Origin: a virus
DNA: 54,160 nt
IMG/VR virus record: IMGVR_UViG_3300032323_000448
Coordinates: 1-54,160 of that record
Direction: 5' to 3' (one strand)
Of this stretch, positions 1-54,160 are shown one piece after another (position 1 is the stretch's first letter; every line of letters begins with the position of its first letter). The notes under the pieces are model-generated. The model worked only from the letters and a program-made list of their open reading frames with translations. It did not search any database and was not told the DNA's origin. The translations under genes and the position numbers were made by a program.

Positions 1-89
1 GAGTTCAGGTTCTCCGACAAGGAAAGGACAAAGTTCGTCCCTGCCAGCGAGGCAAACGGTGACTGGGCGAAGCTTGCAATTCCGAACAT
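1..89 (-). CDS. Virion (tail) protein, N-terminal fragment cut by window edge
   Basis: An open frame runs left off the window from an ATG at 89 and begins MFGIASFAQSPFASLAG. Short hydrophobic or Ala-rich N termini of this style are common on phage tail and virion proteins, but only about 29 residues are visible, so no function can be assigned. The start lies 3 bases past the stop of the preceding gene (93..278). It is the last gene of the fibre operon seen here. Joining this frame to the right end of the window gives an early stop, so the rest probably lies outside. Confidence 0.55.
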   Translation of the reverse strand, partial: MFGIASFAQSPFASLAGTNFVLSLSENLN

Positions 90-92
90 GGG

Positions 93-278
93 TTACTCGG
101 GTTGGGGGTCAGCGGGTAGCGGCTTGTTGCCTTCTTCCAGCCACTTCAGGTACTGCTGGTAGTCGGTGTTGTCGGGGTCTTCGGGAATTGACAGGACGGG
201 AGCGCCGTTCTGAAGTTGTACGATCATGACTGGCGATTGCTCTGACAGCCCTTGTTTTAAAACTGTGTACTGACTCAT
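93..278 (-). CDS. Small hypothetical protein of the tail-fibre module (61 aa)
   Basis: Starts MSQYTVLKQG at 278, where GGAG lies 8 bases upstream. A longer frame from 377 would lack this site and overlap the fibre gene heavily. The protein is acidic and Pro-rich at its C terminus, with one predicted beta strand pair and no transmembrane segment. It begins one base after the stop of the fibre gene 280..1416, so it is probably co-translated with it. Such small proteins next to fibre genes can be assembly factors, but nothing in the sequence proves that here. Confidence 0.6.
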   Translation of the reverse strand: MSQYTVLKQGLSEQSPVMIVQLQNGAPVLSIPEDPDNTDYQQYLKWLEEGNKPLPADPQPE

Positions 279-279
279 T

Positions 280-1416
280 TCAAAGCTCCGCAGAAGCAGC
301 CCAAGAAAAATCGCCTTCCCACATATACATCGATGCGGTTGTGGGAGCTGTTCCTCCAGCGACTCTATTGCTAACAAACCGAACAGCGTTTGAGGAGATA
401 TTCAGTGCAGTGAACGTATGGGCGGCGTTAGCACTGACAGTGTTATTACCAGGGATTACCCATACATTTGTTGCTGTAACTGTGGGCACTGACGGAGTAG
501 CTCTTTTTGTGACCACAAAAGGGATAGCAACGCAAGAGAAGCCAGCCGCAGAACCGGGGGCGGCGTTGGGGGAATATTGCCCCGCGAGTCCGGTAGACGG
601 GACCACACCAGCTTCATAGTACCGCTGGCACTGGATCAACTGCCGCCCGTAGTCAAGGCGCTCGAAAGGCTCGGCCACAGTGCCTGCTTCCAGTTGCACC
701 CCGGTGATGTAGAAGGTTGCGCCGTTGGTGCCCACGACCGAGACAGAGCCAGTCGGTTGAACCAAATTGGCCGATTGCCATGACCCGGCAGTTCCTGTGT
801 AAGTAGAGCCAGAGCCAAGACCAAACGTAACGCTCAGACCCCTTCCGTTAGTCGTATTCCAAGTGCCGGAAGTATCGCCAGCGATGGTGACAGTTTTCTG
901 TTCCCAAGTATTTGAAGCGCTGATCGTGTAAGTAAACGGATAAGACCTGCTGGCATTAACGTTGCCCAAAGAGCCGCCAAAGGTTCCAGTTAACGAGCTA
1001 CGAACCCAGAACGACAAAGTAACCGTGACTGCCGATGCGGTTCCGAATGCAAGGTCTGATACGTTAAAGCCCTCAATCCTTTGTGTCAGCAAAAACGTGT
1101 CGCCCGTCAGGACTGAGTACGCAGACGTAGAAGTCACGCCTAGATAGTTCGTAAACCCAGTCGGCGGTGTGACAGAACCTGCGTTTTGCTGAACGGTCAA
1201 TTTTCCTGTCTGTACGTTTTCAATCAGCCAACGATCAAGGGTGTAGCTGTTGTTCGGCGTCACACTCGCCCCAGCATTGCGCTGGTCGATGACCATGTTG
1301 CCGTTGATGATGCGGTTGCGAAAGCCCATCGAGCTGGGCGGGCTGGCGACCCCGGAGAAGACAGCATTGCTGCCGCCGCTGGCGTCTTGGAAGGTGTTTG
1401 CTTTTACGAGGCTCAT
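280..1416 (-). CDS. Tail fibre / receptor-binding protein (378 aa)
   Basis: Near residues 31-48 it has the motif GFRNRIINGNMVIDQRN, followed by a beta-rich region and, around 245-270, an LEAGTVAEPFERLDYG motif leading to QCQRYYE. This arrangement is a widespread phage fibre domain that resembles carbohydrate-binding modules. The C-terminal 110 residues are Ser/Thr/Gly-rich beta structure, probably the host-contacting tip. Its start overlaps the stop of the upstream 93-aa gene by 4 bases (ATGA). Receptor binding is inferred from the family and the position among other fibre genes. Confidence 0.8.
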   Translation of the reverse strand: MSLVKANTFQDASGGSNAVFSGVASPPSSMGFRNRIINGNMVIDQRNAGASVTPNNSYTLDRWLIENVQTGKLTVQQNAGSVTPPTGFTNYLGVTSTSAYSVLTGDTFLLTQRIEGFNVSDLAFGTASAVTVTLSFWVRSSLTGTFGGSLGNVNASRSYPFTYTISASNTWEQKTVTIAGDTSGTWNTTNGRGLSVTFGLGSGSTYTGTAGSWQSANLVQPTGSVSVVGTNGATFYITGVQLEAGTVAEPFERLDYGRQLIQCQRYYEAGVVPSTGLAGQYSPNAAPGSAAGFSCVAIPFVVTKRATPSVPTVTATNVWVIPGNNTVSANAAHTFTALNISSNAVRFVSNRVAGGTAPTTASMYMWEGDFSWAASAEL

Positions 1417-1694
1417 GCTTGTGCTCCTTGACGAGCGGCCTCTTGGGCCTCGTATTCAGCCTGACGCTCTGCGGCGCTCTTGACTGGCGCGGCGTTCACA
1501 ATGTCTTCCTTTGTGCCGGAAATGGTTCCGCCAACTGCTGTGATGCGCTCTACCTCTGCGGCAACAATCTCTTCAATCGCGATACGGCAACGATTGTGAA
1601 CAGCGTTGTCAATCCAATCTTGAGCCGACAATGCCACAACATGAAGCGCTTTGTCTTCTGCATCAGAAATGGTAACCGTATAAGTTTTGGTCAT
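1413..1694 (-). CDS. Small conserved tail-region protein (93 aa)
   Basis: Begins MTKTYTVTISDAEDKAL, then an alpha-helical middle with several Ala/Glu runs, and ends in a charged, probably coiled helix (residues 72-93). Proteins of this type recur beside fibre genes in unrelated tailed phages and are usually annotated as hypothetical. The overlap with the following fibre gene (ATGA) suggests translational coupling. The role is unknown; an accessory or chaperone role for the adjacent fibre is only a guess. Confidence 0.65.
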   Translation of the reverse strand: MTKTYTVTISDAEDKALHVVALSAQDWIDNAVHNRCRIAIEEIVAAEVERITAVGGTISGTKEDIVNAAPVKSAAERQAEYEAQEAARQGAQA

Positions 1695-1709
1695 AATAAT
1701 CCTTGTACT

Positions 1710-2345
1710 TTAGCCAATTAACTTGATGGTTGTCGCGTTTGCGCCTGGGCCATACCACTGGCCACCGCTGCCAGAAACACGAACATCAAGGATGTCGTTA
1801 GCTGCGGCACTCACCAAGCAAACAAACCCCCCGTTCTGTTCATCCGCGTTCCCGTTCGTGATGCATCGTAATTGGCGGGTGGCGTATGCAGCGCCGTTTT
1901 TGTACACCCAAGCGTTGAAAGACGCATTACCAATTGAAAGCGCATTAAAAGAAACTTCGTAAACCCCGGCAATCGGGCAGGTGAATCTGCCGGTGCCGGT
2001 GTTGTAACAGCTACCCACGTTCACATATCCAAGGTTGCACTGAAAAATGACGTAGTTCGACTCGCCAGTGTTGTTGTAAGTGCTGTCATCACGCGCACCA
2101 TAAAACATCGGCTGCGACGGTGTTGTTACGCGCCCAGAAGCATCCATTGCAAACGAGCCAGAAGGTGCGCTTGCATTCACGCTGAACTGGGCAGGCAATT
2201 GACTTACGGCAACAGTAGACGCAGACGACAGCACCGTGCCCGTTTCGGCAGGCAACGTCAGGGTGTAGTTGCTGTTGCTGTTGGGCGAGGCAATCGTGAA
2301 GATGCCCGTGCCCGAGGCGTTGCCTTGAACTTTAATTTGTGACAC
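1710..2345 (-). CDS. Tail fibre protein with C1q/TNF-like head domain (211 aa)
   Basis: The N-terminal 50 residues (MSQIKVQGNASGTGIFTI) resemble fibre shaft or attachment sequence with Asn/Ser/Thr-rich strands. From about residue 80 the pattern is that of C1q-like jelly rolls in phage fibres: a YNNTGE strand, then FTCPIAGVYEVSFNAL, a KNGA turn and a C-terminal VSG-rich strand. C1q-like heads trimerise and bind surface ligands. Its first 14 bases overlap the end of the GIY-YIG gene upstream, which suggests that the endonuclease arrived at this gene boundary. Confidence 0.72.
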   Translation of the reverse strand: MSQIKVQGNASGTGIFTIASPNSNSNYTLTLPAETGTVLSSASTVAVSQLPAQFSVNASAPSGSFAMDASGRVTTPSQPMFYGARDDSTYNNTGESNYVIFQCNLGYVNVGSCYNTGTGRFTCPIAGVYEVSFNALSIGNASFNAWVYKNGAAYATRQLRCITNGNADEQNGGFVCLVSAAANDILDVRVSGSGGQWYGPGANATTIKLIG

Positions 2346-2901
2346 GTTGTTCCCTTTCGCGTTTTAGCCACGGCGCAATTCGCCCCGGCACGTAGCCTTC
2401 TGGTGCAAGTTCTGGCTTACAAAAAACAGTTGCTGCACCGTTATTAAACCAAGCCTTGCCTTTTGCGTACACCCCGATTTGCGCCCGTCGCTCTTCGGAA
2501 AGCGGCTTCCTACTTTTGCCACGGAGCGCCGCGCCTATCGCGGCTTTGTGTTCTTCGGAATGACGGCGTCCTTGTTTTGCACGCGACATGGCTTTTTTGG
2601 CTTCTTCGCTGAGCGCCCAGCCTCGGCCTCTTTCTCCACCAGAAGAATAGTTGGCCATGTCAAAACCCGCATTCTTGAATGCAGCGATCAAACACGCCTC
2701 CAGCGACAACGCGGAGTCTTCGCTGTCACACTCCATGAACCGCGCAAGAATGGCACCCTTGCCGTACTTGGCAACAATCCGCTTGTGATGCGAATTACGC
2801 CCAGAATAAAAATCGCGTGCGCGCTTGCGCGTGCCCTTGCCTACATAAAAAGGCTCCCCGTTTGGTCGGCAGTGCAAGTAGACGCCGAACACTTGGCTCA
2901 T
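2332..2901 (-). CDS. GIY-YIG homing endonuclease with NUMOD3 repeats (189 aa)
   Basis: The N terminus has a GIY-YIG core: GVYLHCRPNGEPFYVGKG (residues 6-23), Arg residues at 25-29 and a conserved Glu (E68) in the ALSLEACLI helix. Residues about 95-140 hold NUMOD3-like DNA-binding repeats (LSEEAKKAMSRAKQG, SEEHKAAIG, LSEERRAQIG). The C-terminal WFNNGAATVF segment resembles a further NUMOD-type module. It is free-standing, with short overlaps to a fibre gene on each side, as expected of a mobile endonuclease inserted between cistrons. Cleavage and spread into phages lacking it are inferred from the family. Confidence 0.9.
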   Translation of the reverse strand: MSQVFGVYLHCRPNGEPFYVGKGTRKRARDFYSGRNSHHKRIVAKYGKGAILARFMECDSEDSALSLEACLIAAFKNAGFDMANYSSGGERGRGWALSEEAKKAMSRAKQGRRHSEEHKAAIGAALRGKSRKPLSEERRAQIGVYAKGKAWFNNGAATVFCKPELAPEGYVPGRIAPWLKREREQRVTN

Positions 2902-3773
2902 TGTGCGGCTCCTTCAAGCGCGGCGATGCGGGCGGCTTGACTATCTACGATTGCTCTGAGTTCCTGCAAAGCAGCGGTCAGCGTGGCGACCAGGAAGCTG
3001 GTGTCGATGCCTTGGGGCTTGATGTTGCCGTCTTCATCAACGGCGTCTTTCTCGCCGCTAACAGCGTCAGGGCAGACCTCGGCAAGTTCATGGGCGATGA
3101 AACCTTGGCTGACCTCGCCTGTGGACTTCCACTTATAGGTGCAAGGCTTGAGTGCTGCCACCTTGGCAAGTGCTCCCACCATCGGTTGCACATCTTCTTT
3201 CAGGCGATAGTCCGAGGAAGTAACGTAAGAGGTGTTAGTTGTTGTGCAACTAATTGAACCAATTTGCGTAGTAGAACTATTAAAAAACCTTGCCGCATCA
3301 TATCCAGCATTGTTTGTTGGTCTAGTCGCTATTCCGCAATAAGTTCCTGTATCAAAAGCTAAACTTATCAATCCAGCATTGATTTGAGTTGTAGTTCCAA
3401 CTAGCACCGCGCCGACCGAGGTGATGCGGGCGCGTTCGGTGGCGGCGGTCAAGAACGTCAGCGCATTGGCTGCGTCAGTAGCCATTCGCACAGAGCCATC
3501 AACCACATCATCAGAGCCAACAAAATTGAGCCAGCCGTTGGAGTTGACGCCATCAGTGCGTTTGACAGTCATGCCGCCAGGGTTGGTGTTAAAGCGCGTA
3601 ACCTCGCCCGAGCTATCAATTCGCACCCGCTCCGTGCCGCCCGTAGCAATAGCCACCGTGTCAGCGGCCGGGAAGAACATCCCGGTGTTGGAGTCAGCGC
3701 CCTGCACAGAAGGGGTGCTAGCAGAGCCGTCAACTCCGGCAACGCCCGTGGTTCCGCTAATCGTTACTGCCAT
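2898..3773 (-). CDS. Tail spike/fibre with S74 intramolecular chaperone (291 aa)
   Basis: The C-terminal third matches the Peptidase S74 self-cleaving chaperone seen in endosialidase and L-shaped fibres. SDYRLKEDV at residues 187-195 supplies the Ser (S187) and Lys (K192) of the catalytic dyad. It is followed by LKPCTYKWK, a GFIAHELAEVCPDAV helix and a terminal coiled-coil LTAALQELRAIVDSQAARIAALE. Cleavage just before the Ser would release a mature spike of about 186 residues after trimer folding. The N-terminal region contains TERVRIDSSG and TERARITSVG strands typical of such proteins. Autocleavage is inferred from the family. Confidence 0.9.
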   Translation of the reverse strand: MAVTISGTTGVAGVDGSASTPSVQGADSNTGMFFPAADTVAIATGGTERVRIDSSGEVTRFNTNPGGMTVKRTDGVNSNGWLNFVGSDDVVDGSVRMATDAANALTFLTAATERARITSVGAVLVGTTTQINAGLISLAFDTGTYCGIATRPTNNAGYDAARFFNSSTTQIGSISCTTTNTSYVTSSDYRLKEDVQPMVGALAKVAALKPCTYKWKSTGEVSQGFIAHELAEVCPDAVSGEKDAVDEDGNIKPQGIDTSFLVATLTAALQELRAIVDSQAARIAALEGAAQ

Positions 3774-3783
3774 AATTTTCTCC

Positions 3784-4548
3784 TTAGACCACAGTCCACG
3801 TTGCGCCGGTAGAGACCGTCACCGTGATGCCGCTGTTGACCGTCACAGGGCCAAACGACCCGCCGTTGTCCGTGCTGGCAATCGTGTAGTCAGCCGCAAT
3901 CGTCTGAGAGTTCACAAAGATGCCATTGGTGGCGTCAAGGATTGAGGCCTGAAACTCTCCGGTGCTGGGCCTGTACAGCAGCTTGGCGTTGCTGGTAAAG
4001 ACCGTCGTGGCAGAGCCGCTCGTCGCGTTGGCAAACAACGGAAAGACGTTCGTGGCCGTCGAGGTGTCGTTGCTCAGAGTTGCGCCACCCACCGGATTCC
4101 AAGCAGGAGAAGAGCCGCTGTAGCCCTCAAACTGGTTGATCGTCGTGTTGTAGCGCAGCATGCCGGTCACAGGAGACCCAGGCTGCTGACCGGACGTTCC
4201 CTTGCTGATCAGCAAAGCACCGGTGGAGCTGAAGGTCGAGTCAGCGGTGGCCGTCAGGGCTCCCGTAACCGCTATGGTCGAGCCGTTCCAAGTCAGGTTG
4301 GACGAAGCGCCAAAAACGCCGTTGTTGTTGAACTGGATCTGAGTGTTTGATCCCGCCACAACGCCCGCGCCACCGTTGCCGGCAATGACACGAACCGTGC
4401 CGCCGTTGTCCTTGTAGTACAGCCGGCCATCAGTAATGTTGATCGCCAGTTCCGCGCCGTTGGTGTTGTCCAAATTCGCTGCCAAGGGAACGGCAGAAGC
4501 CGTCGAACTGGCATAGAGCTTGATCGGGGTGTAGCCTGTTTGAGCCAT
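3784..4548 (-). CDS. Tail fibre protein (254 aa)
   Basis: Beta-rich, Ser/Thr/Gly-rich sequence. It starts MAQTGYTPIKLYASST and contains INITDGRLYYKDNGGTVRVIAG and a TGMLRYNTTINQFEGYSG strand (about 127-145), both typical of phage fibre shafts. It ends in a hydrophobic beta tail (VTVNSGITVTVSTGATWTVV). Its ATG overlaps the stop of the 865-aa fibre gene by one base (TGATG), so the two are probably translated together and may form parts of one fibre. Confidence 0.75.
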   Translation of the reverse strand: MAQTGYTPIKLYASSTASAVPLAANLDNTNGAELAINITDGRLYYKDNGGTVRVIAGNGGAGVVAGSNTQIQFNNNGVFGASSNLTWNGSTIAVTGALTATADSTFSSTGALLISKGTSGQQPGSPVTGMLRYNTTINQFEGYSGSSPAWNPVGGATLSNDTSTATNVFPLFANATSGSATTVFTSNAKLLYRPSTGEFQASILDATNGIFVNSQTIAADYTIASTDNGGSFGPVTVNSGITVTVSTGATWTVV

Positions 4549-7145
4549 CAGAAAGTTCCTCCAGAAATACCGCCAGTCAACTGGCTGGTACTGGGGTTGC
4601 AGGTTATGGACGAGTTTACCAACTGGGGTAGGTTTCCGGTAGTGGCAGAGACGAACGTCAGGTAGTTAGTTGCGTTCGTTGAGTTCGCCGTGATCGCCGT
4701 ATTGGCGGCGTTTGTGGCGTTCGTTGCCGACCCCACCGATAGGGTGCTCTGATCCACGTACTGAGGAGCCGAAGCACCAGCGGTCAGAACAAAATTGGTC
4801 GTGCCCAAGGCCAGCTTGGCCAAGGAGGTCGAGCCCGAGGCATACAGAAGGTCACCAACAGCGTAGGAGGTCAGCCCGGTGCCGCCATAGAGCGCCCCAA
4901 TCGCGGAGGCGTTCCATGTGCCTGCGGTCAGGGTTCCAACGCCCGTGATGCCGGTGTAGGAGCCGCTGATGTAGGCAGATCCCACGGTGCCAGAGGTGAT
5001 CTGGTTGCCGTTGATGGCAATCGGGGTATTACTGGCGCTGGTGATCTGGCCCTGAGCATTAACAGCAATCGTCGGGACGCTCGAGGCAGATCCGTAGGTG
5101 CTGGCGCTCACCCCGGTGTTGGTGATGCTAAAGGTCGTCCCCGTCAGCGTCAGACCCGTACCAGCAGAGTAGACCTGGGAGGCCGAGAACTGGGTGAACG
5201 TCAGGTTGGTCGTGCCGATGATGATCGGGTTGCTGGTCGTCAGCACATACGACTCACCCGCGCCGGTCAAGCCTTCTTGGACAAAGAAGTAGTCACCCTG
5301 GCCTAAGCCGGTGGTGCTGTCAGGCTTGTAGGTGTTCTCAGCCGTGGCCCGAGTCAGAACCCAAGGCACCGCGCCGCTACCAACCGTCGTAACCGTATAA
5401 ACGCCGTTCTCATAGGCATTAACTTGGTTGTAAACAAGAACCCTATTGGTAGATGACAGGCTTACCCCGTCAATTTGGATGGCGGCAAGCGCACCAGCGT
5501 TGGTGAGAGTCGCCCCCACACCAGCGTTGACCAAGCCGGCAATCGTCAGACCCGTCCCGTTGATCAGGGTGGTGATCTCCGGGCCGTTATAGGACAGAGA
5601 CAGCGTGACCTGATTAGCCGCCGGAACCGAGTACACGTAGTACGCAGTACCCGCAACGATGCCGTTGGCGGTGGACGAAAAGACGATCTGATCATTAACA
5701 GACAGGCCCGGAGACGTAGAGAACGTCAGCGTCGTCCCGCCCACGATGTCAGTGACCGTTACCGCGGTTCCGCCCGGCGTGTACGTGGCATTGAGCGCGG
5801 TGGGGGTCTCGACCCGAACCGGCGCGTGAATGGTGATGCCGCTTGAGACAGCATCGTCCACATACTGCTTGGTAGCCAGTTGCAGGGCGCTTACAGGGCC
5901 TTGGGTGACCGCAACAGAGGTCAGGCCAGCCAAGGTGGCGCTCGAGGCTCCAAGAGCCACAGAGGTCGATCCCAGCGTGATAGAGCTGTTGGTCAGCGCC
6001 GAGTTTGGGATGTTCGACAGCGTGTTTGTAGAGCCGCTGATCGACTTGTTCGTAAAGGTCTGGGTGCCCGCCAGCGTGGCAACAGTCGAGTCAATTGCAA
6101 TCGTGACCGGACTAGAGCCGTTGTAGCTGGTACCCGAGAGACCCGTGCCAATCGTCAGGGCGTTTGAGGCCGTAGCGGTCACGGTCACGGAGCCACCCAG
6201 GGACACCGAAGAGCCGTTGATCGTGATGGCGCTGTTGGTCAAGCCCGAATTCGGGATCGTGGCAACCGCGGTAAAGGGGCTGGTTCCGTTACCGACCAGA
6301 TAGCCGGTCAGGGCGGTAGCTCCAGAGCCGCCATTGGCGACGTTGAGCGTCCCGCCAAGGGTGATAGCACCGCTAGTCGGTGCAGCGGGGGTCAGGCCGG
6401 TAGATCCGCCGTTGAACGAGGTCACCCCGCCAGCGGTTGAGAACTGCGACCAAGCGACCCCGTTGTAGCCATCAAAAGTCTGGGTGTCCGTGTTAAAGCG
6501 GATCTGACCCGAGGTTCCTAGCGGCTGTTGGGCTGTAGTCCCGTGAGGAAGCACCACACCGCCAGTGCCCGGAAGCACAGCGTCATCAGCAATCCCAATG
6601 GTCGGATTGCCCGGTCCACCCCCGTTGGCGACATCAATCTCGCCAGCAGTTCCCACGATGTCAACCGCGGTCGCTCCGGTACCGGACAAGGCAACAAGAC
6701 CAGAAGACCCGCCAAGGGCCGCCAAAGCCGCTGCACGGCCATCCAAGGCGATTGTGGGGTTGCCGGATACTCCGTCCCCATTGGTGACCGCCAGACCGAC
6801 TCCAGAGGCTGTAATGGTGCGGGACGCGACCGTGGAGGTCGAGGTCTTAGCCATGATGCCCGCAGCGGCGTTCTGGAACTGCAAAGCAGCACCGGTGAGC
6901 TGCACCGTCATCGCAGCCTGCGCACCGCCATCGACCAGCGTCACGCCGTTGTTACCGGCCAGCGAGCGGCTGTTCGGGAGGGTGGGCTCCTGATTAACGG
7001 TCAGGAACGTCTGGGTCAGGTTCGGGGACGCAGCAATAGCCTGGGTGGTGGTCTGAACCGTCACCCCGCTTTGGACGATGGGAACTAGCTCGGTCCCGGT
7101 TAAGGGGCCGGCTGCCGGCAACTGGGAAATTTGAATATTTGGCAT
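4548..7145 (-). CDS. Large tail fibre protein (865 aa)
   Basis: A long, low-complexity beta protein built from Gly/Thr/Ser/Asn-rich strands with recurring phrases such as GTGLTLTGTTF, TIPNSGLTNSAITING and GTQTFTNKSI. The N-terminal 30 residues (MPNIQISQLPAAGPLTGTEL) form an attachment motif also present in the 8990..9574 protein. Residues about 430-660 contain a less repetitive insert. The C terminus ends in GGISGGTF, like the GGVLGGTF end of the fibre at 50257..51501. Likely the main fibre shaft. Confidence 0.82.
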   Translation of the reverse strand: MPNIQISQLPAAGPLTGTELVPIVQSGVTVQTTTQAIAASPNLTQTFLTVNQEPTLPNSRSLAGNNGVTLVDGGAQAAMTVQLTGAALQFQNAAAGIMAKTSTSTVASRTITASGVGLAVTNGDGVSGNPTIALDGRAAALAALGGSSGLVALSGTGATAVDIVGTAGEIDVANGGGPGNPTIGIADDAVLPGTGGVVLPHGTTAQQPLGTSGQIRFNTDTQTFDGYNGVAWSQFSTAGGVTSFNGGSTGLTPAAPTSGAITLGGTLNVANGGSGATALTGYLVGNGTSPFTAVATIPNSGLTNSAITINGSSVSLGGSVTVTATASNALTIGTGLSGTSYNGSSPVTIAIDSTVATLAGTQTFTNKSISGSTNTLSNIPNSALTNSSITLGSTSVALGASSATLAGLTSVAVTQGPVSALQLATKQYVDDAVSSGITIHAPVRVETPTALNATYTPGGTAVTVTDIVGGTTLTFSTSPGLSVNDQIVFSSTANGIVAGTAYYVYSVPAANQVTLSLSYNGPEITTLINGTGLTIAGLVNAGVGATLTNAGALAAIQIDGVSLSSTNRVLVYNQVNAYENGVYTVTTVGSGAVPWVLTRATAENTYKPDSTTGLGQGDYFFVQEGLTGAGESYVLTTSNPIIIGTTNLTFTQFSASQVYSAGTGLTLTGTTFSITNTGVSASTYGSASSVPTIAVNAQGQITSASNTPIAINGNQITSGTVGSAYISGSYTGITGVGTLTAGTWNASAIGALYGGTGLTSYAVGDLLYASGSTSLAKLALGTTNFVLTAGASAPQYVDQSTLSVGSATNATNAANTAITANSTNATNYLTFVSATTGNLPQLVNSSITCNPSTSQLTGGISGGTF

Positions 7146-7146
7146 A

Positions 7147-7488
7147 TCAAACCGCTATTCCATCAAGGTTGCCGTTATTTTCCGGCGTCTGTGTGTTCTG
7201 CTCAGTAGAGATCGTGAACCCACCAAAACCACCGCCGGAGACTAGCAAATCATTCGGGTCCGTCGCCACGCTGACATCCGGGCGCGGAAAGCGTAGGGCA
7301 ATGCGCTCCGTCTTGCGGGCCGGCAGTCGATACGGATCTTTCTCATCAGCACAGTTGTTCTGGCATACGCGCAGCCCCGGAAAGTTCGGATCAGGCATCT
7401 GCTCATCAATGGCTCGCTTCATCTTGCAGCGGTCGCAGACGAAGATTGCCAGTGAGGCATTGCCTAGAGTATCCAAAAAACGGGGCAT
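7147..7488 (-). CDS. Zinc-finger-like virion-module protein (113 aa)
   Basis: Contains a CDRCKMK pair (residues 19-25) and a CQNNC pair at about 42-46, a plausible four-Cys zinc site. An RLPARKTERIALRFPRPDV segment follows and then a Gly-rich C terminus. This short Cys-containing protein recurs next to fibre and connector genes in phages but has no proven role. It lies one base before the long fibre gene. Zinc binding is inferred from the Cys spacing. Confidence 0.7.
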   Translation of the reverse strand: MPRFLDTLGNASLAIFVCDRCKMKRAIDEQMPDPNFPGLRVCQNNCADEKDPYRLPARKTERIALRFPRPDVSVATDPNDLLVSGGGFGGFTISTEQNTQTPENNGNLDGIAV

Positions 7489-7506
7489 GCTACACCCAAA
7501 AAGTAA

Positions 7507-8565
7507 TCATCTTGTGTACACTCCAATCGCTGGTGCATAGTAGATCGGCGACTTGTCGCGCTCTTCCTGCTCGGCTTGATTAAAGTGCTTCTCGGCCTGC
7601 CCCTCGAGGTAGGTGATCCGCGCCACATCCACGCCGGGCAGCTCCAGGCTCATCTGGTGAGCCAGCATGGACTGAATCGCCAGATACCAGCGCTGGGGGA
7701 TCTCCAGCTCATCCGTGAGGTCGCCCACATCCATGATCTGGCGCGAGTACCACACCGTCATCTGGATGAACGGGTCGCTAGGCGTGGGCCACAGCGTGAT
7801 CGTCGCCTGCGGGATGGTGCGGTTGAACCAAAATTGGTACGGCTGGTTGGCCGTGAAGTTCTTGTTGGGCAGGTTCGTGTAATCGTCGCGGTTCAGGCGA
7901 GCCATGGTGATCTCGCGGCTATTGTTGCCGACGTAGAACTCACGCACCTGAAGGGTGTTACCGCCCGTCTCACGCATCCGGTAGAACTGCCGAGAAGCGC
8001 CAGGGTCAATGTCGTACCACAGCCACTCATTGTTGACCCAGGTGGTCACACCGGTGTCTTCCAGCAGGCTCCAAGTCACGCCGTCGGTAGAAGTCTCCAA
8101 AAGGATGTGAAAACTGCCCGAGACGCCCGGCAAAATGCCGATGGAGCCAGCGTAGATGTCGTTGTTGTTGCCGTAATTGACGCTGATGTTGCCGTTTGGC
8201 GCAGATTGGATGCAAACCGTGTCAATATCGTTGTCAAAAGCGTTGTTTGCCACGCCAGAGGACGCCGAATAGCCGCCCGTAGGCCGCTGCATCTGCCGAT
8301 ACAGCACGTTGAGCACATCCACGCCGCCAACAGGCAGCTTGTACTCGTACTGATCCGCTTTCAGGCCGTAAACCTTCTTGCTGATGGCCCAATACTGGAT
8401 GCCGATGTTGATCAGGTTGCTCAAAAGGTAGAAAAGCGACTCTCGAGCGCTCAAAACCTGCTCGCTCGTGAGCTCTTCAGCCAACTTTCCAGACCGGCGA
8501 GCGCCATGATCAATCAGTGTCTGCACACTGATGACGGTTTGACCGACTGTTCCGCTGTACGCCAT
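7507..8565 (-). CDS. Tail accessory/connector protein with discoidin-like insert (352 aa)
   Basis: N-terminal about 90 residues and C-terminal about 130 residues are helical and look like one connector/adaptor fold (TLIDHGARRSGKLAEELTSE ... LEIPQRWYLAIQSMLAHQMS). Between them, residues about 95-215 form a beta domain resembling F5/8 type C (discoidin) modules: NNAFDNDIDTVC, LLETSTDGVTWSLL and WYDIDPGASRQFYRMRETGG. Discoidin-like modules bind sugars, so this connector may carry a surface-exposed decoration. The family assignment is by pattern, not by search. Confidence 0.68.
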   Translation of the reverse strand: MAYSGTVGQTVISVQTLIDHGARRSGKLAEELTSEQVLSARESLFYLLSNLINIGIQYWAISKKVYGLKADQYEYKLPVGGVDVLNVLYRQMQRPTGGYSASSGVANNAFDNDIDTVCIQSAPNGNISVNYGNNNDIYAGSIGILPGVSGSFHILLETSTDGVTWSLLEDTGVTTWVNNEWLWYDIDPGASRQFYRMRETGGNTLQVREFYVGNNSREITMARLNRDDYTNLPNKNFTANQPYQFWFNRTIPQATITLWPTPSDPFIQMTVWYSRQIMDVGDLTDELEIPQRWYLAIQSMLAHQMSLELPGVDVARITYLEGQAEKHFNQAEQEERDKSPIYYAPAIGVYTR

Positions 8566-8581
8566 TATTATTTCCTCTTGC

Positions 8582-8986
8582 CTACCAACCTGGGCATGAC
8601 CAGCGCTTCATGGAGGCCCTGGAGCGGCTTCCTTTTTCGCTTTTCTCTGCAATAGACCCCATTCTCGCGCAAAAGGAGTCCCTGCGGGAGCCACCTTGGG
8701 GCTGCGGAGCCTTCAAATTAGCCCCCGTCTCGCGGTTGTACTTGGCCCGGCCCTTGGCAGTGAGCCCCGCACCGCGCTCTACAGGCATTTTTTCGCCCCG
8801 ACCCACAGCCAGACTAGGCCCGCCCTCTTTCATGCGCTCTGGCAGCTTGCTATAGGCCTTCTTGCCCTTGTTCGACTGGGTGAACTCAGCCGCAGTCGAG
8901 GGGCTGATGCCGACCTTCTTGGCAAACTTGGGGCTGCTTTCTGCGGCCTTCATCAGCCGGAACTGGGCTTGGGACTTGGCGGGCAT
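8582..8986 (-). CDS. Basic phage protein, DUF6321-like (134 aa)
   Basis: Starts MPAKSQAQFRLMKAA, a helical N terminus shared by many small phage proteins. The C-terminal half contains GLTAKGRAKYNRETGANLK and then a Gly-rich RRDSFCARM segment, the signature I associate with DUF6321. Strongly basic (many Lys/Arg), so nucleic-acid contact is possible. Found inside the structural operon; no enzyme motif is visible. Confidence 0.7.
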   Translation of the reverse strand: MPAKSQAQFRLMKAAESSPKFAKKVGISPSTAAEFTQSNKGKKAYSKLPERMKEGGPSLAVGRGEKMPVERGAGLTAKGRAKYNRETGANLKAPQPQGGSRRDSFCARMGSIAEKSEKGSRSRASMKRWSCPGW

Positions 8987-8989
8987 GAT

Positions 8990-9574
8990 TTAAGCCACCT
9001 GAACCATGACTGCAATGATCGATGGAATGGCAGGATAGGCAGGAGACACGCTTGCAGGCAGGTGCTCCAGCGTCACGGAAGTGCTGGTAGGCAACCAAAC
9101 GATCTGCACATAGTCGTTTGCGTTCAGATCCAGCAAAAACGTCAGCGATGAGACGCTATAGCCAAAGATGCCAGCACTCTTTCGAGCGGGAACTGTGTAC
9201 TGGGTTGCAGAATTTGCCAGATCAACGCCATTAATCCGCAGCCAAACAGTTGCATCCTCTTGAGCGTTCGTCGTGTTTTTGAACTGAGCGCTAAATTGCA
9301 GGTTGTACTTGCCAGTGTTAGGCACAGTAATTTGGCTTCCGCTAACTAGCGTGATGCCATCACTGATGTCAGTCGTGTTGAACGTCATGATCGTGCCGGC
9401 GCTGATGCTGCCGGTTTGATCAGTGCCATCGCTCCAGGCGCCATAAGCGTTGTCAAACGCACGGATGGAGCTCAGAGTTGTCTGTACGTTGGCGCCACCT
9501 TGAACAAGCGGAACAAGTTCTGCGCCCGTCAAAGCAGACGCAGAAGGCATCGCGGAGATTTTTTGGTCAGGCAT
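8990..9574 (-). CDS. Virion fibre protein with shared N-terminal anchor (194 aa)
   Basis: The first 35 residues (MPDQKISAMPSASALTGAEL) match the N terminus of the 865-aa fibre, giving a shared pattern of LTG-x-ELVP-x-VQ and VQTT. The remainder is a jelly-roll-like beta domain (GKYNLQFSAQFKNTT, ATVWLRINGVDL, DYVQIVWLP) resembling C1q-type fibre heads. It is probably a short fibre docking at the same type of site as the long fibre. The start overlap with the 9574..9810 gene is a single base. Confidence 0.72.
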   Translation of the reverse strand: MPDQKISAMPSASALTGAELVPLVQGGANVQTTLSSIRAFDNAYGAWSDGTDQTGSISAGTIMTFNTTDISDGITLVSGSQITVPNTGKYNLQFSAQFKNTTNAQEDATVWLRINGVDLANSATQYTVPARKSAGIFGYSVSSLTFLLDLNANDYVQIVWLPTSTSVTLEHLPASVSPAYPAIPSIIAVMVQVA

Positions 9575-9810
9575 TACGAAGCCTCCAAGATGATTTTGTT
9601 GTCATCCTCTTGCAGCACATAGCCAGGGGATGTTTCATCGGCAATATAAAAAGTGGCTACAGGCGTAGCTCCGTACAGGTCCACCACCCCATCGTCACCA
9701 ACGTCCTCGCCAATCCCCGCGCCAACGGCATTTACAGCGCTGGTTTGACCGGCAAAACCATCCGTGGTGTTTGCCTGATTGGCGACTCCGGTGTAACCGA
9801 CATGCGGCAT
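9574..9810 (-). CDS. Small structural-operon protein (78 aa)
   Basis: Begins MPHVGYTGVANQANTTDG, is acidic in the middle (GIGEDVGDDGVVDLYG) and ends in a beta strand region (GYVLQEDDNKIILEAS). No transmembrane or catalytic motif. It starts directly after the stop of the 9811..10113 gene and overlaps the 8990..9574 start, so it sits tightly inside the operon. Function unknown; possibly a head or tail decoration. Confidence 0.6.
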   Translation of the reverse strand: MPHVGYTGVANQANTTDGFAGQTSAVNAVGAGIGEDVGDDGVVDLYGATPVATFYIADETSPGYVLQEDDNKIILEAS

Positions 9811-10113
9811 TTAGATGCCCGCCTGAACGAGTTTCAACGTGGCCGTGCCAGTTCCAGAGTTCACCAGCACCTTGATGCCGGTCACCGGAAAAGCGTAGTT
9901 GCCATCTTGGTTGGTCGTCTCGCCAGCAATCGTCGGATGAGAAAACCAAGTTGAGAAACCAACAGCGGGGTCATCAAAGGTGTGCTGCACGGTGTAATCC
10001 ACCGTCCCAGTCACAAGAACACCAAAGCCCACATTGAAGGGGCTGATGTTTGTATTCATCACCAAAGCGGAACTGGAGCCAGTACCCGTCTTGGAAACAG
10101 TCTGAACTTTCAT
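9811..10113 (-). CDS. Small beta-rich virion protein (100 aa)
   Basis: Almost wholly beta in pattern: VGFGVLVTGTVDYTVQHTFDD, then YAFPVTGIKVLVNSGTGTATL. This composition is common in head decoration and tail accessory proteins. It is the first gene after the intercistronic UUCG hairpin at 10131..10152, so its expression may be lower than that of the genes upstream. No closer family recognised. Confidence 0.6.
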   Translation of the reverse strand: MKVQTVSKTGTGSSSALVMNTNISPFNVGFGVLVTGTVDYTVQHTFDDPAVGFSTWFSHPTIAGETTNQDGNYAFPVTGIKVLVNSGTGTATLKLVQAGI

Positions 10114-10130
10114 TTTGATACCTCAAGAAA

Positions 10131-10152
10131 GGCGGGGGCCGAAGCCCCCACC
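10131..10152 (-). terminator. UUCG-tetraloop hairpin between structural genes
   Basis: On the minus strand GGGGGC-TTCG-GCCCCC forms six GC pairs capped by a C(UUCG)G tetraloop, extended by two more pairs past one mismatch. It sits in the 44-base gap between the KKGG-rich gene and the 100-aa gene. The following sequence has only a weak T stretch (CCTTTCTTG), so it may be a partial terminator, an RNA-processing site or a 3'-end stabiliser. A near copy lies at 11764..11783. Confidence 0.6.
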
Positions 10153-10157
10153 TTATT

Positions 10158-11282
10158 TCAGCACTTCACCGCACCGCCGCGCTTCTTGGCAGGGGTGACA
10201 GTCACAGACTTCTCAGTCTTGGTGACGCTACCCGAGGGCAGATCAGGCTTATCGCCCACTCCGCCAAAGAAGCCTTTGATACGTTTGATGGCTCGACCGG
10301 GCGCACCAAGAATGGTCTCGCGCATGGCTTCGTTCTCTTTCTTTTGGTCAGAATAGAAGCGGTCATACGCGCCTTTGGAAAGGTCTTCTGAAGAGCCGCC
10401 ACCGGCCATCTTTTTGACCTTGCCGCCCTTCTTGAAGGTGCCGGACAACGCATTAATGCTCACAGGGGCGGACGGCTTTTTCTGGCCCTGGGGCATCTTG
10501 ACGACATTCCCAGAGTCATTGACCGCGCCACCCCTAGCAAACTTTTTTGCGGAGCCACCTTTCTTGTAGCCGCCAGCATTGCCCTTACGCACTTCGCCCG
10601 TCGTGGTGTTAGACACGCCAGGAGGAGTCGTAGAGACATTGCCCTCAACACCACCGCCCTTGGCATACTTACGGATGTCGCCACCCTTTTTGTAGCCACC
10701 AGCGTTGCCCATACGGACTTCGCCAGTCTTCTTCGGGGTGTGATGCTCACCTTCAGCGGTGACCATCTTGGTGTTGCGGTACTCGCCGCCTTGGTTTTCG
10801 GTGTTGATGATGCCGGACTTGGGCAAGCCACCTGCGGCCATCTTCACGCTGCCGCCTTTTTTGTAGCCGCCCTGGCCCATCACCACGCCACCCGTGGCGC
10901 AAGTCATGCCGCCTGCTTTCATGCCCTTGTGGGCCTTACTGGCAGGTTTTGCAGCGTGCTTTTCCAGCTTCTTGTCCACGGTTTTAATCGCGGACATTTC
11001 AGCCTTGTGCATCGCAGGGGTCTCCATCTCGGCCTTGCCACCCTTTTTCATGGGGGGCATGGACACGGCAGGAGGAACAGCCATTGCGCGGCGACGAGCG
11101 GCCATTGAAGGACGCATCGGACGCTTTGCAGCCATCATCCCACCGCGGGCCGGAGCAGACATGGGAGCCGCAGCGCCCATCATGCCGCCGTCAGCCTTCT
11201 TGACCGCTCCGCCCTTTTTGAGCTTGAGCTCAATGGAGGGCTCGGTGGTCATCATCTTGACCATCGGTTTGAATTGACCCAT
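10158..11282 (-). CDS. Lys-Gly-Gly-repeat basic virion-module protein (374 aa)
   Basis: Start chosen at 11282 because GGAG lies 8 bases upstream; an ATG-less extension to 11297 overlaps the previous gene. The protein is very basic and built from irregular repeats such as GGYKKGG, KMAAGG, KKADGG and YAKGGG, with Met/Ala/Pro-rich N-terminal stretches and almost no hydrophobic core. Residues about 315-345 are more ordered (LSKGAYDRFYSDQKKENEAM). It lies between a small virion gene and the fibre module. A DNA-binding internal head protein is one guess; the same Gly-Gly motifs occur in other virion proteins here. Confidence 0.72.
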   Translation of the reverse strand: MGQFKPMVKMMTTEPSIELKLKKGGAVKKADGGMMGAAAPMSAPARGGMMAAKRPMRPSMAARRRAMAVPPAVSMPPMKKGGKAEMETPAMHKAEMSAIKTVDKKLEKHAAKPASKAHKGMKAGGMTCATGGVVMGQGGYKKGGSVKMAAGGLPKSGIINTENQGGEYRNTKMVTAEGEHHTPKKTGEVRMGNAGGYKKGGDIRKYAKGGGVEGNVSTTPPGVSNTTTGEVRKGNAGGYKKGGSAKKFARGGAVNDSGNVVKMPQGQKKPSAPVSINALSGTFKKGGKVKKMAGGGSSEDLSKGAYDRFYSDQKKENEAMRETILGAPGRAIKRIKGFFGGVGDKPDLPSGSVTKTEKSVTVTPAKKRGGAVKC

Positions 11283-11293
11283 GTTGGTTCTCC

Positions 11294-11743
11294 TCAAACA
11301 GTTTGAGCGTACACAACGGTCAGGCGGTAAATGCCTTGGGTCGTGCTGATCGTGCCGTTAGGGTCAACAGTGATGACAACAGATTGGGTCGTGCCAATGT
11401 CGTCCATCGCGGCCAACTGAGCGGCAGTGAAGGTCAGAGCAATGCGGCCACCACCGATCACATCCGTCGAGGACACGTATTGCGTGCCCGCGGCAGCGGT
11501 GCCGATAGTCATAGCGATTGCAGTAGCGGTGCCGCCACCAACCACCTCGTCTTGGATCGTGTCAACAAAGAAGTTGATGATCTGAGAATAGGCGGGCAGA
11601 GTCAGCGTTGCGCTGGCCGCGGTACCCGCAGCAACGGTCGTAACGGTGGTGGTCTGAGACAGAACGACGTTACCGCCGTCAACCGTGTCAGTCAGCGCCG
11701 TAGAACCGGAGCGCAGGGCAGAACCGAAGTACGTTTGTGCCAT
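11294..11743 (-). CDS. Putative head decoration or stabilisation protein (149 aa)
   Basis: Beta-rich and Thr/Ala/Gly-rich with few charged residues (MAQTYFGSALRSGSTAL, then TVTTVAAGTAASATLTLP, and a C-terminal IYRLTVVYAQTV). It follows the major capsid gene directly, separated only by a stable hairpin. Position and composition fit a capsid decoration protein. No family was recognised with certainty. Confidence 0.62.
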   Translation of the reverse strand: MAQTYFGSALRSGSTALTDTVDGGNVVLSQTTTVTTVAAGTAASATLTLPAYSQIINFFVDTIQDEVVGGGTATAIAMTIGTAAAGTQYVSSTDVIGGGRIALTFTAAQLAAMDDIGTTQSVVITVDPNGTISTTQGIYRLTVVYAQTV

Positions 11744-11763
11744 TGTCTTTTCTCCTTAAAGGA

Positions 11764-11783
11764 GTGGGAGCCGAAGCCCCCAC
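11764..11783 (-). terminator. UUCG-tetraloop hairpin after the capsid gene
   Basis: In minus-strand RNA an 8-bp stem (GUGGGGGC with GCUCCCAC, one G-U pair) is capped by UUCG. It lies 5 bases after the capsid stop and ends 20 bases before the next start. The sequence after it contains CCTTTAAGG, a poor U-tract, so partial termination or 3'-end protection of the capsid message is more likely than full termination. Confidence 0.62.
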
Positions 11784-11788
11784 TTTGA

Positions 11789-12706
11789 TTAGACGCCGGG
11801 GGTACCGTACATCGCACGCGGGTCGGTGAAGCCAACGTCGTAACGCTCGGTGGCCTTGTAGCGCATCGAGTCGGTTTCGAAGTCACCTTCCATCGTCTTC
11901 TCCAGACCACGGCGCATCATCAGCTTCATGCCTTCAGGCGCGTCGGTCTGAACCCACCAAGCGGTCGGGCTGGTCAGACGGGAGATAACAGCGGCACCTT
12001 CGTCCAGCAAGCCAATCGACTTGACGGGGTTGATGTCGTTGTTGGCGGTACCGGCACGCAGCACGGACTTGAGCAGCACTTCGGCCTGGAAGACGTTGCC
12101 AGGAGCGACCACCAGTTGGCGGGGCACCAGACGGATCTTCTTGCCGTTGTTGTCCACAGCCTGACGGATCTGGATCAACATTTGCTCAAGAGAGGTTTGC
12201 GACAGGTTCGCGGCGGTGGTCAGCAGGTTGCTGAAGGTACCGTTCACGATGGGGTGCGAGGCGCTGTTCAGCGCGACACCGTCGCCACCGGCGTACTGGC
12301 CGCCAGTGAAGGCGTTGTTCAGCACGTTGGCGCACAGGGTCTCTTTGGTCTCAATCAGGGACTGAGCCAAGTGACGCGCATAAACCTGACCGATACGGAT
12401 GTGGTCGCCGTCCTCAACCAGCACTTTGGTCAGGGCGAAGGCGAGGCCATACACCGAGTACACATAGCGCTTGAGGAACAGCACGCCGCCCTGCTGATAG
12501 GTCACCGGAGTGCCATCAGGCAGTTGGGGAGCGGCGCCAAAGCCGTACAGAACGGGCTCTTCGTGGTAGTTACGGGGAATGCCTTCTTGCTGGCGGAACA
12601 CACGGCTCCACTCATCGGCACGCTGATCGTAAACGCCGTCAAAGCATTCGTTCAGGATAGGTTCAACGATTGACCGAAAGTCGGTACTACGCATTGGGGA
12701 TGCCAT
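11789..12706 (-). CDS. Major capsid protein, HK97-fold, Mu gpT-like (305 aa)
   Basis: Starts MASPMRSTDFRSIVEPILNE behind a strong GGAGG site. Its size and layout suit a major head subunit: an N-arm, a YVYSVYGLAFALTKVLVEDG spine-like segment, a TLCANVLNNAFTGG region, LVVAPGNVFQAEVLLKS and a WWVQTDAPEGMKLM strand near the C terminus. All are typical of HK97-fold capsids related to the Mu gpT group. It lies downstream of the scaffold-like gene and portal. No N-terminal prohead-protease domain is visible. Confidence 0.83.
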   Translation of the reverse strand: MASPMRSTDFRSIVEPILNECFDGVYDQRADEWSRVFRQQEGIPRNYHEEPVLYGFGAAPQLPDGTPVTYQQGGVLFLKRYVYSVYGLAFALTKVLVEDGDHIRIGQVYARHLAQSLIETKETLCANVLNNAFTGGQYAGGDGVALNSASHPIVNGTFSNLLTTAANLSQTSLEQMLIQIRQAVDNNGKKIRLVPRQLVVAPGNVFQAEVLLKSVLRAGTANNDINPVKSIGLLDEGAAVISRLTSPTAWWVQTDAPEGMKLMMRRGLEKTMEGDFETDSMRYKATERYDVGFTDPRAMYGTPGV

Positions 12707-12719
12707 TTGTCAGCCCTCC

Positions 12720-13292
12720 TTAGATTGCGCCGCGATCAGCGACATATTGGTGTTCAGCGATTTGGACCTGAACAACGGTGAAGGCATCTCCCCAAGCATT
12801 GTCAGGGTACGGAGCGAGGTTAACCACACGCATTTGCTTGCTGTTGCCAGCGCCAGCAGCGGTAGTACCCAGCGTACACTGGCTCAGACCGGTGACGGTC
12901 GAACCAGCGGTTTCGTTGGTGATGTCGAACTGTTCACCGATGGACGCTTGGGTAAGCGAGCCAGCAGCTTGCATTTCGTACACAACCAGCGGGTCATCCC
13001 ACACGTAAGCGATGCACGAACCGGTCTGGTAGGCGGTAGACGCCGGCCAGTAGTTCGACACGCGACGGCGACCAGTGGTGTCAGTGAATTCAACACCATC
13101 AAAACCGCCCAGGAACGCTTGACCAGTAGCAGCGGGCTCAATGTTGCCAGCCGTAACCAGTCGAACCGGTTGACCTTTCAGAATTGACGAGCCGTAGCCC
13201 GACACAATACCGTCCACATATGCACGAGCGCGATCCAGACCAGAAGGATGGAACGCAGGACGCATACCGAACGGAGCATTAATAGCACTCAT
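12720..13292 (-). CDS. Putative head structural protein (190 aa)
   Basis: Begins MSAINAPFGMRPAFHPSG and continues with beta strands (YVDGIVSGYGSSILKGQPVR, SCIAYVWDDPLVVYEMQ). The N-terminal pattern is common in proteins encoded just upstream of capsid genes of this type. A role as a capsid accessory or minor head protein is inferred from position. It is spaced 13 bases from the capsid gene and 12 from the next gene. Confidence 0.7.
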   Translation of the reverse strand: MSAINAPFGMRPAFHPSGLDRARAYVDGIVSGYGSSILKGQPVRLVTAGNIEPAATGQAFLGGFDGVEFTDTTGRRRVSNYWPASTAYQTGSCIAYVWDDPLVVYEMQAAGSLTQASIGEQFDITNETAGSTVTGLSQCTLGTTAAGAGNSKQMRVVNLAPYPDNAWGDAFTVVQVQIAEHQYVADRGAI

Positions 13293-13304
13293 AGTGGCTC
13301 CTTG

Positions 13305-13859
13305 TTAGCCCTCAAAAATGGGGGCGAGGTTGGTTTGCTGTTTGTCAACATTGCCCAAGCCATCACCTTCAAGTCGCACAAGCGATTTGCCGCTGGAGTC
13401 ACGCGCACCTTGGAGATTCTCAACTTGCACCTCAACGCGCTGGGCCTCCTCACGGGGCTTGTCGTAGTGGTACTCGGCCATGACCGATTGATAAATTTCC
13501 ATGGGGAGCTTGAACAGCAGCATCTCGTTACACGAGATTTGACCAACATGTTCACCTGCCTTAACCCGATGATTTTCGAACCCAGGTAACTCATCCGCCA
13601 TCACGGGAACGTACCCAAGTCGCATCCTTCGGTTGATAGGATCGTAGTTGTTGGTGGTAGATAGCCAGCACAGGTGCCACCCAGGGATTGAGTCCCCAGG
13701 GATCTTGGGCAGTGCTGATTGCGTCCACTCATCGCTCCACATCTTGCGACGTTCCTGCGTTGACATGAACTTCTCTTCGGGGGCGGCGCGGCTTTGATCT
13801 TGCGAAGACCGGCTTTCACGACCACCAGCGTTGAGGGATTTTTTGAGCCTACTCTCCAT
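13305..13859 (-). CDS. Conserved head-module protein of unknown function (184 aa)
   Basis: A basic N terminus (MESRLKKSLNAGGRESRSSQ) precedes a globular region with GDSIPGWHLCWLSTTNNYDPI and RLGYVPVMADELPGFENH. A helical segment follows (LPMEIYQSVMAEYHYDKPRE). The start is preceded by GGAGT inside the end of the GIY-YIG gene, overlapping it by 11 bases. It lies between scaffold and capsid genes, so a head-assembly role is plausible but unproven. Confidence 0.65.
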   Translation of the reverse strand: MESRLKKSLNAGGRESRSSQDQSRAAPEEKFMSTQERRKMWSDEWTQSALPKIPGDSIPGWHLCWLSTTNNYDPINRRMRLGYVPVMADELPGFENHRVKAGEHVGQISCNEMLLFKLPMEIYQSVMAEYHYDKPREEAQRVEVQVENLQGARDSSGKSLVRLEGDGLGNVDKQQTNLAPIFEG

Positions 13860-14379
13860 GAGAGTACTCCTTATTTTTCAATTCAGTAAGAATTCTATTC
13901 GCGTCTGCCTTGGCTTGCTTGCGTTTTTGCCAGACTTCTTTCATCTTCTTGCTTGCATTGGATCGAAAGGAGTCGTCACGAACGCGGCCACGCTGGGCTT
14001 TAGCGAATGCTTCCTTAACCGAGGGGTTTCTGTCAATGTTTGCCTGACGAATCTTTTCTTTCGTCTCGGCGCTATGTTTGTACCCAGCAGGGCCAACTTG
14101 ACCGCCGACTGTCATGTTGTAGCCGTTCGGAACAAGCGTGTTGTGTTGCTGGATCAGCATACGCTCTAGATCACAAGCAGACTGCAAGTCAAAGGAATCA
14201 GCAATGTGCGTGAAGACAAAACTGTCAAACCCGTACTCTTTGATGGCCTTATGAAACACAGACTTAGTCCAAGCGCATTTATGCGAGATCAGACGCTTCT
14301 GATACTCAGCCGTAAGCCCAACATACTGCTTGCCATTGGCAACGTTTGTAGCCATGTAGAGCGTGTATGTCGACTTCAT
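13849..14379 (-). CDS. GIY-YIG homing endonuclease, second copy (176 aa)
   Basis: YTLYMATNVANGKQYVGLT (residues 5-23) is the GIY-YIG core, followed by an RLISHKCA segment and a conserved Glu in CDLERMLIQQHN (about residue 73). GYNMTVGGQVGPAGYKHS leads to a NUMOD3-type motif (SAETKEKIRQANID) and a Lys/Arg-rich C-terminal helix. It sits between the scaffold-like gene and the following head gene. The sequence differs greatly from the copy at 2332..2901, so it is a separate acquisition. Confidence 0.88.
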   Translation of the reverse strand: MKSTYTLYMATNVANGKQYVGLTAEYQKRLISHKCAWTKSVFHKAIKEYGFDSFVFTHIADSFDLQSACDLERMLIQQHNTLVPNGYNMTVGGQVGPAGYKHSAETKEKIRQANIDRNPSVKEAFAKAQRGRVRDDSFRSNASKKMKEVWQKRKQAKADANRILTELKNKEYSHGE

Positions 14380-14384
14380 GCCAA

Positions 14385-15368
14385 TCAGCTCCTATTTTGA
14401 CGGGCTTGTTCTGCGTAACGTTTGATCATGCGGTTGCGGGCTTGCGGGTCATCCCACATGCCTGCGTCCTTCATAGCGCGTACTTGTTCAGGGGCAAGAA
14501 CAAAGGTGTTCTTAGCTCCAGAAGCTGCCACGCTTTCACGACCAGATCCAGTCACAACACTCCTCGGTTTTCGAGCAATAGGTCTCTCGTCATCACTGTC
14601 ATCAGTATAGCGATGCGGAAGACGTTTGTGTACACGCCGATCCAGCTCTTTCCAATATTCTTCAGTAGCTGGGTTCCAGCCTTCTTTAACTAGGCGTTCA
14701 TCAATTACCTTGGTAATCGCGGCGTCTTCGTCATCGCTGTTAGGGTCATACCACGGGTTGCGCTCCATCCATCGCTGGGCTTGGAGCTTGACCGAGTTGT
14801 CGATAGGCGCCGGCTCTTGGGTAGAGCGCACAGCGCGGTTCTTCATGCTCTTGAGAGCCTCGAGTTCGCGTCGGGTTTCATACCACATTTCCTGCGCTTT
14901 GATGAGGGCCTCACCATCAGCAGCAGAGGTGGCTTCCGAGATCTTCATCGCGGCGTACTGCACGCGAAGCTCTTTGTCCTCGATGGCCTTGTCGATTCGA
15001 GCCATGTCAGCAGACTGGCTCTTGCGCTCGACCACGGACAAGCGTTCCATGAGTTCGCGGTTCTGGCGGTCTAGCATCGCCAGCCGCTGATCCTTCTCCT
15101 CATTGGTCTTCTTGATGTATTCCTTCTTGGCCTTGCGACGGGCGCGGCGAGCAGCACGGATAGCTTCCGTGTCGCCTTCGCGGTCTACGTCGTCATCGTC
15201 AGCAGCGGAGACTTCCCCGCCCTGGGCCGATTCCTGAACGTCATCGCCAGGATCGTCTTCATTGACGGCATCCGGGCTCGGGATGCTCTCGGGCAAGTCA
15301 ACAGTGACGGAGCCGTCCTGCTCTTCCTTGACCTTGATCTCTACTTTGTCTTCGACTTCATTACTCAT
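14385..15368 (-). CDS. Putative scaffold protein (327 aa)
   Basis: A very acidic N terminus (residues 1-70 with many Asp/Glu) is followed by a long charged helix predicted as coiled coil (about 68-175: RRARRKAKKEYIKKTNEEKD onward). A C-terminal region contains NPWYDPNSDDEDAAITKV and a short basic tail (RMIKRYAEQARQ). Acidic, helical and next to portal and capsid genes is the usual picture for phage scaffolds. Capsid binding by the basic tail is inferred from P22-type scaffolds. Confidence 0.75.
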   Translation of the reverse strand: MSNEVEDKVEIKVKEEQDGSVTVDLPESIPSPDAVNEDDPGDDVQESAQGGEVSAADDDDVDREGDTEAIRAARRARRKAKKEYIKKTNEEKDQRLAMLDRQNRELMERLSVVERKSQSADMARIDKAIEDKELRVQYAAMKISEATSAADGEALIKAQEMWYETRRELEALKSMKNRAVRSTQEPAPIDNSVKLQAQRWMERNPWYDPNSDDEDAAITKVIDERLVKEGWNPATEEYWKELDRRVHKRLPHRYTDDSDDERPIARKPRSVVTGSGRESVAASGAKNTFVLAPEQVRAMKDAGMWDDPQARNRMIKRYAEQARQNRS

Positions 15369-15376
15369 GATGTTCC

Positions 15377-15814
15377 TCAGATGAAAGCACGCATGGCAAG
15401 CGGGTCACCAGTCACTTTGGCAATAACTTCATGGTCGTTCAAGATCATGAACAGTGCTGGGTCTTCAAGGTCATCCTCACCGGGGATCTTCACTTCCCAG
15501 CGATCTCCGCCCCACTTAGGGACGCGGATGTAGTCACCAACAGAAACCCAAGACCCCTCGGGCCAAGGCTGCATGGTGTCTCGATGACAGAACGCGATGG
15601 GGCCAATCGCAACGACTTTGGCAACCATGTTGTTCCACTTTTCGGTTTCCTTGGTTTCTTCAACCAAGATAATCCCGGCGCCAGTAGTACGCTTCTTCGT
15701 GCGGCGAAGCTGCACAAGAATTCTTCCACCTAGGGGTTTCGCACCGGGTTCAACGCTCGGAAATGCCCAAGCCAACTCAGCTTCGTTAAAAGCTACCGGT
15801 TCATTCATGTTCAT
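15377..15814 (-). CDS. Phage-encoded GroES-like co-chaperonin (145 aa)
   Basis: GroES/Cpn10 pattern: KPLGGRILVQLRR (about 27-39), a mobile-loop-like segment KKRTTGAGIILVEE, a KVVAIGPIAF strand, GDYIRVPKWGGDRWEV and a C-terminal MILNDHEVIAKV. Phage proteins of this kind (for example T4 gp31) cap host GroEL and widen the cage for capsid folding. Its place between scaffold and portal genes fits a capsid-folding role. AGGA lies 5 bases before the ATG at 15814. Confidence 0.82.
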   Translation of the reverse strand: MNMNEPVAFNEAELAWAFPSVEPGAKPLGGRILVQLRRTKKRTTGAGIILVEETKETEKWNNMVAKVVAIGPIAFCHRDTMQPWPEGSWVSVGDYIRVPKWGGDRWEVKIPGEDDLEDPALFMILNDHEVIAKVTGDPLAMRAFI

Positions 15815-15986
15815 CAGGATCCTTCAAAAGGTTATTTAAGATCTCAAGGGCATCACCTAGCCCCTGATAACGACCAACCATGCGCTGGTAAGACTCCCAT
15901 GTAGGCGCATTTCCCTGCGCCAAGGAAAGAGCTATTTCGCTCTGTGAGTGCTTGATGCCAGCTATGAGGTCACTTACGGTTCCCAT
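15801..15986 (-). CDS. Small helical head-module protein (61 aa)
   Basis: MGTVSDLIAGIKHSQSEIAL followed by a helix ending in YQGLGDALEILNNLLKD. The ATG follows the stop of the previous gene without spacer (TAAATG), and the end overlaps the co-chaperonin start by 14 bases, so translation is coupled. Small helical proteins of this type are common after portal genes. Function unknown. Confidence 0.68.
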   Translation of the reverse strand: MGTVSDLIAGIKHSQSEIALSLAQGNAPTWESYQRMVGRYQGLGDALEILNNLLKDPDEHE

Positions 15987-16148
15987 TTACTTCTTCTTCG
16001 CTTGGCTCAGACCTCCTTGGGGTTTAGCGGGCGCCTTGGCGGGCTGGCCCTTGGGTTGAAGCGAGGTGCCATCGAGCTTGGCGCCCATGGCAATACGCTT
16101 GTGCATGGGCACGCCTGCGCCCATCTGCTCTTGATCACTGGTAGCCAT
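15987..16148 (-). CDS. Small Lys/Pro-rich protein after portal (53 aa)
   Basis: Start placed at 16148 (MATSDQEQMGAGVPMHKRIA) because a near-perfect AAAGGAGGT site lies 4 bases upstream. Longer frames would run far into the portal gene. It overlaps the portal stop by 14 bases. The C terminus is low complexity (QPKGQPAKAPAKPQGG, then KKK). Unstructured; role unknown. Confidence 0.65.
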   Translation of the reverse strand: MATSDQEQMGAGVPMHKRIAMGAKLDGTSLQPKGQPAKAPAKPQGGLSQAKKK

Positions 16149-18660
16149 ACGGACCTCCTTTGGTTGCAAAAGTGAGAGCGGCTTTACCTTCATCCAAACG
16201 CAACTTGGCCGCATCTCGCTCAAGTCGCGCCGCTTCAATCTCTTTCTGGGTCTCCTGATCGCCCTCAGCAATCGCCAAGCGCAGGCGCAGGTCTTCCATC
16301 TTCAGCTCTGCATCCTGCTGCTGCTTGGCCTGAGCCAGTTGGATGTCAGCCTGATCCTTGGCCGTGCGGCGCTGGGTCTCAGCCATGCTCGTGCGCTCCA
16401 GCACCATCGCCTCCGGAGTCATCTGGGGCTGCGGCTTGTATTTCTGGATCTCTTGGATCATGTTCTGGATCAGCGGCATCACGCCCTGGAACACCTCGTT
16501 GGTGTCCATGTTCACATGCTGCGCTGCAACAGCAAACAACTTGTCCACCTTGCTCGTGATCGCGGGCTGGTCGTAGTCCTTAATCTCGTCGCCAGAGGAC
16601 TTCAGGACGTAGCCGTTCATGCGGTTGAGGTACCACATGGTCAGGTGCTGCTTGATGTGCTCCATGACGTTGGGCAGGAACGCCGGGGCCATCAGCGGGT
16701 TGGCGCCTAGGATTGGGTCTTTGGCGAAGTCCAGATGGCTTTGCAGGTGCGCGAGGTGGTCTTGCTCGATGTAGGCGAAGGCGGGCTTGCCAAGGGCCAT
16801 AGCCACGTTCTCGTTGGCTGCATCGCGCTTCTCAGGCGCCGGCACATCCTTCATCAGCTCGTTGACTTCCGGCACCTTGATCTGGGTCAGGAAGCGCTCA
16901 ATCACGGCCTTGCGGTCAAACAGGTCCGGGTTCTTGTCCATCACCGCCATCACAGCCTGAATCTGGGCCATGCGCTGGGTTTCGGAGAAGATGTTGGGGT
17001 CGGACACCGGGATCACATCGGTGTTGCGGTTGAAGTCTTCCTTGCGGATGTCCAACTCAGCAACCACCTCGCCCTTGCGCTGATCCTCGAGGTACCAGCG
17101 GTTCAGGCGGCCAAGAACCTTGAACAGGCGCCCCTGGGCGTCATGCAGGCGGGCATGGATCGCAGAGAACACCACGGCGCCCTGCTCAATCAGAGCCTGG
17201 GTCGTGCCCACCGGTGCGTTGGCGTTCACATCGGCAATCTTCTCCTGGGCGGTACTGACCACGCCGCGGGCAGACTTGTCCAGATAGCCCACCAGCTCAA
17301 ACAGAACCTGCGAGGGCGGGTTAAACGGCATCGGCATGGCGATCTTGCGGATGTCGTCCACGCCCGGAGCGCCTTCAATCTCAGCCACCTGGGTGACCTC
17401 GACCTGCTGGCTCTGGCCGCTGATCTTGGCGCCCTTGAGCTTGAGCATCGTGGCGGCGTTGTTGATGTGCGCGGAGTCCAGCAGGGCGCGGATACCGCCC
17501 GTCAAACCAGCAGCCAAGCCGCCGATCAGGTGCGGCAGGCCCACAGCGTAGGCGCCGCGCCAGGGGATGAACTTGAACTCAATGAGCCAGTCCAGCTTGG
17601 TCAGGGTCTGATCGCCCTCTTCCCAGTTGCGGTACAAGCCGATCACCTCAGACTCAAGCTCGTCGATCATGAGGATGTAGGGGGCCATCTTGCCCTTGGC
17701 GCGGTCGTCGTCCTCAATCTCCAGCCACGTATACACGTGATAGACGCGGCGCTCGCCGTCCACGTTGTCGGCCTCACGCTTGCGGCCTTCGATCTTGTCG
17801 TTGGCCTTCTCAGCCTTCGTCTCAACCGGGTCCATCGTGGCGCGGACAAAGTCGGTGTCGATGTACAGGCCCTGGGCAACCCGGCGCTTGTACTCCCACT
17901 CGGTGATGTCGTTCTGCTCAGTAACCCGCTGGGCGGTGTAGAAGTTGGCAGCGGAGAACGGCAGCAGGATGTTGTCGATGGGAACGAACTCAGCGCAGGG
18001 GCGCTTCTTTTCCTCGTCGTACCACAACTTCATGAACTGAGAGCCGCCCAAGGGGAGCTGGGTCAGCATCTGCTCCTGCTCGTCGCGGAACTCTTCGATC
18101 TGCTCGGTAAGCTGCCAGTTGATGTAGTCGCGCTTGCGCTCGGCAATCGCCAGCTTCTCTTTGTCCGTGTCGCCCACGATCTTGGTACGGGCAGGGCCAG
18201 ACGGCGGGAACAGTTCTTTGATGGCGCGGGCAGCAAAGTCCACGCAAGCCTCGGCCATGACGGGGTGAACCACCTTGGAGGCGCCGCTAAACGTCGCGCC
18301 ACCGGGGGCATCCTTGCCCATGCCGGTGCGGCGCAGGCCTTCCTCGTACTGCTTGTCCCGCAGCTCACGGGCGTTGCGGTCTTTCTCAATCAGCTCAATG
18401 TACCGAGAGGCAATCGTGTCCAGAGTAAAGTTATCAACGACGCCGTCAGCGAGGTTGCTGTAGAAGTCCTCGTCCTCAGAGGGGCCCTTGAGGTCTTCAT
18501 TGAGGCTCACCACCGCAGAGCCGTCGGGCAGCTCCTCGATGTTGGAGTCGTCCAGCTCCAGCTCAACCTCCACCGAACCATCCTCGTTCTCAACCGGCAT
18601 GCCAGGGATACCTTGAATCTCTTGGCCGTAGCCCTGCTCGATGGGAAATTGAGTAGCCAT
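16135..18660 (-). CDS. Portal protein, large podovirus type (841 aa)
   Basis: Length and order match large portals of P22-like phages. An acidic N terminus is followed by a stem/wing region with SKVVHPVMAEACVDFAARAI and KELFPPSGPARTK (about 125-165), then IPWRGAYAVGLPHLIGGLAA and RALLDSAHINNAATM (about 375-410), a typical portal segment. VGTTQALIEQG and then LGRLNRWYLEDQ lead to a long C-terminal coiled coil from about residue 740 (barrel-like). It forms the dodecameric DNA gate at one vertex. It lies upstream of the co-chaperonin and scaffold genes. Confidence 0.85.
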   Translation of the reverse strand: MATQFPIEQGYGQEIQGIPGMPVENEDGSVEVELELDDSNIEELPDGSAVVSLNEDLKGPSEDEDFYSNLADGVVDNFTLDTIASRYIELIEKDRNARELRDKQYEEGLRRTGMGKDAPGGATFSGASKVVHPVMAEACVDFAARAIKELFPPSGPARTKIVGDTDKEKLAIAERKRDYINWQLTEQIEEFRDEQEQMLTQLPLGGSQFMKLWYDEEKKRPCAEFVPIDNILLPFSAANFYTAQRVTEQNDITEWEYKRRVAQGLYIDTDFVRATMDPVETKAEKANDKIEGRKREADNVDGERRVYHVYTWLEIEDDDRAKGKMAPYILMIDELESEVIGLYRNWEEGDQTLTKLDWLIEFKFIPWRGAYAVGLPHLIGGLAAGLTGGIRALLDSAHINNAATMLKLKGAKISGQSQQVEVTQVAEIEGAPGVDDIRKIAMPMPFNPPSQVLFELVGYLDKSARGVVSTAQEKIADVNANAPVGTTQALIEQGAVVFSAIHARLHDAQGRLFKVLGRLNRWYLEDQRKGEVVAELDIRKEDFNRNTDVIPVSDPNIFSETQRMAQIQAVMAVMDKNPDLFDRKAVIERFLTQIKVPEVNELMKDVPAPEKRDAANENVAMALGKPAFAYIEQDHLAHLQSHLDFAKDPILGANPLMAPAFLPNVMEHIKQHLTMWYLNRMNGYVLKSSGDEIKDYDQPAITSKVDKLFAVAAQHVNMDTNEVFQGVMPLIQNMIQEIQKYKPQPQMTPEAMVLERTSMAETQRRTAKDQADIQLAQAKQQQDAELKMEDLRLRLAIAEGDQETQKEIEAARLERDAAKLRLDEGKAALTFATKGGPYGYQ

Positions 18661-18669
18661 ATTCAGTCC

Positions 18670-21600
18670 TTACCGCTTTTTCTTGATCGAGCCACCGCGC
18701 TTATTGCCAGTTTCCTTGCGAAGCTGCTCAATGTTCTCGGGGGTGGCGTTCATTTGAAGTGCCTTCCACTCTTCAAAGCTGGGAAGCTGTTTGGTAGGCA
18801 CGTTCTTGGTTTCTTGGATGTATCTGGCGTGTTCGGCGCTCTTCTCGGCAAACTCTTTGCTCAAGCTCCGCATTTTAGTTAAAGCCTCAACAGCAGCCTT
18901 TGACAAGCCACCAGCCGCTAGTTTAACTACGCCACCCTTCTTTTTACCAGTCAGCCGCTTCATGGCCTCTTCGTAGATCTTGATCTCGTCGATCATCTGC
19001 TGATCAATGATCTGGCGGGGGCCAACCATCTTCAGGGAGCCGAACTCCTGCGGGGCTTGGGCCGGGTTGGCGCGAACCGCGGCAAGAGTGTCCGGAAAAG
19101 ACAGCTCGTAGGGCATCGGGTACCGAGACTGGCCCATGAACTCGCCGGGGATGTCGTGGCTATAGGTGGGGTGCTCAGACAGCTTCAGGCCCTCTCTCGG
19201 CTTCATGCGGCCCAGGGAGAAGCCAGTAACGCCGGTCTCAAGGTCTCGCAGCGCTGGCTCGGTGATGGCAAAGCGGATGTCCTGGCCGCTGGGCAGATTG
19301 AACGCTTCGGTGACCTTGGGCTGCTGCATCAGGGCGTTGAAGTGCTTACGCAGCTCAGGATCGACCGAGAAATGCAGGTATGCGGCGCCGGTGTCTTCAA
19401 TGCCAGGGAAACTCGGGCGCGGGCCAGACTTGGGGCTACCGCGGCGAATCAGGTCGTTGAAGCCATCAATCTGAGCCTGGGTCATCTTGGACAGGTTGAT
19501 AGCCTGCAAGTTGGCATCAGCGAAGTGCTGGGCGTAGTTGATGGACTCCGGGCCCATCATGACGTACTTGCCCAGAACCGGAGCGCCGTACTGCTGGGCA
19601 ACCTCGGCGGCCAAGTTCTGCACTCGAGTGGCCGGACCGATACCAGAGGCCCAGAACTCAGGGCGCCCTAGGCCATACAGCGGGCCGCCGTGTTGCGGCG
19701 AGGCAGACTCCAGCCGAACGTCCCCGACGGCATGCAAAGCCCTGTCGGTGATGGTCGGATCGCCCGGAATGCCGATCACGACATTGCCCTTGAGCTTCTC
19801 AACATCCACAGTCTCAGGGGTCTTGACCTCCCCGCGGACATCCACGGGAAGTTCTTTCTCGCGCTCAAACTGCTTTCTGGTCTTGCCAGCAACAGTCACC
19901 GCGCTCTTGGGCTTCTCGCGCACGTACTCGCTCAGAACCTGCGGAGCCATGCGCTCGGCAATGGCCTCAATCTCCGGCTTGGTCTTGGCTGCGGCGCGGG
20001 GCAGGGGCTTGAGAGCCTCCTTGAGGGCCTTGGCAACGCCGCCGCCAGCCATCTGCTTATCCTCCAGCTCCAGACGCATTGTGTCGGGGTTGTCGGAGAT
20101 GTGAACGCGGCCACCATGAGCTTTGCCCTCAATGGGCAATCCAGTTACCGGATCTTTGCCGGTTTCTAGCCGATAAAGAGTGTCCTTCAGACTGTCAGCC
20201 TCATCTCGGGTCAGATAGTTTGGAACTTCAACTCCAGACTTCCGCAACTTTTCAGCTTGGGTTAAATCAAAAATCCCACTTGGCCCGACCGCCGGATAGT
20301 CAAACCCAGCGTTTCTTAAATCCCTTACATCTTCCCACTTGCCGCTGCGGACAAAGTCTTGCACATAAGGCAGGTACTCGGCGCTAGGAGCGGCGTTTTG
20401 CTTGCCTTTGATTTGGGAGATGCTTGGAACATCATCAACTTGAGAAACCTCAACCGTCACATGAGGCTGGCCTTTAGGATCAACCAAAGAATAAACCTTG
20501 GCCTCTCCACTCTTGATAGCTTCCCAGCCACCATGTCCATAACCAAGACTTCCTTGTCCCCCGGAGCCTTCAATCCAATCTGGATGGCCTTTGGGCGGCT
20601 CGTATCCACGCACGGAGTGGCCCATAGCCTCAGACTCGGCAGCAAAAGCGCCGGGGCGGTTCAGTTCAATCCACCGGTATCCTTCTGGATACTCTTTGTA
20701 GACAGGCAGGCCCTCTCGAGCGGCAGCGCTGGCAGCCTGCATCTTGTCAGCGAGCTCCTTGTCGTACTCAGCGGTGCGGCGAACAGCCTGCTCCATGCTG
20801 ACCTTGTTTAGTTGATCAGGGCGGATGCGGCCAGAGGCAAGGTCTTCCCGCAGCACATCAAGCATGTGATCAATGCGAAGCGCCGCGAGTGGGTTGTCAG
20901 GAACCCTGTTGGTCGAACTGAACGACTCCAGCGAATAAACCGGAGTCGATGGATCGACCTTGTCCATCCAAGGCTCATCCAATCCATACTGTTTGAGTTC
21001 GCCCACCGTCTGAGTTTTGATCGGATAGTCGGTCCTAGCTTCCCACTGAACGGCAGCAGGAGATTTTCCCATCGGCTCAGGCATCCCGGCCCGCTGTCTT
21101 TTCAAGTCAACAACCGACTTGACAATTGCATTTGGCGCTGCGGGGATAGTGTTTGCGGGAGAAAGATGAGTTGCCCCCTCTTCTGCCATCTTGCGTACCG
21201 GATCATCCGGCGTCCCCATCTCTTTTTTAATGTAGTTGGTTAGGTTGCGATCAACCCAGTTGTTGATGGCGACCTTTTGCTCAAGGTCAGAGATAACACG
21301 ATTGACATGAGCCGCAGACTCAGGAGTTTCCAGCTTCGCAATAACCTCTGGCGGGTACTGCTCCCGCATCTGCTTGAGCAAATCAGCCGGATCAGAATCA
21401 CCGCGAAAGCCCGCCCGCTTAAGGTAATCCTGAACAACCTTTTCAACGTCTCCAGCCTTCCAGTTGCCACCCCTGGTGGGTTTCACTACGCTCACCGCGG
21501 GTTGACCAGCAGCCATGACGAAGTCGCGACCAGCACGAGCCACGGCGCTAGGAATGGCGGTAACGGCGCGGATGGGCGCTCCAGGGCCGGTATAGAACCC

Positions 21601-22527
21601 GCCGCCGATCTGACCCAGGCCGGTAGCTGCACGCTCTAAGGCGCTCGGGTTCTCTTGGCGGAAGGGAATCCTCTTCTCCATATCTTCAGAGGTCGGCAGG
21701 CGCGTCTCCAGCCCCACCTCACCCTGACGGTACTTCCCAGGCGTTGCGGCTCCTGTGGCCTCGCCATAGGCCTGCACGCCGGGGGTGTTTGCCAGAAGGC
21801 GAGCAATCAACTCAGCATCCCCAGGCGCACCGGTGGCTCCAGCAGCAAAGCCGCGGGCAAGGCCTCGGAACATCGCCTCATCTGCGTTATCGGTGCGACC
21901 AGCCCGGCGGGGCTTCATCTGCGGGAAGACGCCGAACGCTGCACCGCCTTTGTCGAACTTGCGCTCCTCCAGCTCCATCCGCATGGTGTCAGGGTTGGAG
22001 GAGATGTAGACCTTGCCGCCTCTAGCCATCTCCACATCGCCCTTGATGGCAGACGCGGGAATCTCGAACTCGTACACCTCACCTTCGTCGGACAGGGAGC
22101 GGACTCGATAGCCCGGCTCGTAGGGTGTGCGCCGTGCTCTGCCGGTCTCTGGGTCGATGATGGGCCGGCCCAGGCCAGGGCCAAGAGTTGGGTGATCCTC
22201 GCGCATCACCTGATTGCCCGTGCGGGTGCGGAACAAGATTTCGTAGGGCGCTTTGTTTTTGGCTGCGCTGTCTTCAGTGAACACGCGCTGGCCCTTATCG
22301 TACTTGTAGTCGAACCCCTCCATCATCTTGCGCTTGAGCTCCGCCTCCATGCGGATGCGGTCTCCCAACGAGGTGTAGGAGTCCTGTAGGGTCGTCAGAT
22401 CCTTCTGAGCCACCACCGGCGCCTTCATGCCAGCAGACTCTGCGGCCTTGCTGATGGCCTCTTCAGCGCCCTTCTTGATAGGCTTCCTTGCTGCTTGGCC
22501 GACGGCCTTGATGAGTGGGTTGACCAT
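18670..22527 (-). CDS. Giant polyvalent virion/ejection protein with PcfJ-like region (1285 aa)
   Basis: A multidomain protein whose parts are separated by Gly-Gly motifs. Residues 1-165 are a helical then beta domain. MARGGKVYI lies at 167-175 and KGGAAFGVFPQMKPRR at 193-208. Residues 196-350 match the start of the 741-aa protein encoded next. Residues about 600-730 look like the C-terminal domain of PcfJ-type proteins (AMGHSVRGY; GEAKVYSLVDPKGQPHVTVE; QIKGKQNAAP). AHGGRVHI begins at 803 and repeats the 170-190 motif. Residues about 910-1230 form another large domain, and the tail ends KKKGGVVKLAAGG and KRGGSIKKKR. Proteins of this kind are thought to be packaged and ejected; its activity is unknown. 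Confidence 0.78.
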   Translation of the reverse strand: MVNPLIKAVGQAARKPIKKGAEEAISKAAESAGMKAPVVAQKDLTTLQDSYTSLGDRIRMEAELKRKMMEGFDYKYDKGQRVFTEDSAAKNKAPYEILFRTRTGNQVMREDHPTLGPGLGRPIIDPETGRARRTPYEPGYRVRSLSDEGEVYEFEIPASAIKGDVEMARGGKVYISSNPDTMRMELEERKFDKGGAAFGVFPQMKPRRAGRTDNADEAMFRGLARGFAAGATGAPGDAELIARLLANTPGVQAYGEATGAATPGKYRQGEVGLETRLPTSEDMEKRIPFRQENPSALERAATGLGQIGGGFYTGPGAPIRAVTAIPSAVARAGRDFVMAAGQPAVSVVKPTRGGNWKAGDVEKVVQDYLKRAGFRGDSDPADLLKQMREQYPPEVIAKLETPESAAHVNRVISDLEQKVAINNWVDRNLTNYIKKEMGTPDDPVRKMAEEGATHLSPANTIPAAPNAIVKSVVDLKRQRAGMPEPMGKSPAAVQWEARTDYPIKTQTVGELKQYGLDEPWMDKVDPSTPVYSLESFSSTNRVPDNPLAALRIDHMLDVLREDLASGRIRPDQLNKVSMEQAVRRTAEYDKELADKMQAASAAAREGLPVYKEYPEGYRWIELNRPGAFAAESEAMGHSVRGYEPPKGHPDWIEGSGGQGSLGYGHGGWEAIKSGEAKVYSLVDPKGQPHVTVEVSQVDDVPSISQIKGKQNAAPSAEYLPYVQDFVRSGKWEDVRDLRNAGFDYPAVGPSGIFDLTQAEKLRKSGVEVPNYLTRDEADSLKDTLYRLETGKDPVTGLPIEGKAHGGRVHISDNPDTMRLELEDKQMAGGGVAKALKEALKPLPRAAAKTKPEIEAIAERMAPQVLSEYVREKPKSAVTVAGKTRKQFEREKELPVDVRGEVKTPETVDVEKLKGNVVIGIPGDPTITDRALHAVGDVRLESASPQHGGPLYGLGRPEFWASGIGPATRVQNLAAEVAQQYGAPVLGKYVMMGPESINYAQHFADANLQAINLSKMTQAQIDGFNDLIRRGSPKSGPRPSFPGIEDTGAAYLHFSVDPELRKHFNALMQQPKVTEAFNLPSGQDIRFAITEPALRDLETGVTGFSLGRMKPREGLKLSEHPTYSHDIPGEFMGQSRYPMPYELSFPDTLAAVRANPAQAPQEFGSLKMVGPRQIIDQQMIDEIKIYEEAMKRLTGKKKGGVVKLAAGGLSKAAVEALTKMRSLSKEFAEKSAEHARYIQETKNVPTKQLPSFEEWKALQMNATPENIEQLRKETGNKRGGSIKKKR

Positions 22528-22530
22528 CAG

Positions 22531-24756
22531 TTATTCCTCACACCAGGACAGCGGGCCTTTGGCGGGGCCGCCTTTAGCGTATGGCTCAGGCAGCAAGATG
22601 GCTGGGCGGGGCGGGCCTTCACCGCTGCGGTAGGCGTTCAGGTCTCCCTCGGGGAGAACCATGTTGTCGGTCATCTCCAACTCTCTGCGGAGCGCCTCGA
22701 TGTACTCTTCTGGAGTGCTACGGGGGAAAGGCTCACGCAGCTCGGCGCGGGGCATCAGACGGACCAGACTCGTGGGTTGACCAGACGCGGCCATGGCGCG
22801 GCTGCGGTGACGCCCCTCGTGGCCCGAGATGAACGGCAAGAGAGGCAGACCTTGCTCTTGTTTGTTGATGCCCAGGAACGGCACATCATCAAACCCGCCG
22901 CGCAGTTTTTGCAAGTACTGGATGTACTCGTCCGTCGGCAGCGAGTATTTGTCAATCTCGCCAGTCCAGGGCATCAACCCCTTTTGGTGGGGGACCATCT
23001 CCAGCGCGAACCTCTCAAAGTCCGCGGGGTTCATGGTCATCATGGCCTGGGCGTTGTCACCAAGAAAGGCCTGCCGCAGGGCTTCCTCTTGATACAGCTT
23101 CTCCAAGTCCTTCACCTCATCCGCGGCACGCTGCACGCGCTTGGCGCCGTAGTCGCCTTTGGACTGACGGGCCGCTTCCTGCACGCGGGTCACAGCGCTA
23201 GGGATGACAACCGCGGGGGCCTCGACAGCAGCCTTCTGCGCTGACCGGATGGCCTTAACCAGAGCCCCGCCACCGGAGTATTCCCGCGGGGGCTTGGTGA
23301 TCAGGTCTTCCTCGGGGATGTCGTAGCTGCTGTACGGGTACTCCTGGGCACGCTGCGCTGGCGTCATGTTGCGTCGTGCTTGAGTAGCTCGGGCCTCAGC
23401 CTCGCCAGCAAGACGCTGGTAGTACTCCTGTGCTGCTGCCTGTTGAAGCTGCCTGTCAACCTCAGGACCAACCTTGTATGAGGCCAGATATTCTTTGTAG
23501 GCTTTGTCTAGACGTTCCGGCTCTGGGACTTCCCTGCCGTAGTTGAATTTGCGGAACTCTTCCACGGTCATGGGCGTGGAAACCTCTTCACGCTTGCGCT
23601 TAAGGATCTCAAACGCCCTAGGATCGCTGAAAGCCATCGTCTTGCTGCCGCCGGGGCTCATGCCCTCAATCGTCTGTACCGCGTGCTGCATCTCGTGCAA
23701 GGAGACAGAGCGAGGATCATCCAGCATCCCAGGATGGTAGACATCCATCTCCATGTAACCTCTTGAGCCAGGAGCGGAAGATTTAGGCAAGACAGACAAA
23801 GCGCCTTTGACAGACGGAGAGCCACCATAGCCTCCAGCCGTGACTTGCAGGTTCTCTAGCTCAGGGTAGGCGCGGTAAAGCTCTGGGTGCTCAATGATGG
23901 TCTCAGCTCGCACGCCTTCGCTGGGCTTGGCCTTGTACTCCTCCAGCTCCATCTTGGCCCGGTTAATGCGTTCACGCACGCCCTTCTTGGCTTCGGTCAG
24001 TTGCTTGGGGAACAAATCCTTCTGTTTGATCGGCTTAATTTTTTGCTTGAGAACGTCAATACCGGACTCAATCACCTGGGCCGCCTCCGCACGCTCAGGG
24101 TTTGTCAGAAACCGGGAGGCCTGATCGCTGATTTCCTGGCGCTGGATACCGTCAGCACCGCGGAAGGTTCCGGTCTCGCGCCAGATCTCCACAGGATCAA
24201 CGCCGGCCTTTTCCATCCGAGCCGCCGCCTCTGCCTTGGCTTGATCCCATGTCTTGGCCTTGGGGCCGATGAACATCCGCGTGGCAGGCTGGCCCGCAGC
24301 CATCACGAAGTCCCGACCGCCTTTGACCACCGCCTGCGGGATGCCGGTAATCAGCCGCGCTGGAGAGCCAGGGCCCAAGTAAAAGCCGCCAGCAAGCTGC
24401 CCCAGGCCCGTAAAGGCCTCAGAGGTCGGCCCGGTACCCTTAAACGGCAGGCGCTTTTCAATGTCTTCAGAGGTAGCAAGAACGGGCTCGTAGCCCACGC
24501 GGTTGGCCCCGAAGATCTGGCCTAGCATCGCCATGCCCTCTTCTTTCGTCTTAGGCATGACGAACTGCTCAGGGCCTTGGATGTTCAGCAGGAGCCGGGC
24601 GATGGACTCGAGGTCCCCAGGCATCCCGGCCACGCCAGCGACAAACCCGCGGGCAACATCAATCGGGATGTTCTTGGCGGCCTCCCGGTCCTGAACCGAG
24701 CGGCGGGGTTTCATTTGGGGGAAGACCCCAAAAGCCGCAGATTGATTGTCAGCCAT
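22531..24756 (-). CDS. Polyvalent virion protein with HExxH and ParB-like motifs (741 aa)
   Basis: Start at 24756 (ATG, AAGGG upstream) rather than a TTG at 24777. Residues 7-155 are homologous to residues 196-350 of the 1285-aa protein. Next comes a DPVEIWRETGTFRG motif (about 187-200), known from large polyvalent phage proteins. LHEMQHAVQTIEG at 353-365 carries the HExxH pattern of a zinc metallopeptidase and is followed by GEAEARATQARR, usual in that domain. GHEGRHRSRAM at 645-655 resembles ParB/sulfiredoxin-type motifs. The end is PYAKGGPAKG. Peptidase activity is inferred from the motif only. Confidence 0.78.
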   Translation of the reverse strand: MADNQSAAFGVFPQMKPRRSVQDREAAKNIPIDVARGFVAGVAGMPGDLESIARLLLNIQGPEQFVMPKTKEEGMAMLGQIFGANRVGYEPVLATSEDIEKRLPFKGTGPTSEAFTGLGQLAGGFYLGPGSPARLITGIPQAVVKGGRDFVMAAGQPATRMFIGPKAKTWDQAKAEAAARMEKAGVDPVEIWRETGTFRGADGIQRQEISDQASRFLTNPERAEAAQVIESGIDVLKQKIKPIKQKDLFPKQLTEAKKGVRERINRAKMELEEYKAKPSEGVRAETIIEHPELYRAYPELENLQVTAGGYGGSPSVKGALSVLPKSSAPGSRGYMEMDVYHPGMLDDPRSVSLHEMQHAVQTIEGMSPGGSKTMAFSDPRAFEILKRKREEVSTPMTVEEFRKFNYGREVPEPERLDKAYKEYLASYKVGPEVDRQLQQAAAQEYYQRLAGEAEARATQARRNMTPAQRAQEYPYSSYDIPEEDLITKPPREYSGGGALVKAIRSAQKAAVEAPAVVIPSAVTRVQEAARQSKGDYGAKRVQRAADEVKDLEKLYQEEALRQAFLGDNAQAMMTMNPADFERFALEMVPHQKGLMPWTGEIDKYSLPTDEYIQYLQKLRGGFDDVPFLGINKQEQGLPLLPFISGHEGRHRSRAMAASGQPTSLVRLMPRAELREPFPRSTPEEYIEALRRELEMTDNMVLPEGDLNAYRSGEGPPRPAILLPEPYAKGGPAKGPLSWCEE

Positions 24757-24789
24757 AGGCGAGCCCTTTGAATGCAAGGGATTATGCCC

Positions 24790-24969
24790 TTAGTGCTTTC
24801 GCTGGTCTATCCATTCTTGCAGGGCCTCCAGGAGGGCCTCGGCTTGCCAATCAGCAATGTCCCCGGGGGCCAGAACCTCGAACCGGCCTTGGCACTGACG
24901 CACGGTTACGGCTGGCGCATCTGGGGCGGCAGTCACATCCCATAGCTCAACCAGTCCGTTCATTGGCAT
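24790..24969 (-). CDS. Small hypothetical protein (59 aa)
   Basis: Start placed at the first ATG, 24969 (MPMNGLVELWDVTAAPD); a further in-frame extension would need a TTG. It has a beta pattern followed by a C-terminal helix (WQAEALLEALQEWIDQRK). A GGGGG stretch upstream could serve as a weak ribosome site. It lies 33 bases before the polyvalent gene and after a noncoding stretch. No family recognised. Confidence 0.5.
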   Translation of the reverse strand: MPMNGLVELWDVTAAPDAPAVTVRQCQGRFEVLAPGDIADWQAEALLEALQEWIDQRKH

Positions 24970-25307
24970 AGCGCCCCCATCAAAGCGAACGCAGTGCGGA
25001 TGCAATGCGAACGCATAGCGATTGAACCATCACGGCTGGGGACTGGTGGGCATTCCTGTATGGGCGGGCCAGTGGTATGTACCCGCTTGGACTTCCCTGA
25101 CTAGCCAATCCCCATGCGTAATAGTCCCCGTCTCTCCGGGGCGTCACGTCGTTCTATGGGCTACTGGCTCCAGACGTTCTCGTGCCGCAATTACTCACAA
25201 CCCACTTGGGCCAGACCCCGTGTACCGGCTGGACGGCAACCGCCTCAAGGGCGATTGGGGAATCTCAACAACAGTGTCGTCACGCTGGGGAATATAGCTC
25301 ACCAGCA
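24970..25307 (-). other. Noncoding stretch with inverted repeats
   Basis: No frame here looks coding on either strand. It holds the 12-bp palindrome ATGCGAACGCAT at 25005..25016, a 9-bp stem (GGGGATTGG with CCAGTCCCC, one G-T pair) closing a 76-base segment at 25038..25113 with an inner GCGGG/CCCGC hairpin, and a CCCCG-TCTCTC-CGGGG hairpin near 25126..25141. The 76-base segment is tRNA-sized but has no T-arm motif. It may be part of a leader RNA for the genes to its left; that is inference. Confidence 0.5.
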
Positions 25308-25622
25308 TCAAAAGATCAAAGACTCTTTAACCTGCGGTTCAAGCATCTCTTGCATGGCAGCTTGAGCCGCGGCCTCCGTGTGTTCGCAGTCCTCCCAAGG
25401 CAAAACATCGCAGGCGCAACTTGGGCGGTAGGACCCCGTGATCTTGGGCTTCCTTGGCTTCATGTCCTGAGCCATCCTGCCCAGCAGGGGAATCCACTTT
25501 GAGAAGGGCGTCAGGTCTTCGACCCCCTGGATGTACCAGACCTTGCGGTCAGCATCCCACTTGGCGCCTAGCGCCTTGGCCTCATCCTTCTCAGCGTAGG
25601 GACAGTTCAGGTTGATCCTCAT
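25308..25622 (-). CDS. DUF5710-domain protein (104 aa)
   Basis: The N-terminal 35 residues (MRINLNCPYAEKDEAKALGA, then KWDADRKVWYI) are a clear DUF5710 module, a small fold found at ends of phage and plasmid DNA-processing proteins. The remainder contains a Cys-containing segment (YRPSCACDVLPWEDCEH) that may bind metal. GGAAGG precedes the ATG. It stands alone between noncoding stretches, downstream of the structured RNA, so it could be that RNA's regulatory target. Function unknown. Confidence 0.75.
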   Translation of the reverse strand: MRINLNCPYAEKDEAKALGAKWDADRKVWYIQGVEDLTPFSKWIPLLGRMAQDMKPRKPKITGSYRPSCACDVLPWEDCEHTEAAAQAAMQEMLEPQVKESLIF

Positions 25623-26011
25623 AGCCTTCCAATTGATTAGCAGATTCAGGAAACTGTGGCAAAGGAATGCCTACCCGACCAAAGCCAGGAGGCACACCTT
25701 CCAACCGATCCCTTCATCGAGGTTCCCAGTGGACCAGCCCGTAGCAATGCCGGCTGGCTTGCCGAGCTTTCCCCCCATTGCGGGGTCTGCTGGGACTCGG
25801 CAACCTCGCTGGCTGGTCAGCCGGACTTGAACCGACTGGGCCATCAAGGCGTGTATGCCCCCACTGCGCCTGCATCTTCTGTGCGCTCTCGCCCCAGGTC
25901 AGAACGTTGTAGGCCCGGTGGACTGCGCCCTACGCCTTGCGGCTTCCTGCGCTTCCCTCATGCCGGCCCATAACCCGATAGACCCCTAGAGCAAGGTCGC
26001 GGCCACAAAGC
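25623..26011 (-). other. Hairpin-rich noncoding stretch between the structured RNA and DUF5710 gene
   Basis: Apart from the interrupted Ash-like frame, no coding pattern is seen. Minus-strand RNA could form an 8-bp stem TTGCCGAG/CTCGGCAA enclosing CCCC-GCAAT-GGGG (about 25753..25797), a GGCT-GACC-AGCC hairpin near 25812..25823, and a CCAGCC/GGCTGG hairpin near 25727..25750. It is probably a long structured leader in front of the DUF5710 gene or the remains of an immunity-like region. Confidence 0.45.
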
Positions 26012-26169
26012 AAAAAACCCATTGGTGAACGAGCTTTGGGCTTGGTTGCCGCATACCCGTAGTGCCATACCACGTACAAGTAGCTTTGACGAAGCCCGCT
26101 CACCAATGGGTTCGCGGATGTCGCTGTAATGGAGCTACGACGGGTTACCAAGCCGTCGATGAGCTGCAT
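25714..26169 (-). pseudogene. Degenerate Ash-like reading frame interrupted by an amber codon
   Basis: One minus-strand frame reads PMGFLLCG, LGVYRVMGRHEGSAGSRKA, then TAG (25930..25932), then AVHRAYNVLTWGESAQK and on to TGA at 25714. This phrase order resembles the phage Ash protein family as I remember it, where a Gln codon would follow RKA; CAG to TAG is one base. The upper half coincides with the structured RNA at 26012..26161, and its only ATG overlaps that RNA's -10 box. The frame may therefore be a spurious translation of an RNA element rather than a former gene. Confidence 0.4.
26012..26161 (-). ncRNA. Putative structured phage small RNA (about 150 nt)
   Basis: A compact unit with promoter, fold and U-tract. 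Transcription would start near 26161 after the -10 box. A 5' hairpin CGACGG/CCGTCG (26138..26158, 9-nt loop) is followed by a 13-bp closing stem, AACCCATTGGTGA at 26112..26100 with TCACCAATGGGTT at 26028..26016, running straight into six T (26017..26012). Inside it, GGGCTT pairs with AAGCCC and CGTGGT with ACTACG. Eight bases across the 5' hairpin loop (GGCTTGGT) can also pair with ACCAAGCC at 26046..26039. It may be related to C4/Ash-region antisense RNAs of phage immunity systems; that is inference. Confidence 0.62.
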
Positions 26170-26195
26170 TGTACAGAAGTCCCAGGGCGTGTCAA
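26168..26195 (-). promoter_or_regulatory. Consensus sigma70 promoter for the structured RNA
   Basis: Minus strand TTGACA (26195..26190), 16-base spacer, TACAAT (26173..26168): a perfect -35 and a 5-of-6 -10. It lies in the gap just after the 26208..26477 gene and points into the structured RNA. It is the best promoter match found in the window. No protein start follows with a ribosome site. Confidence 0.75.
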
Positions 26196-26207
26196 GGAGT
26201 GACAAAA

Positions 26208-26477
26208 CTAGTTTTGGTCAATTTTCTTGAGATCGACCAGCTTCTCACGGTTGACCAGCTCAAACCCGTGCTGTAGCAAATAGTTATCAATGACGTTGGT
26301 GCGGTCAACAGACCAGATGAACCGGGGCTTGATGTGCCAACGGAAGCGAAAGCGCCAGCCATGCACCTCGTGCAGCGATGGCGTGTACCACATCCACGAA
26401 GCGACAAACCCACCGGGGGCGCGGTACAGGTTCAGGCCGATCTTCTTAAAGTGGCCTTCTTTGGTGAAGTGAATCAT
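26208..26477 (-). CDS. Hypothetical protein downstream of terminase (89 aa)
   Basis: MIHFTKEGHFKKIGLNLYRA behind GGAG, then an aromatic, basic core (WMWYTPSLHEVHGWRFRFRW) and a C-terminal helix ending KLVDLKKIDQN. No transmembrane segment or known motif. It follows TerL by 11 bases and is followed by the small-RNA promoter. Probably a real gene because of its ribosome site and spacing; function unknown. Confidence 0.65.
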   Translation of the reverse strand: MIHFTKEGHFKKIGLNLYRAPGGFVASWMWYTPSLHEVHGWRFRFRWHIKPRFIWSVDRTNVIDNYLLQHGFELVNREKLVDLKKIDQN

Positions 26478-26488
26478 CCGTCTTCTCC

Positions 26489-27910
26489 TTAAACAGCGTA
26501 GGGGTTCTCGCGCTTCTTGCCGCCAGCGTCGATCACATCGTCCTCGTCGTAGTCGTCCGGGGCTGGGCCGTCAATGTCGATGAAGCCAGCATCCCGCAGG
26601 AACCGCAGGGCCTGGGTGGTCACATCCACGAAGTCATCGTGGGTCGTGTCAGGGAAGGCGCATAACTGCGAGACCAGGGGCTCGGCCCAGTCCCGCACAT
26701 ACCCAGGCCTCTGGCTGGACTCGGGAATCCAGACCCTGCCCCTGGCGAACAGGGAGGACACGATGTTCAGGCGCTGCATCTTGTCGGCCTTGCCTGGGTT
26801 GTAGGCCCGCACAGGCATATGCGCCCTCTGAAGGTCTTGGATCAGCGAGATGCCCGCGGACTTGTCCTCGATCAGGATCAGGTCCACCCGCTTTCTGTCC
26901 CGGCCCTCCCCGTAGACCACCTCGTACTCGTCTTGAACCTTGGGGCGCAGGTCAGGATACTGGAGGCGGTCCTGCCAGCAGTCCAGCAGCATGACGGACA
27001 TCGGCCCGTCCATGGGCTTGAAGACGCCCCAAGTACCCGCCGCGGTGGGGTCGTTGATGGTCTTCTCGCTCGTGGCGCAGTCGTAGGACTGGAGGATGTA
27101 CTCGAACTTGGGGAACGGCTTGTCCACCGGCCAGAGTTTGAGCATGTCCCGCTTGACGATGCCAGCCTCCTCCGGGTCGATGATCTCAGCGTAGATCTCC
27201 TGCCTCCCGAGCTTCGTCCCCTCGTACTGCAAGATCTGCTTTTGAAAGCTCGGCGCAAGGTTGGCAAGGTTGGCGTAGGTCGAGGCCGTCGTCAGGTGGA
27301 CATCGTCGCCCTCCCGCCCCACCAGATCCACGATGAGGTCTTTCGGTTTAGGCGTGGTGGTGCAGAGGATGCGGGTACGCTTACCTAGGCGAACGCCGAA
27401 CATGATCTGGTCCCAGGCGTCTTGCAGGTAGTCCCAGGCGGCCAGCTCGTCGCACCAAGCCCCGTGGAACTGCGGCCCCCGAAAGCGCTCAGGCTCCGAT
27501 GCCGGGATGCCTTTGATCAGGCTGCCGTTGATCAGCTTGAGCTCATGGTAGGCCTTGTTGTAGTCCTCGATCAGGGTCTGGGGGATGATGTTGATCAGCC
27601 CTGAGTCACCCTCAAAGCAGGTGGCCCGGACGTCAGCAGAGGTAGGAGCGGCGACGAGCCAGCGGGTGCCGGGCTCCTTCCAGGCCCACCAGCCTACCTG
27701 CTCGGCAGCGGTTCGGGTCTTACCGGCGCCGCGGCCAGCAAGAAGCAGCCAGATCGTCCACCAGTCGCCGGAGGGCAGGATCTGGTGGTCGTGGGCTGTG
27801 GCAAGCCACTTGGAGCGCCACTCGAAGGCGGCACGCTCCGCAGCAGGAAGCAGGGCGTACTGGCGGCGGGTCTTTTCATCGCGCAGCAGCTCAACCAGCG
27901 GGTCGCTCAT
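26489..27910 (-). CDS. terL: Terminase large subunit (473 aa)
   Basis: The N-terminal ATPase shows Walker A GRGAGKT at residues 59-65 and Walker B-like FHGAWCDE with D154/E155, then a coupling-motif-like TTTPKP (184-189). The C-terminal RNase H-like nuclease has acidic positions in SYDCAT (D277), LILIEDKSAG (E348/D349) and THDDFVDV (D425/D426). This is the packaging motor and headful or site-specific cutter. Its ATG overlaps the TerS stop (ATGA). The length is usual for this family. Confidence 0.93.
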   Translation of the reverse strand: MSDPLVELLRDEKTRRQYALLPAAERAAFEWRSKWLATAHDHQILPSGDWWTIWLLLAGRGAGKTRTAAEQVGWWAWKEPGTRWLVAAPTSADVRATCFEGDSGLINIIPQTLIEDYNKAYHELKLINGSLIKGIPASEPERFRGPQFHGAWCDELAAWDYLQDAWDQIMFGVRLGKRTRILCTTTPKPKDLIVDLVGREGDDVHLTTASTYANLANLAPSFQKQILQYEGTKLGRQEIYAEIIDPEEAGIVKRDMLKLWPVDKPFPKFEYILQSYDCATSEKTINDPTAAGTWGVFKPMDGPMSVMLLDCWQDRLQYPDLRPKVQDEYEVVYGEGRDRKRVDLILIEDKSAGISLIQDLQRAHMPVRAYNPGKADKMQRLNIVSSLFARGRVWIPESSQRPGYVRDWAEPLVSQLCAFPDTTHDDFVDVTTQALRFLRDAGFIDIDGPAPDDYDEDDVIDAGGKKRENPYAV

Positions 27911-28503
27911 TCCTTTGCCTGACGGCGGGTCTCGAGCGTGGTCAGCAGGGTATCGAACAGGCTGATGTCCACCTGCGTCTTCAAGGGGTTCTCAGCATCC
28001 CCAGCCAGTTGCACCCGGTCGCCGTACCGCTTGGGGTTCCACTTGGCCAGCAGCTTCAGCTTGATGTCAGCCCTGGCCTTAATGAGCTGCACGTACCCAG
28101 AGTCCACCCGGCCACCCCCCTCGGACAGGATGCGCTCAGGCTCCAGGCAGGTCTCGATGTAGATTTCCTCAGCGATGGCGTCCTGGCCCATTTCACGAGC
28201 ACGTGCGATGGCTACGGAAAGACCGACTCCGGCCTCCCCCAAAGCATCGTCTCTTGTCATCCAGTCGTAGATCGTCTGCCATGCTGGCATATGGTCGTCA
28301 CGACAGATTTGGCGCAGTGGCTCTCCATCTGCAAGACGCTCACAGATCTCATGAGCTAGCTCTTGGGTGTACTTAGATGGGCGTCCGGTCTTTTTGCGCG
28401 GCGCGTCCTTTGCAGACTCGGCAGCTTTGGCAATGGCCTCAGAAGCCACTTTTTCGGGCTTTTGGGGCGCTTTCTTGCGGCGGGAAGGGTTGGTATCGGC
28501 CAT
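27907..28503 (-). CDS. terS: Terminase small subunit (198 aa)
   Basis: A Lys/Ala-rich N terminus precedes an HTH-like region, RPSKYTQELAHEICERLADG (about 41-60) and LRQICRDDHMPAWQTIYDW. An assembly domain and the KWNPKRYGDRV signature (about 154-164) of phage terminase small subunits follow. It recognises phage DNA and recruits TerL, whose gene starts within its stop codon. GGAG lies 10 bases before the ATG. Confidence 0.88.
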   Translation of the reverse strand: MADTNPSRRKKAPQKPEKVASEAIAKAAESAKDAPRKKTGRPSKYTQELAHEICERLADGEPLRQICRDDHMPAWQTIYDWMTRDDALGEAGVGLSVAIARAREMGQDAIAEEIYIETCLEPERILSEGGGRVDSGYVQLIKARADIKLKLLAKWNPKRYGDRVQLAGDAENPLKTQVDISLFDTLLTTLETRRQAKE

Positions 28504-28564
28504 GGGTCAAACGGCTCCTTTACGGGGAGTTTATAGCGTTTGCCCTGTCCCTTGCAAAGTTTAG

Positions 28565-28798
28565 TTAAAAGTCGCAGTGAAAGTTCTTCTTCCGGCCCTC
28601 GCGTTTGGCCTGTCGCTGTAGCTCCTTGGCTAGAACCTCGCGGCCCTGCTGGGTGACCACGCTGCCAGCATCCACCAGCCCCCGGCGGCGCAGTGACCAG
28701 TACGTTGTCCAACTTCCCGGCTTGTCGTTAGCCAGCTTGAACCTCCAGCCCATTGCAAAGTGCCGGAGCATGAAAAACTGATGCGGCGACAGGCTCAT
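28565..28798 (-). CDS. Small winged-helix-like hypothetical protein (77 aa)
   Basis: MSLSPHQFFMLRHFAMGWRF, then WTTYWSLRRRGLVDAGSVVTQQGREVLA: helix-turn-strand order that resembles short winged-helix proteins, with a basic C terminus. Its ATG overlaps the stop of the 52-aa gene (ATGA). DNA binding is inferred only from the fold-like pattern. Confidence 0.65.
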   Translation of the reverse strand: MSLSPHQFFMLRHFAMGWRFKLANDKPGSWTTYWSLRRRGLVDAGSVVTQQGREVLAKELQRQAKREGRKKNFHCDF

Positions 28799-28953
28799 TG
28801 TTTATTGGGCTTTCCGTTAGCCAGTTGCTTGGCATAGGCCCTCACCAGGGGGACGCTGGCCTGGGGCACCCATACCTCCAGCCGTACCAGCCCCAGCTTC
28901 TTTCGGCGCTCCCGTAGGGCTTGCTGGCGCTCTTTGAGTGTCTTGTCTGTCAT
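28795..28953 (-). CDS. Very small basic protein, antitoxin/RHH-like (52 aa)
   Basis: Reads MTDKTLKERQQALRERRKKL, then GLVRLEVWVPQASVPLVRAY and a short tail. The pattern of a basic helix, a LVRLEVWVP strand and a helix resembles ribbon-helix-helix DNA binders. It ends with ATGA overlapping the next start and follows the 233-aa gene closely. The strand and overlap make it a believable gene despite its size. Confidence 0.62.
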   Translation of the reverse strand: MTDKTLKERQQALRERRKKLGLVRLEVWVPQASVPLVRAYAKQLANGKPNKQ

Positions 28954-28957
28954 GGTG

Positions 28958-29659
28958 TTAAATTTTAGCTGGATGTTGGATCTTGTAGTCGTGAAAGACG
29001 GCGCCCTTGGTTTTGTCCCCTACTTCGCAGTTGGTGACCCAGACCTTCTTGCCGGACTTCTTCATCGTCCTCCAGTGCCCGCGGCGTTCATGCCACCTAG
29101 GGCTGGCGTGCGTACCCCCCAGGTCTGGGCCTCGAGGCTTTGCTGGCGCAATGGTGATGGTCGTCCAGTCGTAGGTCGGCACCTTCCCCTGGCGGAGCTT
29201 CTTCTCCCAGTTGGCCCGCTTGACCGGCAAGTACCCGGTGACAGGGGTGGTCTCCAGGGACTCGAGAAAAGCCGCCACGAAGGCCAGGACGCCCGTGGCG
29301 TAGCTGGTGCGGTAGTCAAAGGGCGTGCCGTCCTTGTGTTTGACCTTGATCCCCTCGTTGTCCACCACAAAGAAGAACCCCGGAATCATCACCTGCTGGC
29401 TTGTTTTGGCGTTAAGAGCATCGTTGTCCCATTGAAGTCCAGCCACACCGGTAATCTCGCCCACGCGGGAGATAAACAAAAGCGCCCTTTTGCCCTCGTA
29501 GGCGCATACCAGTGCCGTCTGGGGGAATGGCAGATCCCTAGAAAGCACCTCCGCGCTGATAGCCTGCTCGCGCTTGTAGGCTGCGCTCATGTCGAACCAG
29601 TGGTGGTCAACCGCACGCTCGGGATTCATGGCAACCATCTCTTGGATGAGGGGGGTCAC
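28958..29659 (-). CDS. Conserved early-region protein (233 aa)
   Basis: Starts with GTG at 29659, overlapping the previous stop, with AGGAG 9 bases upstream; an ATG at codon 8 is the alternative. It has a beta-rich middle (KRALLFISRVGEITGVAGLQ; QVMIPGFFFVVDNEGIKVKH) and a C-terminal block RWHERRGHWRTMKKSGKKVW, then VTNCEVGD and HDYKI. I have seen the latter in phage proteins near terminase but it has no assigned function. No transmembrane segment. Confidence 0.68.
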   Translation of the reverse strand: MTPLIQEMVAMNPERAVDHHWFDMSAAYKREQAISAEVLSRDLPFPQTALVCAYEGKRALLFISRVGEITGVAGLQWDNDALNAKTSQQVMIPGFFFVVDNEGIKVKHKDGTPFDYRTSYATGVLAFVAAFLESLETTPVTGYLPVKRANWEKKLRQGKVPTYDWTTITIAPAKPRGPDLGGTHASPRWHERRGHWRTMKKSGKKVWVTNCEVGDKTKGAVFHDYKIQHPAKI

Positions 29660-29913
29660 AACATGCGCTCCTGATGCTTATCCATGTAGTCCTTCTTGAG
29701 CCACTCAATCCCGCCAGCAAACTCGTAGACGTTGTGATGGGGGGAGAAGCACGACATCCGGGTGCCGTCAGCGGCAAACCCCATGCCGACAAAGCTGCGA
29801 AGGTTCCCGCTCTTGGCGTCCTCCAGCACCGCCTCGAGCATCTTGACCAGCCCCTCAATGGGCTCCTGCTCGTGGAAGGGGACTTGCCCTGGGAGGGTTT
29901 TGATGTTGCTCAT
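29656..29913 (-). CDS. Hypothetical early protein (85 aa)
   Basis: Start at 29913 (MSNIKTLPGQVPFHEQEPIE), where AAGGGGG sits 5 bases upstream; longer frames overlap the previous gene. A helix (LVKMLEAVLEDAKSGNLRSF) is followed by a beta region with FAADGTRMSCFSPHHNVYEF. It is coupled to neighbours by short overlaps on both sides. Function unknown. Confidence 0.65.
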   Translation of the reverse strand: MSNIKTLPGQVPFHEQEPIEGLVKMLEAVLEDAKSGNLRSFVGMGFAADGTRMSCFSPHHNVYEFAGGIEWLKKDYMDKHQERML

Positions 29914-30242
29914 TTTTGCCCCCTTGTGCGGATGGCGGCGGCGCACCAAGTCGCCAAAACGTCCTCGTCATCGTACTCAGCGTCGATGTCCTCGCACACT
30001 TTTGCGCACGCCTCTCGTTCGGACTCGCGCACCTGCCACTCCAGCTCAACCAGCAAGTCCTCTATCGTCTCGCCGTGACCGGTGGTGTAGCCGGAGCCAA
30101 TCTGCCAACGGGCTACTTTCTCGCGCTCGGCTGCCTCCACCAAAGCAGCGAAGCGCTCGAGTTCCTGAACTGTTCGTTCAAACCCATCAGGCCTCCAGCC
30201 GTTGGCCTTCTCGTACAAGCGAAGTATGTCGTCTCGGTTCAT
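29910..30242 (-). CDS. Hypothetical helical protein (110 aa)
   Basis: Start at 30242 (MNRDDILRLYEKANGWRP) with GGAGG upstream. The C-terminal REACAKVCEDIDAEYDDEDV and AAAIRTRGQK pattern, a helix with two Cys and an Arg-rich end, recurs in many small phage proteins, including the 114-aa protein at 31998..32342 of this window (AAAAIRARGEK). The repeated tail suggests a common fold among these operon members. Function unknown. Confidence 0.68.
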   Translation of the reverse strand: MNRDDILRLYEKANGWRPDGFERTVQELERFAALVEAAEREKVARWQIGSGYTTGHGETIEDLLVELEWQVRESEREACAKVCEDIDAEYDDEDVLATWCAAAIRTRGQK

Positions 30243-30243
30243 C

Positions 30244-30507
30244 TCAGGCCTCCGGGTTGAACTCGACATCGACCAGCATGCCAGCCCCACGCAGGGCGCG
30301 AACCACCTTTGCGGGCAGGTATTCGCTGGTGCCGTCGTAGTCCGTCAGAGCCAACTGGCCGCCAGTCTCGACGAACCAAAGGCCGCCGCCCTCGACGCCG
30401 TTCTTGTGCTCCCAGTAGCCGTACTTGGCCGCGGGGTCCACCCCGACAACGCCCAGATCGGGGCCGTCACCGTAGGGCTTGAGGTTGATGGTGTAGTTGT
30501 AGGACAT
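30244..30507 (-). CDS. Hypothetical protein (87 aa)
   Basis: MSYNYTINLKPYGDGPDLGV with AGGAG 6 bases upstream. A beta-rich sequence with Gly-Gly turns (YGYWEHKNGVEGGGLWFVET) and a C-terminal helix (LPAKVVRALRGAGMLVDVEF). It lies one base before the following gene's start. No known family. Confidence 0.65.
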   Translation of the reverse strand: MSYNYTINLKPYGDGPDLGVVGVDPAAKYGYWEHKNGVEGGGLWFVETGGQLALTDYDGTSEYLPAKVVRALRGAGMLVDVEFNPEA

Positions 30508-30533
30508 GGTGGTTCTCCTGTTGAAAAATCGGT

Positions 30534-31142
30534 TTAGGCCTTGGGGCGGGTGATCACGGTCTGCTTGACTTCATTGCGAACGCCGTGCTCTGCGACGGTG
30601 GCAGTGACGGTGAAGGTGTCACCCTCAGAGCGGTAAGAGCCATCCTCACGATTCACGAAGGCGCGGGCGTTGCCCTTGTAGATCACCACGTTCTTGTCGG
30701 CATCCTCGCAGATGTGCAGATACTGCTCACCAAATTGGCTGCTCCACGAAATCACTTTTTTGAGGGTGATGGTGACGGTCAGCTTCTCGCCCACGGCGCC
30801 CAGGTGCTGGAGGTTGGCGTTCAGGGCGGCCTGCTTGTCAGCCCACTCGGCCTTGCGGGCGGCGCGAGCGGCGATGCCCTTGCGGATCGCGGCCACTTGG
30901 TTGGGGGTGAGCTTGCCGAAGGTGTCGTAGGCCCGAGCCATGGAGCCCATGAAGTCCTCTTTGTAGGACTTGAGGCTGCCGTAGTCGTCATACACGCGAC
31001 CCGCATCAATGGCGCCCAGGAGGGTCTCGGCATCCTCGTGGGTGCGGCGAAAGGTCTTCTGGGCGTTGGCGATGATGTTGCGCTTGGCCGCGGCGTAGTA
31101 AGCGTTTTCGTTCTCGATAACGGGGCCGTAGATTGCTGCCAT
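30534..31142 (-). CDS. Early protein, first gene after internal promoter (202 aa)
   Basis: The N-terminal half is helical (YYAAAKRNIIANAQKTFRRT; LTPNQVAAIRKGIAARAARK). The C-terminal half is beta-rich (KLTVTITLKKVISWSSQFGE, KNVVIYKGNA, FTVTATVAEHG) and looks like an OB-type or similar small barrel. AGGAG lies before the ATG. It is the first gene behind the palindrome-bearing promoter at 31169..31197. A nucleic-acid-binding role is possible but not shown. Confidence 0.68.
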   Translation of the reverse strand: MAAIYGPVIENENAYYAAAKRNIIANAQKTFRRTHEDAETLLGAIDAGRVYDDYGSLKSYKEDFMGSMARAYDTFGKLTPNQVAAIRKGIAARAARKAEWADKQAALNANLQHLGAVGEKLTVTITLKKVISWSSQFGEQYLHICEDADKNVVIYKGNARAFVNREDGSYRSEGDTFTVTATVAEHGVRNEVKQTVITRPKA

Positions 31143-31168
31143 TTGTGTGCTCCTGCTGTTGATGGCTC

Positions 31169-31197
31169 TATTCTGGCATCGTTACCGGTAACGTCAA
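31169..31197 (-). promoter_or_regulatory. Promoter with a perfect 14-bp operator in its spacer
   Basis: Minus strand TTGACG (31197..31192) and CAGAAT (31175..31170) separated by 16 bases, or AGAATA with 17. The spacer region contains the perfect palindrome CGTTACCGGTAACG at 31180..31193. A protein bound there would overlap the -35 box and the spacer and block RNA polymerase. The LuxR-type HTH gene ends 38 bases upstream and is a natural candidate for the binder. Confidence 0.65.
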
Positions 31198-31234
31198 CAA
31201 AAAGATATTAATAGCCAGCCGCAGGCCGATAGGC

Positions 31235-31432
31235 TCAATCTATAGGGCGTTTGAGGCGGTCCCAGTGGACAGCCAACACCACTCGGTTGGTGATTCCGGT
31301 GCGCTCCCTGATCCTGAACAGGATCTTCTCCAGGGCGCGGATGTCGATGTTGATAGCTCGAGAGATCGCCTTGTTGCAGCCGTGCTCGCACAGGGCGTCC
31401 AGCACCTGGGCCTGTCTCTTTGTGACCTTCAT
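31235..31432 (-). CDS. LuxR/GerE-type HTH protein, HTH only (65 aa)
   Basis: Essentially a single GerE-type domain: TKRQAQVLDALCEHGCNKAI, then SRAINIDIRALEKILFRIRE and RTGITNRVVLAVHW. It lacks the sensory domain of full LuxR proteins, as do many phage HTH-only proteins. LuxR-type domains bind palindromes as dimers, and a perfect palindrome lies in the promoter immediately downstream. Its ATG overlaps the previous stop (TAATG). Regulation of the 31169..31197 promoter is inferred. Confidence 0.8.
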   Translation of the reverse strand: MKVTKRQAQVLDALCEHGCNKAISRAINIDIRALEKILFRIRERTGITNRVVLAVHWDRLKRPID

Positions 31433-31662
31433 TATTTTGCTCGGGTGTAAACAGTGAACTGTCTCACATTCAAAATGCGCTCGGGGTGACTCTTGGTTGA
31501 GAGCCCGGCTACATGGCTGATGTCATTGCCCTTCTCACGCTCACGATCCACCACAGCGCTTTGGTTGATGGATAGCCTAGCTCCGTTGTCAGTGGCAAAG
31601 ATGGATGGCCGCGGGTTCTCCCGCCAGCGAAAAGGGCTATCAATGGGGCAGTTGCATTTCAT
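31432..31662 (-). CDS. Hypothetical protein (76 aa)
   Basis: Start at 31662 (MKCNCPIDSPFRWRENPRPS) with GGAG 5 bases upstream. Two N-terminal Cys residues and a polar, basic body; the end is LNVRQFTVYTRAK. No hydrophobic segment or known motif. Coupled to the LuxR-type gene by one-base overlap. Confidence 0.6.
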   Translation of the reverse strand: MKCNCPIDSPFRWRENPRPSIFATDNGARLSINQSAVVDREREKGNDISHVAGLSTKSHPERILNVRQFTVYTRAK

Positions 31663-31844
31663 GTGTTCTCCATAAAGGCAGCCAGCACAGGCAGCGGCGC
31701 GACTGTCCAAAGTTGCTTGTCCTTGCTCTGCCACAAACAAAACAGTCCGTGCTGATCCTTGTTTTTCAGTTTCTGTCGGTGCTCTTCAGCTTCTTGCCAT
31801 GTATCAAATGAAGCGGTGCATGAGACAGTTTCTGGTTTAGTCAT
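31659..31844 (-). CDS. Hypothetical protein (61 aa)
   Basis: Start at 31844 (MTKPETVSCTASFDTWQEAE) with GGAGG 6 bases upstream. A small alpha/beta pattern with a Lys-rich helix (EEHRQKLKNKDQHGLFCLWQ) and a final strand. The stop overlaps the next gene's ATG by 4 bases. Function unknown. Confidence 0.62.
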   Translation of the reverse strand: MTKPETVSCTASFDTWQEAEEHRQKLKNKDQHGLFCLWQSKDKQLWTVAPLPVLAAFMENT

Positions 31845-32001
31845 CGTCGTCCTCCTCAATGTGGTTCACGATGATCTGTTGCTTCACCAGCTCCAGGCAA
31901 CCGATCACGGTCGCCACGACCATCGTCTCGTCATACCGCCGAATAACTTCCATCAGCTCTTCGGTCAGGCTATCGGCTAAGTCTCCAACGTACCGGGTCA
32001 T
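31837..32001 (-). CDS. Small hypothetical helical protein with acidic tail (54 aa)
   Basis: Start at 32001 (MTRYVGDLADSLTEELMEVI) with GAGGAG upstream. Predicted helices and a terminal run of Glu/Asp (EEDDDD). Its end overlaps the next gene by 8 bases. Small acidic-tailed phage proteins may bind host proteins, but nothing here identifies a partner. Confidence 0.6.
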   Translation of the reverse strand: MTRYVGDLADSLTEELMEVIRRYDETMVVATVIGCLELVKQQIIVNHIEEDDDD

Positions 32002-32342
32002 GTCTTCTCTCCTCTTGCGCGGATGGCGGCGGCAGCCAGCTTGGGCGTGAATCCACAAACCATGCAGCCACCCTTATCGTTTTTAACGAATTCAGCCAGC
32101 GGCGGGGCATCCTCCACCATTTGAGCTATCGCCTCGCGCTCGGCCTCCACCGCCCGCCGCGTCTGCACACAGGCGAAGCGCTCGCAGTTGGCGTGGCAGG
32201 AATGAATGTCGGTCGATAGCAGGTAGTCGCGGTGGAGGGCGGCGAAGCGGCGCAGGAAGTCCACATCCTTTTCTGGTGTATCCGACAGCTCAGGGAAAGC
32301 CCCAGCCTCCCGCGCCATGCTGAGAATTTCGTCGCGTGTCAC
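31998..32342 (-). CDS. Hypothetical protein with Cys-pair and AAIRARG tail (114 aa)
   Basis: GTG start at 32342 with GAGGA 8 bases upstream. The N terminus MTRDEILSMAREAGAFPE is a frequent phage motif. It has Cys residues at CHANCERFAC and GGCMVCG (possible metal sites) and ends AAAAIRARGEK, echoing the 110-aa protein at 29910..30242. Overlaps on both sides (GTGA, ATGA). Function unknown. Confidence 0.66.
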   Translation of the reverse strand: MTRDEILSMAREAGAFPELSDTPEKDVDFLRRFAALHRDYLLSTDIHSCHANCERFACVQTRRAVEAEREAIAQMVEDAPPLAEFVKNDKGGCMVCGFTPKLAAAAIRARGEKT

Positions 32343-32536
32343 TTTCTTTTCCTCAGCTTGTACTCTTGCCGGGCCTGCCAGATCAGGGCCTTGTGATCTT
32401 CATCCGTGTCGTAGCGTGCCCAGCGCCAAAGGGACGCGGCTTCTCGGACTACCTGGGTGGGCGCATCACGCCACACGAACCAGCGGCCATTAAGCAGCCT
32501 CCATGTGGCACGGATTGCATAGAACCAGTACCTCAT
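32339..32536 (-). CDS. Small basic aromatic protein (65 aa)
   Basis: MRYWFYAIRATWRLLNGRWF, then WRDAPTQVVREAASLWRWAR and a Lys/Arg-rich end (YKLRKRK). The N-terminal 20 residues could lie at a membrane surface; no full transmembrane helix. Coupled to its neighbours by 4-base overlaps. No family. Confidence 0.62.
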   Translation of the reverse strand: MRYWFYAIRATWRLLNGRWFVWRDAPTQVVREAASLWRWARYDTDEDHKALIWQARQEYKLRKRK

Positions 32537-32808
32537 GCTTTTCCCTTCGCTGCGGCGATGGCGGCGAGGTTGGACGCGACGTTCCCCATCCGTTTGGAAT
32601 ACTCTTCCAAATTTCCCAACGCCTCCAGCAGTTGCGCGTTGACACGGTGCATGCGCTCCACTTCCAGTTGTTCTTTTCTGAGTTGCTGGATGTGGTCTTC
32701 ATTCTCCGCGTGCAGGCGGCGCAGTTCGTCGGCAGCGGCTCGGCGCGGCGGGTATTCTTTTTCTTCCAGCGCATCAGCCAGCCGCAGGGCGTCGGGTTGC
32801 TCAGTCAT
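32533..32808 (-). CDS. Coiled-coil hypothetical protein (91 aa)
   Basis: Start at 32808 (MTEQPDALRLADALEEKEYP), a motif common at the start of small phage proteins (PDALRLADALE). A coiled coil follows (AADELRRLHAENEDHIQQLR) and an Ala/Lys-rich tail. GGGGG upstream is a weak site, and translation may be coupled to the 26-aa frame that overlaps its start. Confidence 0.68.
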   Translation of the reverse strand: MTEQPDALRLADALEEKEYPPRRAAADELRRLHAENEDHIQQLRKEQLEVERMHRVNAQLLEALGNLEEYSKRMGNVASNLAAIAAAKGKA

Positions 32809-32881
32809 AAAGCACCCCCAGCAGATAGCCCAGCACAAACGCCACCATTGGGTGGCATAGAAAAGCGATTAGTCGGTTCAT
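32801..32881 (-). CDS. Micro-gene for a single-pass membrane peptide (26 aa)
   Basis: MNRLIAFLCHPMVAFVLGYL, then LGVLYD: one hydrophobic helix with a basic N terminus and acidic end. It starts with ATGA overlapping the 170-aa gene's stop and ends 8 bases inside the next gene, as chained operon genes do. GGGGTGGGG precedes the ATG. Likely expressed; function unknown. Confidence 0.5.
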   Translation of the reverse strand: MNRLIAFLCHPMVAFVLGYLLGVLYD

Positions 32882-33390
32882 TCCCCACCCCCGATCCCGT
32901 GGTCGTTAGAAAAGATGCGGGGCTTGGGCAAGTCGCACAACCATTGCTTGGGCGCATCCTTGAACTTCGGCTCGCGCTGCTCAAGCAGAGACACGGCAAA
33001 CTCCAGCCCGTTGTACAGCCCATGCATGTACGGGTCGTAGTTCCAGTTTCCGTCCGCTCCCTGAACATCGCGCATCTCACGCACCGAGTCCGTCAGCGGC
33101 TGGCACTGGGGCGGGGCGGCGCTCTTGCAGACCTTGCCTAGCTGGCAGCGCACGTTCCAGCAGCCTCGCGGGTCTTTATCGCACCCCGGCTCCTGCCGCT
33201 CGGCCTGCTCGCCCTTCATCTCTTCGCTGGCCGCAGCAAAGGCTTCCTCTGCGCGTTTAACTCGCTCGGCCTGCTCAATGGCGAGGCGTAGGGCGTCTAT
33301 GACCGAATCAATGTGACCAACAGGAACCCCCGTCGCGTCAATGTCATACAGCGCATCAAGCGCCTGACGCATAACCTCAATCTGGTTCAT
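32878..33390 (-). CDS. Hypothetical early protein with Cys-rich segment (170 aa)
   Basis: Start at 33390 (MNQIEVMRQALDALYDIDAT) because AAGGA is 8 bases upstream; an ATG three codons earlier overlaps that site. The N-terminal helices include RLAIEQAERVKRAEEAFAAA. A middle section has Cys residues (GCDKDPRGCWNVRCQLGKVC) that may form a metal or disulfide cluster. The C-terminal part is YDPYMHGLYNGLEFAVSLLE. Function unknown. Confidence 0.65.
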   Translation of the reverse strand: MNQIEVMRQALDALYDIDATGVPVGHIDSVIDALRLAIEQAERVKRAEEAFAAASEEMKGEQAERQEPGCDKDPRGCWNVRCQLGKVCKSAAPPQCQPLTDSVREMRDVQGADGNWNYDPYMHGLYNGLEFAVSLLEQREPKFKDAPKQWLCDLPKPRIFSNDHGIGGGE

Positions 33391-33863
33391 ATCGTGCATC
33401 CTTCATGGTGCTTACGCTTGGCCTCGACATAAGCGAGGTGCGCGAGTTCTGGCGTTTGATGAGTTCCAAGGTTGACCTTCTTGCCGTCAACGCGAATCTC
33501 AGCTCGCCAGCCCGTCCCGTTTTTGCTCACTCCTAGGAAACCAGTTGCGCTGTCTGAACGTGCGCGACGTTGGTTTTGCATGTTTAGGCTGCGATTTGCC
33601 AAGCGCAGGTTGCAAATTCTGTTATCCGATGGGTTGCCATTAATGTGGTCTATGTGTTGCTCCGGCAAGTCGCCATACACAAAAGCCCATGCAAGTCGAT
33701 GCGCTTTGTGCATCTTGCCTTGGACTTTGATGCACACATATCCAAGTCTGTCTTTGGCATTGGCAAGTTTGCCTGCCACCTTATGCGGAGCGTCAGCAGT
33801 CCACCGAAATTCGCCGGACTCTTGGTCGTACCGCAAAACTCGTTTGATTGCGTCCAGGCTCAT
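33387..33863 (-). CDS. HNH homing endonuclease with AP2 DNA-binding domain (158 aa)
   Basis: Start at 33863 (MSLDAIKRVLRYDQESGEFR). HIDHINGNPSDNRICNLRLA (about 70-89) is an HNH_3 core. The C terminus GFLGVSKNGTGWRAEIRVDG, then KKVNLGTHQTPELAHLAYVE is an AP2/ERF-type DNA-binding module. This pairing is typical of free-standing phage homing endonucleases. It sits inside a chain of overlapping small genes and keeps the 4-base overlaps. Confidence 0.9.
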   Translation of the reverse strand: MSLDAIKRVLRYDQESGEFRWTADAPHKVAGKLANAKDRLGYVCIKVQGKMHKAHRLAWAFVYGDLPEQHIDHINGNPSDNRICNLRLANRSLNMQNQRRARSDSATGFLGVSKNGTGWRAEIRVDGKKVNLGTHQTPELAHLAYVEAKRKHHEGCTI

Positions 33864-34192
33864 AGCTGTCTCCCCGCAGGTTTGTCGCAGGGCCACACGC
33901 TCTTGAGCACATGCGAGACGATCTGGTTAGCAGGTAGGTGCCTGATCGCTGGCGTGTTCTCTAGGTAGTTCTTGACCATGTCTCGAATCTGCCCCGCGGT
34001 GATATTGTCTGGCGGGCAGTGCGTGATGCCCAGCAAAGCATCGGTTACCCCCGTGATGTAGCCCATCCCGATGGCCGGGAGGACTTGAGTGCCGCTGTTG
34101 TTGTTCAACTCGGACAGTAGCTTGTTGCCATCTTTGAAGTAGGCGTGAGCAGAGCCCGCCACAAGTGCAAGGCACAGGATGATGTATTTCAT
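33860..34192 (-). CDS. Secreted Rap1a/Tai-family immunity-like protein (110 aa)
   Basis: MKYIILCLALVAGSAHA is a signal peptide with an AHA cleavage site. The mature part matches the Rap1a/Tai pattern: YFKDGNKLLSELN, GMGYITGVTDALLG, CPPDNITAGQIRDMVKNYLE, then AIRHLPANQIVSHVL and WPC. Family members neutralise peptidoglycan amidase toxins in the periplasm. In a phage it might protect against premature lysis or rival toxins; that is inference. Confidence 0.78.
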   Translation of the reverse strand: MKYIILCLALVAGSAHAYFKDGNKLLSELNNNSGTQVLPAIGMGYITGVTDALLGITHCPPDNITAGQIRDMVKNYLENTPAIRHLPANQIVSHVLKSVWPCDKPAGRQL

Positions 34193-34293
34193 GGCTCTCC
34201 CACAATCTCATAGATCACAAGGCCCACCGTCGTAACGATGAGCCAGAACTTCATGTTGAAGATGAAGTCAGCCCACTTCTCGTCTTCGTTCAT
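34189..34293 (-). CDS. Single-pass membrane micro-protein (34 aa)
   Basis: MNEDEKWADFIFNMKFWLIV, then TTVGLVIYEIVGEP: an acidic N terminus and one transmembrane helix. GGAG lies 5 bases before the ATG, and 4-base overlaps link it to both neighbours. It may act with the secreted Rap1a/Tai-like protein at the membrane, but this is only suggested by proximity. Confidence 0.6.
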   Translation of the reverse strand: MNEDEKWADFIFNMKFWLIVTTVGLVIYEIVGEP

Positions 34294-34490
34294 AGCATCT
34301 CCACAGTGATGCGATACGCCTTGCCGTACCGGTCTTGCACATCAATCGTCTGTCGACCCGTCATCTCGCCATCTTCTCGCTCCAACTTGGCGCGGGAGAC
34401 GCTGGACAAGATCTTCTCGTGATCAATTGCCTTGAGGTCGCCAACGATGAGGTTGGCGATGTAGTTGGCGTAGCCCAGCAGCTCAAACAT
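34290..34490 (-). CDS. Hypothetical protein (66 aa)
   Basis: Start at 34490 (MFELLGYANYIANLIVGDLK); the upstream extension would need a TTG. A helical N terminus, then DHEKILSSVSRAKLERE and a beta end. The ribosome site (GAGACC) is weak, so it may depend on coupling to the 61-aa gene, which it overlaps by 8 bases. Function unknown. Confidence 0.58.
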   Translation of the reverse strand: MFELLGYANYIANLIVGDLKAIDHEKILSSVSRAKLEREDGEMTGRQTIDVQDRYGKAYRITVEML

Positions 34491-34668
34491 TGCTGGTCTC
34501 AACCAATTTGGCAAGCTCGTCAATGAGCATCTGAGCCTGCTCTTTATTCAACGTCACATGGGAGCTGCCACTTTGATGCTGGATCGACAGCCAGATGATG
34601 TTCTTGTGGAACTCAGATACGTAAACAATGTTGTTGGAGTTGGTGGTGGGAATGGATGCGTATTCCAT
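34483..34668 (-). CDS. Hypothetical protein (61 aa)
   Basis: MEYASIPTTNSNNIVYVSEF, then IIWLSIQHQSG and a helix EQAQMLIDELAKLVETSN. The strand-strand-helix order is compact and free of membrane segments. It lies 9 bases after the 95-aa gene. No known family. Confidence 0.62.
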   Translation of the reverse strand: MEYASIPTTNSNNIVYVSEFHKNIIWLSIQHQSGSSHVTLNKEQAQMLIDELAKLVETSNV

Positions 34669-34677
34669 GATGACTCC

Positions 34678-34965
34678 TCAGCGGGCGGTGGTCTTGACAG
34701 AGAAGGAAGCAGAGACCTTGGTGTACTTGGCGTACTCAGCCTCGCCAAAAGCCTTCACGAACTTTTCTTTGTCGAACAGAGTGCGGTTGGACTCGCTGTA
34801 GGTAGCCTTGAACAGGTTGCCTTCGATCACCTTAGGACCGCCCTTGCTGGCAGAGTCCTTGATGTCGTTCTTGATCTTCTCAGCCTTGACGGTCAGATCA
34901 GCGATCTGGGCGAGCAGCAGACCCAGCTCGTCAACTTGGGTCAGGGCGATGTCGTTTGCGTTCAT
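34678..34965 (-). CDS. Conserved early phage protein (95 aa)
   Basis: MNANDIALTQVDELGLLLAQ, a coiled helix (IADLTVKAEKIKNDIKDSAS) and EGNLFKATYSESNRTLFDKE, then KVSASFSVKTTAR. The motif order of a coiled helix, a KVIEGNLFKAT strand and a VSASFSVK end recurs in early operons of other phages. It is the first gene behind the promoter at 35006..35035. Function not established. Confidence 0.68.
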   Translation of the reverse strand: MNANDIALTQVDELGLLLAQIADLTVKAEKIKNDIKDSASKGGPKVIEGNLFKATYSESNRTLFDKEKFVKAFGEAEYAKYTKVSASFSVKTTAR

Positions 34966-35005
34966 GAGAATTCTCCGTATCGGTCCTGCGGATTGCAGTG
35001 AGGGA

Positions 35006-35035
35006 ATTCTAACGCTAAGTTAAAGAACAATGCAA
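35006..35035 (-). promoter_or_regulatory. Internal leftward promoter
   Basis: Minus strand TTGCAT (35035..35030), 18-base spacer, TAGAAT (35011..35006). The -10 matches five of six positions. A hairpin lies just upstream, between the Ref-like stop and the -35 box (ACCC/GGGT with an inner ACA/TGT pair and a TTTT loop, 35039..35058). It would feed the 34678..34965 gene and those beyond. Confidence 0.55.
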
Positions 35036-35060
35036 TAACCCTACAAAAATGTGGGGTCTT

Positions 35061-35354
35061 TTACGATGTTTCGCCTTTTAGCAACGCCTTGGTGTCCTCC
35101 AGCAGGTCGGCCTCAGTAAAGCCCCAGTGCTTGGGGAAGCCCTTGGTTCCCAGGCCGTGAACGCCTGTCTTGCCCCGGTGGTGCTCCGGGCACAGGGGGA
35201 TGACATCCCAGTGGCTCGAGCGCCTAGCCCCCCCTACCCCAGCCCTGGGGTGATGCAGCTCCGCGGGGGTGCCTGGATACCCCATACGCCGGCAGACGGC
35301 ACAGCCCAGCTCCGCCACCGCGTTCATGTGTTTGCGCTCTGCAATGGTGGTCAC
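35061..35354 (-). CDS. Ref-like RecA-dependent nuclease (97 aa)
   Basis: CAVCRRMGYPGTPAELHHPR (residues 18-37), then RRSSHWDVIPLCPEHH (45-60), GVHGLGTKGFPKHWGF and TEADLLEDT. The two Cys, the HH pair and the CPEHH end match the HNH-type zinc nuclease domain of phage P1 Ref and its relatives. Ref cuts DNA at RecA-made D-loops. The protein is shorter than P1 Ref at its N terminus, as many phage copies are. It starts 4 bases inside the previous gene. Confidence 0.8.
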   Translation of the reverse strand: MTTIAERKHMNAVAELGCAVCRRMGYPGTPAELHHPRAGVGGARRSSHWDVIPLCPEHHRGKTGVHGLGTKGFPKHWGFTEADLLEDTKALLKGETS

Positions 35355-35695
35355 ACTGTCATCCTGTGCTCGGTGCGCTTGGAGGCCTCCTGTGACCTCC
35401 AGACCTCGATACGAGCCTCCGCAGCGATCAGCATCCAGCGCAGCTTCTCCTCGGTCTCTACAGCCTCTTTGAGGGCTATCAGGTGCTGCTTGTAGGCCGG
35501 GTTGGAGTACGCCTCCCTCTCTTGGGCGTTGGCGGCCTCATAGCCCCCCACCAGAGCGTCCTTCATGAGCTGGGACTTCAGGCTCTTGCGGTACTCCTCG
35601 AGGTAGATCCGGTTGGCTTTGGCCTGGGCGTACTCGCTGGCCTTGGCGATCATGTAGTCAACCGCGGCTTGCGGATCGATCATCTTGTCACTCAT
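35351..35695 (-). CDS. Helical hypothetical protein beside RusA and Ref (114 aa)
   Basis: Start at 35695 (MSDKMIDPQAAVDYMIAKAS) with GGAGG 6 bases upstream. Almost entirely helical and likely coiled (EYRKSLKSQLMKDALVGGYE; KEAVETEEKLRWMLIAAEAR). I have seen this pattern in recombination-linked phage genes. The location between RusA-like and Ref-like genes points to recombination, but no catalytic residue is visible. Confidence 0.66.
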   Translation of the reverse strand: MSDKMIDPQAAVDYMIAKASEYAQAKANRIYLEEYRKSLKSQLMKDALVGGYEAANAQEREAYSNPAYKQHLIALKEAVETEEKLRWMLIAAEARIEVWRSQEASKRTEHRMTV

Positions 35696-36050
35696 ACGAA
35701 ACCTCCAGATCAACCACCAGCATCGGCGGGTCACACTTGTAGACCCGGCGGATGGTGATGGGCTCAAAAATCTTGTCGTTCACCCCCAGAGCCATCGCCA
35801 TGGCATCCAGCCCCGCCTTGCTTGCTGCCAGCAGGTTGTCCGCGTCCCGGTGGCGCCCGTCTGGCATCCGATAGGTCAGGGTCAGAGCGATGGACTTGGG
35901 GTTTTGCAGGCGGTGCTTGACCTGATCAATCGTGAGGATCGAACAGATGTGCTTGTAGTCCATCTTCTTTTTGTAGACAGCGCCCCAGTGCTTTCCAGCA
36001 GCCCGATTGGGGAACAGCTCTGCCGGCGGGAAGTCCAGCTCAATCCTCAT
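35688..36050 (-). CDS. RusA-family Holliday junction resolvase-like protein (120 aa)
   Basis: PPAELFPNRAAGKHWGAVYK (residues 8-27), a LTLTYRMPDGRHRDADNLLA segment (56-75) with the DxDN acidic motif, then KAGLDAMAMALGVNDKIF and a final PPMLVVDLEV. RusA enzymes cut four-way junctions during recombination and before packaging. D68 and D70 are the likely metal ligands. ATGA overlap with the gene behind it. Confidence 0.83.
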   Translation of the reverse strand: MRIELDFPPAELFPNRAAGKHWGAVYKKKMDYKHICSILTIDQVKHRLQNPKSIALTLTYRMPDGRHRDADNLLAASKAGLDAMAMALGVNDKIFEPITIRRVYKCDPPMLVVDLEVSYE

Positions 36051-36334
36051 TGGCGCTGGCTCGGGATGCGGTTGAGGATGGCCTCTGCGGCGTTTTTGAG
36101 CGCCGTATGGAACTCACCCTCTTCCTCCTCTGCTGCGAGCGCCATCACGATCTCAGCGCAGGCCTGACGCTCAATCATCACAGCCTGCCGGCTGGTCTCA
36201 ATCGCCACGGCCATGATCTCGGCCTTGGCTTGGGCCATCGCCTCACCAAACTCCTTGTCGGTGTACAGCGTCTGCCCCGCACCGGTACCCAGCAGGAAGC
36301 GCTTTTGAAAATCACTTAGCTCCACTTTTGACAT
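36047..36334 (-). CDS. Hypothetical helical protein (95 aa)
   Basis: MSKVELSDFQKRFLLGTGAG with GGAG 7 bases upstream, then helices (AMAQAKAEIMAVAIETSRQA; ERQACAEIVMALAAEEEEGE) and AAEAILNRIPSQRQ. The ERQACAEIVMALA stretch resembles REACAKVCE-type helices of other proteins in this operon. Function unknown. Confidence 0.65.
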   Translation of the reverse strand: MSKVELSDFQKRFLLGTGAGQTLYTDKEFGEAMAQAKAEIMAVAIETSRQAVMIERQACAEIVMALAAEEEEGEFHTALKNAAEAILNRIPSQRQ

Positions 36335-36611
36335 TTGCTCTCTCCTTGTTCATCCTGTTAATCAAATCTTGCAGAGCATCTTCGCCCCTGATGCGCCTGA
36401 TGTCACTCTTTACTTTTTCCCACCATGACTGCGCGGGCGCGGACCCAACCTCGCCAATCTTCTTCTTGTAGCGGGCTATCCACTCCCGTGCTTCGCAGTT
36501 CCTCATGTGCTCCAAGGTCTCCGGTGACATGCAGGGCACGGAAGATGGAGGACGGGCCAACATCACGCCCTTCACGGGCCGCGTCGAGGATCGCTTTGGC
36601 TTGCTCATCAT
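36312..36611 (-). CDS. Phage protein with CEAREW motif (99 aa)
   Basis: The C-terminal 70 residues carry MSPETLEHMRNCEAREWIAR, then a helix ending SAPAQSWWEKVKSDIRRIRG and INRMNKERA. This CEARxW ... W ... RRxRG ... MN pattern is, as I recall, a recurring early-gene family of unknown function. Its N terminus is Lys/Arg/Pro-rich and may not be translated as drawn. The frame overlaps a second good frame (36403..36615). The stop overlaps the next gene by 23 bases. Confidence 0.6.
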   Translation of the reverse strand: MMSKPKRSSTRPVKGVMLARPPSSVPCMSPETLEHMRNCEAREWIARYKKKIGEVGSAPAQSWWEKVKSDIRRIRGEDALQDLINRMNKERANVKSGAK

Positions 36612-36615
36612 TCAT
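36403..36615 (-). CDS. Alternate-frame protein overlapping the CEAREW gene (70 aa)
   Basis: ATG at 36615 with GGGGA 7 bases upstream, reading MNDEQAKAILDAAREGRDVG, then PSSIFRALHVTGDL and a C-terminal Trp/Arg-rich part. The IFRALHVTGDL phrase is phage-like. About 200 bases are shared with 36312..36611 in another frame, so the two are either true overlapping genes or one is a shadow. The upstream gene's stop lies inside this start region, allowing coupling. Confidence 0.5.
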   Translation of the reverse strand: MNDEQAKAILDAAREGRDVGPSSIFRALHVTGDLGAHEELRSTGVDSPLQEEDWRGWVRARAVMVGKSKE

Positions 36616-36913
36616 GCTTGATCCCCAAGGCATCCCGAGCCATCTTGGCAGCAAAGATGCCCACCGGAAGGCCGCTCTTTTGCTTGTCAATGATGCGCTT
36701 GGCCCAGGCCAGGGGGTCGTTGGGGTAGTCCTTTTTGATCTCGTAGCGCGGAGCAGCTTGGCAGTAGGCCTGAAAGCACCCAAAGCACATGGCCCCGTAG
36801 GCGCTCAGATGCTCCCTGGCGGTGCTGGACAAGCAAGCGCTGCACCGCAACACCTCAGAGCCAACTTCCAGCTTCTCAGACTCATAGTTGCGTTTGGCGG
36901 TTTGATAGCTCAT
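36608..36913 (-). CDS. Cys-rich zinc-ribbon-like protein (101 aa)
   Basis: MSYQTAKRNYESEKLEVGSE, then RCSACLSS (C24, C27) and AYGAMCFGCFQAYC (C43, C46), giving two CxxC-type pairs, followed by PNDPLAWAKRIIDKQKSGLP. The spacing suggests one zinc ribbon. It lies directly after the replication gene's stop. Zinc binding is inferred; no known family is certain. Confidence 0.66.
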   Translation of the reverse strand: MSYQTAKRNYESEKLEVGSEVLRCSACLSSTAREHLSAYGAMCFGCFQAYCQAAPRYEIKKDYPNDPLAWAKRIIDKQKSGLPVGIFAAKMARDALGIKHE

Positions 36914-36914
36914 C

Positions 36915-37652
36915 TCATTGCTCCTTATGGTAGAAGCCCTCGATCACGCGAGGGAACTTTGACGGGTTGAACAGAAAGTCGATGTCGGCCTTCCAGTCCT
37001 TAGACTTGCCGGTCAGGAACTTGGACTGGCTGACCATGTCGAAGTACCACGCGAAGAACTCCAGGCCCTTCTCGCGATCCAGCTTGTCAGCAGTAACAAC
37101 CTCCCTCCAACGCGCAGAAATGGCCCTACGGCGGCTTTCGTTGACCACCGAGACCCTAGGTAGCATCGGCAGCTTCTCGTTGTACAGAGCCACGATTTCC
37201 TCGGTCGGAGCAGCAGGGGTCAACGTCTCGCGTTGACGAGTACCGTTAGGTACTTCTATCTTGGGTTCTGTGTCTTGGGTTATGGGTAATGGGTCTTGGG
37301 TAATGGGAGCATTGCCTTCGGATTGCGCTCGCAATGCGTTCGCATCCCATCTTGCCTTAGCTGAGGCTCTGGCCTTCTCTTTTTTAGCACCAACGGATTC
37401 AATTTCCTGCTGAACCCGCTGAGAGACCCATCCGTCATCGGTGCGGACGAAGAACTCTTGCAGGACGGACGCAATGCAGTCGCTGTGCGAGCGCATGCGG
37501 ATGAGGCGGGAGATCTGCTCAACGTCCAGCGGAATCGGGGACTCGTGCAGGTAGGCCCAGTCAAGCAAACGCCTGTAGGCAAGGTCTTCCATCTCGGTGA
37601 GATGGGCCGTGTGCGACTGGTAGTCGCCAATGTTGAATTGGTAGTAGTGCAT
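36915..37652 (-). CDS. Replication initiator-like protein with DUF1376 (245 aa)
   Basis: Start at 37652 (MHYYQFNIGDYQSHTAHLTE) with GGAGAGG upstream. Residues 1-85 are DUF1376: EMEDLAYRRLLDWAYLHESP and RLIRMRSHSDCIASVLQEFF. A Lys-rich linker contains APITQDPLPITQDTEP, encoded by iteron-like DNA repeats (37258..37302). The C-terminal region ADIDFLFNPSKFPRVIEG is shared with phage replication proteins. It may initiate replication by binding the repeats in its own gene, as lambda O does; that is inference. Confidence 0.78.
   Translation of the reverse strand: MHYYQFNIGDYQSHTAHLTEMEDLAYRRLLDWAYLHESPIPLDVEQISRLIRMRSHSDCIASVLQEFFVRTDDGWVSQRVQQEIESVGAKKEKARASAKARWDANALRAQSEGNAPITQDPLPITQDTEPKIEVPNGTRQRETLTPAAPTEEIVALYNEKLPMLPRVSVVNESRRRAISARWREVVTADKLDREKGLEFFAWYFDMVSQSKFLTGKSKDWKADIDFLFNPSKFPRVIEGFYHKEQ
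37258..37345. repeat. Iteron-like direct repeats and palindromes (candidate origin)
   Basis: Plus strand TCTTGGGT occurs three times with a matching flank (37258..37267, 37272..37281, 37293..37302), interleaved with TATGGGTAATGGG-type repeats. Two overlapping palindromes follow: ATTGCG-CT-CGCAAT (37322..37335) and ATGCG-TT-CGCAT (37334..37345). The cluster sits inside the DUF1376 replication gene. This is where an O-like initiator's origin would be expected. Confidence 0.5.
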
Positions 37653-37761
37653 AGCACCTCTCCGTCTGGCCTCCCTCTGGCAAATGAAACTGACGGCAGG
37701 CGGGGAGGCTCGCTTTTCGGTGCGCTCATGACTTCGCACCTAGCCGGGTTTCAAACTTACT

Positions 37762-37983
37762 CTACGCCACAGCTTTTGCAGCGTCAACAAAAATGTCTGG
37801 GCGCAGCTCTGCGCGGGTCACAAGGCCTTGGGTGGCCTGCTCAATCTTGACTGCCATCTGGGGGCTAGGCCGCCGCTGGGCGTGGATCAGAAGGCTCATG
37901 TAGGTGGCGGTGATGCCAAGGTACTGCGCCATCTCAATCTTGGAGCCCCGCGGCTCCGTGGAGAAGTACTCTTCAAGCGTCAT
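37762..37983 (-). CDS. YdaS/Cro-like HTH regulator (73 aa)
   Basis: Start at 37983 (MTLEEYFSTEPRGSKIEMAQ), then YLGITATYMSLLIHAQRRPS and PQMAVKIEQATQGLVTRAEL: the Cro/YdaS helix-turn-helix with the usual RRPSPQMAVKIEQAT recognition end. YdaS-type proteins act as phage repressor/Cro partners. It is the second gene of the leftward operon. The 16-bp operator-like palindrome at 38179..38194 is the likely site, inferred by position. Confidence 0.82.
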   Translation of the reverse strand: MTLEEYFSTEPRGSKIEMAQYLGITATYMSLLIHAQRRPSPQMAVKIEQATQGLVTRAELRPDIFVDAAKAVA

Positions 37984-38146
37984 CTTTTTTCCGTGCGTGT
38001 TCGATTGCCACCAGGGCGTCAGCAATGTGCTCAAGAGCCTCTTTCGCCTCTCTGATCGCCTTCTCATAGCGACGATCAAGCATCGCGTCATGCAGGTTCT
38101 TCAAGGCCCTTTCGGCCAGCATCGTGGGGCGAGCGTAATCAATCAT
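37973..38146 (-). CDS. First gene of leftward operon, possibly leaderless (57 aa)
   Basis: MIDYARPTMLAERALKNLHD, then a helix (MLDRRYEKAIREAKEALEHI) and a Lys/Asp-rich end. This small helical protein recurs at the start of phage operons, as I recall. No ribosome site precedes the ATG, and the promoter's -10 box ends 7 bases upstream, so the message may begin at or beside the ATG. It overlaps the YdaS start by 11 bases. Confidence 0.68.
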   Translation of the reverse strand: MIDYARPTMLAERALKNLHDAMLDRRYEKAIREAKEALEHIADALVAIEHARKKDDA

Positions 38147-38152
38147 GGCTCG

Positions 38153-38182
38153 ACTATAACATGACGTTAAAACGCAACACAA
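38153..38182 (-). promoter_or_regulatory. Leftward early promoter
   Basis: Minus strand TTGTGT (38182..38177), 18-base spacer, TATAGT (38158..38153). The -10 matches four of six positions. Its -35 box overlaps the ACAAGA-GAAA-TCTTGT palindrome. It would drive the long leftward operon that begins with the 57-aa gene and the YdaS-like gene. Confidence 0.6.
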
Positions 38183-38194
38183 GAGAAATCTTGT
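38179..38194. promoter_or_regulatory. Operator-like palindrome between divergent promoters
   Basis: ACAAGA-GAAA-TCTTGT is a 6-4-6 inverted repeat. It covers the leftward -35 box and reaches the first bases of the rightward -35 box (38191..38196). One regulator bound here could control both operons, and the YdaS/Cro-like protein two genes away is the natural candidate. Confidence 0.55.
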
Positions 38195-38220
38195 ACACGC
38201 AGTTAAATTTGTGGTGTAAT
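38191..38220 (+). promoter_or_regulatory. Rightward early promoter
   Basis: TTGTAC (38191..38196), 18-base spacer, TGTAAT (38215..38220). The -10 matches five of six positions. Transcription would start near 38227, giving a leader of about 30 bases before the first plus-strand gene, whose start has an AAAGGA site. Confidence 0.6.
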
Positions 38221-38257
38221 TGCTTTGCGTCGATAGCACGCTCATGAAAGGAACGAT

Positions 38258-38476
38258 ATGAAGTATGAAGAGCTTCCCCTGACGACTCGCTCGGGGGTAC
38301 GGATTGGCGGGGCCTACACACCGCCCCCCACGGACTACAACAGCCGCGAGGATGTCTACTGGCAGGGCGTCCTGCTCAACATTGAGCCCACGTTCAGCGA
38401 ACGCCGCATCATCGGCTGGATCGCCTACATCCTCTGCCTGATCGCCATCTTCACCCTGCTGGGGGTGTTCGCATGA
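38258..38476 (+). CDS. Small membrane protein, first gene of plus operon (72 aa)
   Basis: A polar N terminus (MKYEELPLTTRSGVRIGGAY) and a single transmembrane segment near the C terminus (IIGWIAYILCLIAIFTLLGV). AAAGGA lies 5 bases before the ATG. It is followed by two more small genes through 4-base overlaps. It may be a superinfection or membrane-modifying protein, but no family was recognised. Confidence 0.68.
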   Translation: MKYEELPLTTRSGVRIGGAYTPPPTDYNSREDVYWQGVLLNIEPTFSERRIIGWIAYILCLIAIFTLLGVFA

Positions 38477-38565
38477 ACCACACCCCATCGGAGCGCTTTG
38501 AGCGCGTTGTCTTCCTTGTCGCTGTCATCGTTGTCCTGCTGGACGTTCTGATCTGGAGGCCGTGA
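38473..38565 (+). CDS. Single-pass membrane micro-protein (30 aa)
   Basis: MNHTPSERFERVVFLVAVIV, then VLLDVLIWRP: one hydrophobic helix after a charged start. Its ATG overlaps the previous stop (ATGA), and its stop overlaps the next start (TGATG). The chain of overlaps makes it a likely gene. Function unknown. Confidence 0.58.
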   Translation: MNHTPSERFERVVFLVAVIVVLLDVLIWRP

Positions 38566-38777
38566 TGGAACAACTCTACAAAGACGCATTTTTTGATGAA
38601 CAGAAGAATGGGCGGCTGGTGTTCGTCATGACGCTTAACGACTCCGAGCAACTGCGCTTTTTTGTCGGCATCGGGCAGGGCCTTAACGATGCCATCGACG
38701 TAAACAACACAATCGCCCACGGCATGACCCTGCCAGCGGAAGCGGGAATTGCCATCTTCTTTGGGAGCTCTCAATGA
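38565..38777 (+). CDS. Hypothetical protein (70 aa)
   Basis: GGAGG is 5 bases before the ATG. MEQLYKDAFFDEQKNGRLVF, then LNDSEQLRFFVGIGQGLNDA and a hydrophobic C-terminal strand. Alpha/beta without a membrane helix. The stop overlaps the next gene by 4 bases. No known family. Confidence 0.65.
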   Translation: MEQLYKDAFFDEQKNGRLVFVMTLNDSEQLRFFVGIGQGLNDAIDVNNTIAHGMTLPAEAGIAIFFGSSQ

Positions 38778-38944
38778 CCTTCCAACAAGAGTACGAGGAG
38801 TGGTTGAACGACCCTCAAGCCCAAGCCGAATATCAGCAATGGAGACAAGACCAGATACGAAACCAACTTCCAGACCCCTTCACCACAGATCCTTCCATCT
38901 TTCTTAAACAACTTAGTGAGTTAAAAAATGAGTCTCTTCGCTGA
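38774..38944 (+). CDS. Small Gln-rich hypothetical protein (56 aa)
   Basis: MTFQQEYEEWLNDPQAQAEY, then QQWRQDQIRNQLPDPFTTDP: a Gln/Glu-rich helix and a short C-terminal helix. It overlaps the previous gene by 4 bases and the SSB-like gene by 17, so translation is probably coupled. The high Gln content differs from its neighbours. Function unknown. Confidence 0.6.
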   Translation: MTFQQEYEEWLNDPQAQAEYQQWRQDQIRNQLPDPFTTDPSIFLKQLSELKNESLR

Positions 38945-39572
38945 AAGCACCGGTGGTTCCTTCAAGCCCGTTCCGGCGGGTATGCACCTTGCCCGTTGCT
39001 ACCGCATCATCGACCTCGGCACCCAGAAGTCCGAGTACGAGGGCAAGGTCAACTTCCTTCGCAAGATCAAAGTCGTCTGGGAGGTGCATGGCACCGACGA
39101 TGACGGCACCCCCATCGTCACCGACAAGGGCGAGCCCTTCATCATCACCAAGGACTACACCCTGTCTTGGGGCGAGAAGGCCAACCTTCGCAAAGACCTC
39201 GAGGCATGGCGCGGCAAGCCCTTCTCCCAAGACGAGCAGCGCCGGTTTGACCTCAAGAACGTGCTGGACAAGTTCTGCATGATCAACGTGCAGCACAAGC
39301 CCCGTCGCACCGGTGACGGCGTGTATGCCAACGTGGTCAGCGTTACTCCCGTCCCTGCGGCTCTCAAAGCCTCCATGCCCAAGGGTTTCAACCCCGCCCA
39401 GATGTTCACCCTCGGTGAGCCAGACATGGAGATGTTTGAGACCTTTGGCGATTACCTCAAAGAGCAGATCAAGCAAAGCCCCGAGTGGAAGGCTCTGTTC
39501 GCCGCATCCCCTGAGACCAAAACCTCTAAAGGAGCCGATGATGACTTTGGCGATGACGAGATCCCCTTCTGA
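38928..39572 (+). CDS. Single-stranded DNA-binding protein-like (214 aa)
   Basis: MSLFAESTGGSFKPVPAGMH, then a beta-rich OB-like body (CYRIIDLGTQKSEYEGKVNF; LRKIKVVWEVHG) and an acidic, disordered C terminus ending DDDFGDDEIPF. That acidic tip with a final hydrophobic pair is the usual partner-binding end of SSB proteins. With the PD-(D/E)XK nuclease downstream it suggests a recombination or replication unit. SSB activity is inferred from tail and fold pattern. Confidence 0.7.
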   Translation: MSLFAESTGGSFKPVPAGMHLARCYRIIDLGTQKSEYEGKVNFLRKIKVVWEVHGTDDDGTPIVTDKGEPFIITKDYTLSWGEKANLRKDLEAWRGKPFSQDEQRRFDLKNVLDKFCMINVQHKPRRTGDGVYANVVSVTPVPAALKASMPKGFNPAQMFTLGEPDMEMFETFGDYLKEQIKQSPEWKALFAASPETKTSKGADDDFGDDEIPF

Positions 39573-39888
39573 AGCCAACATGACCCTGCACCTGTTTGAC
39601 TTCAATCCGACAGGTGAGCAGCTTCGGGATGCCGGGGTTGCCAAGGTCTACAAGCACCACTCTGGCTGGGTCGATAAGGCCCGGTCCACCGCCAAGGCTA
39701 TTGCGGCTTGGAGGGGGTCGGTGTCCATCGACGAGGTGCTGGAGGCTTGCCCCCGGCCCGAGTCGGTCCACCCCAACGCCACCGGCAGCATCTTTCGGGA
39801 GAAGTGCTGGAAGCGCGTCGGCTATACCCAGTCCAAGTCCCCTGCGGCGCACGCTCGCGTGGTGGGCATCTACGAGCTAATCAAATGA
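39541..39888 (+). CDS. Conserved hypothetical protein between SSB and exonuclease genes (115 aa)
   Basis: The ATG at 39541 has GGAG 6 bases upstream and overlaps the SSB tail in another frame. An ATG at 39580 gives MTLHLFDFNPTGEQLRDAGV, the usual family-like start, so the true start is uncertain. The body contains KARSTAKAIAAWRGSVSIDE and FREKCWKRVGYTQSKSPAAH, with a Cys-Trp helix. I recall this small protein near phage recombination genes. Function unknown. Confidence 0.68.
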   Translation: MTLAMTRSPSEANMTLHLFDFNPTGEQLRDAGVAKVYKHHSGWVDKARSTAKAIAAWRGSVSIDEVLEACPRPESVHPNATGSIFREKCWKRVGYTQSKSPAAHARVVGIYELIK

Positions 39889-40637
39889 GCATCATCGTTC
39901 GCGCATCGGAATCCCTGCACTGGTACCGCAGGGATGGCACCCCCCAGTACTCGGTGGAGGCAGCCAAGGGAGGCATGAGGGCTACAACCCTCAGAGACGC
40001 ACGCAAGATGAATCTGGTGCCCTCGGTCACCACCATCCTTAAGTGCGCCGCCAGCCCCGGTCTGGAGGCCTGGAAGCTCAATCAGATGCTTCTGGCAGCT
40101 CTCACCCTTCCTAGGGTGGATGGCGAGTCTGAGGAGTCGTTTGTCACCCGTGTGGTGGCCGACTCCAAAGAACACGCCAAGATGGCTGCGGAGCGGGGGA
40201 CTCGAGTCCACGCCGCGGTTGAGAAGCACTATGAGGGGGTGGTCGATGAGGCCATGTCCGAGTACCAGATCGGCGTGAGCAAGTCGATCCAAGAGGCCTT
40301 TGGTGACCTAGCGTTCCTGCCAGAGAAGGCCTTTGCCCACGAGCTGGGGTTCGGCGGGAAGGTGGATCTGCACGCCCCTGGGGTGGTGCTGGACATCAAG
40401 TCCAAGGAGTTCACCAGCGAGGACAAGGTCGAGGCCTATGACGAGCACATGATGCAGCTTGCCGCCTACCGGGTAGGTCTGGGAATGCCCGAGGCCCGCT
40501 GCGCCAACGTGTTTGCCTCAGTCCTTGAGCCCGGTCTTTGCAAGATCGTGGAGTGGTCGCAAGAGGATCTGTCTCGCGGCTGGACCATGTTTGAGGCTTT
40601 GCTCAACTATTGGCAAGCCAAGAATCAACACAAGTGA
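39885..40637 (+). CDS. PD-(D/E)XK exonuclease, RecB/Cas4-like (250 aa)
   Basis: MSIIVRASESLHWYRRDGTP, then a LVPSVTTILKCAASPGLEAW segment. A nuclease core follows: RGTRVHAAVEKHYEG (about 101-115), HELGFGGKVDLHAPGVVLDI with the D and the I-K-S-K lysine (150-175), and LAAYRVGL with the QxxxY pattern. It likely resects DNA ends with the SSB-like protein. ATGA overlap with the previous gene. Confidence 0.8.
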   Translation: MSIIVRASESLHWYRRDGTPQYSVEAAKGGMRATTLRDARKMNLVPSVTTILKCAASPGLEAWKLNQMLLAALTLPRVDGESEESFVTRVVADSKEHAKMAAERGTRVHAAVEKHYEGVVDEAMSEYQIGVSKSIQEAFGDLAFLPEKAFAHELGFGGKVDLHAPGVVLDIKSKEFTSEDKVEAYDEHMMQLAAYRVGLGMPEARCANVFASVLEPGLCKIVEWSQEDLSRGWTMFEALLNYWQAKNQHK

Positions 40638-40644
40638 GGACAAA

Positions 40645-40812
40645 TTGGACAACTTACTCGGTATCGGTATTGTTGCGTGGGTCGGCCTCGCTTGGCTGAC
40701 TCATGTGATCGTTTGCATCTCAGCGGGCAAGTGGCTTTTCTTGCTGGCGGGTGCAATTTTCTTCCCCATCGGCTGTGTACACGGCACTGGGGTGTGGTTT
40801 GGCGCTTTCTAA
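40645..40812 (+). CDS. Small membrane protein, TTG start (55 aa)
   Basis: The likely start is TTG at 40645 with GAGGA upstream; no ATG is available. Two hydrophobic helices (LLGIGIVAWVGLAWLTHVIV; WLFLLAGAIFFPIGCVHG) joined by a short polar turn. It lies 7 bases after the nuclease gene. Its role is unknown; the two-helix shape resembles small phage membrane inhibitors or pinholins only superficially. Confidence 0.55.
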   Translation: MDNLLGIGIVAWVGLAWLTHVIVCISAGKWLFLLAGAIFFPIGCVHGTGVWFGAF

Positions 40813-40827
40813 ATCGGGGGAAAGCGG

Positions 40828-40905
40828 ATGCTGGGCGGTTCTGTGAAAAAACATTGGATACCCGGACGCAGCGAGTACCCCACCTTAAAACTGGAGAAAA
40901 CATGA
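40828..40905 (+). CDS. Possible micro-gene coupled to Gp49-like gene (25 aa)
   Basis: MLGGSVKKHWIPGRSEYPTL, then KLEKT. It ends ATGA over the next gene's start, and GGGGA lies upstream, so it could be a coupled leader peptide. No hydrophobic or known motif. The evidence is only position and overlap. Confidence 0.35.
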   Translation: MLGGSVKKHWIPGRSEYPTLKLEKT

Positions 40906-41300
40906 TCAAAGAAGAACAGATCAAAGCAAAAATCAAAGACGCCGTGTACGTTGTGATGCCCGATGGTCGAACCACCATCTGCCAGATCCAGCTTGCCAAC
41001 GGCTTTTCTGTCATCGGAACCTCGTCGTGCATCAACAAGAATGACTTCAACCTGACCCTTGGGCGCGAGATCGCGTACAAGAATGCGTTTGAGAAGATCT
41101 GGGAACTAGAGGGCTATCTGGCGATGAACAAGCTCGTCGCTCTGCCTGTCGTCGATCCGATGAAGAAACCCCGCAAGCACAAGTACGGCATCAAGGCTGA
41201 CGGCACCCCTCGCAAGAAGCCCGGTCGCAAGCCGGCCAAAAAGGTTGCACCGCTTCCCCAAATTGAAGTTCCTGTGCTGACCGAGGTGGCGACGGCATGA
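40902..41300 (+). CDS. Gp49-family phage protein with basic tail (132 aa)
   Basis: MIKEEQIKAKIKDAVYVVMP, then GRTTICQIQLANGFSVIGTS and GREIAYKNAFEKIWELEGYL match the Phage_gp49_66 (Gp49) pattern. Added to this is a C-terminal segment with KPRKHKYGIKADGTPRKKPG, Lys/Arg-rich and AT-hook-like. GGAG lies 5 bases before the ATG. The Gp49 role is unknown; DNA contact by the tail is inferred. Confidence 0.8.
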   Translation: MIKEEQIKAKIKDAVYVVMPDGRTTICQIQLANGFSVIGTSSCINKNDFNLTLGREIAYKNAFEKIWELEGYLAMNKLVALPVVDPMKKPRKHKYGIKADGTPRKKPGRKPAKKVAPLPQIEVPVLTEVATA

Positions 41301-41524
41301 ACCCCTATCTGGACATCAACGAGATCAAGGAAGTCTTCTTTAAGTGCCACTTGAAGGAGAACCACAACTTCCTCGAGGAAGACCTCCAGACGCTGGCAGA
41401 CGCGCTCATCATGGCCGCCATGCCAGAGATCGTCCGCACGGAGCGCAAGGCCTGTATCAGCTTTGTGCGAACCCTCAATACCCTGGTGGCTGAGAAGCTC
41501 CAAGAGTACAGAGGGCCGCTGTGA
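41297..41524 (+). CDS. Hypothetical helical protein (75 aa)
   Basis: MNPYLDINEIKEVFFKCHLK, then helices (LEEDLQTLADALIMAAMPEI; TERKACISFVRTLNTLVAEK). The RKACISFVRTLN helix recalls REACAKVCE-type helices in the minus-strand operon. ATGA overlap with the Gp49-like gene and a GTGA overlap with the next gene. Function unknown. Confidence 0.65.
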   Translation: MNPYLDINEIKEVFFKCHLKENHNFLEEDLQTLADALIMAAMPEIVRTERKACISFVRTLNTLVAEKLQEYRGPL

Positions 41525-41742
41525 CACCAGCAGAGTTCATCACCGCACTTTTTGGAGACGGGTGGACTGAAGCCCAGCTACCCGTGTTTGCGATCATGAT
41601 CTCGTCCATGCAGGAGGACGCCAAGCGGTACCACGAAATCAGGGATGTCCTGTGCAAGGGTACCGACTGGGTGGCCGCCCGCGCCGACCTCATGATGGCC
41701 GATGAACAGATCGACAACGCTCGGCGTGCTGGGCTGCTATAA
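41521..41742 (+). CDS. Last gene of plus operon, hypothetical (73 aa)
   Basis: GTG start at 41521 inside the previous stop. MTPAEFITALFGDGWTEAQL, then a helical C terminus (YHEIRDVLCKGTDWVAARAD; MMADEQIDNARRAG). Its stop codon abuts the A-rich side of the leftward terminator at 41741..41766, so the two operons converge here. Function unknown. Confidence 0.65.
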   Translation: MTPAEFITALFGDGWTEAQLPVFAIMISSMQEDAKRYHEIRDVLCKGTDWVAARADLMMADEQIDNARRAGLL

Positions 41743-41766
41743 AAAACCCCGGCGCTAAGGCCGGGG
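41741..41766 (-). terminator. Rho-independent terminator of the leftward late operon
   Basis: On the minus strand, CCCCGGC and GCCGGGG (7 bp, 6-nt loop, 41766..41747) are followed by TTTTTT (41746..41741). It lies 44 bases beyond the transglycosylase stop and faces the end of the plus-strand operon. The plus side lacks a T-run, so it should stop leftward transcription only. Confidence 0.82.
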
Positions 41767-41809
41767 CAAAGACTCTTGAGATCTGGCAACTGCAAGAGTG
41801 ACCGTTAGG

Positions 41810-43003
41810 TCAGGGTCTAGCATAGCGGAAGGCAGGGCTTTGAGCCTCTTGCATCTCAGCCGCAGTTGCAGGGGCCACCGGTGGCTCGGCGCGGATCTTT
41901 CTGGCCCGATCCAGCACAGCCAGGGCCAGGGGAGATACACCCGCCATACCGCCACCTAGAGCGAGAATGGCCGGGTTACGCGACATCATCATGGCGCTTC
42001 CTAGGGCTCCGGTGCCGCTCAGAACTTGACCGGGCAAATCTTTTTGTTCAAGTCGAGTCGCGAACTCCTGTGCGTTACCAGCAACACCAGCACCAGCCAG
42101 ACCATATCGACCTATAGGGCTTTGGGCGATAGCGCCTACAGTTCCAGCAGCGCGAGCCAAGGGGCTAGGGGGGGTAGGGGCGGGGGGCTGGCCGTGGATG
42201 GACAACGCGCCAGGGCCGTAGAAGCCTTTCTTGGCAAGCGGGCCGGTGACCTTGCCCGAGGGCATGACGTTGCGGTAGGACTGCGCGGCCTCGGCAACCG
42301 TGTCAGCACCCTCGCGCATTACACCGGTGACCTTGGAGGCCCACTTCTGTCCAGGGCTCATAGGGCCGCCAGGAGTGCGCCCAGGAGCTCTAGCAGGGGG
42401 TTCGTCAGCGCCCAAGACAGCTCCAGCAACCATCCGACCGGCACCTAGGGAAGAGCCTACTGCACCACCTAGCAAAGCAGCGGTTGCGGTGCGGTTGTCT
42501 GATTCAGGCTCTACAGGCGCCTCAACAGCATCCGGCGGCGGGGCTTCCTCTTCAGGGGGAGGCTCAGAGAAGCCGCCATACGCTCTGATACGATTGACGT
42601 AATCGACGGACTGCGCGGGGGGGTCTCCTTTACCCGAAAAAAACGGGTGATCAGGCCCAGCGTTGTATCCCACAGCACCCAACACCGGGTCGCCAAACTT
42701 GTCGATTGACTGGCGCAGATACTTCATGCCAGCATCAATGTTGGCGTCCGGGTCGTCCATGAGCTGCTTGACCTCAAAGCCCAACAGCTTTCCGGTAGCA
42801 GGCTTGACCTGCATGATGCCGACCTCACCCGAAGAGCCGCGAACAACTTTTTCGCCGCTCTTATGGCGAAGCTGACTCTCGGTGTAGGCCAAGGCTGCGG
42901 CTAGGCGAGGATTGACACCATACCGGTTGGCAGAGTCAATCACCCGGCTAAGGTTAGCCCGCTGCTCTTCATCCAGCGTGTCGATGAATTTAAGATCGTC
43001 CAT
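41810..43003 (-). CDS. Virion lytic transglycosylase (SLT domain, 397 aa)
   Basis: Residues about 15-145 are an SLT/lysozyme-like domain: AALAYTESQLRHKSGEKVV with the likely catalytic Glu (E42), EVGIMQVKPATGK, DANIDAGMKYLRQSI and VGYNAGPDHP. The remaining 250 residues are Pro/Ala/Gly-rich with amphipathic helices, as in ejected internal proteins. It cuts peptidoglycan during entry, letting the tail tube through the wall. It is the last gene of the leftward operon, before a strong terminator. Confidence 0.85.
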   Translation of the reverse strand: MDDLKFIDTLDEEQRANLSRVIDSANRYGVNPRLAAALAYTESQLRHKSGEKVVRGSSGEVGIMQVKPATGKLLGFEVKQLMDDPDANIDAGMKYLRQSIDKFGDPVLGAVGYNAGPDHPFFSGKGDPPAQSVDYVNRIRAYGGFSEPPPEEEAPPPDAVEAPVEPESDNRTATAALLGGAVGSSLGAGRMVAGAVLGADEPPARAPGRTPGGPMSPGQKWASKVTGVMREGADTVAEAAQSYRNVMPSGKVTGPLAKKGFYGPGALSIHGQPPAPTPPSPLARAAGTVGAIAQSPIGRYGLAGAGVAGNAQEFATRLEQKDLPGQVLSGTGALGSAMMMSRNPAILALGGGMAGVSPLALAVLDRARKIRAEPPVAPATAAEMQEAQSPAFRYARP

Positions 43004-44724
43004 TACGGATTGCTCCTTTGACGATTAAGTCTCTCTCTGAGGGATTCAGCAGTGATCGGCGTAGGGGCCGCGCCAGAAGCAGCAGGAGTTGCGGGCCTTG
43101 CACCTGCGGGTCTAACGCTAGGAGCAGAAACAATGTTGACCAGCCTATCGTGGTAGCTATCAATCAAGTTCCTGTATTGATCGCTATCCTTGAACTCGTC
43201 AGCATTGAGCTTAGACGCTCGAAGCCCTTTAGCAACGCTACGCTCAAATTCAGCCCTAGCAGTAAGCATCGCAAGTTTCTTGCGGATAGTCCCAGGGTTG
43301 TCTTCGCCCGTAACGGAACCAGTCCCATACAGCCGACGTTCAAAGTCAGAGACAGCGCCTTGCCCTTGCTGCAATCTGCTGAACTGTAGCTGCATCTGAG
43401 CAAACAAAGATGCCGCAAGCTGGTAGTCGTTGATTTGCTCTTGAGGAAGACCTATGTTCCTCATGACGTTTTGAATCTCAGGGATACCAATGCTATAGCC
43501 GGTAAGACCAACGCCCGTTTCAAGCAACTTGCCAACCCCAGCCATGAAATCAGGCCGGTTAAAGATACCAAAAATCTTTTCAGAATTAGGCTTTGCGACA
43601 ATCGAATCAAGACTCTTATAAAGCGCAAGTCTTGATCCTACGTCTTCAGCGCTCGTCATTACGTTCTCAAAACGCCTTGCTCGGCCTTCTGCGTTTATCT
43701 TTGCTTCAGCCTTGGCCGCTTCTGTTTCAACCTCAAGCGCGGCTGTCGCTTCGCTGGGAGTTCTGGCCGCAGAACTAAGAGAGGGCCTAACAACAGGAGC
43801 AGCACCAGGAGGAACAGCCCCAGGAGCAGCCCCAGGGGTAGCCCCAGGAGCGGCAGCAGCAGCAGGAGTAGCAGCACTGGGTCGAGACAGAACCTTGGTG
43901 TAGCGATCAACGATCTCGTAGAAAGTCTTTGAGTCGCCAGTACGCCGAGCCCGATCAAGAGCCATAGCATCTTCTTCTGGCAACATCAACCGCATCGCGG
44001 GAGCGTTAGTTGCAGGATCGCCAGCAATAAAACGCTCAACAGGAGGCTTGCCGGGGAATGGGATGTACTCACGGGTAAGTTTGTTAACGTACCCACCCGG
44101 CTGAACAGAAATTGAGTCCATGGTCATCTTGTAGACGGACTCGTAAGCCTTCGCAACGTCGGGATTTGTAAGCTGCAATCTGGCGATCATGTCTGGAGTC
44201 ACCTCACGACCGTTGATCACCACTCCAGGCCCATAATTATTTCCCTGAGTCACCTGACTAATCGCCCCAGCAGCCGGAGTAGTTGCGGCACCGGGGGCAG
44301 TTGCTGCACCACGAGCGGGGGCCGCACCTAAAATGCTTGCGCCAGGGGCGGCAGCAGAAACAGAAGTTGCTTCAGTAGGCTTGTTCTCAAAGAACTCAAG
44401 CCCGCGCTTCTTCGTAGCCATCTCACGCTCGGCCTGGGCTATCTGTAAGCGCAGAGCAGCGAGTTCCTGATTCTCTTTTAGCTCCTTCTCTTCCGCAGCC
44501 CCAGTCAACCTTGCTGCGTTACCGAGGCTTTCAAAGAAGCTACCGGTTTGCGTAGGCGCAAGAAAACCCTGCGACATCGCCAACAGCGTTGGATCAAAGA
44601 GTCGGTTTTTGCGCTGGTCTAGCGCATCCGTCATCTGCTTGAGGGCAGACTGATACCGGGCTTCGCTGGTCTCATCAACAGGCAGCGAAGGCTTCAGAGC
44701 CGCAGCTAAGGGTGAGGTTGCCAT
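43003..44724 (-). CDS. Internal/ejection virion protein (573 aa)
   Basis: Helical with Ala/Pro-rich low-complexity linkers (about 130-165 and 280-315). An N-terminal helix bundle (QKNRLFDPTLLAMSQGFLA-like) and a coiled segment (ALRLQIAQAEREMATKKRGL) are followed by a C-terminal folded part with GIFNRPDFMAGVGKLLETGV and NDYQLAASLFAQMQLQFSRL. It lies between the transglycosylase and another ejection protein. The position fits P22 gp7/gp16/gp20-type proteins, but homology is not visible. Confidence 0.7.
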   Translation of the reverse strand: MATSPLAAALKPSLPVDETSEARYQSALKQMTDALDQRKNRLFDPTLLAMSQGFLAPTQTGSFFESLGNAARLTGAAEEKELKENQELAALRLQIAQAEREMATKKRGLEFFENKPTEATSVSAAAPGASILGAAPARGAATAPGAATTPAAGAISQVTQGNNYGPGVVINGREVTPDMIARLQLTNPDVAKAYESVYKMTMDSISVQPGGYVNKLTREYIPFPGKPPVERFIAGDPATNAPAMRLMLPEEDAMALDRARRTGDSKTFYEIVDRYTKVLSRPSAATPAAAAAPGATPGAAPGAVPPGAAPVVRPSLSSAARTPSEATAALEVETEAAKAEAKINAEGRARRFENVMTSAEDVGSRLALYKSLDSIVAKPNSEKIFGIFNRPDFMAGVGKLLETGVGLTGYSIGIPEIQNVMRNIGLPQEQINDYQLAASLFAQMQLQFSRLQQGQGAVSDFERRLYGTGSVTGEDNPGTIRKKLAMLTARAEFERSVAKGLRASKLNADEFKDSDQYRNLIDSYHDRLVNIVSAPSVRPAGARPATPAASGAAPTPITAESLRERLNRQRSNP

Positions 44725-44734
44725 GGTTCAGTCT

Positions 44735-45811
44735 TTAAGGGTATTCATAACCGCCGTAGTCATAGCCGCTGTAGTCAGGGCCGACGTAGGTGGGGACGGG
44801 GGAGTCAGGGCCGCCAAGATATTCCGGCATGGAGGTGGCTTCGCCTCGGAGGAAGTTGCTCCAGAAGGCCTCGTTCTGACCTTCCGTTTGAGCTGCCAAA
44901 ACGTCTTGTGCGGTGTATTCGCCTTTAGGGCCAGAGCCCGGTATGCCAAGAGACTTCAATAGCTTAACAATCTCAGTACCGCTCTTACCTGCGGCGGAAC
45001 TCGCAAGGAAGGTGCTCAGGCCGGTGACCCTTGCCATATCAGAGGTTTGATAAGCGCCAGCCTTGGGACCGGTGAAGGTCGAAAGACTACCCATCGGCAC
45101 TTGCTGACCCTGCATCAACCTAGACACAGCGGTAGCCGCCTTCAAGGGTGCCTCAAGCCTGGATTGCTCATAGGCTTGCTGCTCACCGCCGGCAGTCGTC
45201 ATGGCCTTGGCACCAGACAACCCGAGCTCCTGCTCAAGCTGCGCCTGACGAGCCTGCGTCTGTGCCACTTGGTTCTGTAGCTGCGCTTCCGCAGTAGCCG
45301 CATCAATAGCTTTGTTATATCCGGCGCTCAGGGCTCCGAATTGCTGACCGGTCAGGTTGCGCTGGATGTCAGCCAAGGATTGTCCCGTTGCTGCTGCATA
45401 CCGGCGGCTACCCAAGTCACCGCGGCCAACAGCCGCAGCGGTCAGGCTAGGCATCACGTTGCGGCGAATGTTCTGCTGGGCCAGACGCTCCATCTCATCC
45501 ACTACGTTCTGGGTGTAGGGATTCATGAAGCGGGAGATGTCACCGGTGTCGATGCCAGCAGCCTGCCCCGCGGTTTGTTGCGAGGCAGCCAGTTGCGGAC
45601 GATACGACTCAGCAGCAGTGGGAACTGCGGCGTAGCCCTGCTGTTGCAGTGCAGTCAGAGGAGCGACAAGCTGGTCCGGCGTCTTGGCAAGCTGGGCAGT
45701 CCCAGCCTGGGACAGGCCGGACAGGTAGTCGGTGTAATAACCAGGAGCTTCAGTTAGCTTTTTGGTTGTTTCCGTAATATCCGGAAGCGGCGCACCTTGA
45801 AAAACTGGCAT
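44735..45811 (-). CDS. Internal/ejection virion protein with MNPYTQNVVDEM motif (358 aa)
   Basis: The motif MNPYTQNVVDEMERLAQQNI, then LTAAAVGRGDLGSRRYAAAT (about 95-140) recurs in ejection-type proteins of many phages. It is followed by a long helix (LQNQVAQTQARQAQLEQELG). The C terminus is Pro/Tyr/Gly-rich (DYSGYDYGGYEYP). The head of the protein is Ala/Gln-rich. Probably packaged and ejected with the DNA. Confidence 0.73.
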   Translation of the reverse strand: MPVFQGAPLPDITETTKKLTEAPGYYTDYLSGLSQAGTAQLAKTPDQLVAPLTALQQQGYAAVPTAAESYRPQLAASQQTAGQAAGIDTGDISRFMNPYTQNVVDEMERLAQQNIRRNVMPSLTAAAVGRGDLGSRRYAAATGQSLADIQRNLTGQQFGALSAGYNKAIDAATAEAQLQNQVAQTQARQAQLEQELGLSGAKAMTTAGGEQQAYEQSRLEAPLKAATAVSRLMQGQQVPMGSLSTFTGPKAGAYQTSDMARVTGLSTFLASSAAGKSGTEIVKLLKSLGIPGSGPKGEYTAQDVLAAQTEGQNEAFWSNFLRGEATSMPEYLGGPDSPVPTYVGPDYSGYDYGGYEYP

Positions 45812-45820
45812 GTTCGGCTC

Positions 45821-47356
45821 CTACTTTTTCAGAAAGTCCAGCGGGGACTTGATTTCAGGCGGCAGGTCTTTGGGCTTTGCAGACCGTGCGTGTTTGCGAA
45901 TGCCGTGCATCATGTCGTACAGCTTGTCCGATCCCGCCTTGGTAGAGCCGTTGCCGATTGCAGCAACAACATCCGCAGGGAACACGAACTCACCATCAGC
46001 GAGCATGGCGGGAATGTCATCAGACTGCCCGTCTCCAGGGCCCGTTACCGCATCACCACGGCGAAAGTCCACTCGAGGCTTACCACCAGCGGCCATGAGA
46101 GGCGTAGCCATGCCACCAAGGGCGTAGCGGCCATACCGAGTGCCAGCGCCCATCAGGGGCGAGATAGCTCCACCAGAGGCGACAAACAGATTCTCATTCG
46201 GGTCAACCTTCTGGTCGCCACCAAAATTCAGAATCTGATCAATCGGGGATTCCGACCCGTAGTTAAAGTAAGGCTGCATGGAGGCTGTCTCAGTCCTTTT
46301 GTTATTGTCCGGCAAAACTTCAGAGTCCTCAACATCAAGGAACGGAGTTTGAACATCGGCCTTAGCAAAGAACGGCGCCAGAAAACTAGAGAACTCGGTC
46401 TCATCTTTGGGCTTGCCGATTCGGGCAACCAGATGCCGCAGTTCGTCCTCAGACACAGGAGGGGTCGCGTTAGAGCTAAGAAGGCCCAAAGCACCGGTTC
46501 TATAGGAGCCATACGGGTTTGCGGTGGGACGATTCTTCTCCAGCAGCGCATTCACAGCCGCCGGAGCAACCCTTTGAGCAATGTTCAGCGCCGCCAGCTT
46601 TTGCTCTAGGTCTTTTTCAGCCTGAAAGTTTTGCTGATCCGGCGCTGCCCGCAAGATGTCGGCAGAAGGAATATAATCAACGACATTAGATGAACTATCT
46701 ATTGTTACCTTACTTCCGTCATCATAAGTATAGGTAAATGTGCCATTCGGGTTTGCTGCATAAGCAGTCGCCCCAGCGTTTAGTGCTGCATCCTGTGAAG
46801 CATAGAACGGCGTATCCATGCTAACCGGCACGCCAAAGTCCTGCGGCGGGTACAGGGAGGGGTTAGCCGGCTCGCCAACAGCGGCCAGATAGTCGAAATC
46901 TTCTCCGTAGTTGGCCCCGTAGGGGTCGGGGTCGATGCTGCCAAGATAGTCATCCACCGCGGCGGTGCGGGCCTCTTTGATCCCAGCGCCGATACCGGTG
47001 AGCAGACCAGCCCTTAGCATGGCCTCCTCGTCCCCGCCGCTGGTTACCCCTTCCGCAACCACGTTGCCCACAATCTGACCCGCTACAGCGCTTCCTGTGG
47101 CCTCTGCGACCGCCTCTCCAACGCCGGCGGCAATAGACCCGCCCACGAATGATGTAGCCCCGCCTACAACCGCAGCTTTTAGGACATCGTCTGCATCACC
47201 GCCTTGAATAGCAGTCATGCCGCCAGCCACAATGCCGGTGCCAATCGCGGTAGCAACTGCGGTGCTGACGGTTCCAACGCCGATTGCGGTGGCAACGCCT
47301 GCGCCGATGGCGGCTGATGCGCCCGTGACTGCCAGAACTATTGGTACTGCTGGCAT
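45821..47356 (-). CDS. Virion protein with Gly-rich membrane-like N terminus (511 aa)
   Basis: The first 120 residues are Ala/Gly/Val-rich and hydrophobic (VLAVTGASAAIGAGVATAIG ...), able to insert into or cross membranes. The middle is acidic and Asn-rich. The C-terminal 75 residues (ALGGMATPLMAAGGKP; GDGQSDDIPAMLADGEFVFP; AIGNGSTKAGSDKLYDMMHG) form a phage motif I have seen in marine and freshwater phage proteins near tail genes. Its GG motifs resemble those of the 1285-aa and KKGG-rich proteins. Likely an ejection or channel protein. Confidence 0.72.
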   Translation of the reverse strand: MPAVPIVLAVTGASAAIGAGVATAIGVGTVSTAVATAIGTGIVAGGMTAIQGGDADDVLKAAVVGGATSFVGGSIAAGVGEAVAEATGSAVAGQIVGNVVAEGVTSGGDEEAMLRAGLLTGIGAGIKEARTAAVDDYLGSIDPDPYGANYGEDFDYLAAVGEPANPSLYPPQDFGVPVSMDTPFYASQDAALNAGATAYAANPNGTFTYTYDDGSKVTIDSSSNVVDYIPSADILRAAPDQQNFQAEKDLEQKLAALNIAQRVAPAAVNALLEKNRPTANPYGSYRTGALGLLSSNATPPVSEDELRHLVARIGKPKDETEFSSFLAPFFAKADVQTPFLDVEDSEVLPDNNKRTETASMQPYFNYGSESPIDQILNFGGDQKVDPNENLFVASGGAISPLMGAGTRYGRYALGGMATPLMAAGGKPRVDFRRGDAVTGPGDGQSDDIPAMLADGEFVFPADVVAAIGNGSTKAGSDKLYDMMHGIRKHARSAKPKDLPPEIKSPLDFLKK

Positions 47357-47357
47357 T

Positions 47358-47765
47358 TTAGAACTCCATTATGTAAACATTGACAGACTTGCCTTCAATA
47401 ACGGCTTTTGTCTGTTTAACGGGCAAGCCGGTCATCCTTGCAAGACGCGCAAACCTATTATCTTCACTGTAGGTGTATGCGACTTTCACGCCGATGTTTT
47501 GCAGGTAGGCGGCTAGGTCAACAAAGTTCTGAGCCAGCTCTCGAGGGTTGGCCTCGGTGCTCAGGGTGTGAACTTCCACAACGCCTTCGCCGCGCACGAG
47601 CACGAGAAACAGCACGTTGCCTAGGTGAACCAGCTTGGCGCCGTCTTCTTGCACAAGCGAGGCGAGCTTTGCCAGAGCATCATCTGCCCGCTCTTCGGAG
47701 CCCAGTTCTTGCAGGAAGTACTCCCTAGCAATTCTGATGACCTCTTGCTGTTCTTGTTCGTCCAT
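47358..47765 (-). CDS. Conserved virion-region protein, possible GNAT-like fold (135 aa)
   Basis: Start at 47765 (MDEQEQQEVIRIAREYFLQE); the site upstream (GGTG) is weak. Strands (LGNVLFLVLVRGEGVVEVHT) are followed by a helix (PRELAQNFVDLAAYLQNIGV) and NRFARLARMTGLPVKQTKAV, which recalls GNAT acetyltransferase topology. No acetyl-CoA-binding loop is clear, so this is a guess. It lies between the 85-aa gene and the ejection gene. Confidence 0.65.
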   Translation of the reverse strand: MDEQEQQEVIRIAREYFLQELGSEERADDALAKLASLVQEDGAKLVHLGNVLFLVLVRGEGVVEVHTLSTEANPRELAQNFVDLAAYLQNIGVKVAYTYSEDNRFARLARMTGLPVKQTKAVIEGKSVNVYIMEF

Positions 47766-47769
47766 GGGG

Positions 47770-48027
47770 TTACACCGTTTGTCTTGGACTGACTGCGCCC
47801 ATGAAAGCCATGGCCCAGTCCATCCAGTTGTCAAAATTGTCCGTCATTGGGGTTGCCTCGTTAGAGAACACATCAATGGCGCGGATACCGTTGCCCCAGA
47901 TCTTCCAGTCCGTGGTAGGACCAGGGATCTCAAGCTGCTGGGGTGCGTACAGCTCGCACATGAGACTCGCCCACGAGTCAAACGTGTGATACCGAGGGTC
48001 ATAGACCAGTGCGGGATTAAGAGCCAC
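47770..48027 (-). CDS. Small tail-region protein (85 aa)
   Basis: MALNPALVYDPRYHTFDSWA, then LYAPQQLEIPGPTTDWKIWG and NFDNWMDWAMAFMGAVSPRQ. Trp/Pro-rich and globular, without a membrane helix. It starts 11 bases inside the gp10-like gene's end, so it is coupled to it. I have seen similar short proteins after tail-hub genes in podoviruses. Function unknown. Confidence 0.66.
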   Translation of the reverse strand: MALNPALVYDPRYHTFDSWASLMCELYAPQQLEIPGPTTDWKIWGNGIRAIDVFSNEATPMTDNFDNWMDWAMAFMGAVSPRQTV

Positions 48028-50257
48028 CGAAGCCCCTTACGTCGCCGAAGTCGGCACTGACGATCACGCGGCCCATCTGATAGTCGCCACCTTGCACATC
48101 CGAGCGGAACTTCAGGCGCAACTCTCGGCGCTGCTCGCGCAGGTCAATCTTGCCAGTACCGGGCAGGAAAACATACGGGCCCGTGGTCACATCCTCAACC
48201 TGGGCATACGGGCGACCGGTGATGTACAGCTCCATCTCCCCGATTTGCAGGAAGTCGGGCTCCAAGCGCTCCAGATCCAGCCAGTTGTTCTGACCCACCA
48301 TCCCAGGCTCGGACGGGCCGCCAGAGACCCAGCCCAAGTCATTGGTCTCAAAGTAAGACTCAATGGCGTTCTGGTTCTGGCCCCTGACCTCGTCCAGGCC
48401 GTACTCGTGCTGCCACAGGCTGATCAGCCCCGGCGTGGTGGTAAAGGACACCGCCACCCCCGAAATGGTCGCCACTGCGTTATTGGACATGGTCAGGATC
48501 ATGCCCCACAGCGTGGCAACGTTGATTGAGAAACCGGCTCCGGTTCCACCAATGCTCGCCGCCGTGGCGCTCAAGACATTTCCGACCACATACCCTACGC
48601 CAGCCGAGACAAGAGTGACCGCAGTCACAGCCCCGCCGGATACCGTGATGTTGGCAGTAGCTTGGAAGCCAGTGCCTCCAGTCAGGGGGACGTTGGTATA
48701 GGTGCCGTTTGTGTAGCCAGAGCCGCCAACCAAGGCGTTCAAGGTCTTGATGCCGCTGGTGGCGATCCCGACAATCCTCGTGTTTGCAGGAATGCCGTTT
48801 CCTGTGACCGTACAGTTGAAAACAACATCCCCGTCATACGTGTCGGCGTATAGAAGATCGCTGCCGTTGGTAAGGTCATAGGTGCCAGCGGTCAGAGGTT
48901 GTGCAGTGCTGACATCCCAGCCAGCATTGACCGGGTAGGCAAACACCTGGGAGAAGTATCCGGCAGAGCGTTGAGCGCCCAAGGCCTGACCAGCGTCATA
49001 CCAAGTGTTCTCGCGCACGTTGTAGACAATCGCATCCGTGCATTCGGTGGCATCCCCGCGGGGGTAGTACCACCAGATCTCGCCAAACCGCGGAACCTTT
49101 TGGGCCCAGACCTTCTGGCGCTGCTGATAGTTCAGGTTGTCAAAGAACCAGTTCTGGTTCATGGCGTTGGGGATCTCTTTGACCACGCCGTTGTACATCA
49201 TGAAGCGGTCAACACCACACCAGTAGTAGATGCCGTCATACTCAATCACAGACTGGCTGGACATGATTGAGGTCTGGCTCGAGATGATGTCGTAGCGCCA
49301 GAAGGTAGGAGCCGCAAAGTTCTGCGTTCCTGACACACCCAGACTCTGGGGGGCATAAGACACGCGGATCAGGCTGTCCAGGCTCCAAAACAGGCCGCTG
49401 GGGCTGTTAGAGCCGCCTCGCACGGGTAACCCCTGGACGATCTTGCCGGAGGCCACGTTGACCTCGTTAGCGTCCTCAGAGACCCAGTCCTGGGCATTGC
49501 CAGCAGAGCAGTTGCGGATCAGGCCGTTGTTGCCGTAGACAAAGACGTAGGGGTGCAAAACAACCACCCCACCGGAGACCGACACGTTGTTGTCGATGGT
49601 CAGGGTAGAAGCCCCGGTAATCGTTGCAGCAGCACTCAGGACAAAGGTGGTCGTGTTGGTTACCGAGGCAACCGTAGTGCCCACAGGAATGCCCGTGCCA
49701 GAAACCGACTGACCTGCGCCAATCTGCAAGGTGCTGGCGACCGTGACAGTGGTCGTGGAGTTCAGCGTGGCAGCAACGGTAAAGACGCCGATGGGAGCCA
49801 TAGAAGACCCCGCCACATCACCGATCAAAACCCGAGTGTTCACGGTGCTGTCGATCTGGCCCAAGTCCTGTCCAGGGTGGGCCACAAGAGTCGCAACGCC
49901 AGCCCCGCCAACATCGTAGAAGCCGTCAAACTGCCACAGGTTGTCAGGACTAGCGGTAAAGCCCGTCAGCGTGAAGTTGGAGACGCCAGAGCCGATCCCG
50001 TTGTTGTCCACGGAGATAGCTTGCAGGCCGTCAGAGTAGCCGCTGAAGATCTTGGTAAAGCCGTTCTGAGGGGTGACCCAGATGCCCCTAGAGGGGCCAT
50101 CGAGCTGGTCAGAGATCTGCCGGTATCCCCCCATCTTGCGAGGCCGACCACGCTGGAACCGCACCCATTGACCATCGTTGTAGAACAACTTGTCAAAAAC
50201 GGTGCCGTCGCGCTGGATTCCAGGCTTCGTATCAAGAGAGAAGACCTTAGAGGCCAT
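48017..50257 (-). CDS. Tail hub / packaged-DNA stabilisation protein, P22 gp10-like (746 aa)
   Basis: The N terminus LDTKPGIQRDGTVFDKLFYN, then WVRFQRGRPRKMGGYRQISD is the usual start of gp10-type tail hub proteins. It has a propeller-like body with WRYDIISSQTSIMSSQSVIE and WWYYPRGDATECTDAIVYN. About residues 495-590 carry Gly-rich GGSGYTNGTYTNVPLTGG-type repeats, an inserted adhesive-like domain. The end is LRLKFRSDVQGGDYQMGRVI. In P22 gp10 plugs the portal channel. The repeats are an addition to the core. Confidence 0.78.
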   Translation of the reverse strand: MASKVFSLDTKPGIQRDGTVFDKLFYNDGQWVRFQRGRPRKMGGYRQISDQLDGPSRGIWVTPQNGFTKIFSGYSDGLQAISVDNNGIGSGVSNFTLTGFTASPDNLWQFDGFYDVGGAGVATLVAHPGQDLGQIDSTVNTRVLIGDVAGSSMAPIGVFTVAATLNSTTTVTVASTLQIGAGQSVSGTGIPVGTTVASVTNTTTFVLSAAATITGASTLTIDNNVSVSGGVVVLHPYVFVYGNNGLIRNCSAGNAQDWVSEDANEVNVASGKIVQGLPVRGGSNSPSGLFWSLDSLIRVSYAPQSLGVSGTQNFAAPTFWRYDIISSQTSIMSSQSVIEYDGIYYWCGVDRFMMYNGVVKEIPNAMNQNWFFDNLNYQQRQKVWAQKVPRFGEIWWYYPRGDATECTDAIVYNVRENTWYDAGQALGAQRSAGYFSQVFAYPVNAGWDVSTAQPLTAGTYDLTNGSDLLYADTYDGDVVFNCTVTGNGIPANTRIVGIATSGIKTLNALVGGSGYTNGTYTNVPLTGGTGFQATANITVSGGAVTAVTLVSAGVGYVVGNVLSATAASIGGTGAGFSINVATLWGMILTMSNNAVATISGVAVSFTTTPGLISLWQHEYGLDEVRGQNQNAIESYFETNDLGWVSGGPSEPGMVGQNNWLDLERLEPDFLQIGEMELYITGRPYAQVEDVTTGPYVFLPGTGKIDLREQRRELRLKFRSDVQGGDYQMGRVIVSADFGDVRGFGGS

Positions 50258-51501
50258 TAGAACGTGCCCCCAAGAACACCACCAGTGAAGGTTCCGGTGC
50301 CGTTGATCGTCAAGCCAGTCGAAAGAAGAGCAAACCGGTTCACGCCTAGGATGGAGATGTCAAACTGCCCAGCGCCAGCACGATACACACCGGTGGTCGG
50401 CTCAGAGCCAAAGTTCAAGGCCGGAGATCCAACCGAGCCGTTTACCAAGCTAATCGTAGAAGAGCCGGCAAGAATGGTGTTTGCGTTGACCAGATTGACC
50501 GAGTCGCAGATCAGGGTAGCTTGCTGGCCCGCAGGGATCGTGGCCGTAGAGGCTCCAGACACCCCGGTGGACAACGTGATCGTGTAGTTGTTGACCGTTC
50601 CATCCGTGGCGTTTTGGATGTAGTAGACCTGAACAGTCTCAGGAACAACCACCGTCACGTTGCCAGAGAGCGTGCCCGTGAACTTCATGATCACGTTGGA
50701 CGCCTCGCTGCTGGTGAGCGTGTAGGTGCCGCTGACAACCGGGTAGGTCAACTGCGTGAAGTTGAACTGGGTCGTGCGGCCCAGGCCCACGGAGTAGAAG
50801 GCGCTTCCCGAGCACACGATCATGCAAGAGTCGCCGGCTTGCAAAGCAACCGTTGTGGAGCCGTTAAAAAGCTCACCTCCGGTCGTGGAGACGGTCAGAG
50901 TACCGCTGCCAGAGTTACGCAAGAACATGAACCAGTTGTTGCCTAGAGTGGCAGCAGAGTTCAGAGTCAGGGTTCCAGCGCCGCCGGTCCATACATAGGT
51001 CTGAGCGCGGAAGGCGACTGTGGCAGAAGTGTTGGAGGAGAACGTAGTGACCGGATGGCTTGCGTTGAGCGTGTTGCTCACAGCCAAGAGGCCGTACCCA
51101 GCCAGGGTTGCAGCATCGACGTTGCTCGTGCCAACACCAAACGCAATCAGTCCCCAGGTTCCATAAACATCAGGATTGGTTCTGATGTAGATGTACTTGG
51201 CCTCACCCGGTGCAATCGTGACGATGGCGCCATTGTCATCAAACGTGCGAACAGCAAACGAGTTAGAGCCGACGTTACGGATCAGGGCATCGTTACCGAC
51301 GGAAGTCTGGTTCGCCGGCGGCATCCACAGCTCAAGGCTTGCGGCGGTCGCGGTGACATCCATGATCCGCGCAGCGTAGTCATCCGTAGCGTTGCCGTTG
51401 ATCGGCCACTGAAGCTGCGTGTTTGCGGACAGCGTGACCGCACGATAAGAAACGTCCGTCGGCTGAATGACGTTTCCGGTGAATGGGCTGTTGTAGCTCA
51501 T
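50257..51501 (-). CDS. Tail fibre protein (414 aa)
   Basis: Strand-rich, Thr/Ser/Gly-rich sequence. The N terminus MSYNSPFTGNVIQPTDVSYR serves as a likely attachment region. IAPGEAKYIYIRTNPDVYGT and VVPETVQVYYIQNATDGTVN are followed by a C-terminal FGSEPTTGVYRAGAGQFDIS and GTGTFTGGVLGGTF. The end resembles the 865-aa fibre's GGISGGTF. It lies between the tail-hub gene and the adaptor gene, unlike the fibre cluster at the left end. Confidence 0.75.
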   Translation of the reverse strand: MSYNSPFTGNVIQPTDVSYRAVTLSANTQLQWPINGNATDDYAARIMDVTATAASLELWMPPANQTSVGNDALIRNVGSNSFAVRTFDDNGAIVTIAPGEAKYIYIRTNPDVYGTWGLIAFGVGTSNVDAATLAGYGLLAVSNTLNASHPVTTFSSNTSATVAFRAQTYVWTGGAGTLTLNSAATLGNNWFMFLRNSGSGTLTVSTTGGELFNGSTTVALQAGDSCMIVCSGSAFYSVGLGRTTQFNFTQLTYPVVSGTYTLTSSEASNVIMKFTGTLSGNVTVVVPETVQVYYIQNATDGTVNNYTITLSTGVSGASTATIPAGQQATLICDSVNLVNANTILAGSSTISLVNGSVGSPALNFGSEPTTGVYRAGAGQFDISILGVNRFALLSTGLTINGTGTFTGGVLGGTF

Positions 51502-51512
51502 CTGGTGATCCT

Positions 51513-52154
51513 TTAACTATCGACCGCAATCGCTTGGCGGTCAGCCACGCGCAGTTTGTCCTCGGCAGTCAGAACCTGCATGGCTTGCTGGTACATGGCC
51601 TGCCACAGTTGAACGCGGCTATCGTTCTTCAAGAAGGGCATCGCTTGCAGCAGCGATCCGTATAGGAGGGCTTGCGGGGCGTATTGGGTGAACCAGTTGG
51701 TCTGGTTGCTCGAGTCCAGAGGCTGCACGCGCTCGTAGTACAGGACTTCAAAGTTGTAGGCGACATCAGGCGTCGGAGCTACCAGCCAATGGGTGAAGTC
51801 GTAGTCGGTGTAGAACTTGGGCACATCCGTGTTGGTCGGATCGGGCCAGTACTCACGCAGGTACTCGTAGCGGCGCAGCAAGACGGGCTGGCGCTTGCCA
51901 TCGACCGTGATGTTCATGGAGACAGTCTTGCGCCACCGGGCCGGCTTGTTGATCACCGGATCGTCAGCCGTCATCTGGCTGGTCTGGACAGTCAGGTTGC
52001 CAAGGAACTTGATCTGGCTGGCGATGATCTGCTCGGCCAACATCACGAAGGTGGGGATCTTCTCCAGAGTGGCAATGTCCGTGCGCTCCAGATACGTCGC
52101 AACGTCAGCCACTAGCGAGTCATACGTCATTACGGCGGCTGTCGTCATCACCAC
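51513..52154 (-). CDS. Head-tail adaptor protein (213 aa)
   Basis: MTYDSLVADVATYLERTDIA, then IPTFVMLAEQIIASQIKFLG, a beta part (RKTVSMNITVDGKRQPVLLR) and AMPFLKNDSRVQLWQAMYQQ. The order helix, LAE, ring strands, helix is that of phage adaptors (P22 gp4/HK97 gp6 type). It should sit between portal and tail hub. The gene uses an upstream ATG in MVMTTAAVMTYDS; the start at the later Met is possible. Confidence 0.78.
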   Translation of the reverse strand: MVMTTAAVMTYDSLVADVATYLERTDIATLEKIPTFVMLAEQIIASQIKFLGNLTVQTSQMTADDPVINKPARWRKTVSMNITVDGKRQPVLLRRYEYLREYWPDPTNTDVPKFYTDYDFTHWLVAPTPDVAYNFEVLYYERVQPLDSSNQTNWFTQYAPQALLYGSLLQAMPFLKNDSRVQLWQAMYQQAMQVLTAEDKLRVADRQAIAVDS

Positions 52155-52540
52155 ACCTTTTTCTTGATTGAGTCAGGCTGTGGAACAAACTGCTTGCCTT
52201 GGCGCGTTCCCTCTCGTTTTGCACGGGTTGTCGCCCCATACTCGGCGGGAGTTAACTTTTCGCGGGCCTGTTTTGGCAGATACCGTTCCCCAGTCGCCTC
52301 TTTACCCTGAGTGGACGGCTTCCCGGATCGGGTACCCCAATCTTCCCGCGTCCACTTGCTTAATGAATTATCCGCCTTTTTAGGCCCCTTGTAACCCCCT
52401 CCGCTGCTCTTGTACTTCTGGGTGGCAAGCTGGGCTTTACGGGCGCTCCACTGCCCCGGAGAGCCTCCTTTGCCCGAGGCCTTTACCTGGGACACAATCC
52501 GCTTCCACTTGGCCGGATTGGTCTTTGTGGCTGTACTCAT
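52148..52540 (-). CDS. DUF5872-type basic phage protein (130 aa)
   Basis: NPAKWKRIVSQVKASGKGGS, then GQWSARKAQLATQKYKSSGG and SLSKWTREDWGTRSGKPSTQ match the DUF5872 pattern as I know it. The C terminus is SIKKKVW. Very basic and probably partly disordered. It overlaps the adaptor start by 7 bases. Role unknown; packaged in virions is one possibility. Confidence 0.78.
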   Translation of the reverse strand: MSTATKTNPAKWKRIVSQVKASGKGGSPGQWSARKAQLATQKYKSSGGGYKGPKKADNSLSKWTREDWGTRSGKPSTQGKEATGERYLPKQAREKLTPAEYGATTRAKREGTRQGKQFVPQPDSIKKKVW

Positions 52541-52548
52541 AACGCCTC

Positions 52549-53151
52549 CTATGCCGTCAGAACTTCTTGAGCATGGCGGATGTGCGCGATCCGGTCATCC
52601 AAACCTATGGTGCCGCCGTTGATCTTCTTAGTCATGGCGATGTAGTCTTTAGCATCAGCCTCTTTGTTAAGCTGGCGCTTGTTCCAGTACCACCCAGCCG
52701 TGAGAGCTGCGTATTTGGGGACTAGGACATAGTCCGGGGAGTGGACAAAGTCCATCCCTAAAGCGTCTCCAGCTAGGGTGTAGTTGTCCTTGCCGGTGAG
52801 CTGGATCAGCCCCCGCCCGTGGTACAGCCAGCCGTCCCCGGTTTCCTCGGTGCCGTTGCCCATACGCCCGCCATAGACCCGATTGGCGATCTTCTCGGGG
52901 TTTCGGTGGTAGGGCTGGGCGGCCTCGAGCGTCGGGAAGCGGCTGGGCCAAGTCTTCATCAGCGCTTCGGCGGAGTAGTTGAGGTTCTCTTCCAGAGTCC
53001 GAAAGTTGGCAGACTCATGAGCGCATTGACCAATGAACGCAGCCTGACGGCTAGGAGTGTTGATTTCATAGCGGTGAAAGACTTCCTCCAGCGGTTCAAC
53101 CCACTGGACATCAATCTTGAGTTTGGCAAGGGTGTTGGCGAGGCTCATCAT
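52549..53151 (-). CDS. Endolysin, glycoside hydrolase family 19 (200 aa)
   Basis: GQCAHESANFRTLEENLNYS holds the catalytic Glu (E46) and the second acid (E54/E55). YGGRMGNGTEETGDGWLYHG, then RGLIQLTGKDNYTLAGDALG are the GH19 chitinase/lysozyme signatures. No signal peptide, so release depends on the holin next to it. The start is the double ATG at 53151/53148; no clear ribosome site is present. Confidence 0.9.
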   Translation of the reverse strand: MMSLANTLAKLKIDVQWVEPLEEVFHRYEINTPSRQAAFIGQCAHESANFRTLEENLNYSAEALMKTWPSRFPTLEAAQPYHRNPEKIANRVYGGRMGNGTEETGDGWLYHGRGLIQLTGKDNYTLAGDALGMDFVHSPDYVLVPKYAALTAGWYWNKRQLNKEADAKDYIAMTKKINGGTIGLDDRIAHIRHAQEVLTA

Positions 53152-53645
53152 TTAACTGCGGGTGCTTTAGAGAGAAGGTCAGTTTTAGCCTGAGAGCCAG
53201 CGCTAGAACCAAAATAATACGCAATGATGCCAGTCCAGGCGGTGCCAAGGGAACCGAGCATCATCAGGATAGGCGGGTTGTTGGAGTCCACTCGCCCAAG
53301 CAGCATCATTACGAGGATGCCGAAGAACCCGACGGTGACGATTGCAGCCAGAACCGGGGGAACGATGGAGCGGGTGGTGGCCTGCATCTCCCTGGCAGAC
53401 TTCCTGTCATCCACCGCCAGTTTCTCAAAGTTCAGACCCAGCTCGTTAGCCTGCTTCTGGAGGTCAATCTCAGCGATCTTGATCTGCGCGATCTGCTCGG
53501 AGGTCAGTTTGCCGCTGGAGATAAGGTCCTGAACCTTTTCAGGCTCCACTCCAATCGCTTTGGATACTGCGGAGACAGCCATACCCATCAAGGGCCCACC
53601 CATCGCAGTAGCGATAGTGGGGGCGATTTGTTTGAGCCATTCCAT
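53148..53645 (-). CDS. Holin, 3TM type (165 aa)
   Basis: Hydrophobic segments: a weak one at PTIATAMGGPLMGMAVSAVS (9-28) and two strong ones near the C terminus (SIVPPVLAAIVTVGFFGILV, then MMLGSLGTAWTGIIAYYFGS). A charged linker lies between (IAEIDLQKQANELGLNFEKL). This matches the GTA_holin_3TM group. It would let the GH19 endolysin reach the wall. It sits directly before the endolysin gene with a 4-base overlap. Confidence 0.8.
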   Translation of the reverse strand: MEWLKQIAPTIATAMGGPLMGMAVSAVSKAIGVEPEKVQDLISSGKLTSEQIAQIKIAEIDLQKQANELGLNFEKLAVDDRKSAREMQATTRSIVPPVLAAIVTVGFFGILVMMLLGRVDSNNPPILMMLGSLGTAWTGIIAYYFGSSAGSQAKTDLLSKAPAVK

Positions 53646-54160
53646 TACTGTTTACTCCTTGAAAGCATGGTTGCTGCGATCTGCAAGAGGACGCGGTACT
53701 GATCCACATCCGGCGGTTCTTCTTTCCATCCCACGGTGATCTGGCCGACCAGCTTCCCAGGCTCTGGAGGAACCCCCACCCGGCAGCCGTAGGTCATTCC
53801 CTTTTCCATGTACCACAGACCAATCTCAGACTGCGCGGTCTTGTAGTGACTGCACGGGATCTCACCGGCCATCAGCGCCACAACGTCCCTATTGTTGGCG
53901 ACATTGGAGGTGAAAAGGCCCACATCCAGCCCGTCGTGCTCCTTCTCCCTGCCCTGCTTGGTGTACGCCCGATGCAAGACGCGGGTGCCAAACATGGGGT
54001 TCACCTTGAATATAGCTACGACTGTAGCGTCGGTGTTCCGAAATAGATGCGCCGCAGCATCCTCCACTCGATCTTCAGCGATGCTGGGGAGCTTTTGCTG
54101 CTCCTTGTAGGCCCCGATCAGGAAGGCTTGGTTCTGCCAGACAAAGTACCCCACGAACGC
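53645..54160 (-). CDS. Membrane-anchored protein beside holin, N terminus cut by window edge
   Basis: The frame is open to the right end and reads AFVGYFVWQNQAFLIGAYKE, so a GTG at 54154 is not needed and the start lies outside. The N-terminal residues look like part of a membrane anchor. The rest is a soluble domain (VAIFKVNPMFGTRVLHRAYT; LVGQITVGWKEEPPDVDQYR). It is in the lysis cassette, but no coiled coil or lipobox of a spanin is seen. Function unknown. Confidence 0.65.
   Translation of the reverse strand, partial: AFVGYFVWQNQAFLIGAYKEQQKLPSIAEDRVEDAAAHLFRNTDATVVAIFKVNPMFGTRVLHRAYTKQGREKEHDGLDVGLFTSNVANNRDVVALMAGEIPCSHYKTAQSEIGLWYMEKGMTYGCRVGVPPEPGKLVGQITVGWKEEPPDVDQYRVLLQIAATMLSRSKQ

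Follow-up and report, generated by a model that had tools for sequence, protein, structure and literature searches.

Phages and prophages encode the large ornate RNAs GOLLD and ROOL, frequently close to a tRNA gene (tRNA-Met stands upstream of GOLLD env-38). Pseudoknots and kissing loops shape both into elaborate structures; GOLLD has one conserved and one variable region, and these RNAs of unknown function can form large particles (PMC12286853). In phage HK022, the structured put RNA stands at the 5′ end of early transcripts (PMC9378689). Here we describe a locus in a stretch of 54,160 nucleotides of viral DNA (IMG/VR record IMGVR_UViG_3300032323_000448, positions 1 to 54,160; hereafter the window), in which a minus-strand segment (26195 to 26012) holds a sigma70-type promoter followed by an RNA of about 150 nt that we call module A. 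The window belongs to a tailed phage and encodes an Sf6-type TerS, a DUF5710 protein, a transglycosylase, and a primosomal-type protein.

Module A resembles GOLLD and ROOL in being phage-encoded (it was found on viral contigs only), in its pseudoknots and kissing loops, and in combining a conserved with a variable region, as GOLLD does. It differs from them in that its conserved domain is 5′ and a terminator-like stem stands at about 150 nt, and in that it was not found in the cellular genomes searched. Together with the downstream sequence, module B, it is mostly shorter than a typical GOLLD. The likeness to HK022 put is purely positional, and module A differs in having a terminator-like stem of its own. 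A resemblance to phi29 pRNA, which is not one of homology, lies in a phage RNA with paired loops whose window copy is beside the terminase, whereas module A is mostly away from the terminase. Variable complementary loops could set specificity in C4 antisense RNA and in the ColE1-type kissing RNAs RNAI and RNAII; in module A, by contrast, the two loops share one RNA and covary. A difference common to all of these except put is that module A has no Rfam match: Rfam 15, which holds C4 antisense RNA, GOLLD, ROOL, and others, gave none at gathering in the whole window, and at E ≤ 10 the local region yielded chance matches only. The suggestion in an earlier note, made from the window sequence, of C4 antisense RNA or another catalogued phage RNA was thus not borne out. 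The RNA family is absent from Rfam; preprints and most subscription papers lay outside our literature search, and an earlier description is possible there.

The elements that the earlier note had read from the sequence, namely a promoter (TTGACA-16-TACAAT), a 5′ hairpin (CGACGG/CCGTCG), a closing stem, and six T (26017 to 26012), are all present (Table 1), although the closing stem, P2, proved to be about 21 to 22 bp with two G-U pairs included, and not 13 bp, before it runs into U6. Promoter, GC-rich stem, and U-tract flank noncoding RNA, which is the layout of an sRNA with an intrinsic terminator, as judged from the sequence, the fold, and the relatives. A promoter match of at least 9 of 12 was seen in 83% of 96 relatives, compared with 5% of random windows, and the −10 element stopped 2 to 3 nt short of the model start in 81 of the 96. 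The position of the promoter is as constant as the RNA. The minimum free energy of module A was −68.9 kcal/mol, whereas 200 dinucleotide shuffles averaged −45.0 ± 3.7 and none equaled it. The covariance model used here, R1, was built from 44 window-type sequences, with the window itself included. No tRNA was found in the window, in agreement with the earlier statement that the RNA is not one.

Table 1. Coordinates of promoter, RNA modules, helices, and pseudoknot strands at the locus (window positions)
Feature	Position	Strand	Details	Basis
Sigma70-type promoter	26168–26195	−	TTGACA 26195–26190, 16-nt spacer, TACAAT 26173–26168	Sequence; position and match in relatives
Module A (~150-nt double-pseudoknot RNA domain)	26012–26164	−		Covariance model R1, 159.8 bits, E 2e-39 (R1 E-values are rough); fold z −6.4
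P1 hairpin	26138–26158	−	CGACGG 26158–26153 / CCGTCG 26143–26138, loop CTTGGTAAC	6/6 pairs double-changed in relatives
PK1 5′ strand, UUGGU in P1 loop	26147–26151	−	Partner ACCAA	
P1b mini-hairpin	26123–26135	−	GCT 26135–26133 / AGC 26125–26123; loop is the PK2 5′ side	
PK2 5′ strand, CCA(U)UAC	26126–26132	−	Kisses GUAUGG; one bulged U in the window, read by eye	
P2 closing stem, 5′ arm	26092–26112	−	AACCCATTGGTGAGCGGGCTT	Fold and alignment
P3 inner hairpin	26054–26082	−	Outer stem, then a 3-bp inner stem at the base of the PK2 hexaloop	Alignment
PK2 3′ strand, GUAUGG in P3 hexaloop	26065–26070	−		Covariation in relatives
PK1 3′ strand, ACCAA	26042–26046	−		Alignment and other families
P2 closing stem, 3′ arm	26016–26036	−	AAGCTCGTTCACCAATGGGTT	Fold and alignment
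U6 tract after P2, intrinsic-terminator-like	26012–26017	−		Sequence; T-run ≥4 in relatives listed
Tail GCCGCG after U-tract	25998–26003	−	May pair back with GCGGC 26052–26048 of module A	
Module B, second structured noncoding stretch	25640–26011	−	Extends almost to the start of DUF5710; 3′ boundary uncertain	

From 5′ to 3′, module A consists of P1, P1b, the 5′ arm of P2, the conserved GGGCUUCGUCAAAGC, P3, the conserved GCGGCAACCAAGCC, the 3′ arm of P2, and the U-run. Its stems covary among relatives, a check that the earlier note had called for. In a MAFFT alignment, 94.4% of cells were paired and 25 of 49 pairs had changed on both sides (254 cells), with a covariation score of 0.319 against 0.113 ± 0.006 for shuffles; none of 500 shuffles did as well, and the score was far above that of slid versions. 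The P1b stem alternates in relatives between GUU/AAC, GCA/UGC, and GCU/AGC, the lower half of P2 shows compensated variation with G-U nearly absent, and in P3 double-sided changes were found at four of the five outer pairs and at two of the three inner ones. Three independent families show covariation, which strongly backs a structured RNA under a promoter of its own. A 91-amino acid mechanical frame overlaps module A, but RNA length among relatives changes by one-base steps, which rules out a conserved protein frame. Covariation already refutes a chance structure or a coding stretch, which we regard, given also the position of the promoter and these length steps, as having a negligible probability.

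Two pseudoknots were found, in support of the pseudoknot that the earlier note had offered as one outcome of alternative pairing. PK1, UUGGU/ACCAA (alignment columns 15 to 19 with 129 to 133), is nearly invariant in the window's family, and the same position is complementary by eye in the other families, as UGGC/GCCA, as UGACG/CGUCA or UGACA/UGUCA, and as GUCGAAACC/GGUUUCGAC together with compensated variants. PK2 is a 6-bp kiss between the loops of P1b and P3 that covaries in 91 relatives. Across these 91 parsed sequences, 531 of 546 cells were Watson-Crick (97%) and 11 were G-U, and the helix is hypervariable, with 61 distinct hexamers, whereas P1 occurs in 29 versions and lower P2 in 19. 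The equivalent helix measured 7.5 bp with its own partner and 3.7 bp with shuffled partners in family 2, and 9.0 and 4.6 bp, respectively, in family 5. The window and loci L002 to L005, whose TerL proteins are 98 to 99% identical, all differ in PK2 sequence, which may reflect recombination, unconstrained drift, or selection for difference. One copy (L189:1060-1209, minus strand) has mismatched PK2 strands and no recognizable module B, and resembles a broken recombinant. A shorter variant of module A, in which PK1 is strongly compensated and a clean U-run is lacking, stands behind terL in L048, L052, L057, L060, and L062.

The other outcome proposed earlier, a switch through an 8-bp pairing of GGCTTGGT with ACCAAGCC, fared less well. 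The pairing is present in the window, but its third letter is C, A, or T in relatives without compensation; the loop half, UUGGU/ACCAA, is kept, and the half that would open P1 is not. A switch by this route is unsupported because the P1-opening half lacks covariation. A non-exhaustive search saw no mutually exclusive conserved pairing of terminator and antiterminator. Measured against a riboswitch or attenuator leader, the 8-bp alternative is not conserved, and the genes downstream belong to no conserved regulated class.

The RNA recurs among uncultured phages; well above one hundred sequences carry it. A search with the TerL of the window returned 80 loci, and the RNA is present in eight of these. 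Pattern scans of IMG/VR on two conserved cores gave at least 120 stretches each, and a scan for a third family, family 5, gave at least 51 contigs. After removal of chance matches, there were at least 98 distinct sequences in the window's family, at least 94 parsed sequences in family 2, and at least 40 in family 5; these counts are lower bounds because the sequences were gathered with exact patterns. Families 2 and 5 have the architecture of the window's family with unrelated sequence, and R1 finds no family 2 members; what unites the families is therefore architecture and common B modules, not sequence. Each of the 17 window-type contigs scanned with R1 held a single true copy, extra matches being weak reverse-strand shadows, and nine family 2 contigs held no window-type copy. 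A pattern for a further variant (L048, L057, L060, and L062) returned 3 contigs only. In 84,980 cellular genomes there were 11 pattern matches, none of which kept the closing stem; R1, run without a positive control, gave no match in 300 genomes of one order; and blastn against isolate phages and plasmids returned chance matches only.

We surveyed the neighbors of the RNA in 238 loci, naming genes by eye. Divergent recombination genes were common, with DUF1071/ERF-like genes in 117 loci and YqaJ-like exonucleases in 50, alongside NinB-, RusA-, and RuvC-like genes and methyltransferases. No neighboring gene was conserved across the surveyed loci, and the downstream genes are diverse and mutually unrelated. 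Of 165 copies, about 150 are followed by a codirectional gene and about 66 are preceded by a divergent one. The description of the RNA as lying outside the protein operons holds only in part, as it sits between terL and DUF5710 within a codirectional block. Of the 16 tRNA genes that ARAGORN identified in the loci, 7 are on the same strand as module A and within 520 nt upstream of it; most copies are without a tRNA gene. A tRNA-like 3′ end (T arm and CCA) that ARAGORN missed lies about 200 to 300 nt upstream of module A in L087. Behind DUF5710, at 25006 to 25307 of the window, about 300 bases have no evident gene, and GCTATATTCCCCAGCGTGACGACACT there is partly common to L003. A replication origin, suggested by a promoter RNA with a G-rich end and divergent recombination genes, found no support in the GC skew of the window, which has no clear turn there.

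The same survey bears on a packaging RNA analogous to phi29 pRNA, whose hypervariable loops would pair between molecules on the terminase motor. Module A stands directly behind terL in the window and some relatives and directly before terS in L038, and its kissing loops have private sequences, all of which would suit such a role. Only 31 of the 238 loci, however, have TerL nearby, and in L006 to L014, close TerL relatives, the 800 nt behind terL hold no such RNA. As there is no constant association with packaging motor genes, we dropped this explanation, which we consider very improbable.

The U-run is separated from the next gene by about 130 to more than 1,000 bases of structured DNA. Among 182 copies with enough sequence, this downstream stretch is common to at least two other loci in 179, and 3 have no recognizable module B (e.g., L105 and L189). 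Module B comes in several types, the same types stand behind family 1 (the window's family) and family 2 A modules, and L079 and L038, which have other A variants, also carry known types as read by eye. In the window, a module B helix of 10 to 11 bp (25995-25986 / 25897-25888) covaries in 14 relatives listed. G-U is favored over A-C in module B helices; since G-U pairs fit the sense strand, we read module B in the sense of module A. The self-contained RNA envisaged by the earlier note is therefore doubtful: nearly all copies run on into a second structured module of the same sense, and the RNA may extend past the U-tract. A helix between the tail behind the U-tract and module A is suggestive only, as the complementarity is only 2 SD above shuffles, and compensatory examples exist. 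In the commonest type, the conserved end of module B falls mostly some 10 to 60 nt before a start codon. Inside module B, at 25790 to 25830 (minus strand), the window has a T-arm-like GTCGGTTCAAGTCCGGC, and T-loop-like motifs occupy the same place in the related B modules of L084 and L098.

One type of module B could be matched to a known RNA. Betaproteobacteria-1 RNA (RF02932) is the module B directly behind module A at L087:1481-1598 (minus strand, 101 bits) and at L057:4845-4975 (plus strand, 64 bits). It is comparable in its position as a module B and is a different RNA from module A, and its model matched neither module of the window. A bacterial genome, G289, has three RF02932 matches (L334:1501-1617, L340, and L341), two over the cut-off and one below, and module A is absent before RF02932 in L334 and L341. 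Betaproteobacteria-1 RNA reportedly comes from a 2017 paper; a search by name, in which preprints and most subscription papers lay outside the scope, found no paper on it.

On balance, we think that module A is probably the 5′ domain of a modular noncoding RNA specific to phages, with the B types as exchangeable structured modules. A promoter stands at a fixed distance from a compact domain, which two pseudoknots hold together and a terminator-like stem closes; from this promoter, polymerase would make a short form that ends at the U-tract and, on read-through, a long A+B form. The product would work as RNA, and not as message, during infection. The conserved core GGGCUUCGUCAAAGC ... GCGGCAACCAAGCC would most likely be shown to a host or phage partner, or the RNA might assemble with its own copies, and module B would carry an exchangeable second activity. 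Counting against this modular RNA are the 3 of 182 copies without recognizable module B, the statistically weak helix between tail and module A, and the codirectional next gene and often divergent previous gene, an arrangement expected of a cis leader too; moreover, a U-tract after so stable a stem should end most transcripts, which makes A+B as a single RNA tentative. A second explanation is a stand-alone, trans-acting sRNA of about 150 nt that ends at U6, the DNA behind it being a separate RNA or element at a shared accessory site. Promoter and terminator-like end lie at a fixed distance in three families, and the few copies without module B (L105, L189) would fit as well. Yet the common, mosaic downstream sequence of 179 of 182 copies speaks against it, there is no space for a second promoter between the U-tract and module B, and we judge an sRNA of this kind unlikely.

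A cis-acting leader, an attenuator or a put-like antiterminator heading a phage operon, is a possible but more tentative explanation. The fold of module A would be complete as polymerase meets the U-tract and would decide transcription of module B and the genes that follow. Module A starts right at its promoter, its terminator-like stem is conserved, and HK022 put shows that nascent phage RNA can act so (PMC9378689). The ratio of codirectional to other downstream genes (about 150:15), often with a divergent gene upstream, and the closeness of the commonest module B type to start codons keep this leader alive, although codirectional blocks are usual in phages anyway. We place the modular noncoding RNA, whose setting is closest to that of GOLLD and ROOL (PMC12286853), ahead of the cis-acting leader because the genes that follow have no relation to one another, a non-exhaustive search showed no conserved antiterminator pairing that would compete, and one type of module B exists as an RNA without module A in bacteria.

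Within the modular noncoding RNA, the kissing loops of PK2 combine free turnover with strict complementarity, which fits either a structural lock indifferent to its letters or a self-recognition barcode. A more speculative and rather unlikely extension is that A+B is a large, self-assembling modular phage RNA in which the loops would pair between molecules as a private barcode, each phage's RNA recognizing its own kind.

The locus adds an uncatalogued and very common structured RNA to environmental phages. The modular build gives Betaproteobacteria-1 (RF02932), an orphan RNA of bacteria, a phage context. The covariation is strong enough for structure work to start at once, and loops that change freely yet always match pose a testable question, lock versus barcode. 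If the barcode were true, such an RNA would serve particle assembly or exclusion between co-infecting phages.
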